Of a stretch of 36,734 bases of DNA, positions 1 through 36,734 are shown in pieces (the first letter of the stretch is position 1; the number at the start of each line of letters is the position of its first letter). Position numbers and translations under genes: made by a program. Location of the stretch: the IMG/VR virus record IMGVR_UViG_3300030098_006109, positions 1 through 36,734 of that record. One strand, written 5' to 3'. The notes below the pieces were generated by a model that saw only the letters and a program-made list of their open reading frames with translations, was not told the DNA's origin and ran no database searches. Source of the stretch: a virus.

Positions 1-2263
1 CTCTGTCGAGTTCTAGCTCCTGCGCATCGTTTTGCGCATTTGCGATGAGTTCCTGCTCACGCAAGGCTAGGTCCTGTTGCTTTAATGCAACAATCGGGTC
101 TTCCTGTTGCGGCGGTGCCATAAGTTGCGCAAACTCCTGCATCAACTCTGCTTCCTTAGCGGCGACCACATTTACCATCTGCTCTGGTGGCAACATCATA
201 CCGCCAGCTTGCGCTTCTTGCTGAGCAATCTGCTGTGCAAGCAAGGACAAATGCTGGAAAATGTGCTTCTGCAATGCAGCAGCTAGCGGCGGCTGTGCTT
301 GAATCAAAGGCGTTTGCATAAACGCAAGGTGTGCACTGATGTGCGCACGGTGGTCTTGCTCGGGGAACGCCTGTGGCCCTGGTGCACCATCGGGTATAGC
401 AAGCACATTGCTGTTCTCTTGCAGTGGCCCAACAGGTTGTGGCTCTTGCGGAGGCGTTAGCAACTGATCGATGTTTGTTACACCGAGTGCTTCGTACATG
501 CGGCGGTAAGCCTCGTACATATTGTGCATCTGCGGTGCAGCATTGGCGAGCTTAAATTGCTCTTGTGCCAAGCTGACCCGTTGCGACATGCTGAATATAT
601 TCGGGTCGCTTACTGGCAATATATCTACGCGCGCATCAAAATCTTCGCGCACAACTTCGGGTTGGGCGGGCGCTACATCGTACGGGTAACTGCCAGTGCC
701 TTCGGCAAACAACTTTGCCAAAAGTTCAAGCTCTAACTTCATACTGGCGTGCATGCGCTTATGCACAGCAGACATAACCTTAGCACCACGCTCCAATAGG
801 GCGATTGTTGTGCCTACGGGCATCTCTTGGTTTGCATCACCTACGCCTACCTCGGTGGTGCCAACAAATTTTTCAGCACTTGTGACTACAAAACCGAGTA
901 ATTGGAACAGCGTACCGCTAGGTTCTTTGTAGGGCAGGGGCAACAAACTGCCGCGCAGGTCGTTACCAGGCACATCTACGTCGCGAAACTCGCCAGGTTG
1001 AATAGGATTAGCATCGTCACTGATGCGTAAACCCCGCGCTTTGAAGCCAGCAGGCAAATTGCTCAGTGTACCGGCGTCAATTAGCTGGCGTAACGTGCTT
1101 GTGGCGCTGCGACTATTGTTGCCGAGCAAATGTATCAGTCCAAAGCCATAAAAACCCAGGCCAGGAGTGAATTTATACTGCACAAAGTACTGCAAAGGCT
1201 CTTTGCGACGGTCGTTTTGCGAAAAATTACGCCGAATAGCCAAAATTTGGTCTGTATCAGTGCAAATCGTGACCACATAAGGCAATTTTATGCCTGTTTC
1301 TTCGCCTTTTTCGTCTTTGTCAGGAAATGATTCCAAATCAAGGTAACAATGGCACTCAATTAACGTTAATTCTTCATCATCGCCGATTGATTCGCGGCCC
1401 TCGATCTTGTCATACGTCTCTTTGATGTCGTCGCGGTCGTAACCGCTGTCGCCCATGATGTCTACATCAGCGTAAAAACCGCTTACTTGCAGCTTTCGCA
1501 CTGCATTTTGCGACATACGCAACACATGCGTTACACGTTCGGCTGTTTGTAAATCAGTAGCTGCATAGTTTACGATCAAATCGTCTGCCGGTACAAATTT
1601 ACTGACCTCGCGGCCTAGCTGGCCGTCAAAATATACCTTTTTGAACGCACTACCGCTCAAGCCAAGGTAATACAGCATTTGGTCGAACTCACGTTCGTAC
1701 TCTTTCATCTCGTACATAATTTTATAATTCATAAAATCTTGTACGCGCTGACTCGCTTGTTCAAGGGCGGCGGTGGGTGTGCCAATAATCGTTGTACGCA
1801 CTGGCCCGCTACTGGGCAAAAGTTCCTTATAAGCACCTGCTTGAAACTGCGTAACAGCTTCGTTCAGCAGCGGGTGCACAACACCCGTAGCGCCCTGGAA
1901 GGGTTCTGTTCTATTTTCATAAGTCAAACCCAACAGGGCAAGGCCGTCGGTATATTGCTTTTCCCAATCGCTGCGGCTTGCGCGGTCATCTTCATAACTA
2001 CCGCGTATCTCGCTACTGATGCGGCCTAACTCTTCTTCGGGAAGCATCTCCGCCAAATTGCTATCAAACGCTGCATCAGGGCCTTCAGTTTCATCTTCAC
2101 CGAATGATAAAGTCGCACCGCCATCTGCATCCTCCACAATCTCGACGTCTACATCGTCGGGGGTAGCTTCCTGCTCATCTGACAAAAGTTGCTCAAGGGT
2201 CAAGCCTTCTTGCTCGGGTAAGCCTTGCGGCGCGCCGAACATGCCATCATCAATCATAGCCAT
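1..2263 (-). CDS. Portal protein, 3' end outside window
   Basis: Forms the dodecameric ring at the capsid vertex through which DNA is packaged and ejected. The frame runs from the ATG at 2261-2263 to the left edge without a stop, giving 754 visible residues. The N-terminus (1-65) is acidic. Around residues 85-165 it has the conserved look of marine phage portals: SRSDWEKQY at 96-104, NRTEPFQGATGV near 117-128 and AYKELLPSSGPVRT near 144-157. The C-terminal part is Gln/Ala/Glu-rich and probably helical, as expected for the portal barrel. It follows the large terminase directly, the standard packaging-gene order. The family call is from remembered sequence patterns and not from a search. Confidence 0.88.
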   Translation of the reverse strand, partial: MAMIDDGMFGAPQGLPEQEGLTLEQLLSDEQEATPDDVDVEIVEDADGGATLSFGEDETEGPDAAFDSNLAEMLPEEELGRISSEIRGSYEDDRASRSDWEKQYTDGLALLGLTYENRTEPFQGATGVVHPLLNEAVTQFQAGAYKELLPSSGPVRTTIIGTPTAALEQASQRVQDFMNYKIMYEMKEYEREFDQMLYYLGLSGSAFKKVYFDGQLGREVSKFVPADDLIVNYAATDLQTAERVTHVLRMSQNAVRKLQVSGFYADVDIMGDSGYDRDDIKETYDKIEGRESIGDDEELTLIECHCYLDLESFPDKDEKGEETGIKLPYVVTICTDTDQILAIRRNFSQNDRRKEPLQYFVQYKFTPGLGFYGFGLIHLLGNNSRSATSTLRQLIDAGTLSNLPAGFKARGLRISDDANPIQPGEFRDVDVPGNDLRGSLLPLPYKEPSGTLFQLLGFVVTSAEKFVGTTEVGVGDANQEMPVGTTIALLERGAKVMSAVHKRMHASMKLELELLAKLFAEGTGSYPYDVAPAQPEVVREDFDARVDILPVSDPNIFSMSQRVSLAQEQFKLANAAPQMHNMYEAYRRMYEALGVTNIDQLLTPPQEPQPVGPLQENSNVLAIPDGAPGPQAFPEQDHRAHISAHLAFMQTPLIQAQPPLAAALQKHIFQHLSLLAQQIAQQEAQAGGMMLPPEQMVNVVAAKEAELMQEFAQLMAPPQQEDPIVALKQQDLALREQELIANAQNDAQELELDR

Positions 2264-2273
2264 GCTTTATCCC

Positions 2274-3755
2274 CTAATAATAGATGCGCTGCGGTACATA
2301 CCTATCAACGTCATCCTGCCAATCTTCCGGATGCGCTATAAAACCGCCTTCTCTAAAACGGCGCAACGCTTGTGTGACTGTATCAACGTAATCGTCATGC
2401 TCGCCACCGGGGAATGCAGCACATTCCTCGATAACATCCTCAGCCCAACTTGTTCCAGGTGCCCATACTAAACCAGCCTCTAATATAGGGCTGACGGTAT
2501 TTACCCGAGTAATTTTATCATTACCACGGCTAGGGCTGTAATTGATAACAGGTATACCCATTTGGCGTAACTCGTGTGTCAACGGTGTACCACTGGCCTT
2601 AGCCTCGATCAATACGCACTCAGGTTCCCAATATTTATACTCTTCTTGGGCAACACGCCGCAAGTCAGGAAAGTCCCACCTACCACGGCGGGCATCCAGC
2701 AATATCACATTAAAAGGGCCGCCTTCCTCTGGCTGGAACACACCCCACGTTGTAATCGCGCTATAGTCAGCGGCTGTCTTCTTACTATACGCCGTATCGT
2801 ACGATTGCATAATGTAACTCAGCGGGGGTAAATCCTCTTCCTCCCACACCTGCCACCAATCACGTTTGAGTATTGCCGCTGTTTCGCTTGTCGGGTTCTG
2901 CTGCCATTGAGCTTCCCACTTAGCGATAGACAAACTACCCTTAACAGACAGCAAGTCTTTTTTGTTCCAAAACTGTGGCCAAACAGGCTCATCATTCGGC
3001 ATGATAGCAGGGAACTCAATCACTTCCCACTGGTCTGCCAACACATCGCGGCCCTGCTGTTTGACTAATTTGCCAGTCAAATCATTCTCAGCCCAACGCG
3101 TCATTACGATTACGATAGCACCACCAGGCTGTAACCGCTGGCGCGGGCCACTAGTATACCACTCATATGCATTCTCTAACGCACTGGGGCTCAACGCATC
3201 TTGTTCACTATGGGGGTCGTCGATTATCAACAAATCAGCGCCCCGGCCAGTAATCGCACCGCCTACGCCAGCCGCAAAATATTCACCGCCATTACCTGTT
3301 TCCCACCGGCCGGCTGCCTTACTGTCAGCGCGCAACTGCACTTTAGGGAAGATATGTTTATACTCTTCCGTATCCATAAGGTTACGCACCTTACGGCCAA
3401 ACCGCACAGCCAACTCTGCCGTGTGCGTTGTTTGAATAATCTTCAACGTCGGGCGGCGGCCAATCAACCACGCCGGCAACAAATAACTGCTAAACTCACT
3501 CTTCGTATGGCGCGGCGGCATATTAACTATCAGCCGCTTACTCTCGCCAGTAGCTATGCGCTTAAAAGCTGCTGCCATACGGGTATGGTGCATACCGCCT
3601 ATAAACTCCGGCCAAACAACCTTCACAAAATCTAAAAAATCAGCTTGGGCAGCATCCGCCTTAGCAGTTGCACCTGCACGCTCTAACAAGTGGGCAAATA
3701 ATTTTAACTTATCTTCGGGGATGCTATCAAGGTTTACGCCTAGATCATTAGGCAT
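2274..3755 (-). CDS. terL: Terminase large subunit (ATPase and nuclease)
   Basis: Motor that translocates phage DNA into the procapsid and cuts the concatemer. The 493 residues carry a deviant Walker A (MPPRHTKS, 79-86), a Walker B (LLIIDDP, 175-181) and a coupling motif MTRW (218-221). An RNase H-like nuclease domain follows, with candidate metal ligands D320 (QSYDTA), E384 (LIEAKASG) and D454/D455 (HDDYVD). Length is typical of the family. It lies 10 bases upstream of the portal gene. The small subunit is not next to it but about 7 kb away at 10614-11141. Confidence 0.96.
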   Translation of the reverse strand: MPNDLGVNLDSIPEDKLKLFAHLLERAGATAKADAAQADFLDFVKVVWPEFIGGMHHTRMAAAFKRIATGESKRLIVNMPPRHTKSEFSSYLLPAWLIGRRPTLKIIQTTHTAELAVRFGRKVRNLMDTEEYKHIFPKVQLRADSKAAGRWETGNGGEYFAAGVGGAITGRGADLLIIDDPHSEQDALSPSALENAYEWYTSGPRQRLQPGGAIVIVMTRWAENDLTGKLVKQQGRDVLADQWEVIEFPAIMPNDEPVWPQFWNKKDLLSVKGSLSIAKWEAQWQQNPTSETAAILKRDWWQVWEEEDLPPLSYIMQSYDTAYSKKTAADYSAITTWGVFQPEEGGPFNVILLDARRGRWDFPDLRRVAQEEYKYWEPECVLIEAKASGTPLTHELRQMGIPVINYSPSRGNDKITRVNTVSPILEAGLVWAPGTSWAEDVIEECAAFPGGEHDDYVDTVTQALRRFREGGFIAHPEDWQDDVDRYVPQRIYY

Positions 3756-3764
3756 ATGGCACCT

Positions 3765-3980
3765 CTAATTCGCAGGGTCGCGCACAAAAGCCAACACCTG
3801 CTGCTTAACATCATCGGGCAAGTCCAACAACTCACACGCAGCAATCAATTGCAATCGGCGGTCGTACTTCGGGGGCAAACCACGGCTGCCCCACGCACTC
3901 ACCATCGCCTTACTCATACCTAACCGCTGTGCAAAATAAGCTGTACCACCAGCATACTTAAAAAGTAGACTTGTATTCAC
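3765..3980 (-). CDS. Small HTH DNA-binding protein (Cro/YdaS-like)
   Basis: A 71-aa protein with an apparent helix-turn-helix. FAQRLGMSKAMVSAWGSRG (residues 16-34) has the spacing of a Cro or YdaS-type recognition unit. The start is GTG (3978-3980). It sits 9 bases upstream of terL and could be a transcriptional regulator or a terminase accessory DNA-binding protein. TerS proteins also carry HTH folds, but a better TerS candidate exists at 10614-11141. The fold call is by eye. Confidence 0.7.
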   Translation of the reverse strand: MNTSLLFKYAGGTAYFAQRLGMSKAMVSAWGSRGLPPKYDRRLQLIAACELLDLPDDVKQQVLAFVRDPAN

Positions 3981-4004
3981 TATTTTTTGCCAGCGTATTT
4001 TCTT

Positions 4005-4127
4005 TTACTTTTTCTTAGGTCGGCCACGTATTACTCCCTTCAAAGTTTTTGCTTGACCAGCATGTAACTTAGATGCCTTATTCAAACCCGTAATAACTTT
4101 TTTTATCTTCGCTTTAGCTTTCTTCAT
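4005..4127 (-). CDS. 40-aa very basic peptide
   Basis: A short frame of 40 residues from the ATG at 4125-4127. It is extremely lysine-rich: the first 10 residues are MKKAKAKIKK and the last 10 are GVIRGRPKKK. A good ribosome-binding site (AGGAG, about 8 bases before the ATG) supports translation. It lies between the HTH gene and the holin-like gene. The charge suggests binding to DNA or RNA, but no family is recognised. Alternative reading: a fortuitous frame behind an SD-like sequence. Confidence 0.65.
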   Translation of the reverse strand: MKKAKAKIKKVITGLNKASKLHAGQAKTLKGVIRGRPKKK

Positions 4128-4171
4128 TCTCGTAACTCCTACACTTAGGGGCGTACTCGTCGTTCCATTAT

Positions 4172-4402
4172 CTATCGGTCAACATACGTGCTGCCAAACC
4201 AACTGAGCACACCACCTATCAATCCACCAAACACAACACCAACCATAGTCAATGCTGCACCCATACCACGCCAACGGTTAAGGGACTCATTCTGCAATGC
4301 AACCATTTTATACAGATTCTGCACATCTGTTTGTAAACGCTCGACCTTGGCCGAAAGTTCACTGATCTCGCGGTGCAGTCGAATGTCATTATCATCTGAC
4401 AT
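4172..4402 (-). CDS. XhlA/holin-like protein with coiled coil and one TM
   Basis: I chose the ATG at 4400-4402 (76 aa) over an upstream TTG that would add 11 residues. Residues 1-42 are amphipathic and heptad-like (LHREISELSAKVERLQTDV), probably a coiled coil. Residues 48-70 are a single membrane helix (GAALTMVGVVFGGLIGG). This layout resembles XhlA-type holin-associated proteins, which act in host lysis from the inner membrane. The endolysin itself is far away at 30290-30709, so the lysis role is an inference from topology. Confidence 0.65.
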   Translation of the reverse strand: MSDDNDIRLHREISELSAKVERLQTDVQNLYKMVALQNESLNRWRGMGAALTMVGVVFGGLIGGVLSWFGSTYVDR

Positions 4403-4560
4403 TATATCATGTCCCGTGGCCGATTTGATTTGCAACCTACATTATTTGTGTAGAACCGTACACATGCTAATGCCTGTGTACTGGTCTCCGTGCAAGGGGG
4501 GTGCACCCTTTTTATTTACTGGTTTTTACTGTGCTTTTATTTGGCGGGGGTCCCTGGCCG

Positions 4561-4604
4561 TTAAGTAAAAGTAAAGTAAAGGGCGGCCCATTACTGGGCC
4601 GCCG
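4561..4604 (-). terminator. Rho-independent terminator of the GA/TC-free gene
   Basis: On the minus strand a perfect 9-bp stem (GGCGGCCCA / TGGGCCGCC) with a 4-base loop follows the stop codon at 4611 by 7 bases. It is followed by a T-rich stretch (4561-4582). Even this terminator contains no GA or TC step. Bases 4405-4560 hold no gene that I can support; a GGGTGCACCC palindrome occurs near 4500. Confidence 0.8.
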
Positions 4605-4610
4605 CAAGTA

Positions 4611-5282
4611 TTAGGTTGCTGGTTTTACCCCGCTATTTGGGTTAAGCGCCACCATTACGCTTAGCGGTTTAGCAAGCGGGTTGCCGGTATGGCCGGCGCT
4701 ATTGGTTTTATTGTATACGCCGCTAAGCAAGGCTAAATAAGCACTGTTTAAGTTAGTGTTAGCGCCGTTGTTTTTGCTAAGCGTGTTACTTTTGGGGTTG
4801 TTTTTATGCGCTAACAGTGCCGCTTGTGCCAAGCTAGTGCCTTGCACCCACAGCGCGTTAAGTATAGCCATACGCACGGCGGCGTTGCCGTTTTTGTAAG
4901 TGTTATGTTGTACAAACGGCCACGTAATGCCGGCGCTAAGCCCCCAGTTATTATGGGTAGGCGTAAACCCGGCAACCTGCACAAGCCCCATATTATTTGG
5001 CCCACCGTGCTGGTTAATAAACGCGTTTAACACGGCGCAGTGTATGCTACCGCCGCCAGCGGTTGGCACACCTTTTTTGGCCGCAATAACAGTACCCGGG
5101 TTGCACCAATAAGCGGGGGTATGCGGCGTTATAATGTTAGCAAGGTTGGCGGGTATAGGGTTAGTTTTGTGTGCTTGGCTAAGTATGCCAGTGTACACCG
5201 TGCCTTTATGGTTAGGCGTGGCAATAGGTGCCGGCACGGGTTGCGCTGGGGTTGTTTGCTTTTTGGTTGGTTGTTTTGCCAT
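4611..5282 (-). CDS. Acid-free basic protein of the GA/TC-void cassette
   Basis: I do not recognise this 223-aa protein. The start is the ATG at 5280-5282; upstream in-frame residues read through the presumed promoter. It contains no Asp, no Glu and one Arg, with 14 Lys, so it is strongly cationic. It is rich in Ala, Asn, Thr, Gly and Pro. The N-terminal 35 residues are a Lys/Gln/Pro/Thr tail; the rest looks foldable, with four Trp and two Cys. Serines checked use AGY and phenylalanines use TTT, as the missing dinucleotides require: 15 sense codons are unavailable. With no GA allowed, the SD can only be the AAAGGG about 9 bases before the ATG. It has its own promoter and terminator. A nucleic-acid-binding early protein is possible; the function is unknown. 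Confidence 0.85.
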   Translation of the reverse strand: MAKQPTKKQTTPAQPVPAPIATPNHKGTVYTGILSQAHKTNPIPANLANIITPHTPAYWCNPGTVIAAKKGVPTAGGGSIHCAVLNAFINQHGGPNNMGLVQVAGFTPTHNNWGLSAGITWPFVQHNTYKNGNAAVRMAILNALWVQGTSLAQAALLAHKNNPKSNTLSKNNGANTNLNSAYLALLSGVYNKTNSAGHTGNPLAKPLSVMVALNPNSGVKPAT

Positions 5283-5337
5283 TGTGTTAAACCCTTTACT
5301 GGTTAGGGCATAGCCCCATTGGCTATGCCATATTGTT

Positions 5338-5365
5338 ATAATAGCGCACCGCGCGCGTTTTGCAA
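5338..5365 (-). promoter_or_regulatory. Candidate sigma70-like promoter for the GA/TC-free gene
   Basis: Minus-strand TTGCAA (5365-5360) and TATTAT (5343-5338) are separated by 16 bases. This would start transcription near 5331 and leave a leader of about 48 bases. It is the only such pair I see between the 21-aa gene and the ATG at 5282. If used, the gene can be read by host RNA polymerase. The promoter too is free of GA and TC. Confidence 0.5.
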
Positions 5366-5376
5366 TAGTGCAAAAC
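5357..5376. promoter_or_regulatory. Palindromic candidate operator over the -35 box
   Basis: GTTTTGCAATAGTGCAAAAC is a perfect inverted repeat with 8-base arms and a 4-base centre. It overlaps the proposed -35 box, the usual place for repressor binding. A related palindrome, TTTTGCAAAA, lies at 27021-27030 in the other control region. No bound protein can be named; the HTH proteins at 3765-3980 and 8798-9037 are candidates. Confidence 0.45.
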
Positions 5377-5391
5377 ACAAAAAAGTGAAAT

Positions 5392-5457
5392 TTAATTTAG
5401 CGCGACGACTAGCAGAATAGCGAATGCCGCTGCGAGGGTTGCGAGGAGTAAAAGCAT
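5392..5457 (-). CDS. 21-aa single-TM peptide, relative of 10072-10137
   Basis: A 21-residue, wholly hydrophobic peptide starting at the ATG at 5455-5457, with AAAGG about 8 bases upstream. It aligns without gaps to the 21-aa peptide at 10072-10137 with 12 identical positions, including ATL, FA and LLV. This shared length and sequence is why I call it a gene. A longer frame reaching back to 5634 reads through GC-rich repeats and is less likely. It would form one membrane helix; the role is unknown. Confidence 0.5.
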   Translation of the reverse strand: MLLLLATLAAAFAILLVVALN

Positions 5458-5680
5458 GGGTGGACCCTTTGCTGGTTGCACTATGGTAAGCAACCACGGC
5501 CGAGCGGCGCGGCCTAGCAAAAAGCGCTCCGGCTCCGGTCGGGGTCCGGTCGGGGTCCGGCTCCGGTCGGGGTCCGGTCTTTCTTCTCTCTGTCTACCTT
5601 CCTGTGTCCTAGAAAGTAGATCGTCCTTGATCATTTGCGATCTGATTATCAGTTATCGACTGTCAACCATCGACCATCGT
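5458..5680. other. Gene-poor spacer with GC-rich and ATCG-rich repeats
   Basis: No gene is well supported here. The right half is a mosaic of short repeats: GC-rich iterons at 5527-5579, a pyrimidine-rich tract (TTTCTTCTCTCTGTC) at 5579-5593, then many GATC, ATCGACC and TTATC words at 5627-5710. I counted about 50 GA/TC steps in 5521-5760, roughly twice expectation and next to an interval with none. A replication origin or protein-binding array is possible. Confidence 0.5.
5527..5579. repeat. GC-rich direct repeats
   Basis: The unit GGCTCCGGTCGGGGTCC (17 bases) occurs twice, separated by the partial copy GGTCGGGGTCC and followed by GGTC. The shorter word GGGGTCCGG occurs three times. Such closely spaced repeats can be iterons for a replication or partition protein, or can simply arise by slippage. 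Confidence 0.75.
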
Positions 5681-6091
5681 TTATCGACCATCGATCATTA
5701 ACGATCGTAATTGATCAAGCAGATTATCAAAGTCGCCCGACGGTCCAGAGAACAAGAGCGTTGGATTATCAATAATCGCCTCGTATCCAGCAGCGTAGAG
5801 TTCAAGCAACCCTGATCGTGGCCGATCAACCAAGTTGTAAACAGAACCTCCGTTCTGCAAATACGCTGTTTGCCACGCGATTTGATGTGGCGATAAGAGT
5901 TTCGGTAAATTCACTCTTAACTTGTTGTTGCAGATTTTCAGCTCAAGCCAGAACGCATGGCCGTTGATCACACCGTGCACATCTGGCACGCCTGGTGTCG
6001 CCCAGCTTTCCAGTCGTGTCCAATGGAACGGCTGCGCTGCGGCGCTCGCGCGGAGCCGATGCCACAGCTTGCTTTCAGGCTTAACAGGCAT
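5681..6091 (-). CDS. VRR-NUC-type PD-(D/E)xK nuclease
   Basis: A 136-aa protein with the compact VRR-NUC nuclease core. GVPD (34-37) gives the first acidic ligand, WLELK (48-52) gives the E-x-K pair, and a downstream Gln (HQIAWQ, 69-74) fits the family pattern. Phage members of this length act on DNA, for example as structure-specific or resolvase-like nucleases. It is the first gene downstream of the control region at 6092-6347. Its 3' end overlaps the GATC-rich repeat tract. Confidence 0.8.
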   Translation of the reverse strand: MPVKPESKLWHRLRASAAAQPFHWTRLESWATPGVPDVHGVINGHAFWLELKICNNKLRVNLPKLLSPHQIAWQTAYLQNGGSVYNLVDRPRSGLLELYAAGYEAIIDNPTLLFSGPSGDFDNLLDQLRSLMIDGR

Positions 6092-6149
6092 CTTTTGAAC
6101 TTTGCTTTATAGAAGACGATAGCCTGGGTACAGGCTCATGTTTTTTTAT

Positions 6150-6175
6150 AAAATCAAAATCGCCGCGCGGGCCAG
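6150..6175 (+). repeat. Box A, 26-bp repeat shared with 27135-27160
   Basis: AAAATCAAAATCG, then C or T, then CGCGCGGGCCAG. The two copies differ at one of 26 positions and are in opposite orientation (plus here, minus at 27135-27160). Such conservation between two non-coding loci implies a binding or processing site. Confidence 0.85.
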
Positions 6176-6312
6176 AAAAAGTTTGTCTTTTGATATTGGA
6201 TTGTCCATTGGTCCAATATCTGTGTTTTGTGGTATATCAACCACTTACATACCGTGATATCAAGATAGTGAGATATTGGGCTTGACGTGAAAAAATTTTT
6301 TTAACGTTAGAA

Positions 6313-6339
6313 GTCCGCTATCACATTCTATATAGTAAA
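6313..6339 (-). promoter_or_regulatory. CTATATAG element, copy 1
   Basis: On the minus strand this reads TTTACTATATAG then AATGTGATAGCGGAC. It matches the copy at 27183-27209 at about 23 of 27 positions. The core TATAGA with purines after it loosely resembles single-subunit RNA polymerase promoters (TATAGGGAGA). No such polymerase gene lies in this window, so the promoter assignment is tentative. Confidence 0.5.
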
Positions 6340-6347
6340 GTTTAAAA

Positions 6348-6376
6348 AGCCCCCGCACCTTGTGAGCGCGGGGGCT
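6348..6376 (-). terminator. Terminator hairpin after gene 6383-6886
   Basis: A 9-bp stem AGCCCCCGC/GCGGGGGCT with an 11-base loop, 6 bases past the stop codon. On the minus strand it is followed by TTTTTAAACTTT. It belongs to a family of similar hairpins at 6925, 7608, 8225 and 9058. Confidence 0.8.
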
Positions 6377-6382
6377 GGTTGA

Positions 6383-6886
6383 TTAGCGCGGCAACAGCCA
6401 GTAGGTCGTAATGAACTTACCGCCGTAGCAAACATCTTCATGCTCACTAACAATGCGGTATTCGCCCGCAGGCACGTTACCAAACGCTCTTACGTTGGTA
6501 ATGCCGTGGTCTAGGAACTTAAACCCAACATGGTCGCACCGATCCGCCACGCTTGGGTCGTGGGTGTAATCAGTAACCAGCATTTGGCAGAGTGTGCGTG
6601 GTGGGTTGTGCCGTGCTAAGAATGCCACAGCCCCCGTAATGTGGTTCTCTTCTTGTTTGCTGTATTCTACCACTTGTGGGTGTTCACCCACGGCGGTGTA
6701 CGGTTCTGCATATTCGTCGTCTTTTGGCACAAACAGCAGTGCGCCTGGAGTTTTTGCCAGCCCGTAGGCAAAGTCAACGCGATTGTTAATGGCCGCTGCA
6801 ATATGAGTGTTGCTTGGCGCCATAAGGGTTTGTTCGCTGTAGGCGTAGGTAATGGTGTTTTGGTAGTGTTTTGCAAGATTGGTCAT
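6383..6886 (-). CDS. Accessory protein, family with 6979 and 7657
   Basis: 167 aa of unknown function. The ATG at 6884-6886 is fixed by a strong AGGAGG ribosome-binding site; an upstream frame extension is unlikely. The leader and start (AAAGGAGGTCATTATGAC) are shared almost base for base with gene 7657-8187. N-terminus MTNLAKHYQNTIT and C-terminus TTYWLLPR resemble the ends of genes 7657-8187 (MTNTALDYYNAEIN, CYWLIPLEQ) and 6979-7578 (YVYWAIAP). No signal peptide or membrane helix. Probably a cytoplasmic early or middle accessory protein. Confidence 0.8.
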   Translation of the reverse strand: MTNLAKHYQNTITYAYSEQTLMAPSNTHIAAAINNRVDFAYGLAKTPGALLFVPKDDEYAEPYTAVGEHPQVVEYSKQEENHITGAVAFLARHNPPRTLCQMLVTDYTHDPSVADRCDHVGFKFLDHGITNVRAFGNVPAGEYRIVSEHEDVCYGGKFITTYWLLPR

Positions 6887-6924
6887 AATGACCTCCTTTT
6901 GATTTTGGTTACAAAAACGGGTTT

Positions 6925-6951
6925 GCCCCCGCACTATTAAAGTACGGGGGC
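6925..6951 (-). terminator. GCCCCC hairpin between accessory genes
   Basis: GCCCCCGCAC, 7-base loop, GTACGGGGGC: a 10-bp stem with one C/A mismatch. It lies 28 bases past the stop of gene 6979-7578 and before the SD of gene 6383-6886. No long T run follows, so it may pause or protect the transcript as well as end it. Confidence 0.65.
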
Positions 6952-6978
6952 AGATTGCAGACCCAAAGTGCTATTTGT

Positions 6979-7578
6979 TCAAGGGGCGATGGCCCAGTAA
7001 ACGTAGCTGTGCCACTCACGGCCCATAGTTGGGTCTTGGTAGGTAGTTTGTTCTTCGTAGAAATGTTGACCTGTACCTTGGTGCACGCCCAGGTAATCTA
7101 GCGTGACTTCGTTTACAAGCTGTTCAGCGGGCTGGTTTGCCAAATCTGGGTGGCGCTCCAAGTGTTGCAGGTTTACAGAGTGGCTGTACCGGCGGGTAGG
7201 CGATTGCGGCGCAATAACATCTTGCCACACAAGCTGGCCCCAGTCACCCACAAGCGTGGTGTGTGCTGGCAGGCTGTTAGGATTGTACGGTACGCACCAC
7301 TCATTTTGCGTGGGGTTGTTGTGGTCATAATCGGGCGCATAACACTGCATGCCGCCAGGCCCCCAAGGATAGTTGCAAGGTTCGTCGCCATCCCCAGAAC
7401 AAAAGGCTGCATCTGGGAAGAACAGGGTTGTGCTTGGGCTACTGAACAGTAAAGCGTATGCTTTCTTTTGTTGGTTGCTTGCATCTAGCAAGGGCAGTAG
7501 CAAACGATGCCCCCAGCTTTGCCGCATGGCAGCAGCTTCTAGCTGGTGTGCTTTGTTGTAGAACGTAAGTGCTTGCAT
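6979..7578 (-). CDS. Accessory protein, family with 6383 and 7657
   Basis: 199 aa of unknown function, ATG at 7576-7578 preceded by AGGAGGAAGTT. N-terminus MQALTFYNKAHQLEAAAM and C-terminus WHSYVYWAIAP show distant likeness to the neighbouring genes 6383-6886 and 7657-8187. A Cys/Pro/Gly-rich stretch lies near residues 60-95 (CSGDGDEPCNYPWGPGG). No membrane segment. It looks like a diverged duplicate within a tandem set. Confidence 0.75.
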   Translation of the reverse strand: MQALTFYNKAHQLEAAAMRQSWGHRLLLPLLDASNQQKKAYALLFSSPSTTLFFPDAAFCSGDGDEPCNYPWGPGGMQCYAPDYDHNNPTQNEWCVPYNPNSLPAHTTLVGDWGQLVWQDVIAPQSPTRRYSHSVNLQHLERHPDLANQPAEQLVNEVTLDYLGVHQGTGQHFYEEQTTYQDPTMGREWHSYVYWAIAP

Positions 7579-7607
7579 AACTTCCTCCTGTGAACAAGGG
7601 GCAGGCT

Positions 7608-7636
7608 GCCCCCATACAATGTAAATGTACGGGGGC
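7608..7636 (-). terminator. GCCCCC hairpin between accessory genes
   Basis: GCCCCCATAC, 9-base loop, GTACGGGGGC. It lies 20 bases past the stop of gene 7657-8187 and upstream of the SD of gene 6979-7578. Same family as the hairpins at 6348, 6925, 8225 and 9058. Confidence 0.65.
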
Positions 7637-7656
7637 AGATCACCGACCCAAACTGT

Positions 7657-8187
7657 TTACTGTTCAAGCGGAATTAGCCAGTAGCAAGTGCTGTATTGTT
7701 CAGGCCCGTCAGGCCACCAGTGGGTAGTTTGTTCATACGCCACATGCCGCACCGCAGTTGATTTATGTTGTTTGCTGCTGAACACTGGCGCATGGCCCGG
7801 AACGTGCCAGCAATGCCACCAAGCGAACGTTGTTGCATGAAAGTAACAAAGGCTGGCGTGTTGCTCAGCAGGTGGCACTGGCACCTGAACGTGGTGACTG
7901 TACGCCACCTGTTTGTCACGCCCATCAGCGTGGGCGCGTATAAAACCCCAGACTTCGTCGTTGGCGGCATACAAAAACGGTGAATCGGTGCCGAACGCTG
8001 GTGCATAGCCAGTCTCGTCAATAGAATCGTACCAAAGTTCGGTTTTGCTGCACAGGTGTTCGCGCATAAACGCTTGCTTCGCCTCCAGTGCCTTAGCCAA
8101 GTACTCGGTAGCGGGCGCGTTTACATATTCGGCTGTAAACCGCTTGTTGATTTCGGCGTTGTAATAATCAAGTGCTGTGTTAGTCAT
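7657..8187 (-). CDS. Accessory protein, family with 6383 and 6979
   Basis: 176 aa of unknown function. The start is the ATG at 8185-8187 because it has an AAAGGAGG site at the right distance; an upstream extension to 8268 runs through the hairpin. N-terminus MTNTALDYYNAEINKRF and C-terminus TCYWLIPLEQ mark it as a relative of 6383-6886. The C-terminal half is rich in His and Trp (AWWHCWHVPGHAP). Confidence 0.8.
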   Translation of the reverse strand: MTNTALDYYNAEINKRFTAEYVNAPATEYLAKALEAKQAFMREHLCSKTELWYDSIDETGYAPAFGTDSPFLYAANDEVWGFIRAHADGRDKQVAYSHHVQVPVPPAEQHASLCYFHATTFAWWHCWHVPGHAPVFSSKQHKSTAVRHVAYEQTTHWWPDGPEQYSTCYWLIPLEQ

Positions 8188-8224
8188 AATGACCTCCTTT
8201 GGGTTTGCATAAAGGGAACAAAAT

Positions 8225-8253
8225 AGCCCCCATACAAATACTGTATGGGGGCT
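8225..8253 (-). terminator. GCCCCC hairpin between accessory genes
   Basis: AGCCCCCATAC, 7-base loop, GTATGGGGGCT: a perfect 11-bp stem. It lies 30 bases past the stop of gene 8284-8730 and is followed on the minus strand by ATTTTGTTCCC. Confidence 0.7.
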
Positions 8254-8283
8254 GATTGTAGCGGCCAAATACTTTGTGTTCGT

Positions 8284-8730
8284 TTAGCGTATGCTGACCG
8301 CGCCCCCATAGCTGGGAGTGTCAATGGTAGTTAGGCTACCCATCCAAATCGCATGCCATTTGCCCTTGTTAGGGTCGCTGGCATCTGGCCGCCACAGGTA
8401 GCAATATTCAATATCGCTGGCCAAGTTATCTTGCCAATCGTCCACGCTAGCGTGTGTGCGTGCTTGACTGTTGGGGTCGCCACGGTCGCGGCCAAATGCA
8501 ACAGTTACGCGTGGTTCGCGGGCACCATCACTGTGTACGCCGGTCGGGTACAAGTGTTGGTCAAGCACAACAAGATCGCCCAGCGCAATAAGTTCAGCCA
8601 CGCGGTCGGTTGTTTTGTAGTGTTTGGTGAGCATTGCGCCCACCCCACTCATATAACCATCAAAGTGGCAGTAAATCACCTGCACACGATCGTCAGGTAA
8701 AAGCTGTGCAATGTTACTGCGAGTTGCCAT
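8284..8730 (-). CDS. Conserved phage protein, MATRSNI/HFDGY family
   Basis: 148 aa, ATG at 8728-8730 after AGGAGGATTACT. The N-terminus MATRSNIAQLL followed by VIYCHFDGYMSGVG (18-31) and LIALGDL matches a small protein that I remember as widespread in phages and some bacteria. Its biochemical role is not established. No membrane segment; likely cytoplasmic. Confidence 0.8.
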   Translation of the reverse strand: MATRSNIAQLLPDDRVQVIYCHFDGYMSGVGAMLTKHYKTTDRVAELIALGDLVVLDQHLYPTGVHSDGAREPRVTVAFGRDRGDPNSQARTHASVDDWQDNLASDIEYCYLWRPDASDPNKGKWHAIWMGSLTTIDTPSYGGAVSIR

Positions 8731-8797
8731 AGTAATCCTCCTATCGGTTAGGCATATTGCACCAATACAAAACAGTACAGCGGCAGATTATCGCCAC

Positions 8798-9037
8798 CTA
8801 CTGGTTTTGGTTCAGCAATAAATACTCAGGGTATAGTGTTTGGCGGAACTGCCGTGTGCGGCGATCAGCACAAGCAATCGGCATTTTGTGGATTTTGCGT
8901 AGCCTGTGAATGATCGTAGCTAGGTCTGCGTGATTGCCTACACCAAGCTGTTGAGCTTGAGGCAAGTTGATGGCGCGATGTTCACGCAAGTATGCGCCAA
9001 CAGCAGCAGTCAAATTTTTGGGCATAATCTGGTCCAT
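8798..9037 (-). CDS. Small winged-helix/HTH protein
   Basis: 79 aa, ATG at 9035-9037 behind AAGGAGC. INLPQAQQLGVGNHADLATIIHRLRK (23-48) looks like a helix-turn-helix with a following recognition helix, and the C-terminal half is basic. It could regulate neighbouring units. A degenerate inverted repeat lies downstream near 8757-8785. Confidence 0.6.
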   Translation of the reverse strand: MDQIMPKNLTAAVGAYLREHRAINLPQAQQLGVGNHADLATIIHRLRKIHKMPIACADRRTRQFRQTLYPEYLLLNQNQ

Positions 9038-9057
9038 AACCAGCTCCTTAAAAAAGT

Positions 9058-9081
9058 GCCCCCGAGTAGGGGCTCGGGGGC
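9058..9081 (-). terminator. GCCCCCGAG hairpin
   Basis: A perfect 9-bp stem GCCCCCGAG/CTCGGGGGC with a 6-base loop, followed on the minus strand by ACTTTTTTAAGG. It separates gene 9146-9736 from gene 8798-9037 and has a better T run than its relatives. Confidence 0.8.
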
Positions 9082-9145
9082 AATGTACTGGGAGGCAACA
9101 TACACAAGCTGACGGGAAGGCAGCTTGTTCATGGTTTGGACAGGC

Positions 9146-9736
9146 TTACTTTGCCACAACCAAACGAATAAAGCTAGTGCCCCATGTTGCGCTGCTACGT
9201 GATTGGCCACCGTTCAGCAACATCAAGGTCATGATGTTGTTTTTAGCACTCGTGCCACGCTTGGCCCCCGCTCGTAGTATAGTGCTTAGGCGGTTGTCAC
9301 CGTTTACGCCATGCAAGTGGTCCATAAGGTCATGGTAACGTGTGCCTTTGTCGGTGTACGTTTTGTCGCGGAAAAACGGTACTGGCCGGTCAGTATCAAG
9401 GGCTACGTTAGGTAACGCCTCAACACGCACGTTTTGTGGTTGACCACCCGCATACGTGCGTATGAACTGCCGTATAGTTTCCCAGGTAATTTCACCACTT
9501 GGGTGCTTTTCAGCGCCAAAGGTTACCCCGCCTTGGTCACTTTGCAGTGTGGCCACTTGCTCTGTGGCTTTAGGCTTGGGTGATGCAGCAGGCTTTGCTT
9601 TAGCCTCCGGCTTTTTGGCAACAGGAATGTCAATAGTCTTGACATTTTTGTGCTGCTTTGCCCGACCTTTAACAATTTGGTCGGCAGTGGGTTTGCTCGG
9701 CAAACCAGTTTTTGAAACAAGTGCATGTACAGTCAT
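9146..9736 (-). CDS. Hypothetical protein with Lys/Pro/Ala linker
   Basis: 196 aa, ATG at 9734-9736 with GGAGAAAGGGG upstream. Residues 1-32 form a small basic segment, 35-60 are a Lys/Pro/Ala-rich flexible linker, and 65-196 look globular. The C-terminal part has basic patches (RAGAKRGTSAKNN), so nucleic acid binding is possible. No family recognised. Confidence 0.7.
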   Translation of the reverse strand: MTVHALVSKTGLPSKPTADQIVKGRAKQHKNVKTIDIPVAKKPEAKAKPAASPKPKATEQVATLQSDQGGVTFGAEKHPSGEITWETIRQFIRTYAGGQPQNVRVEALPNVALDTDRPVPFFRDKTYTDKGTRYHDLMDHLHGVNGDNRLSTILRAGAKRGTSAKNNIMTLMLLNGGQSRSSATWGTSFIRLVVAK

Positions 9737-9832
9737 TGGTAAACCCCTTTCTCCGGGTTGTTTGCAATGTGTGTAATATTACAGGCAAGAGGCCGAACAC
9801 AAAATACTTTTTTGTCATTAGTGCAAAAAAGC
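9737..9832. other. Short intergenic region with AT-rich hairpin
   Basis: A CTTTTTTG/CAAAAAAG inverted repeat (8-bp arms, 9-base loop) lies around 9807-9831, just past the stop of gene 9833-10072. It could act as a terminator in either direction. No gene seen. Confidence 0.45.
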
Positions 9833-10072
9833 CTAAATTTCTGCCCGTTCAACACAGATAATGTTTTTGACGGCGATTGCATCTGGGAACTCGGTGTGTG
9901 CAAACACCATCAGTGTGTCAAAGTTCTGGCTGACGTGTTTCCAGCAATGTCCTGGGTTCACAAATCGCAACGGCTTATCGTTCCACATAGTCACTTCTAT
10001 TGAATCGTGGTACGGCGTGTCCATTGGATTCATCCAAAACATAACGATTGCGATGATGAAATATGTGTTCAT
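9833..10072 (-). CDS. Small protein with N-terminal membrane or signal segment
   Basis: 79 aa starting at the ATG at 10070-10072. Residues 1-16 are hydrophobic (MNTYFIIAIVMFWM), a short membrane anchor or signal. The rest is polar with two Cys and several His. Its ATG overlaps the TGA of the 21-aa peptide (TGATG), a typical sign of coupled translation. Function unknown. Confidence 0.65.
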   Translation of the reverse strand: MNTYFIIAIVMFWMNPMDTPYHDSIEVTMWNDKPLRFVNPGHCWKHVSQNFDTLMVFAHTEFPDAIAVKNIICVERAEI

Positions 10073-10137
10073 CAGTCAAGCAAAATAACTAGGAGCAGTG
10101 CGAACACTGCCCCTAGCGTGGCATAGAGTATGAACAT
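10072..10137 (-). CDS. 21-aa single-TM peptide, relative of 5392-5457
   Basis: ATG at 10135-10137 behind GGAGG with 7-base spacing. The 21 residues are almost all hydrophobic. It matches the peptide at 5392-5457 in length and at 12 of 21 positions. Its TGA overlaps the next ATG. The reading frame also contains a strong RNA hairpin (10089-10116). Membrane location is near certain if translated; the role is unknown. Confidence 0.65.
   Translation of the reverse strand: MFILYATLGAVFALLLVILLD
10089..10116 (-). other. 12-bp RNA hairpin with UUCG loop inside the 21-aa gene
   Basis: On the minus strand CTAGGGGCAGTG, TTCG, CACTGCTCCTAG: a 12-bp stem with one G-U pair. UUCG loops are unusually stable. 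It could be a processing signal, a transcript-stability element or a translation gate for the downstream gene 9833-10072. Confidence 0.6.
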
Positions 10138-10149
10138 ATACGCCTCCAC

Positions 10150-10251
10150 TCAGTGCATCAGCAAATATGCAACGAACACAACAGCGGATAGGCCGACGCA
10201 TGCAAACAGGAACACAATGCCCTCAAGCAACCATGTGAGAATACCCATCAT
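10150..10251 (-). CDS. 33-aa membrane peptide
   Basis: ATG at 10249-10251, overlapping the TGA of gene 10248-10544 as ATGA, with AAAGGAGAGC upstream. Residues 3-32 are hydrophobic apart from one Glu (GILTWLLEGIVFLFACVG), so it is a single-pass membrane peptide. It begins a run of three translationally linked membrane genes (10251 to 9833). Confidence 0.65.
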   Translation of the reverse strand: MMGILTWLLEGIVFLFACVGLSAVVFVAYLLMH

Positions 10252-10544
10252 GCTCTCCTTTTACGTGCTGTGCCACCAAGCATCGTGCGCACAATGTTTG
10301 TACGATTATCATACTGTATATACTCACCCAGCATGTTTTGGTTCGGCACGGTATGAATCAAGTGCAGCCGCATACTTTCATTACCATGTGGTGTGATAGT
10401 AAACATGGGCTGTTCTGCAAAGTCAGTGTTGTGGCCGCCTACGCGCACCACAAAACCGTCGCGCACGTACACACCGTCTTGGCTGCGCCACTTGTCTGCA
10501 ATGTACAAGTCAGTAGCGCCATACATATTGTTACTAGTCCACAT
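10248..10544 (-). CDS. Hypothetical 98-aa protein
   Basis: The start is the ATG at 10542-10544 because AGGAGG lies upstream; an extension to 10586 would include the SD in the gene. It looks like a small beta-rich soluble protein with a basic tail (GGTARKRRA). Its stop overlaps the ATG of the 33-aa membrane peptide. No family recognised. Confidence 0.7.
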   Translation of the reverse strand: MWTSNNMYGATDLYIADKWRSQDGVYVRDGFVVRVGGHNTDFAEQPMFTITPHGNESMRLHLIHTVPNQNMLGEYIQYDNRTNIVRTMLGGTARKRRA

Positions 10545-10613
10545 AAGCAACCTCCTAGCAAAAACGCTTACCCATAAAAGGTGCATTAGCAGAGGGCAAA
10601 TACCTAGTAAAAA

Positions 10614-11141
10614 TTACTCGCTTGTAAGCACTTTATAATCTGCTGTTATTTCCTTCAGTGCGGGGTAATCCTTTTGCATGTCTTGTATTGCCCGCATCAC
10701 CTCTTCACGGTTCATTTGATCGATCTTGCCGTGCATGATTTCTTTACGGTCAATGTAGATACCAGCAGCTTGACCACGAAACTTTTCTGCATTGATAGCG
10801 GCCGCAAAGTTACCAGCTTGCATCGCCTCGTCTCGCAGCTCAGCTAGTTTGCGCACATGGTTTTCAAAGTTGACTTCGTACTTACGACCAAGCTCTTCTT
10901 TGATTTCACGTATGCGGCGCGTCACGTTAGGCCATCGCTTTGGGTTAAGCAGTTCGCTAGCTTTACTATGTGCGCTGCGATTACTGTAGCCAGCCTCAAC
11001 CGCGCACTGACTTTGCGTCAAATCATCGCGGGTGGCGTACAGCATCGCAAACTTTTCTTGTATTTTAGTCAGCCCTTTCTCGCGCTTTGGATTCGCTACG
11101 ACTTCAAGCTGTTTTTTGTGTGTGACTTTAGGTGCTACCAT
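10614..11141 (-). CDS. terS: Terminase small subunit (Terminase_2 type)
   Basis: 175 aa. Recognises the packaging site and loads TerL. LTKIQEKFAMLYATRDDLTQ followed by AVEAGYSNRSAHSKASELLN (about residues 23-65) matches the N-terminal HTH of Terminase_2 proteins. A long helical region follows (EELGRKYEVNFENHVRKLAE), ending in GQAAGIY. The ATG at 11139-11141 overlaps the TAA of the upstream gene (TAATG). It is unusual in lying about 7 kb away from terL. Confidence 0.85.
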   Translation of the reverse strand: MVAPKVTHKKQLEVVANPKREKGLTKIQEKFAMLYATRDDLTQSQCAVEAGYSNRSAHSKASELLNPKRWPNVTRRIREIKEELGRKYEVNFENHVRKLAELRDEAMQAGNFAAAINAEKFRGQAAGIYIDRKEIMHGKIDQMNREEVMRAIQDMQKDYPALKEITADYKVLTSE

Positions 11142-11623
11142 TACATCCAATTAGGGCGTGGCCGCCCCCATCTATAATGAACAATGCCTAGACTTTCCTT
11201 ATATTTGTAATAATCGCGGTAAGCAACAATCAGGTCATCATTTTTGTACTCGTCAGGCATGCACTGTGGCACTGGCGTGAACAGATTTGTGGCAATACCG
11301 AACGGTATTTGCGCGAGTGGCAATAACAATCGTATGGAGGCGTGGGTTTTGCCACGCCTGAACTTGAACTCTTCATGCAAGTGATAGAACAGATGGTGCG
11401 TCCATACATAGTTTTCCTTGCTGGTGCGCACCCAGACTGTCATTGGGTGATTCATGTATGCTTTTTGATACAGCCGGCATGCATCAGCATAACCATTACC
11501 ATCGGTCAGCCTGTGTGCTGTGCATAGCATCTGTGCTGTTTCCAACACCATTTTCACCACATGCTTATCACCGTGCATTTGTGCGGCACGCTGCGGGTCA
11601 GTATCAAGGTGAAATATATTCAT
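11141..11623 (-). CDS. Conserved marine-phage protein, HVVKM-ETAQ family
   Basis: 160 aa, ATG at 11621-11623 with AAAGGGG upstream. MNIFHLDTDPQRAAQMHGDK (1-20) with HVVKMVLETAQML (21-33) is a pattern that I remember from many marine phages. Conserved His and Glu residues suggest an enzyme, but no reaction is established to my knowledge. The C-terminus is aromatic and basic (HYRWGRPRPNWM). It is translationally coupled to terS. Confidence 0.7.
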   Translation of the reverse strand: MNIFHLDTDPQRAAQMHGDKHVVKMVLETAQMLCTAHRLTDGNGYADACRLYQKAYMNHPMTVWVRTSKENYVWTHHLFYHLHEEFKFRRGKTHASIRLLLPLAQIPFGIATNLFTPVPQCMPDEYKNDDLIVAYRDYYKYKESLGIVHYRWGRPRPNWM

Positions 11624-11639
11624 AGCAGCCCCTTTCTAC

Positions 11640-11826
11640 GGGAAGTCCCGACCCAAGCCAGAGCACACAGGGCGTTACCCTCTCCGGCTTGGGTCAGGCT
11701 GGTGTTGTATGATTAAGCTGTTATCAAAACACGCCATGCGCACGCAGCGTGCAGAGGTGCCAGCTTTGACCAGCGCACAGAAAGGAAGCAAATAGGGGGG
11801 CCTCTCTGCACTGGCATCATACCTGG
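11640..11826 (-). ncRNA. Structured leader or small RNA candidate
   Basis: A 190-base gap without a convincing gene. On the minus strand TGCCAG (11816-11811) and GTGCAGAG (11811-11804) are followed by CTGGCA (11763-11758) and CTCTGCAC (11756-11749). This a-b-a'-b' order allows a pseudoknot or two exclusive hairpins. A GCACGC/GCGTGC mini-hairpin lies near 11739-11751. Then comes a two-tier stem GACCCAAGCC/GGCTTGGGTC (11650-11695) with an inner AGGG/CCCT. It ends about 28 bases before the ATG at 11623, so it may control gene 11141-11623 and terS. Confidence 0.45.
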
Positions 11827-12174
11827 TTAGGTGCCCTCACCAGTTACGGCACCCGTAAAGGAGGTCTGCACCTCTCCCCCAATACCTTGTATCATATCTA
11901 CGATGACGAAAGGGTCACCAAACTCGCGCAATGCATCTGTGGCTTGGTACAATGCAGTTTCAGCTTGCACAATCGCAGACTGCTTACCGCGCATGTAAGC
12001 AAAGTCATCAGCCTCAAGCGCCATCAGGTTGCGCTTGGCTTCGTAATAACGCTGATAGCACTGCCACAAGTGCTCCTGGTTTACCGCAACGGCATCTTCA
12101 AAGCCCTGTTCCTGCGGCCACCGCGCTTCGGTGTACTCACGTGCAATTTGGTTGACTCGGTTGTAAACGCTCAT
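11827..12174 (-). CDS. Hypothetical helical protein
   Basis: 115 aa. The ATG at 12172-12174 overlaps the TGA of the upstream gene (TGATG), which decides the start. It is largely alpha-helical in appearance (LWQCYQRYYEAKRNLMALEA, then SAIVQAETALYQATDALREF) with a Gly/Thr-rich tail. No family recognised. Confidence 0.7.
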   Translation of the reverse strand: MSVYNRVNQIAREYTEARWPQEQGFEDAVAVNQEHLWQCYQRYYEAKRNLMALEADDFAYMRGKQSAIVQAETALYQATDALREFGDPFVIVDMIQGIGGEVQTSFTGAVTGEGT

Positions 12175-12398
12175 CACAGCACCCGCCAAACTTTGACCGT
12201 GCCATCATCCTGCACACGGGTTGCGATACGTTTTTGCTGGTTATATGCAGCATTGCGTAAGCGCTCAGCTTCATGCCGGTTAGCAACGTACACTGTGTCG
12301 CCAATGGCCATATCGGTAATCAAAGTAGCCCACCGGCCTGGGGGCGAAGGTGCATCAGTAGGTTTGCCTTTGATAACATTATACAGCTTTTTGAACAT
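12174..12398 (-). CDS. Hypothetical 74-aa basic protein
   Basis: ATG at 12396-12398 behind GGAGG (7-base spacing). The basic N-terminus MFKKLYNVIKGKP is followed by a compact, probably alpha/beta domain (DTVYVANRHEAERLRNAAYN, then RIATRVQDDGTVKVWRV). Translationally coupled to gene 11827-12174. Function unknown. Confidence 0.7.
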   Translation of the reverse strand: MFKKLYNVIKGKPTDAPSPPGRWATLITDMAIGDTVYVANRHEAERLRNAAYNQQKRIATRVQDDGTVKVWRVL

Positions 12399-12470
12399 GC
12401 GTAACCTCCATAACTTATATACGCATATTTACAAAGCCACCGCTGACTAGTTAAAACAAACCTTTTTTAC

Positions 12471-12650
12471 TCACCAACCTGTTCTTATTGTCGTAAAACA
12501 ATTTGAACAAATGACACGCCGTGCATCGCTTATTTCAAGGAAAAAATGTATTGAACCGCAGTTTTCCTCTGGGCAGCGTATCGCGGTCACTTCGTGGAAC
12601 TGTTGCTCTTCTTTTTTGAGCGGAAACTGTATTACGTTATCGTTAGCCAT
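12471..12650 (-). CDS. Zinc-ribbon protein
   Basis: 59 aa. The start is the ATG at 12648-12650, preceded by GAGG; an upstream extension to 12683 would enter the polymerase gene. CPEENC (26-31) and CSNC (48-51) give a four-Cys zinc site typical of zinc ribbons. It follows the polymerase stop by 8 bases and is probably co-expressed with it. A nucleic-acid role is likely but unproven. Confidence 0.7.
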   Translation of the reverse strand: MANDNVIQFPLKKEEQQFHEVTAIRCPEENCGSIHFFLEISDARRVICSNCFTTIRTGW

Positions 12651-12658
12651 TGTGCACC

Positions 12659-14572
12659 TCAAGCTATCAAAGCAGGTGTCCAAGGTTCATCTGCGAACGT
12701 TTGTTTTGCGTCGCCCCAGTTTGCACCGAACTCAGCATCCACTAAACTCGGTACAGTCAGTGATACGCATGTTTCCATAATTTCTTTGATGGCCCGCGCA
12801 TCTTTTTCGCTGCATACAGAAACATCAAGTTCATCATGAACTTGGATCATTGGCAAGTAGCCATTGTCATATAAAGCGACCATCGCAGCTTTGGTTTGGT
12901 CTGCTGCGCTGCCTTGTATGAGTTTGTTCAGTGCCTTGTACGTGAACGCTCGCCGAATGCTAGGGCCATGCTCACTGAACGCGTCTTGGTATGTCATTGG
13001 CTTGTAAGTGCCATACTTACTTGGCTCCCACTTGTCAAAACGGCAGCGTCGGCCCAGCAGTGTGCGGATCACGCCTTTGGTAGCTGCGCGCTTGCTGGCG
13101 TACTCGCTGAGTTGATTGACAAAGGGCACTTTGTCGTGGTACTCCGTAAACAGCTTTTTACCTTCTTCCATCTCTAAGCCCAGACTAGTAGCTAGCTTAC
13201 GAGTGCCCATGCCGTAGAACAAACCGAGGTTAATGTCCTTAGCTTGTTTACGCGGCACGCCTACGATGTCTGCGGCCATTTGGTGAAAGTCAGTGTGCAC
13301 ATCGCGGTTGTACTCATCAGCGAACGCTTGTGCGCCCCTGAACTCTAACAGGCTTGCGTAGTGCACAACTAGCCGTGGCTCTTGGCTGCTGTAGTCAAAA
13401 GCACCCCACAACGCATCCCGCTCAGGTAAGAACAAACTGCGGATCATAGGGCCAATCTGTGCATTACGTGCGGGCATTTGCTGTAAGTTCGGGCTGCTGT
13501 AGCTGAACCGGCCTGTGATTGTACCTGCATCATCACTGCGTAACTGGTGTAGCTCTGCGTGGATGCGGCCATTGTGGCTGTGCTTTAATATCGTATCAAC
13601 GAATGTAGTACGAGCCTTATTCAGCTCGCGCGTTTCTACGATCAGTTTTGGTACTGTATGAGTATGGTTTTTCAGCCAAAACTTCGTAAAGCTCGGCGCA
13701 TCTGTTTTTTCAGTGCGGGGGTAGGGTAAGTCAATCGCATCAAAGGCGTCAGCTATACTGGCGGCTGCCCAGATCTCTACATGCTTACCTGTTTCCTTGT
13801 GTAGCTGAGCGAGTAACTGCTGCTCTTGCTGGTGAAAGTAACCCTTGAGATACTCTGCCCGGTCAAGGTCAATGCGCACACCTTGCTGCCGCATGGGGAT
13901 AACAGTAGCTAGTACCTTGTGCTCAAGGTCTACAACGTCAGCTATGTCCTCCTGCACAATAAGCGATTGGAAGTAGTTCCACAGGCGCAGTGTCAATGCT
14001 GCATCTTGCTCAGCGTATGCGCCAACAAAACTGGCTGGCAGTTTGAACATCTCGCTTTTGGCATCAACGCCAAACTCAGCGGCAGCTTCGCGTAGGTCTT
14101 TCTCAGACTTGATGTCTGCTAGGTAATCACGGCTGAGATTGTTCAGCGAGTAACTGAACCTGTTTTCATCAAGCAGCGGTGCCACTACCATCGTATCACG
14201 TATTTGGCCACGCACCTTCACGCTTTCAGCAAGTAGCCAGCCCACATCGTATTGTGCGTTGTGGAAGATGAGCTGTTTGGCAGGGTCGCCAGTTATACTT
14301 GCCACCCAGCGTAATGTGCGGCGCGGATCAAGGTTTGGACCGATCTCATGCCGGATGGGGAAGTACCACTGATTATCAGCTACCGCCACCGCAATACCGA
14401 TGATAAAGCCGTCTTGTCGTGCCCAGCCGCTACCTAACTCACGCAGGTTTGGGTCACGTGTTTCAAGGTCAATAGCTACAGTATCGTAAGCACGTAAGTC
14501 AGGATACTCGGTGGGTGCTACCCACTCTGTTTTTGGCGCGAAGAATGTCATTTGCCCTGGGCTTTTATTCAT
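12659..14572 (-). CDS. polA: Family A DNA polymerase with 3'-5' exonuclease
   Basis: Replicative polymerase of 637 aa. Exonuclease motifs: DLE (35-37), FHNAQYD (103-109) and YAEQD (186-190). Polymerase motif A DYSSQEPR (393-400), motif B RKQAKDINLGLFYG (441-454), motif C QVHDELDV (577-584). There is no 5'-nuclease domain and no DnaJ-like Cys cluster. Aligning motif B with E. coli Pol I (R754, K758, F762) puts Leu449 at the F762 position, a variant linked to marine phage groups. It works with the primase and helicases at 20553-26870. Confidence 0.97.
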   Translation of the reverse strand: MNKSPGQMTFFAPKTEWVAPTEYPDLRAYDTVAIDLETRDPNLRELGSGWARQDGFIIGIAVAVADNQWYFPIRHEIGPNLDPRRTLRWVASITGDPAKQLIFHNAQYDVGWLLAESVKVRGQIRDTMVVAPLLDENRFSYSLNNLSRDYLADIKSEKDLREAAAEFGVDAKSEMFKLPASFVGAYAEQDAALTLRLWNYFQSLIVQEDIADVVDLEHKVLATVIPMRQQGVRIDLDRAEYLKGYFHQQEQQLLAQLHKETGKHVEIWAAASIADAFDAIDLPYPRTEKTDAPSFTKFWLKNHTHTVPKLIVETRELNKARTTFVDTILKHSHNGRIHAELHQLRSDDAGTITGRFSYSSPNLQQMPARNAQIGPMIRSLFLPERDALWGAFDYSSQEPRLVVHYASLLEFRGAQAFADEYNRDVHTDFHQMAADIVGVPRKQAKDINLGLFYGMGTRKLATSLGLEMEEGKKLFTEYHDKVPFVNQLSEYASKRAATKGVIRTLLGRRCRFDKWEPSKYGTYKPMTYQDAFSEHGPSIRRAFTYKALNKLIQGSAADQTKAAMVALYDNGYLPMIQVHDELDVSVCSEKDARAIKEIMETCVSLTVPSLVDAEFGANWGDAKQTFADEPWTPALIA

Positions 14573-14747
14573 ACTTACGCACCCTCATCAATTTACGGCA
14601 GGAGCACCTTGGCCATTTGTTTTTCAGCACACGAGCAACAATCAGCCTTTGTTCTTTGCAAACAGAACACACAGCTAACAAAGGTGTTTCCAAGCTATTA
14701 CGCTCAGGTATCTTCGTTTGGGTCAATAGGCTCTTTGTTAATTTCAT
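14565..14747 (-). CDS. Small zinc-finger-like protein overlapping polA
   Basis: A frame of up to 60 aa with CSVC (27-30) and CSC (48-50) and a very basic C-terminus (RKLMRVRKYE), so a small zinc knuckle is likely. Its stop overlaps the polA start by 8 bases. The ATG at 14745-14747 overlaps the upstream gene by 44 bases and lacks a clear SD; a shorter form starting at a TTG near 14690 is possible. Reality is supported by the Cys pattern and placement only. Confidence 0.5.
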   Translation of the reverse strand: MKLTKSLLTQTKIPERNSLETPLLAVCSVCKEQRLIVARVLKNKWPRCSCRKLMRVRKYE

Positions 14748-15057
14748 GGTTGTCCACTTGGCCGTTAAGCTGGCACCAGGCCTCTACCAAAAACAGGTAT
14801 CGGCGTAGGTCGCGTATATCATCAATGATGCCTTCCTGCCGCTGGTCTTGGGCTACAGCTTTGAACACATCATAACCGTGCTGCTCAACTTGTAGCTCTA
14901 GCCTATCCCACTTGCGGGCCAGCATCATGTATGCGCCAACACCGCCACGCTTACGCCAGCTATCACCATAGCTAGCTTCTGCACGGTGCAAACTCTGTGT
15001 ATCTTCCTGGGCAAGTTGTAGAACCTCAAGCGTGGTATCACTAAGCACTCTTTTCAT
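14704..15057 (-). CDS. Nmad1/DUF1599-like protein
   Basis: 117 aa. YGDSWRKRGGVGAYMMLARK (30-49) with WDRLE and then GIIDDIRDLRRYLFLVEA (76-93) resembles the DUF1599 family, named nucleotide modification associated domain 1. Its members occur near DNA-base modification genes in phages. Here it sits next to a hydroxymethylase-type thymidylate synthase and an aGPT-PPlase-like gene. The exact reaction is not known. It overlaps the FkbM gene by 17 bases. Confidence 0.6.
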   Translation of the reverse strand: MKRVLSDTTLEVLQLAQEDTQSLHRAEASYGDSWRKRGGVGAYMMLARKWDRLELQVEQHGYDVFKAVAQDQRQEGIIDDIRDLRRYLFLVEAWCQLNGQVDNHEINKEPIDPNEDT

Positions 15058-15691
15058 TTGCGTCCACCCAATAACTGTTGCAATCCTCGGCTTTTACAAA
15101 AGTGTAGCCCGCTTGTTCCAACGCTGCATATTTTTGTAGTCGCACTTCGTTTTGCCTTTCTTCAAAGGCTTTAGTGCCTTTGCCCCTTGGAGCCACAAAA
15201 TCTTCTGTGATGATTTCTACAGGGCGCACAGCAAAATCATAACCACACAAAATGTTTGCGTCGTTGCCCTCTGTGTCGATTTTGAGAATGTCAATGCGGG
15301 TAACTTCATTTTCGGCAAACAGTGTGTTCAAAGTTTTGATGTCCACCGTTTGATACTCATCTGTTAAGTGCTGTGCGATATAGTATTCCTCTGCAACAAG
15401 AGAAGAACGCATGCATTTTTCTTTTTGTGCAGGCGACCTACGATCAAAAAACCCATATTTGCCCATGTACAATCGGCCTACTTTGTCCTCTGTGTCAATG
15501 GCACACCGAACATATTTGTAGTCAGTGCCTTGCAGGCTTTTGTGAATCTCATCTTGCATGTGCATGTTTGGCTCAACCATCAAGCCAAACCATTGCTCTT
15601 TTTTGCGGTGCAACAGCTTGTGCGCTAGCGATTGTGTGCGCGCGTTGAAGCAGCCAATATCAACTATTACTTTTTTGTTTTGCTCCGGCAC
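15041..15691 (-). CDS. FkbM-type SAM methyltransferase
   Basis: About 216 aa. VIVDIGCFNARTQSLAHKL near the N-terminus is the SAM-binding loop, VEPN is the acidic strand end, and IDILKIDTEGNDANILCGYD is the FkbM signature. FkbM enzymes methylate hydroxyl groups, often on sugars. The GTG at 15689-15691 has AGGAGGAG at good spacing; a TTG two codons upstream (15695-15697) is too close to that SD. It overlaps the thymidylate synthase-like gene by 32 bases. A modified base or its attached sugar is a plausible substrate. Confidence 0.85.
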   Translation of the reverse strand: MPEQNKKVIVDIGCFNARTQSLAHKLLHRKKEQWFGLMVEPNMHMQDEIHKSLQGTDYKYVRCAIDTEDKVGRLYMGKYGFFDRRSPAQKEKCMRSSLVAEEYYIAQHLTDEYQTVDIKTLNTLFAENEVTRIDILKIDTEGNDANILCGYDFAVRPVEIITEDFVAPRGKGTKAFEERQNEVRLQKYAALEQAGYTFVKAEDCNSYWVDANEKSA

Positions 15692-16766
15692 AGCCAAACT
15701 CCTCCTCTGGTGCTAACACCTTAAACCCTGCTTTTGTGACTCTGCGGTTAAGCCACTCGTGACATGCACGCCGCCAATCAGGCGCTTCAATCGTTTGCAC
15801 GATGTCTTGCGCGTGGAGTATGTACGGCACCTCTTCTGAAAGTTTGTACCGCTTCCACTCAAGGTATGCTTCTGCAACGGGCACGGCTACGTCACGGAAA
15901 AAACTGTTTTTAGTCGTGCGTAGTTGATCTGGTAGCGTGCTTGAGTGCACATAATTTTGGCCTGTGTACTCAATAAACATTTGTAGGTCGCTATCAAACT
16001 TTTCAGTGTCGTGCACCAAATCTGCTAGGGGATACAGCCCATCGGTCGGGGGCAAAAGGTAAGGGTCGTAGTCAGGCTGCATACCATCTAGCTTACCAAG
16101 TGTTTCAAGGTAAGCATGAAAGTTATTGCTGAACTGTGTGTAGGTGCCGACTTTGCAGCCCACATGCGCCGCAACGTACTCTTGCAGGTAACTCATATGC
16201 ACTGCATTCGCACCCAGCGCACCCCAAATCATATCATTACTGCGGTTGCACACTGTCATGTGGAGCCGCTCTAGGCTGTCAATGCGGAAGTAGATGTGCG
16301 TGTTGCATGGCAGATCGACGTTTTTGTTACTGCGCACTAAATCATCACGCGGATCCCACATACCTAGCACTGCCCTGCGATCGTTTGGGTAGCAGCTCAG
16401 CCGGTGAATCACTGTTTCAAGCTGGTCGTCAAAAAAGTGTTTGCGCCAACGATAGCCATACGCACCGTGGAAAGTTTTGCCGTTATCGCTGTACACAGAC
16501 ATGCGGTTGTTGAACCGTTGTATCCATTCAACATCGTTGCGGCCAGCTAGCATCCACATACTTTCCAGCAAGTGGAAGAATGGGTTTGCGTCACGCTCAG
16601 GGTAAAACAGCACCCGCTCACGGGGCAGTTCGTAGGTGATTGCTATTGGGTAGGGGAACTCCAGCGCAGGGCCATTGCGTGTATCTTGCTGCACGCCATG
16701 CTCCCGTATTGCCTGGTTGACCACATACAATGCCTCGCTGACATTGCGCACATTAAAAGCTCGCAT
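15660..16766 (-). CDS. Thymidylate synthase / dUMP-dCMP hydroxymethylase family
   Basis: 368 aa from the ATG at 16764-16766 (SD GAGGAGG). FHGAYGYRWRKHF (99-111) fits the folate-site region. DLPCNTHIYFRI (151-162) holds the catalytic Cys154. NRSNDMIWGALGAN (174-187) is the phosphate and base-binding stretch. The last differs from the usual RSxDxxLGxPFN of ThyA, and many phages keep this variant. It would add a methyl or hydroxymethyl group to dUMP or dCMP using methylene-folate. Neighbouring modification genes favour hydroxymethylation, which the sequence alone cannot prove. Confidence 0.85.
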   Translation of the reverse strand: MRAFNVRNVSEALYVVNQAIREHGVQQDTRNGPALEFPYPIAITYELPRERVLFYPERDANPFFHLLESMWMLAGRNDVEWIQRFNNRMSVYSDNGKTFHGAYGYRWRKHFFDDQLETVIHRLSCYPNDRRAVLGMWDPRDDLVRSNKNVDLPCNTHIYFRIDSLERLHMTVCNRSNDMIWGALGANAVHMSYLQEYVAAHVGCKVGTYTQFSNNFHAYLETLGKLDGMQPDYDPYLLPPTDGLYPLADLVHDTEKFDSDLQMFIEYTGQNYVHSSTLPDQLRTTKNSFFRDVAVPVAEAYLEWKRYKLSEEVPYILHAQDIVQTIEAPDWRRACHEWLNRRVTKAGFKVLAPEEEFGCAGAKQKSNS

Positions 16767-17790
16767 GCTTTTGCCTCCTCGCTGGTTCAAGCTCTTCCAT
16801 AGCTTGTATCAGGGCGCTGTCCAAACCTTCGCGCTCTTTAATAGCGTTTTGCACCCACATACTCTTTTGCTGTGCTTGCCACTCCTCTGGCACAGGCATA
16901 CCTGCTCGTTGTATGCCTTCCAAAGATGTAACTGTCCACTCTGCCGGCACCACGTAACCAGCTTGTGTGAGTGTATGCACAGCCGCTTCGTCCACGTACA
17001 TAAACAGGCCCACACTCAACGCTTCGTAAAAGCGGTTTGCAGGACTGGTGTAAACGTAGTGGCTTGTTTCATCTTCCAGGTACACCGTTGCACCATAAGC
17101 AGCTAACTCACCCAGGTCTTTGAACGGTTTGCAAAAGCTCACATGGTCAGGTGTGTATGGTCTCTGTGGGTGTGTAAGCACACAGTCACCTGCGGCCTCA
17201 AGGAACTTGCGCTGCACTTTGCCGGCGCAGCTTATAACCACCGGCCCACGTTTAACGCTGTCGCCGCCCAGCAGCAGCCTTCTGAAAGCGCCTAACCTAC
17301 CGGGCCGGCATGCCCCCCAATAAAACAACACCGCCGGTTGTGCCCCCCTTAAAAGGGCTTTAGGCACAGCTTCGTTAAATGTAAGGGCGTTCCAATTTAT
17401 ATACCTGTCCCCAGGCTTACAGCAGTAGTCAGGCACCGTGCTCCACAGGTAGATGTCGCCCGTGGTAAAGGGGAAGTCGTGGCTCCAGCCACGTTCGTCC
17501 CGCACTACCTTTTGCACTTGGCTGATTGGGTGAACGTTATAATCGTTCTGCACATATATCAGTTTGTCACAACCCCGCGCTTGTTGGGCTAGCTCAAGCC
17601 GCAACTCTGGCGGAGCAAACGCACCCATGCTGTTTACATAGATGATGTTTTTGTACTGCTTCTGCCATAGACCAGGTTGATCTACCAAGGGCAGGTCAAA
17701 CATGGTGGCAATGTATTTGGCGATGCGCGCGCTGGCGATAGTAGTCTGCGCAGCGCACTTCGTCAGGTGCACTACTACAGTATCAGCCAT
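16753..17790 (-). CDS. GT-B-like glycosyltransferase
   Basis: 345 aa, ATG at 17788-17790 preceded by GGGA. The central AVLFYWGACRPGRLGAFRR and the C-terminal YTSPANRFYEALSVGLFMYV (around residue 265) look like the donor-binding half of GT-B enzymes, where a conserved Glu follows the N-R-F-x motif. In this position it could glycosylate a modified base, although capsule or protein targets are also possible. Its start overlaps the upstream aGPT-PPlase-like gene by 8 bases. Confidence 0.6.
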   Translation of the reverse strand: MADTVVVHLTKCAAQTTIASARIAKYIATMFDLPLVDQPGLWQKQYKNIIYVNSMGAFAPPELRLELAQQARGCDKLIYVQNDYNVHPISQVQKVVRDERGWSHDFPFTTGDIYLWSTVPDYCCKPGDRYINWNALTFNEAVPKALLRGAQPAVLFYWGACRPGRLGAFRRLLLGGDSVKRGPVVISCAGKVQRKFLEAAGDCVLTHPQRPYTPDHVSFCKPFKDLGELAAYGATVYLEDETSHYVYTSPANRFYEALSVGLFMYVDEAAVHTLTQAGYVVPAEWTVTSLEGIQRAGMPVPEEWQAQQKSMWVQNAIKEREGLDSALIQAMEELEPARRQKHASF

Positions 17791-18718
17791 TGTATTCCCA
17801 CGCCCCCTCGCCACGGTTGACGGTGCCTTCTTCTACAGGCCAGCTCAGCCCCCACATATAATCAACCTTACTACGGGGCCTGCCTTGGTCTTGGTATACA
17901 CGCATCCACTTATCCCACTCACACAGGCTATGCTCAATGCAGCGCATGTCAACTTCGTTCATTGGGATGTGTGCACCTAAGTGCTGTGGAGCGTACTCGT
18001 CAAGCAGATCACGCATCTCATCATTCCAGTTTATGCCACTGGCGTTGAGTGGGCGGTTGCTCAAACGGTTCAGGCCACGCTTTGCTCCTGGGCCGGCGTT
18101 TGCCCAACGGAGTACATCAAGCGCCAGCGACAACACAGGCATATGGTTGAGGTCTGTCACAACCTCGTAAGCCATAAAGCCACCGCCACCCCAGCCACGA
18201 TACTTACTCAGCTCGTTGTGGAACACTTGCAGGTATGGGTCGCTATGGGCAAGGTCTGCCAAATCTTCCTTAGCTTCCCAAATGGGCGCAAGGAAGTGGT
18301 CAACAACTACTTCTTCTTTTGGTAAGTTTAGTCCTTGGTTCGTTATGATGTATGCCCCTGTGAACACTTTTTGCTTTTTGTCTAAACGTTCACGGGCAAC
18401 ACTTTTCAAAAGCCCTGGGTTCCACTCCTCTTGCCAGCCCACTGAGGCAGCATATTCAGGCGTACCAAACATGCGGAATAAGCAGGTGTTGAAAATTTGT
18501 AGGCCCCAGGACTTATTATTGTTCGGCTGCGTCCAGTGGCGGCGCATCCATATAGTTACCCTATCGTTTTCGCGGAACGGGTTTGTGAACTTGTACGCGC
18601 GCATAATCTCATCGTCAGTCCAAGGTGCTGGCTGACCAGCTAACCTTTTGAGATAGATGTTATGGCGCTCGTTGATCCAGTAGAAAAATAATTCTACGTT
18701 CTCCTGGTCAAACTGCAT
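17783..18718 (-). CDS. aGPT-PPlase / amino acid:DNA transferase-like protein
   Basis: 311 aa, ATG at 18716-18718 behind AGGAG. WINERHNIYLKR (14-25), PWTDDEI (32-38) and YKFTNPFREND (42-52) match the start of the alpha-glutamyl/putrescinyl thymine pyrophosphorylase family. FTGAYIITNQG (119-129) and the glycine-rich GWGGGGFMAYEVVTDL (175-190) fit its HhH glycosylase-derived core. Members act on hydroxymethyluracil derivatives in phage DNA to build hypermodified thymine. No P-loop kinase is visible here, so part of such a pathway may lie outside the window. The family call is from motif memory. Confidence 0.75.
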   Translation of the reverse strand: MQFDQENVELFFYWINERHNIYLKRLAGQPAPWTDDEIMRAYKFTNPFRENDRVTIWMRRHWTQPNNNKSWGLQIFNTCLFRMFGTPEYAASVGWQEEWNPGLLKSVARERLDKKQKVFTGAYIITNQGLNLPKEEVVVDHFLAPIWEAKEDLADLAHSDPYLQVFHNELSKYRGWGGGGFMAYEVVTDLNHMPVLSLALDVLRWANAGPGAKRGLNRLSNRPLNASGINWNDEMRDLLDEYAPQHLGAHIPMNEVDMRCIEHSLCEWDKWMRVYQDQGRPRSKVDYMWGLSWPVEEGTVNRGEGAWEYNG

Positions 18719-18721
18719 GTT

Positions 18722-19042
18722 TTACTCCTGTGGTGGCATTTCCAAACGGATGACACCTTTTTTCACCGCTAACCAAATATCAGCAGACGAGCCCGCACTA
18801 GGTAACTCAGCAAGGCGATCAAGTGCCTCGCCTACGGTGCGGCTCTGCATTACCACCAACATATTCCGTGCGCGCTTGGTTTCTTTGCGAACGCCTTGCG
18901 GCTCATCGGCAATATTAATGATCAGCTGATTTTTGTTGATGCGTGGTTTTTTTGGCGCTGCTTTTTTCGGTTCGGCAGCGGGCGCAGCGTCAAGCTGCTC
19001 TTCAATGCTCGTAGCGTAAGGTACTGTTTCTTCGGTGCTCAT
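18722..19042 (-). CDS. Hypothetical protein with Ala/Pro/Lys linker
   Basis: 106 aa from the ATG at 19040-19042 (GGAG at 7 bases). Residues 1-20 are acidic, 21-36 form an Ala/Pro/Lys linker (APAAEPKKAAPKKP), and the C-terminal 70 residues look folded. It ends 3 bases before the aGPT-PPlase-like gene and may belong to the same unit. No family recognised. Confidence 0.65.
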   Translation of the reverse strand: MSTEETVPYATSIEEQLDAAPAAEPKKAAPKKPRINKNQLIINIADEPQGVRKETKRARNMLVVMQSRTVGEALDRLAELPSAGSSADIWLAVKKGVIRLEMPPQE

Positions 19043-19115
19043 CGGTAACTCCAAAAGTTCAGAGGATGTTCTTTTATGGTTTAAGAACATCCTCCAAACA
19101 AGTGTTGTTTTGTCG

Positions 19116-20129
19116 TTAAGCAGCCTTAGCCATATCTACTGCTAGGCTCAGGGCCTTGCGTTTTGTGCTGGCAGCACTGCCGAGCCATGCGCTGTACAAT
19201 CCGTTGCCAGCTTGGCGGCTTTGCTTCTGGTGGTCAAGCACATATGTCACACCGTTCAGTGCACCCCACCACGTACCCTTGGCTGATTGCAGGTCAGCAC
19301 CAGGGCTAGTTTCAATGGCCTCACGCACGGCCAGGGCAGTACGCTTGAACTCATCGCGGGTGAACGGCACCTCATCATTGCTGACCAGCAGGTTGGGCTG
19401 GAACAACTGTGCAACGTAGCGGTCAACAAGGTCATCCTTGGCAGCAGTAGTAGCAAGGAAGTCGACCTTTTCCTGGAAGTCTTGCAGCCCTGCATTGCTC
19501 AGGCCCAAGGCTTCCTCAGCAGCCGCCTGTACTTGCTCATCAAACATTTGGATGTGCAGTACGCGGAACCTGCTACCACCCTGACCAAGCGCAAGCGTCA
19601 AAGTGTTGTTACAAACAACCCGGATAGGCGTAAGCATAATGGTCATAGCCTTACCTACCTGATGGCTGTTGTTCAGCAACAAGTAACCACCAATTTGGTC
19701 CTCACTGCCGTTTACCCGAAAGTCACTGTTTAGCTTGGCCAAGCACCAAATATCCTTGCCCTCACGTAAGCTGCCCGCTGTCTCCATGGACATATTGCCG
19801 GCATCAGTGAACTTTTTGAAGAACTGCATTACCTCATCGTTCTGAAAAGGTATGTAATCATTGCCGCACACACTCAGCCGGGTGTTGTCACTGTCACGCA
19901 TAAGTACGTGGTCATCAGGCAAGTGTGTGAAGCTAGTTTCTTGGGTAGGGTCAAGCAAGTTCCAAACGTTTGGTGCGCTTGGCGTATATAATGGCCGCTT
20001 GCTAACGGTCCAGTTGAGCTGTGCTGCGATGAGCATCTCCTCGGGTGTCATATCGTGCTCGACTTTGGTCCCGAGTCCGTGCCAGGGCGTCTTCCCGGCG
20101 TAAGCCATTGTCTCTACCATGTGTGCCAT
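19116..20129 (-). CDS. DUF932 / TIGR03299 phage-plasmid protein
   Basis: 337 aa, ATG at 20127-20129 with GGAGAAAC upstream. The N-terminus MAHMVETMAYAGKTPWHGLG, then GSLREGKDIW and VVCNNTLTLAL, is diagnostic of DUF932 proteins found on phages and plasmids. It is a soluble protein. Its function is not settled; it often lies beside replication genes, as here. Confidence 0.9.
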   Translation of the reverse strand: MAHMVETMAYAGKTPWHGLGTKVEHDMTPEEMLIAAQLNWTVSKRPLYTPSAPNVWNLLDPTQETSFTHLPDDHVLMRDSDNTRLSVCGNDYIPFQNDEVMQFFKKFTDAGNMSMETAGSLREGKDIWCLAKLNSDFRVNGSEDQIGGYLLLNNSHQVGKAMTIMLTPIRVVCNNTLTLALGQGGSRFRVLHIQMFDEQVQAAAEEALGLSNAGLQDFQEKVDFLATTAAKDDLVDRYVAQLFQPNLLVSNDEVPFTRDEFKRTALAVREAIETSPGADLQSAKGTWWGALNGVTYVLDHQKQSRQAGNGLYSAWLGSAASTKRKALSLAVDMAKAA

Positions 20130-20149
20130 TTTGTTTCTCCATAAAGCAC

Positions 20150-20470
20150 TTAGTGTGTAGTAACCGAGTCATCAAACCAACTGTCATCCACGGGGTGCAT
20201 GGCCGTCGGTAAATCTGCAAACTCGTCGTGAGAAAGTGGTAGCACTGCCGTTTGGCCGGAAGTGCTGATCATGAAGGTAACCATTACGCATTGCGCAATA
20301 GTGTCTTCATTGTATTTGTAAACAGGATACCAGGCCTCTGGCAGTGCCTCAACACTGCGCAGTTCCCAGTGGTCCCAGCCGTTGTCTCTGGCCTGTAAGT
20401 TCAAGGTACGCAATATGCCTTTAGTGGCATATGTAACCTCAATCTCTGAAGGCCCTGCTTCACTGTGCAT
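20150..20470 (-). CDS. Hypothetical 106-aa protein
   Basis: The start is the ATG at 20468-20470, set by GGAGG about 8 bases upstream; a longer frame to 20527 lacks an SD. The protein is acidic and beta-rich in appearance, with no recognisable motif. It sits between the UvrD-like helicase and DUF932. Confidence 0.65.
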   Translation of the reverse strand: MHSEAGPSEIEVTYATKGILRTLNLQARDNGWDHWELRSVEALPEAWYPVYKYNEDTIAQCVMVTFMISTSGQTAVLPLSHDEFADLPTAMHPVDDSWFDDSVTTH

Positions 20471-20552
20471 GTAACAATCCTCCGTAATAGTTACAAACAC
20501 ACAGTAGCAAGCATGACCAAAGAACAAACTGGTTTTTACTCAATCCGACAAA

Positions 20553-22064
20553 CTAAGCAGGGATGATGTATCCGTGGCCATGCATAGGATGTACAAGGTG
20601 CAATGATTGCTTTGCCCTAGTTAAGCCGACATAAAACACACGCGCTTCGTCATCCTGCTCTGCAGCAGTCCACCGGCTACGTGATCGCTTACTTATATCG
20701 GTCACCAAACACACGTTATCAGCTTGGGCACCTTTTGCCCTGTGAATGGTTGATATACGGATGCGGGGCTTACCTGTCAAGTTTTCACCTTTTTTCAAAC
20801 AAGCTGCGATGTACCGCCGGTCGCGCTCGCTAACTAGGGCTAGTGCTTCGTGCCAAGGTGCTTTAGTCATCAAGCCAAAGTTATCCATCAAGTCTTGCAA
20901 ACTGTACAAGCCGTCTTCTTCAATGTTCGGCAGCCCCTTGTAGCCGTAGGCGATCTGATCGTTTATGCGGAAGTATTTGTACACTTTGCGTATCTCAGCC
21001 ACAGGTAAACGCGCACCCTCGCGCAACCGCTCCCACAAAGTGATTGCACGTATCACCTTACTGTCAGCGGTAGAGCTGCCCTCAAAGTCATACAAAAAGC
21101 CACGGCTGCGCACCTCTTCCTCAAGCTGGTTAGCGCCACGCACAGTGCGAGCTAGCAACAGCCAATCACCACTGGATAAGTCAACCTGCTCGCTGTGCCT
21201 GTACCAAAACAGAGTGCCATCTTCATCACGCGGCATGAACGTTTTATCCCTGCGCGAAAAGATGCGCTGTATCAACTTCTGGCTGACTTCATGGTGTGAA
21301 CGTGGTATGCGGTACGACTGTGACAGCGTATGTACTTTGCCCGCAAGATTGATGAAGTGGTCAACATCAGCACCCGCCCATCGGTAGATAGCTTGGTCAT
21401 CATCACCTGCGATATACACGCGCTGTGCGCGCTCGGCTATTTTGTGGACCATGCGCCACTGCAAACTAGATAAGTCTTGTGCTTCGTCAACAATTACAAC
21501 GTCTAATCGGGGTGCGAACTCACTAGCTACAAAATGCTCGATCATGTCAGTGTAATCAAACATGGAATGGACTTTTTTGTAGTGGGCAAGCCCACGAGCA
21601 ACATACTCAAGATTGCGCCACGTAATCAAATGCCGGGCTGGGCTGTCTTCATATACTTTGCGCAGTGGCTTTTGAATGATGCGCGCAATATTGATTAACT
21701 CAAGGTATTTATCGCCGTAGCCAAAATCTCTGAACGGGCCTGTTTCTGTATCATATCCAAAAAAGCTACCAATTTTCAGCCAGTTCGCTACTTCGTCAAA
21801 ATGCTTACGGCCCATGATTTGGCTACGGATAATACCGATTTGTGTGTATGCAAGGCTGTGTAGAGTTCTAAAATACGGTAGGTCACTTGCAGAAAGGTTG
21901 AACCGCTCCATAGCGCGGTGCTTTGCCTCAAGGCTGGCACGCCGCGTGAACGCTAAGTAAGCGATACGATCTGGTGGCACACCATCTGCCAAACATTTTT
22001 CTACAATGCGTATGCTAGTTTCTGTTTTGCCCGTGCCTGGTGGGCCAAGGAATATTTCTATCAT
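20553..22064 (-). CDS. UvrD/Rep-like SF1 DNA helicase
   Basis: 503 aa ATP-dependent 3'-5' type helicase. Motif I GPPGTGKTE (7-15), motif Ia AFTRRA, motif II VVIVDEAQDLSSLQ, motif III AGDDDQAIYRWAGA, motif IV LSQSYRIPRS, motif V STIHRAKGAQADNV and motif VI VFYVGLTRAK are all intact. The start overlaps the primase stop as ATGA, so the two are co-translated. With no DnaB-type helicase in view, it may serve in replication. Confidence 0.95.
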   Translation of the reverse strand: MIEIFLGPPGTGKTETSIRIVEKCLADGVPPDRIAYLAFTRRASLEAKHRAMERFNLSASDLPYFRTLHSLAYTQIGIIRSQIMGRKHFDEVANWLKIGSFFGYDTETGPFRDFGYGDKYLELINIARIIQKPLRKVYEDSPARHLITWRNLEYVARGLAHYKKVHSMFDYTDMIEHFVASEFAPRLDVVIVDEAQDLSSLQWRMVHKIAERAQRVYIAGDDDQAIYRWAGADVDHFINLAGKVHTLSQSYRIPRSHHEVSQKLIQRIFSRRDKTFMPRDEDGTLFWYRHSEQVDLSSGDWLLLARTVRGANQLEEEVRSRGFLYDFEGSSTADSKVIRAITLWERLREGARLPVAEIRKVYKYFRINDQIAYGYKGLPNIEEDGLYSLQDLMDNFGLMTKAPWHEALALVSERDRRYIAACLKKGENLTGKPRIRISTIHRAKGAQADNVCLVTDISKRSRSRWTAAEQDDEARVFYVGLTRAKQSLHLVHPMHGHGYIIPA

Positions 22065-23596
22065 AGCACGTCTTTTTCAGCGGCGAGTGGTGGTAGGGCT
22101 AAGGGCTGCTCTTCACCTTCAAACATGCTTTGCGGTAACGACCATACATGCACGCCCTTATTGCGCACTCGCCAAAACGTTTTTTCAGCAGTCATGTCTT
22201 GTAGGCGCAACGTAATTTTGTTTGACCCGTATGAGGTGAAGTCGTTAGCTTGTAGATGCTTGCGCACATCTTTCACCTGGAAAAACACGCGGTCCTCCAC
22301 CCATACGGATATGCCTTGCAGAATGTCGTCGCGGTCTGTACCACGCGCCCGCTCACAGCAAAATGAAAACAGTAAGTCTTCAAACTCACCTTCAAGCGTG
22401 GCATCAGGCGGCACCTCAACCACAGTAACGTTATCTAATAGTGTCTGTATTTTGGTCTGCCAAGCGCGTTGGTTTACCGTAACGGGAAACCTGTTAATCT
22501 GCGCAACGCACTCTTTTTGAAACTGCGTTTGTACCGTCAGGCCACTGGTAGTTAGCTCAAGCCGCTGGCCATCTACGTTCAGCAGCCATATGGGTGGATC
22601 ACCATTTATTTTTGTTAAACTAGAAAGGTCGCTACTTATGCCTGTTGGTCCTACACCATACTTACGCTCACGGCATAAAACTTTATCACAGTGTGCATTT
22701 ATAGGTTGGTCCTCACAACGGTAAAAATAATCTTTTTTACTAAGCTGTTTTATTATGGTGCCCACTTCATTGTGACCAAGGGGCGGGTTCAAATGTTCAA
22801 TATTATATTTATGCACTAATGTTTCCCAGTTCTCTTCATCAAACATTCGTGCATATACGCCTAGATTAAACAGCGCATTATTGCGGCTGCCCTCGGTAAA
22901 CCCGCGTGCGCATAAATGTTGAAGGCACGGTGGCCCTTGTTCAAGAACTTCAGTGGGTGCGTATCCGCCAAACAGTTCAGCTATGTTTAGAACATGAAAT
23001 TGTTCAAAGTTCAAAGTACGTTCTTTAGAAACAGAGATAAATTCAGCCATATCCAAACTATTACCGGTAGTATCAAAAGCGTACCGTACGGTGCGCTCAC
23101 CGGCTTGATACGGCATATTCAAAAAATTACCAACGTCGCCACGGTCAAGAAGTAATTGCTCTTGTTTTGGAAATATTTCGCTTTTTGCAAACCCTAATGT
23201 CGCGGCTAATTCTGTAAGTTTCCGCCGCATATCTGCAGCAGTCACTGGTTCACTACAAAACATCCATAAATGTGCGCCGCCAGACTTACTACGACCGACC
23301 ACTACAGGTATTTGTTTTGTGGCTAACTCTTTAGCTAACTTCGGTAAGTCAACCGAATAATCATCAATATCAATAGCTCCCCAATAGCAGGTATTATCGG
23401 TACGGATAGGTATGATGGCCAGTCCCGTACCTCCTGCTAAGTGTTCCTTCCAATGTTCCACGGTAGCCGGCAGGCGAACAGCACTCGTTGTGCCTTGTTG
23501 TTTCACCCGCCCATTAGATTGCCCAATTACAAAAATGCCATGTGCAATCTCGCTACCTTGGAACAGTTCAAAGAACTGCTCCGCTATGTCCTGCAT
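22061..23596 (-). CDS. AEP-type primase (TOTE-like primase domain)
   Basis: 511 aa. The archaeo-eukaryotic primase core has the DxD site in WGAIDIDDY (72-80), then VVVGRSKSGGAHLWMF (98-113) and SEIFPKQEQLL, as in primases of TOTE systems and phage primase-polymerases. Around residues 230-320 there is a helical domain that recalls PriCT, followed by a Cys/His cluster (YRCEDQPINAHCDKVLC), perhaps a zinc site. The C-terminal 180 residues are unassigned. It makes primers for PolA. Its ATG overlaps the TAA of the SSB-like gene. Confidence 0.85.
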   Translation of the reverse strand: MQDIAEQFFELFQGSEIAHGIFVIGQSNGRVKQQGTTSAVRLPATVEHWKEHLAGGTGLAIIPIRTDNTCYWGAIDIDDYSVDLPKLAKELATKQIPVVVGRSKSGGAHLWMFCSEPVTAADMRRKLTELAATLGFAKSEIFPKQEQLLLDRGDVGNFLNMPYQAGERTVRYAFDTTGNSLDMAEFISVSKERTLNFEQFHVLNIAELFGGYAPTEVLEQGPPCLQHLCARGFTEGSRNNALFNLGVYARMFDEENWETLVHKYNIEHLNPPLGHNEVGTIIKQLSKKDYFYRCEDQPINAHCDKVLCRERKYGVGPTGISSDLSSLTKINGDPPIWLLNVDGQRLELTTSGLTVQTQFQKECVAQINRFPVTVNQRAWQTKIQTLLDNVTVVEVPPDATLEGEFEDLLFSFCCERARGTDRDDILQGISVWVEDRVFFQVKDVRKHLQANDFTSYGSNKITLRLQDMTAEKTFWRVRNKGVHVWSLPQSMFEGEEQPLALPPLAAEKDVL

Positions 23597-24384
23597 TAGA
23601 ACGGTGCTTCTTCATCACCCGCAGGTGCCACCGTTTCTTTAGCTTGTACATCGCCCGCAGCACACGCTTTTTTGAAGTCAACGCACTGTAAGAACAACGC
23701 CTCATCAGCTTGGCCACCACCGGCAGCAAGCTGACGTTCATGGGCGATGTCCCACCCAAACCAGTCACCTTTGTCGTTTGACTCAGCAACAGTTTTAAGC
23801 CGGTACATTTGGCTGAAGCTAGGCAGATTGAACAACGTGCCATCCTTACGCTTGCCTTGGAAGCTGGCCTGTAAGGCAAGCCAACGCCGGGATTTTTTGA
23901 GCTGCGTGCTAGACATTGTGATGATGCACTTATGCAAAGCACCAGCATGTGGCATGATTACAAAAAACTGCGCAGTGTTCGTAAGCAAATTGCCGTTGGG
24001 CAAAATGTCCTCACCGCGGTCATTTTTTGTAGTGGTTTTTATGATAGCATCGTCTGGGCTGTGTGAACTTACGAAGCCGCCACCAGATGCACGCGGCTGC
24101 CACTCAATAAAGCGGCGGTTGAAGTAGCATGGCACAACAGATATACCTTGCTCACCATCGTACACTTCGTTGCTGACAGTGTTGAAAATCATGCCAGCCT
24201 CGGCACCATCAACATACGCACCATCACGCTTGTTCACTTGTGGGCTTAACTGTGCAAGTATGCGCAGAAACGGTATGGCAAGGTCGTCAGCAGTGACTTC
24301 TTCCATGCCCTCGCCAGCAAACGATTCAAAGGCGCTGGCGTCAAACGCGACGACCTCACCTTCGGACTTCTTTACAACGGCCAT
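23596..24384 (-). CDS. SSB-like protein with acidic F-terminal tail
   Basis: 262 aa. It ends in an acidic tail closing with DEEAPF, the same idea as the terminal DDDIPF of E. coli SSB and the acidic Phe-ended tail of T7 gp2.5, which bind partner proteins. The middle part (FLRILAQLSPQVNKRDGAYV, then GISVVPCYFNRRFIEW) is a pattern that I recall from marine phages. Its place directly before the primase supports a replication role. The SSB assignment is inference. Confidence 0.6.
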   Translation of the reverse strand: MAVVKKSEGEVVAFDASAFESFAGEGMEEVTADDLAIPFLRILAQLSPQVNKRDGAYVDGAEAGMIFNTVSNEVYDGEQGISVVPCYFNRRFIEWQPRASGGGFVSSHSPDDAIIKTTTKNDRGEDILPNGNLLTNTAQFFVIMPHAGALHKCIITMSSTQLKKSRRWLALQASFQGKRKDGTLFNLPSFSQMYRLKTVAESNDKGDWFGWDIAHERQLAAGGGQADEALFLQCVDFKKACAAGDVQAKETVAPAGDEEAPF

Positions 24385-24385
24385 G

Positions 24386-24949
24386 TTATCCCTTCCTCAA
24401 GATAGTTGCCTTTTCCCCAATAAACACATTGAACAGGTCATGGGGCAGGTCTGCACCCTGTTCAACTTGCTCACGTACAAAAGCCTTCAAGGTCATAGGT
24501 TCAATCCACTTTTTAGTGCTGACCCTATGGCCTGTGCCCTCAAGCGAGTCTGCTAATGTAACAGCATCGTTCTCCTCACCCCGGCTGAAACTAGCCGTGA
24601 CTTGGTTTTTGATCAGGTCGCCAAACCCGTTTTTGTTCAGCCAATCGTATGCTGTTTCCGTATTATCTTTGTTGATTGAAGCACCGTAGTACGGCTTGAT
24701 AGATATCTTACTGCCATCGCGTAGTTCAACACTGCTCAACCCAATCTCCTGCATCGCGGCAGGTAATAAGTCTTCCTGTACAGAACGTAGCTCTTCCTTA
24801 AACTTTTTGAGCTTGCCTTCTGCAACAGTTATTTTGTCATGCAAGGCTAGTTGCCGCTGAGCCAGATTGCTCACTGTTTCAAGCTGCACATCCTGCATTT
24901 GAAACTCGTCATGTGCTAGCTCAAACATGTCTACTGAATCTTCTGTCAT
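24386..24949 (-). CDS. Conserved coiled-coil phage protein
   Basis: 187 aa, ATG at 24947-24949 with GGAGG 7 bases upstream. Residues 20-65 form a probable coiled coil (LALHDKITVAEGKLKKFKEE). The rest is globular, with DGSKISIKPYYGASINKDN and WLNKNGFGDLIKNQV. I recall similar proteins beside SSB-like genes in marine phages, but no function is known. Confidence 0.75.
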   Translation of the reverse strand: MTEDSVDMFELAHDEFQMQDVQLETVSNLAQRQLALHDKITVAEGKLKKFKEELRSVQEDLLPAAMQEIGLSSVELRDGSKISIKPYYGASINKDNTETAYDWLNKNGFGDLIKNQVTASFSRGEENDAVTLADSLEGTGHRVSTKKWIEPMTLKAFVREQVEQGADLPHDLFNVFIGEKATILRKG

Positions 24950-25276
24950 TTACTGTCCTCCACACAAGGCACGGTGCGTCCACAAATCTACCAACACGGG
25001 CTGGTAGGTTTGACTAAGGCGGTCCCACCGCAATAATCTAAACAAGCCACCCGTAGTATCGCTGACAACAGCGCATGCGATGCCAATCCAAACAGGGTCG
25101 CCTGCCAGAATCAAGTAGTCTCGATTTGTAAGAAAGTCATGCAAGGTTTCTTGCACAGTTTTGATATTCTGCTGCGTTACTGGTGAGTCGGGGGGCAGCA
25201 ACGTTTCAACTTCACCAAACTGAAACGCATGTGAGATGTCTCTGCCACGCATTTCTTGGGTTATGTACACCGTCAT
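24950..25276 (-). CDS. Conserved marine-phage protein (GDP-WIGIA type)
   Basis: 108 aa from the ATG at 25274-25276, which overlaps the stop of a 24-aa membrane peptide (ATGA). The segment DYLILAGDPVWIGIACAVVS with LLRWDRLSQTYQPV looks like a small alpha/beta protein common in marine phages. The function is not known to me. It sits in the SSB-primase operon. Confidence 0.7.
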   Translation of the reverse strand: MTVYITQEMRGRDISHAFQFGEVETLLPPDSPVTQQNIKTVQETLHDFLTNRDYLILAGDPVWIGIACAVVSDTTGGLFRLLRWDRLSQTYQPVLVDLWTHRALCGGQ

Positions 25277-25347
25277 GGCATGTTGCCTATGACAAGGTAA
25301 CAACCGAACGCTAGTAACCAAATTGTGAAGTAAACTGTCGTAAGCAT
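25273..25347 (-). CDS. 24-aa membrane peptide
   Basis: ATG at 25345-25347 behind AGAAAGGAGG. The 24 residues are hydrophobic (VYFTIWLLAFGCYLVIG), one membrane span. Its TGA overlaps the next ATG as ATGA, giving translational coupling to gene 24950-25276. Strong SD plus coupling support a real gene. Role unknown. Confidence 0.6.
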   Translation of the reverse strand: MLTTVYFTIWLLAFGCYLVIGNMP

Positions 25348-25387
25348 GGGGCCTCCTTTCTACGAGTGCGCTTACCGTATTACAGTA

Positions 25388-25412
25388 TTGCGGCGCTGAG
25401 GTTATGCCGCAA
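25388..25412 (-). terminator. Hairpin after the SNF2 helicase gene
   Basis: TTGCGGC/GCCGCAA, a 7-bp stem with an 11-base loop, 15 bases beyond the helicase stop. No long T run follows, so it is a weak terminator or a transcript-end stabiliser. Confidence 0.45.
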
Positions 25413-25427
25413 ATGGTATTTTGTCAA

Positions 25428-26870
25428 TCAGACTAACCACTTTTTGTAACCCTCAGCCATCACCTCTGTGGCCAAGTTCAGCTTGCGCCGTAGGGCAAAC
25501 AGTATCTTGCTGTCTACGCTTTGCGAAGTGACGATGTCAATATATGTCACCTTATTAGTTTGGCCGATGCGGTGCGCTCTGTCCTCTGATTGCAGGCGCA
25601 CCTCAAGGTCAAAACCGTTGGAGTAGTAGATCACCGTTTTGGCTTCTGTCAGGGTCAAGCCATAACCGCCAGACCTCGGCTGCCCTACAAAAAAGCGTAG
25701 AGGATTTACCGGGTCTTGGAACTGTCTTACGATATCAGTGCGGTCTTCTGTTGACGTATCACCATAAAATAAGCGGTAACTTTTTTCTCCATACACTGCT
25801 TTAAGTTCAGCGGCTACTCGCTTCAAATCATGGGTAAAATTACACCAGATAATCATCTTGCCATCTGTTTCTTCAATAGCAGCCATCAAGGCTTTGATCT
25901 TGTTGGTAGGCAACTCTACAAGCACGCCCTCATCTGTTTTAACGTAGCCAGAACATATCTGTTGCATGCGCAGCATTTGTGACAGCACCGTGCTTGCTGT
26001 TACCTGGCCCTCTGCCAAGAACGCCATCGCAGCTTTTTTCATAGTGTTGTATGCTGCTTTTTGTTCTGGCGTAAACTCAACCTCACGCTGCACATACACC
26101 TTATCAGGTAAATCAAGGCACTCCTCTTTGCGTACCCGGTAGCTGAACGGTTGTATAATGCGGTTCAGCTCATCAAGGTTTTGGTAGCCCATCACTTGTT
26201 GAAAGCTGTGCGCGCCCAAGGTGCGTCGTTGCACTTTGGCGTATCTGTTCAAAAAGCCCCAGTAACTCGCTTGCTGCAAACAGCCACGTTCCAAAAACTC
26301 ACACTGCGAAAACAAATCCAGCGGGCTTTGCGTGATAGGCGACCCCGTAAGTATGCGTTTATATTTTACAAACTTTGCAATCCGGGTCAGGGCCTTTGTG
26401 CGTGCCGCAGTCCGGCTTTTGATTGTTGTGCTCTCGTCAACAGCCAACAGCATGTCGGGGAAGGCTTTTACTACGCTGAACAAAAAATCAGCGCCACGCT
26501 TTGTGCTCAAGGCTTCTACGTTCATAAACAGTAGCTTCAACATGTCAGGCTGTGGGTTCATAAACTGTAACCGCGCGCCCTCAAAATGTGAGCTTTTGCT
26601 AGGGCTCCAGCACAGTACGTCTAGCGGAATGTCACTAGATAGGTGCTTCTCAAGCTCATTGTGAAACCAGTTCAGATAAACGCTTTTTGGTGCGATGATA
26701 CAGGCACACGATATCTCGCCACGCTGACGCAGTATGCCGATGTTATCAAGCAGCACTTTACTTTTACCAGTGCCCATATCCATGAAATACGCGAAGAACT
26801 TTTTATTGTAGCCGCGCTCCAAGGCTTTACGCTGGTGCTCGTATGGCTCAGTTTTGAAGGTATATTTCAT
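25428..26870 (-). CDS. SNF2-family SF2 helicase/translocase
   Basis: 480 aa. Motif I DMGTGKS (31-37), motif II AVDESTT (DEST variant of DEAH), motif III LTGSPITQSP, and motifs V and VI GYGLTLTEAKTVIYYS and SEDRAHRIGQ are intact. SNF2 proteins translocate along duplex DNA; in phages they assist replication or recombination. It is the first gene after control region II, so it probably opens the early transcript. The SD is weak (GATGAG). Confidence 0.95.
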   Translation of the reverse strand: MKYTFKTEPYEHQRKALERGYNKKFFAYFMDMGTGKSKVLLDNIGILRQRGEISCACIIAPKSVYLNWFHNELEKHLSSDIPLDVLCWSPSKSSHFEGARLQFMNPQPDMLKLLFMNVEALSTKRGADFLFSVVKAFPDMLLAVDESTTIKSRTAARTKALTRIAKFVKYKRILTGSPITQSPLDLFSQCEFLERGCLQQASYWGFLNRYAKVQRRTLGAHSFQQVMGYQNLDELNRIIQPFSYRVRKEECLDLPDKVYVQREVEFTPEQKAAYNTMKKAAMAFLAEGQVTASTVLSQMLRMQQICSGYVKTDEGVLVELPTNKIKALMAAIEETDGKMIIWCNFTHDLKRVAAELKAVYGEKSYRLFYGDTSTEDRTDIVRQFQDPVNPLRFFVGQPRSGGYGLTLTEAKTVIYYSNGFDLEVRLQSEDRAHRIGQTNKVTYIDIVTSQSVDSKILFALRRKLNLATEVMAEGYKKWLV

Positions 26871-26964
26871 AGCTCATCAAGCCTTTTGTGAACATGCAAG
26901 CGTCAAGCGCCAATGCACTGCTGAACAGCAATACGCTCAGTAGGATTGCTTGCCAGTAAACCAT
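26848..26964 (-). CDS. Possible 38-aa exported or membrane peptide
   Basis: The frame from the ATG at 26962-26964 begins MVYWQAILLSVLLFSSALA, a convincing signal peptide or membrane helix, then a short polar tail. It overlaps the helicase start by 23 bases and has no clear SD. Included because of the signal-like sequence and the many small membrane genes in this genome; it may be fortuitous. Confidence 0.3.
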   Translation of the reverse strand: MVYWQAILLSVLLFSSALALDACMFTKGLMSYEIYLQN

Positions 26965-27018
26965 GCTGCACCGTAGCTAGCCCGACTGTGCAGGAACACC
27001 GTTTTTTGTTCATTATAC

Positions 27019-27209
27019 AGTTTTGCAAAAACTTTTACTATATAGATGAGATATCGGAGAAATTTGATGAGAAAATTTTATTTTCTCCAAAAATATTCCA
27101 ATATCTCACTATCTCGCTATCACAAAAAGTCTGACTGGCCCGCGCGACGATTTTGATTTTTTTACAAAAGTGAAGGCCGGATCTCCGCTATCACTCTCTA
27201 TATAGCAAA
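27019..27209. promoter_or_regulatory. Control region II, inverted relative of 6.1-6.34 kb
   Basis: A non-coding stretch between the coiled-coil gene and the SNF2 helicase. In + order: palindrome TTTTGCAAAA (27021-27030); TTTACTATATAGA element (27034-27059); GAGAAAAT/ATTTTCTC hairpin (27069-27087); box B' CCAATATCTCACTATC (27098-27113); box A' (27135-27160); inverted CTATATAG element (27183-27209). Boxes A and B and the end elements match region I in reverse order. The element at 27183-27209 starts one base past the stop of gene 27210-27851. Confidence 0.7.
27183..27209 (-). promoter_or_regulatory. CTATATAG element, copy 2
   Basis: On the minus strand TTTGCTATATAGAGAG then TGATAGCGGAG. It is about 85 percent identical to the copy at 6313-6339 and recognisably like 6101-6127 (+) and 27034-27059 (+). 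It stands upstream of the replication genes, which suits a phage middle or early promoter. Confidence 0.5.
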
Positions 27210-27851
27210 CTAATTATTCAGCGGATTGTCCAAGGCTTTCTGCACTTTTTCATTCAGCCTTGTTTCATAATCTGCCATCTGTTTGTCGAAGTTTGCCTGG
27301 AGTTTATCCATTTGGCGATTGACGTTCTTCTGCAACCGATCCAGTGCTGTATCCACTTTGTTTCGCAGGGCAGTACCCTCTTTTTTGTTTTCCCTATCCA
27401 GAGTGCGGAAGTCCTCACGCAACCCACGGCGAGTGTTTGCAATACGTTCTTCTGTTTCGTGAAGCACGCCACGCATCTCTTTCTCAAAAGAGCGTAACAC
27501 ATCACGCATCTGGCGATCGAGGTTTGTCGTTTTTGTTTCTATTTTGTAGATGATATCTTGCTGTTGATTAATCTCAGCTTTCAAATCAGTTTTGATGTCA
27601 CGCGCTACTTCTTCAGTAAGCCGCACAAGTTCAACTTGCTCATCTACTTTTGACTGCACCACGGCAAGGCGATTATCAAAACCAGAAAGGTCAGGCGCGA
27701 CATAGTTTTCAATCATCTCGCGCATGTTCATATAATCTTTGTAGAACTCAAACGCGCCGTACAAGCCACCAGCCAGCGTTGACAGGCCCATGATAACAGC
27801 CACCATACGCCCGCCTTTGAACTTGATACCTGCAAACTCTAGCTCAGCCAT
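27210..27851 (-). CDS. Membrane-anchored coiled-coil protein
   Basis: 213 aa; the ATG at 27849-27851 overlaps the TGA of the upstream gene (TGATG). Residues 15-36 form a membrane helix (VAVIMGLSTLAGGLYGAF). From about residue 55 to the end the sequence is almost continuous charged coiled coil (QVELVRLTEEVARDIKTDLK, then DRLQKNVNRQMDKLQANF). It could be a structural or lysis-related envelope protein. I recall similar proteins in marine phages without a proven role. Confidence 0.8.
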   Translation of the reverse strand: MAELEFAGIKFKGGRMVAVIMGLSTLAGGLYGAFEFYKDYMNMREMIENYVAPDLSGFDNRLAVVQSKVDEQVELVRLTEEVARDIKTDLKAEINQQQDIIYKIETKTTNLDRQMRDVLRSFEKEMRGVLHETEERIANTRRGLREDFRTLDRENKKEGTALRNKVDTALDRLQKNVNRQMDKLQANFDKQMADYETRLNEKVQKALDNPLNN

Positions 27852-29746
27852 CAACGTTTTCCTTCAACGCGGCCTGTGTATTGTTGCTGTTCTAGCTGGT
27901 TGAACTTAGCATCGTTCAGCAAGTATCTACTCACCCGCCTGTTATCTACTACCTCGCCACCCGGCATTTGTTGCTGATTATAAAACGGTTTGTCCTGTAG
28001 CTGCACACCCGTATAGTTTTTGAACCCTGGAACGTAACTCATCACTGCAATAACATTCAGTTGGAGTTGTTTTTGTTGTTCCAATGCAGCACTCTCACCC
28101 ATGCGCTCGGCAAGGTTTTGACTGCGCTTGGCAATCAGCTTACGAACTTTTTGCAACTTACGTTGCTCTTTTTTCTTGGGCTTTTCCTCAACCTTTTTCT
28201 CGGGCTGTTGATCTTTTCCTTCTGCCTCTTTTTGGTTTTCTACTTCATCTGTAGATTTGTCGCGATCTGGTTCGGCACCAACTTCCGGCTCATCACGGGC
28301 AGGGGCTGACACTTCCTCCTCTTCAAGCTCCTCTACAAGCTCCTGTTCTATCTCGGCAACAACCTGCTCCTGCTGTTCGGCCAGTGCCTCCTGGGTCTGC
28401 ATACGGACCTCAGTCTGCAGTTCAAGGCGGCGCTCTAGTACAGCAACAGTTTGCACATCTACAACCGGCAGTTCGGGCACCACGGTAGTCACGTTAGGTA
28501 AACCTTCTACCTCGACCACAGCGGTTACATCCTCTGCTACGGATACAACTTGTGTGGCATCTTGCTGTGCATCGGGTACTACTTCCTCTGTAACTTCAAC
28601 GGCAGGTTCTTCTTCCTCAACCGCTACCACCTCTTCCTCTTCTTCAAGCAGGGTTGCGGCAAGCGCATCTTGGTAGCCATCACACGTTGGGCTGAACAAC
28701 GGGTCAACAGAACAGTTTTGGGCAATCACAGCTTCGGCATAGCCTGGGCAACCTGAGTCGTACAGCGCATCAAGGCTGCACTGCTGCGCATAGTAAGCCT
28801 CGGCATAACCGGGGCACCCGGTATCGTACAGGGCGTCAAGGCTGCACTGCTGGTCGTAATAAGCCTCGGCATAGCCTGGGCAGCCGCTATCATACAAGGC
28901 ATTTTGGCTGCACTGCTGATTGTAGTAGGCTTGCTCGTACCCGGCGCATGAACTGCTGTACAGCGGGTCACTGTCACATGGGTCAGCAGGCTCCTGTGTG
29001 ACCACATCACCACCGCCACCGCCACCGCCGCCTGTGTCTGTTGTGGTGTTGGTCAGCCCGGTTGTGCTGCCGTTCTGGTAACTATACTGCGTACCGTTTG
29101 GCGACCAGCCAGTGATGCGAGTATCCTCAAAAGCAGAGCCAAATACATACGGCTGCTCTGCTGTGCCGCTGCCGTGGTCAAACTGGTGTAACTGACCTTG
29201 TGTTACATCGCCCATAATTGCGATTGTATAGCTATGGTCTGTCAACTCCATATAGTCGTGGTGCATATCAAACGAGCCATCTGGCCGTATCTCCAGCCCT
29301 ACACTGTTTGCATTGTTTGTGTCAAACTCATCCAAGCCCTTCCACATATATCGTTGAAACTGGTCGGAGCCTTGCGTATACAGTTTTGCTTTGCCGTCAG
29401 CTTGAATCAAGTCTGTCCAAAATACGGCGATTGCATAATTGTAAGTGTTTACAGTGATTGTTGCGCTTTGCAAATCAATCCCGTCACAGCACCAATGGAA
29501 GGTGGGCGTTGATACATCGGTGGCCGTAAAGCTGACTACACCGTTTGTATGCATGTGCGAGCGCGTAAACGTCTGCCCAAAAAAGGGGAAGTCAAACTGC
29601 AAATCAACGATAGCTGACTGATCATCAGCAATGGTCAATTCGTTGATTGTACCATCTGCGTCGCTGGTAACTTGTGCTCTGGCATCAAAGGAGTAGAAGC
29701 AACCCAAGAAGGCCCAGAGAACCCCAACCAAACATAGATTTTTCAT
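27851..29746 (-). CDS. Secreted NIDO-like protein with cysteine repeats
   Basis: 631 aa from the ATG at 29744-29746, chosen because AGGAAG lies just upstream and a signal peptide begins there (MKNLCLVGVLWAFLGCFYS). Residues about 30-215 resemble a nidogen-like (NIDO) beta domain. An eight-Gly linker follows. Then come five units of about 20 residues of the form QCSLDALYDSGCPGYAEAYY, each with two Cys. The rest is Glu/Val-rich, then Lys-rich coiled coil, then a Gln-rich tail. A virion surface or envelope-binding protein is likely. It overlaps the upstream gene by 62 bases. Confidence 0.8.
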   Translation of the reverse strand: MKNLCLVGVLWAFLGCFYSFDARAQVTSDADGTINELTIADDQSAIVDLQFDFPFFGQTFTRSHMHTNGVVSFTATDVSTPTFHWCCDGIDLQSATITVNTYNYAIAVFWTDLIQADGKAKLYTQGSDQFQRYMWKGLDEFDTNNANSVGLEIRPDGSFDMHHDYMELTDHSYTIAIMGDVTQGQLHQFDHGSGTAEQPYVFGSAFEDTRITGWSPNGTQYSYQNGSTTGLTNTTTDTGGGGGGGGDVVTQEPADPCDSDPLYSSSCAGYEQAYYNQQCSQNALYDSGCPGYAEAYYDQQCSLDALYDTGCPGYAEAYYAQQCSLDALYDSGCPGYAEAVIAQNCSVDPLFSPTCDGYQDALAATLLEEEEEVVAVEEEEPAVEVTEEVVPDAQQDATQVVSVAEDVTAVVEVEGLPNVTTVVPELPVVDVQTVAVLERRLELQTEVRMQTQEALAEQQEQVVAEIEQELVEELEEEEVSAPARDEPEVGAEPDRDKSTDEVENQKEAEGKDQQPEKKVEEKPKKKEQRKLQKVRKLIAKRSQNLAERMGESAALEQQKQLQLNVIAVMSYVPGFKNYTGVQLQDKPFYNQQQMPGGEVVDNRRVSRYLLNDAKFNQLEQQQYTGRVEGKR

Positions 29747-30293
29747 TGGCTTCCTGCTGTTTACGGTCTGCATCTTCATCACGTTTTACAGGCACCATGT
29801 CGGGGTTTTGTTCCCACTCAGCTTGGGCAGGGGCACCGATTTTACCAAGGAACGGGCATGGTGTACCCGCCATTGTCATAGCATCGAACACGCGGCGGTC
29901 TTGGCAAAGCACGCTCACGGCAGCTACTTTCATACCCATATCGTACAGAGTTTTGCTAAGTTTTAGCCGTTCGCAGTTCGGGTCGCGTATTGTACTGCCT
30001 TTACTAAGGCCAAGAATCTGCGTCTGCACGGCGCTACTCGCGCCTGTTGTGCACAAATCCATATTGTTACTATTGATGCTAGGTGAAATAGCACTGGGCG
30101 GTGGATTGATGACTATTGTTTTGGTTTCAGCATCAGTGTTCACCTTACTATCGCTAGTAGATGTAGACTCAGAGGTCGACGTATTAGTGTTGTTATTAGT
30201 CGTTGTGACAGTCGTTTGCGTATTGCCTGCCAGCGGTAGTGTGAACAGAAATATAAACGCTAGCAGCAGTACAAGCCCTACGCGTTTGATCAT
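29685..30293 (-). CDS. Conserved exported protein with C-terminal TM
   Basis: 202 aa. The ATG overlaps the endolysin stop (ATGA). It has a signal peptide (1-24), a Thr/Ser/Asn-rich linker (26-58), and a conserved core beginning PPPSAISPSINSNNMDLC and including CERLKLSKTLYDMGMKVAAV. The C-terminus is hydrophobic (MFGWGSLGLLGLLLLL). I recall this core from marine podovirus genomes. An envelope location and a role in lysis or virion assembly are possible. Confidence 0.75.
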   Translation of the reverse strand: MIKRVGLVLLLAFIFLFTLPLAGNTQTTVTTTNNNTNTSTSESTSTSDSKVNTDAETKTIVINPPPSAISPSINSNNMDLCTTGASSAVQTQILGLSKGSTIRDPNCERLKLSKTLYDMGMKVAAVSVLCQDRRVFDAMTMAGTPCPFLGKIGAPAQAEWEQNPDMVPVKRDEDADRKQQEANEKSMFGWGSLGLLGLLLLL

Positions 30294-30709
30294 TCATCCT
30301 CACCAGTAGCCATCATGCCAGCCAAACGTTCCGCACGCTGGCCTACCTGTTCAGCCCAACGGGAGTCAAGCATTTCTACACTTGCTTGCTCGTAATTACC
30401 ATCAACCAGCGCAGCATGAAAGTTTTCAAACTTGTTCAGCGTGGGCCTACCCATATTGAACATCATATCTGCCAACACTCGCTGGCGCACTTCATCCAGT
30501 TCGCGCCAGCCATCCCACCAAACATCAAGTTCTGACATAACAGTGTGTATGTCGTTATCAAGCAGGTAATCAATCTCATCATCAGTCAGTCCAACATCAT
30601 CAAGGTTACGCCCCACACCGATTGTAGTTTTGCCTACAGTATCAACGTAAGGCTTATGCTCCACGCCTTCGTGCAGGCGTAACTGTTCAATCAAACGCTG
30701 TTTATCCAC
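30290..30709 (-). CDS. T4-type lysozyme (GH24 endolysin)
   Basis: 139 aa muramidase that cleaves peptidoglycan at lysis. The start is the GTG at 30707-30709 with GGAGG 5 bases upstream; longer frames to 30793 would enter the upstream gene. The catalytic triad spacing equals T4 lysozyme: E14 (LHEG), D23 (YVDT) and T29 (GKTTIGVG) against E11, D20 and T26. No signal peptide is visible, so release needs a holin. Confidence 0.93.
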   Translation of the reverse strand: MDKQRLIEQLRLHEGVEHKPYVDTVGKTTIGVGRNLDDVGLTDDEIDYLLDNDIHTVMSELDVWWDGWRELDEVRQRVLADMMFNMGRPTLNKFENFHAALVDGNYEQASVEMLDSRWAEQVGQRAERLAGMMATGEDE

Positions 30710-33700
30710 GTGTGCCTCCAAACAAGTCCAAGCCGACTTGTTGTAGTTGTTGCACGGTTTCTGGTGCCGGCAGTGCAGCGATGCCGCGACCACCTGTGGC
30801 TGGGACCGCTGGTATGCCTAGCCCTGCCACCGGCGACGGTGTGGCTGGGGCCGCTGGTATGCCTAGCCCTGCCACCGGCGACGGTATAGGTGCACTTTGC
30901 AATCTCGGTAAATTCACATTGGAGCCTGTTATCACATCATCGCCATCATCGCCACGTAGGCGGTCAATGACATTGCTACGTTTACGCAAATCTTCGTAAC
31001 GTTTGAAAATTTCGTCACGTTTTGGGCCACGGTAATTTTCAAGGCTGTAGAAATTATCATCTATCGCAATCAAACGCTCTTGCTTATCTTCGTAATTACG
31101 GGCGTTTGACTGCAAATAGTACAAAACCATTTCGGCTTTACGATTAGCTAATTGTTGACTGTTTAAAATTGTTTCTAACCGTTTACGACTGACAGGGTTC
31201 AACAACAAATTGACAGTGTTTTTAGTAGCCAAAATTCTATAAATGTAATCAACTGGTTTGAAACCGCGTTTTACTGGATCTTGGGCAAGCCCTGCTGTTG
31301 CTAAAGATTCAGCGCCACCGGGTAGAGTTTCACCTAAAAGCTGGCCTACCTCTTGAATTGTATCGACTAAGTTTTTGATATCCTGCACGCCTTTCAAGCC
31401 GGTGTTCTGACTGAAAGTCCAATCAAGAAACTCTCTTGCAAAATCATCGTCTTGCATATCTTGTATGTTACGTGTGACTTGTTCCATATCAAGAGTGGAT
31501 AAAATCACTCGACCACCAGGGGTGCGAGCGAGTTTTGATTTTTTACCCGTCAATAAAATTTTTTCCAGCAACTCAGCCTGCACTTGTGGCAGAGCTCGCT
31601 CAAGTCCAGATTTTTGAGTGTCAGGAAAACGATTCAACGCATCTTTGAAAAAATTAGATAAATCTTTGCTGTTACTTTTTGCGTATTCTCTTTGCATAAC
31701 ACGAACGAAAGTGTTCGTCACATCTTCTGAAACCATATTGCCAGTCAGAGATTCCCTCACAGCATCAGAAAACAACCTTGCTTTCCGTTCCGAACGCTCT
31801 TGTTCCAGTGCTGTGTCAAGATACAACTTTCTGTCTGCTTTGTTTGGCAACACCAAGCGCAAAATTTCGTTGTCAGCGTCAACGCTTGTCAGGTCTTCTA
31901 CCCCAAGCATTTGTCGTAACTCACCCGCTTGGTTTTTAGAACTTGACATGCGCGCTTTGAAAGCAAGTGTTAGATTGTTGAAAAAATCTTTTTTGTAACC
32001 TGCAAGGGTTTTTGGCTCACCACCTGTAGCAGCGCGTGCGGAGCTTGCCATAGATGGTTTCAAACCCAAACCTTCAGCGACTGCTTGAGGGTTTATGTCT
32101 GCGAGGTTTTTGAGTGTGACTAGAGTTTCTTGATCAAAAGTTTTCGCACCAGACAGCAAAGGGTCTATTAACGTTTGCAGTGGTGAGTTATTACCTCTAC
32201 TGAGTTGATCCAGCACATAATCTGTTTTGCGCATTGAGCTTTGCTGACCGTAGATCGCGCGAGCCAACTCATACATATTACCTGCTGTCGTGTCACGAAA
32301 ACTGATGCTCGCGCCGACCTCGTTCAACATTTCTTCAAGTGTCTCATTCATGGCCTTAATTTCATCGACAGGACCACCTGCTAAAGACTCTTGTTCAAGC
32401 CTTTGTTTCAAGCCATGAATTTGATTAAGTACACTGGTGCGCTCTCCAGTAATTGGGCTTTTTGAAGCTTTTGCAAGGCTGTCAATACGTTGAATGAGGT
32501 CTGCATATTGAGACAAGCCCTCAGGGATTGCATCAATCGTTTCCGGAGCTTGTTGCCCCACGGTGCGTGGGTTCTGAAGTCGTTTTGAAAGTTCTTGTAA
32601 TCTTACCAGCCGATTTTCTATTATTTCTGCTAGTTCGCCTTCAAGTTTAGCATCCTTTGATTTTGCAGAGTTTAAAGCGGTATCATACAGCGAAGTTGCA
32701 TTGTTGCGCATGCTGTCAAGCACGCCTTGCAAGTTTGCTCGCGCTGCTTTTGCTGCTGCTACACCTGCCGAGCCAACGTCAGCACCACTGAAGGTAAGCG
32801 CATTCAACTCTTCAAGGGCATCATTGAAATCAATACGATAGCTATTCGCCAAACTCGTCAAATCATTTTGCGTCAATTTACTGTTTTGTCGTAGCCGCAC
32901 AATGCGGTCAACAATTTTATCATGAATTTTACCTCCTGTTTTTTCTACAGTTGCTTGAGCCTTTTCTGGAGCAAAACCTAAAATACCTCTTACAAAGCCA
33001 CCAGCAATGCCGCCTCTGAGTAAAATAGAAGCTGTGGGTAATGAAACGTCTTCACCTAAATCTCTTGCAATATCTTTAAAAATTGTGCTGTCAGCTTTTG
33101 CTGATGCTGCTTTTTGCAAAGCCGTCTGTAAAACGCCATCGCCACCAACAAACAGCTTTTTGATTTGCCGGAACCCAGGCGGACCAAAAGAAGCGATGCC
33201 ACCTTCAATCAGCGCGTCAATCAAATTTATGTCTTCTTCAGTGGTGTCAAGACCAGTCATAGCACGACTTGTTGCTTGCCCGATGGTCTGCGCCACGCCT
33301 GCAGCTATGCCTCGGCCTAAGAACGTTGCAAACTGTAGCCCAAGGCTGGCAGCACCAGTTTGGGGAAAAATAGCATACGCTAGCATCGGCAGAACGACCT
33401 CAGGTGAGGCAAGGTTTTCTATTGTTCCAGCACCAGAACTTTGAAAAAACTCGCTCAACCTATCTTGTGCCTGCTCATCCCCGCGTGCTGCCTTCAAAGT
33501 ATCAAGCGCGAATGTTCGTAAATCAGTAAAATCGTCATATACTTGCAAGCGAAAAACTTGCCCGCCTTCTTCTTTTTGATAAATTTTTTCATACACAGGT
33601 TTGCCGTCTGCATCAACTCCTACTTGAATAGGGCTGAGCAAACGTGCCTCTCTGCCAAAATTTTGTCGTAATATCTGATCAATCTCTTCATCATCGTTCG

Positions 33701-34259
33701 CTTGCAGCATGGCAAAAGTTTGCGCGGTATCAAGCCCATTATCATACATATTAGTGATACGAGCGCCGAGCGCACCATCCTTGCCCGCGCGTGCTAACAA
33801 ATTACGTCGTCTTTCTGCAAACAGCGCCGTTTGGTTTTTTGTATCTGCAAGTTCTTCAAACTTTGCTTCATCAAAGTCTGGCAAAACATCAGTGGGATTT
33901 GTAAAAACGCCACCAATCGTCGTTATAGATTTAAATAAACGTCGTTCTGCTTCTGCCGTTGGTGCGTCAAACCCTGTTTGACCAATAATTTTTCCGGTAA
34001 GAAAATCTTTCTTACCAAACTTTTCTAAAAATTTTTGTGGGTCTTTGCGCTGTTCTCTGTCAATCAAATCACGAATATAGGCTGTCTGTGCAGGGGTGTT
34101 CAAGCCACCGAGCAAAGGTATGCGCATACCCAGCATGTCAAGAGCGCTACCAGCATCTTCAGGAACGACGACTTGACTTTCTAAGTCTCGCTTTTCAAAT
34201 TCGTCAAGTTCATCTGCTTTTCTTGACAGTACGTCGTCTAAAAAATCAAGCTCTGACAT
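30702..34259 (-). CDS. Large putative internal virion protein
   Basis: 1185 aa, mostly helical and charged. Its ATG overlaps the TAA of the upstream gene (TAATG). Around residues 290-345 there is a small-residue and hydrophobic region that could insert in membranes (GRGIAAGVAQTIGQAT). The C-terminus is Pro/Ala-rich with a tandem 15-residue repeat. Size, position between structural genes and endolysin, and helical make-up fit an ejected internal protein of podoviruses. No enzymatic motif seen. Confidence 0.7.
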   Translation of the reverse strand: MSELDFLDDVLSRKADELDEFEKRDLESQVVVPEDAGSALDMLGMRIPLLGGLNTPAQTAYIRDLIDREQRKDPQKFLEKFGKKDFLTGKIIGQTGFDAPTAEAERRLFKSITTIGGVFTNPTDVLPDFDEAKFEELADTKNQTALFAERRRNLLARAGKDGALGARITNMYDNGLDTAQTFAMLQANDDEEIDQILRQNFGREARLLSPIQVGVDADGKPVYEKIYQKEEGGQVFRLQVYDDFTDLRTFALDTLKAARGDEQAQDRLSEFFQSSGAGTIENLASPEVVLPMLAYAIFPQTGAASLGLQFATFLGRGIAAGVAQTIGQATSRAMTGLDTTEEDINLIDALIEGGIASFGPPGFRQIKKLFVGGDGVLQTALQKAASAKADSTIFKDIARDLGEDVSLPTASILLRGGIAGGFVRGILGFAPEKAQATVEKTGGKIHDKIVDRIVRLRQNSKLTQNDLTSLANSYRIDFNDALEELNALTFSGADVGSAGVAAAKAARANLQGVLDSMRNNATSLYDTALNSAKSKDAKLEGELAEIIENRLVRLQELSKRLQNPRTVGQQAPETIDAIPEGLSQYADLIQRIDSLAKASKSPITGERTSVLNQIHGLKQRLEQESLAGGPVDEIKAMNETLEEMLNEVGASISFRDTTAGNMYELARAIYGQQSSMRKTDYVLDQLSRGNNSPLQTLIDPLLSGAKTFDQETLVTLKNLADINPQAVAEGLGLKPSMASSARAATGGEPKTLAGYKKDFFNNLTLAFKARMSSSKNQAGELRQMLGVEDLTSVDADNEILRLVLPNKADRKLYLDTALEQERSERKARLFSDAVRESLTGNMVSEDVTNTFVRVMQREYAKSNSKDLSNFFKDALNRFPDTQKSGLERALPQVQAELLEKILLTGKKSKLARTPGGRVILSTLDMEQVTRNIQDMQDDDFAREFLDWTFSQNTGLKGVQDIKNLVDTIQEVGQLLGETLPGGAESLATAGLAQDPVKRGFKPVDYIYRILATKNTVNLLLNPVSRKRLETILNSQQLANRKAEMVLYYLQSNARNYEDKQERLIAIDDNFYSLENYRGPKRDEIFKRYEDLRKRSNVIDRLRGDDGDDVITGSNVNLPRLQSAPIPSPVAGLGIPAAPATPSPVAGLGIPAVPATGGRGIAALPAPETVQQLQQVGLDLFGGTRG
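30798..30885. repeat. 45-bp tandem repeat in the virion gene
   Basis: Two copies (30798-30840 and 30843-30885) with one difference (A/G) in 43 bases. They encode PSPVAGLGIPA, then A or V, then PAT. The near identity suggests recent duplication in a flexible C-terminal tail. Confidence 0.9.
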
Positions 34260-36328
34260 TATTCAAGACCCCCTATTTTTTTGATTACTGTGATAAGGAG
34301 TGGGCGCGTAGGTACTTGCAACGGAATGTCAGAGCCAGGCAAGACTTGATCTTGCAAGCCAAAGTTTTCACTTTGTATGCCTTGCAGAACGTATTGCATG
34401 AGTTTTTTCTGTTGATCCCTACTCAAGTCATCGAACTGTATAAATTTGCCTTCTGCGTCTTTACCGTTTTCCAAATACTTGGTTGCAATTTTCTTGACAA
34501 CTTTAGCGAGGTTGCCTTCGGAAAGATACTTTTGTGGCGTGCTTTCCAAAGCATTACCAATCAAATTACCTCGCCTATCCCGTTGCGCATTTTGCTCTGC
34601 AATAGCGCGAAACGCAGATTCAAAAGAGTTAGCGGCAGCGGCAGGTGTCAGCGGGGTAGATCTAATATTTACCTGTTCAGCCTGTGCTGCTTCATCTCTT
34701 TGCTCCATTGCATACAGAGCTGGGTCAAACTCAACGCCGTCATCTAATCTGTACTCATTTTGTTTCTCAAGTTGGAACTTTTGCAGTCTTGACAACAAAT
34801 CTCTTTGATTCAGTTCTTTATTTGTTTTACTTTCATTGAGGAAATCAAGGCGGATTTTTCTGAACCCTGTGTCGAGAGACCTGACTTGTGTCAGCGTCTT
34901 ATTGTAGATTTTTCGTAACAATCTAACAGATTCTGGACTGCGATCCAAATCGCCTGCAGCAGCTTGCATCGCTACTCTAAGCTCTTCTCTGTTCAAGTTT
35001 CCAGGAAAATACTGGGTAAAAGCCAAGACCAGTTGGGCGTTTGCCGCCATGAGAGCGCGTGCAGCCGCATCTTGAGTGATGAGATCATCACCCATCTCAT
35101 CACCGCTGAGAACATCGCCTGCAAAAGATTCAAACAAATCAGCTGCTTCAGGCACTAGCTCTCTAGCAAAAAGTATGGTTTTACGTATCTTATTTTTAAA
35201 TTCACCAGCAGGCCCTGCTTTTGCGATGTCACTCAAACCTTCAACAGTTCCGAGTAGACTGTCAATCTGACCAAGTTGATCAACTTGCTTACTGATTGGA
35301 TCTACCAACTCTGTAATTGCTTTTTCAGCGCTTTTATTTAACAGGTTTTCACGATCGATCAACATCATTTGACCAAGCGTCAGCGGCGGTGTTTTGGCGG
35401 TATTTTGTATATCGATTTGTGCTTGTATTATGTTGGCTTGCTCAGTATCTCCACGTGCAAGAGCAGCACGTTTATCTTCAATCAATTTGCCAATAGGTGA
35501 AGCGGCTCCTTGGCCTTTGTCAGCTGCGATGCGCTCTTTGCTTGCAGTTTCTCTTGCCGCTGCGCTACGTTTCAACGCTTCGGTGAGCGCAAAATCGCCA
35601 GTTTTAATTTGTTGTTCCATGAGAGCTTGTTTTGTCAACAAGTCACTTTTTGTTTTTTGCTCGCGCTGAGCAGCAAGCTGTTGTGCTGCTGCTTGACTTG
35701 CTGCTGCAAGCGCAGCGTTGATGCCGCCACCTTGGTCGCTAGGTGCAAGCAGTCCTTGAACAAATGGCGCCCCTACAGCGAGTGCTGTTTCAAATGGTGA
35801 CATTTGTTGAGGTGCATAAGCGGCTGCAATCTCTTCTTGGGACGGCAAGAAACTGCCGCGCAAGCGTTGCAACGCTCTAAAATCACTGACAATGCCACCT
35901 TTTCTGAGTTTTTGCACAGGTAGCTTGCCAAACACTTCTTCTTCTACACCAAACGTTTGCGGTGACATCATGTCTGCAATGCCACCCATAGGCGCGTCAC
36001 CAAGCTCAATCATCGCCATTGTCGGCTGTACAAGAGCCAATACACTATCAGGGGTGGCGTTTGCATCTTTGCGACCAACATAGCCAGCCAGTTCAGTGCG
36101 ATACTCTTCTTCACTAGCTTGCTTACCGCGTAGCGCGTTCATGATACCGACATTATCATCGGCAACATCAATAGCAGTCTCGGTATCAGCAACGCCCTGT
36201 GCAATCGCCGCTGTTAGTTCCGCGCCGACTTGCTCACCAGCGGCCTGATCCATGGCCATACTGGTAATGCCACTGCCTTCTACCATCGGCATTGGTGCGT
36301 CAAACAAAGGGCGTTGCAATGTATTCAT
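34259..36328 (-). CDS. Putative virion structural or internal protein
   Basis: 689 aa, start ATG at 36326-36328. Ala/Gln-rich helical regions at about 205-280 (LAAASQAAAQQLAAQREQ) and a helical C-terminal half suggest a fibrous or internal virion component. N-terminus MNTLQRPLFDAPMP recalls structural proteins of marine phages. Flanked on both sides by virion-type genes; no enzymatic motif. Confidence 0.7.
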   Translation of the reverse strand: MNTLQRPLFDAPMPMVEGSGITSMAMDQAAGEQVGAELTAAIAQGVADTETAIDVADDNVGIMNALRGKQASEEEYRTELAGYVGRKDANATPDSVLALVQPTMAMIELGDAPMGGIADMMSPQTFGVEEEVFGKLPVQKLRKGGIVSDFRALQRLRGSFLPSQEEIAAAYAPQQMSPFETALAVGAPFVQGLLAPSDQGGGINAALAAASQAAAQQLAAQREQKTKSDLLTKQALMEQQIKTGDFALTEALKRSAAARETASKERIAADKGQGAASPIGKLIEDKRAALARGDTEQANIIQAQIDIQNTAKTPPLTLGQMMLIDRENLLNKSAEKAITELVDPISKQVDQLGQIDSLLGTVEGLSDIAKAGPAGEFKNKIRKTILFARELVPEAADLFESFAGDVLSGDEMGDDLITQDAAARALMAANAQLVLAFTQYFPGNLNREELRVAMQAAAGDLDRSPESVRLLRKIYNKTLTQVRSLDTGFRKIRLDFLNESKTNKELNQRDLLSRLQKFQLEKQNEYRLDDGVEFDPALYAMEQRDEAAQAEQVNIRSTPLTPAAAANSFESAFRAIAEQNAQRDRRGNLIGNALESTPQKYLSEGNLAKVVKKIATKYLENGKDAEGKFIQFDDLSRDQQKKLMQYVLQGIQSENFGLQDQVLPGSDIPLQVPTRPLLITVIKKIGGLE

Positions 36329-36333
36329 AGTGA

Positions 36334-36734
36334 CTACCTATTACCAAATAGCTGGCCAGTCTGTAATCCTGTTATACCGCCTGCGATTGCGCCATAAAAC
36401 GGATTAGTCTGCCCAGTAGATGCTTGCTGGAACGGTACAGATTGTGAAGTTGGTACACCACGGAAGAAGTCACCCACGATGCCAAAGTCACGAATCGGGA
36501 AGTACTCTTGCTCAATCGCTGCGCCGCGCTGCGCTTCTGCCGCTTTTTGCGCGATATCAAGCGGTATCGCACCAAGCTGACCAGCTTGCTGTATCCCACG
36601 TTGGCCTGTAAGCGCGCTTTGCGCACCTAGCTGGCCGATGCCTTGCCCAAGCGCACCAATAGCACGGTTAGCCCCGATAGCTGTTTGCGCCTGTAGCTGA
36701 CCGCCAGCTAGGTCTGTGCGAGCACCTTGTAATC
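36334..36734 (-). CDS. Gly/Gln/Ala-rich virion protein, 5' end outside window
   Basis: The C-terminal 133 residues of an open frame that continues past the right edge. It is low in charge and rich in Gly, Gln and Ala (GANRAIGALGQGIGQLGAQS), then has FGIVGDFFRGVPTSQSV before the end. Such sequences are common in tail or internal virion proteins of marine phages. It ends 5 bases before the ATG of gene 34259-36328. Confidence 0.75.
   Translation of the reverse strand, partial: LQGARTDLAGGQLQAQTAIGANRAIGALGQGIGQLGAQSALTGQRGIQQAGQLGAIPLDIAQKAAEAQRGAAIEQEYFPIRDFGIVGDFFRGVPTSQSVPFQQASTGQTNPFYGAIAGGITGLQTGQLFGNR

Follow-up and report, generated by a model that had tools for sequence, protein, structure and literature searches.

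What keeps two dinucleotides out of a whole gene and its flanks in a viral genome that uses them by the thousand elsewhere? The question is raised by a virus record of 36,734 bases (the whole stretch of DNA analysed, here called the window), in which a GA/TC-free island, a feature of neither strand in particular, occupies positions 4552..5387 (836 bp). Counting all 836 bases gave GA = 0 and TC = 0; the void is bounded by TC at 4551-4552 and GA at 5387-5388, and both motifs are also absent from another 64 bp (4487-4550) beyond the lone TC at 4551. The void of 835 bases reported in an earlier reading of the letters, the original prediction, is real, and AG (45) and CT (28) are common inside it, as that reading had claimed. 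The second-longest GA/TC-free run in the window measures 88 bp, and for other dinucleotide classes no motif-free run exceeds 164 bp. In an order-1 Markov simulation of the window (n=200), the longest GA/TC-free run was 81 bp on average and 118 bp at most; against 836 bp, a chance origin of the void is out.

The void encloses what looks like one small transcription unit. Its gene, at 4611..5282 on the minus strand (672 bases), encodes an open reading frame of 223 aa without Asp or Glu and corresponds to the relatives' island genes in position and by weak sequence similarity; two close relatives of the protein were found in IMG/VR. Upstream of the gene, a putative sigma70-like promoter (TTGCAA-N16-TATTAT, 5338..5365, minus strand) is supported by its position, the number of such matches being no better than chance. 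The 5' leader contains an inverted repeat, GGCATAGCC/GGCTATGCC (5307..5329, minus strand). Downstream, a sequence scan predicts an intrinsic terminator with a 9-bp stem, GGCGGCCCA/TGGGCCGCC, and a T-rich tail (4560..4604, minus strand), and the island stops just past it. These promoter and terminator scans are suggestive, and they agree with the original prediction, which had placed a terminator, a 672-base gene and a promoter region within the void. Its argument that protein composition cannot be the cause also holds, because the non-coding flanks and the synonymous sites are void too; a fully void island, in turn, necessarily yields a protein without Asp and Glu. Just beyond the island, GGTCGGGGTCC/GGCTCC-type tandem repeats lie at 5526-5580, within ORF 5392-5634.

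The phenomenon recurs. Relatives were collected by a large-terminase search (80 loci), and most loci with enough upstream sequence show a GA/TC void of ~500-1180 bp immediately upstream of the large terminase gene, which in the window lies at 2274..3755 (minus strand). Islands were found in dozens of related marine phages, on contigs with a G+C content of ~35 to 53%. Zero GA/TC was counted in 46 of 62 distinct island genes (24,321 bp, with 2388 expected), ~39 of the 46 being roughly independent as judged by shared 12-mers; with overlapping contigs and related lineages, such counts cannot be treated as independent trials. Each of five long records (58-69 kb; one covered to 60 of 62 kb) contains a single island. 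As a check, the original prediction had proposed aligning homologous cassettes to see whether GA/TC remains absent as the sequences change, and it does: the homologous island of L003 differs from that of the window by 99 substitutions and still has neither motif (P ~5e-18 for substitutions under no constraint against forming the motif).

Each island is a complete transcription unit, promoter to terminator. In the mean of near-perfect islands, GA/TC density drops from ~95 to <5 per kb over the stretch from ~-200 to -80 relative to the start codon and rises again 80-120 bp past the stop codon. The void opens ~100 bp upstream of the start codon and closes shortly after the terminator; in the 3 islands displayed, stem-loops lie 3' of the stop codon. 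The stretch from -140 to -70, which is mostly untranscribed, holds 50 GA/TC where 436 are expected. The rare exceptions to the void include Shine-Dalgarno sequences at -9/-10, e.g. AGGAGT. Altogether, the data support the original proposal of a process that sees double-stranded DNA and has a two-base target.

The motif itself varies between clades. In the islands of L034/L036/L038, ATC is absent (53 expected) and TTC occurs twice (50 expected), while CTC (23 vs 39 expected) and GTC (16 vs 25 expected) are retained; this clade avoids WTC only. Furthermore, the two strands are not equal once an island relaxes, as TC is regained on the coding strand and hardly on the template strand. The TC:GA ratio in the genes of partly relaxed islands is 30:1 in L063, 17:0 in L053 and 16:2 in L052, and three islands of a later set gave GA:TC of 0:16, 1:11 and 0:6; the ordinary-composition paralogues described below, counted for comparison, contain 861 TC and 715 GA. 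Since GA also encodes Asp and Glu, we recounted the asymmetry at synonymous sites, summing over the relaxed groups with L034/L036 left out. G stood before an A-starting codon in 0 of 434 cases, GGA was used in 1 of 173, and T stood before a C-starting codon in 37 of 186, compared with 122 of 1271, 57 of 441 and 258 of 773 for the same classes in the paralogues. As GA on the coding strand is TC on the template strand, it is template-strand TC that is least tolerated. The island gene of L022 (9370-9738) has regained Asp/Glu codons and TC, with zero GA at synonymous sites; this phage has modification genes.

Genes for thymidine hypermodification accompany the islands. On the minus strand of the window, a thymidylate-synthase (TS)-like protein (15660..16790; PF00303, E 3e-20) is 45% identical to the enzyme of phage M6 and, judged by its sequence, is probably a dUMP hydroxymethylase. 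It is followed by a protein without an HMM match (16753..17814), which appears GT-B-like by eye and sits where relatives have glycosyltransferases, and by the thymidine hypermodification enzyme HMUDK_hel (17783..18718; PF18723, E 1e-46; also annotated aGPT-PPlase1), a candidate for a TC-specific step. A family A DNA polymerase (12659..14572, minus strand) belongs to the same module. In 14 of 14 records compared, the TS-like gene and HMUDK_hel occur together in one replication module; the 14 regions were fetched around HMUDK_hel matches, so that the new information is the presence of TS and the common module. The arrangement recalls M6, in which TS-like and HMUDK_hel/aGPT-PPlase1 genes also lie beside the DNA polymerase gene; unlike M6, ViI and phiW-14, the island phages often add glycosyltransferases, which in some of them are of the TAGT family (TET-associated glycosyltransferase, PF20691). 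In L099 (5846-7616) and its relatives, TAGT and a radical SAM/SPASM protein are encoded between TS and HMUDK_hel; in other island phages a GT-B-like or unassigned protein takes their place. As the enzyme at this position varies by lineage, the final base decoration probably differs as well.

Among records selected by HMUDK_hel and containing a terminase gene, 18 of 22 have an island, and the complete genomes of HTVC027P, HTVC023P, 023Pt_psg01, DSL-LC04 and MinM2 show neither an HMUDK_hel match nor a void. The first four of these share the replication module, and the stretches fetched from them were without TS and HMUDK_hel. In DSL-LC04 (L087), AG and the words AAG, AGA, CAGA and AGAG are strongly depleted at 14330-18300, adjoining the large terminase gene; no dinucleotide void was found near the terminase, and neither TS nor HMUDK_hel was found in the phage. 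The HTVC023P-type pelagiphages of clades V, VIII and IX, for which TS, aGPT-PPlase1 and a putative glucosyltransferase were reported previously, belong to the same broad phage group (PMC9599517); the passages on which we draw mention neither a TC-free island nor the gene pair.

In phages M6, ViI and phiW-14, which share a 5hmdU intermediate, hypermodified T occurs mainly at TG and TC, where the 5hmdU DNA kinase acts (PMC6449724, PMC7653180), a preference that includes TC, as we propose for the island phages. Bulky modifications block bacterial RNA polymerase, and for T7 polymerase the inhibition comes chiefly from the template strand (PMC11550810). With modification at TG/TC in known phages and such a block to RNA polymerase, the island can be read as a unit free of the modification target. 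We thus hypothesize that the phage exchanges thymine in its DNA for another base or decorates it, with a bulky step acting on the T of 5'-TC-3' (GA on the opposite strand). One self-contained unit, promoter to terminator, would be kept TC-free on both strands and hence never be modified, and would stay readable by RNA polymerase while the remaining genome is modified. That the TC-free unit is an exemption from the phage's own modification, allowing RNA polymerase to read it, we regard as likely. Of the options listed in the original prediction, the evidence favours avoidance of a base-modifying enzyme specific for GA/TC. Base modification, double-stranded DNA and the two-base target stood; the recurrence of the island, its match to a transcription unit, the paralogue and the thymidine-hypermodification genes had been missed.

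The paralogue bears on what the exempted unit may be for. Most lineages have a second family member of ordinary composition, located upstream; in the window it lies at 9146..9736 (minus strand) and has 196 aa with 16 Asp+Glu. Comparing island genes with paralogues, hhalign supported homology for three island-gene groups (probability 88-100%) and gave no significant result for the window's own island protein against the paralogue family. A family model found matches in all 10 modified genomes and in none of the 5 unmodified ones. Pfam, PHROGs and NCBIfam contain no family for either protein, and YdaS matches are weak and limited to 3 of 40 family members. The AlphaFold models have a confident core; a fold search with the paralogue against BFVD and with a relative's island protein against PDB gave no match. 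For a phage-encoded RNA polymerase, a search with PF00940 found no match, the control being likewise unmatched. We propose a jump-start in which the host polymerase would read the island first from the incoming modified virion DNA, the island product would then aid expression of the modified genome, and the ordinary-composition paralogue would be an unconstrained copy, used once the modified genome can be expressed. This timing, rather than late expression, is the weakest step, a guess that explains the gene pair and to which we give slightly less than an even chance. The complete picture, a sequence-encoded self-exemption in which the host polymerase expresses one unit from fully modified virion DNA, as a start switch blind to the modification, and an unconstrained paralogue accompanies that unit, is a little more tentative still. 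Late expression or an anti-defence function would use the same unmodified unit.

Several observations count against the exemption hypothesis. An island is weak or missing in the four remaining HMUDK_hel-positive records (G046, G047, G064 and G069), and depletion is no more than mild in L022 and L063, with TS and HMUDK_hel present in those checked; the association between island and modification genes is not one-to-one. M6 and Sonora, in which T modification is known or predicted, have no island for TG, TC or both in the ~50 kb covered of each (84% and 78% of the genome). Transcription of the late structural genes from modified DNA would also have to be achieved in some way, and the chance-level promoter match in the window adds to this side as well.

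Among the alternatives, the one that survives best, though unlikely, is that a host Type IV nuclease or DNA glycosylase damages the modified genome and that the island, being unmodified, escapes and provides a counter-defence protein. Defences that depend on base modification are known in general. GmrSD, for example, has been discussed in these terms (PMC6449724). A gene-sized, modification-free unit fits such a role, and so does the template-strand asymmetry, because abasic template sites block transcription; however, most members carry the protein pair, of which an attack would destroy the ordinary copy, and the protein has no match to a known fold (PDB and BFVD searched). Less probable again is that a DNA element, be it a packaging start, a replication origin or the leading genome end, must stay unmodified and that the gene is incidental. 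The two terminase genes do flank the island, which lies immediately upstream of the large-subunit gene (a candidate for the small subunit lies at 10614..11150, minus strand, in the window), yet the island follows one gene with promoter and terminator, its strand asymmetry is oriented to transcription, and the gene belongs to a conserved family.

Two further alternatives appear very improbable, to the same degree. Avoidance of a GA/TC-cutting nuclease or nickase, one of the original suggestions, or of host restriction would agree with a short motif missing from both strands, but GA and TC occur by the thousand elsewhere in the same genome and long genomes have one island each. Where it is known in phages, restriction-site avoidance is genome-wide and usually partial. 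It is likewise selection against a short DNA motif, whereas the island phages avoid the motif completely throughout one transcription unit and not at all outside it, where GA and TC are common. Selection on RNA, in which an RNase cutting at GA and UC would spare the island messenger, accounts for messenger-strand GA being the last to return in relaxed islands, but leaves aside that the promoter DNA, mostly untranscribed, lacks the motifs almost as fully, that reverse-complement symmetry, including WTC/GAW, is natural for DNA only, and that DNA-modification genes co-occur with the islands. Least credible is another original suggestion, that a TC-preferring cytosine deaminase has acted on the locus up to its end state: TT and AA do exceed expectation from composition in the window's island, but the reading frames are intact and conserved instead of decayed as at a RIP-like mutated locus, Shine-Dalgarno exceptions persist, the limits are sharp at promoter and terminator, and the WTC-only clade keeps CTC and GTC while losing ATC and TTC.

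To return to the exemption hypothesis, the open-access literature yielded no published description of such a TC-free island. Base J (glucosyl-hydroxymethyluracil) of kinetoplastids is a modified thymine that affects transcription termination (PMC4150806); the likeness to the island phages is in working only, in that a modified thymine would affect transcription, and base J marks chosen sites, whereas the island phages would keep one unit mark-free by sequence. If the hypothesis is true, heavy DNA modification costs transcription, and the virus evades this cost by spelling one gene with a restricted set of letters. The motif that a phage DNA-modifying enzyme targets (TC; WTC in one clade) could then be revealed by sequence alone, and the islands would point to a protein family with a probable role where modified DNA meets RNA polymerase.

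Elsewhere in the window, the gene at 11141-11623, beside the small terminase candidate, matches phrog_624 strongly and pyrimidine dimer DNA glycosylase (PF03013) weakly, and a primase at 22061-23596 carries the archaeo-eukaryotic primase domain of TOTE conflict systems (PF22548).
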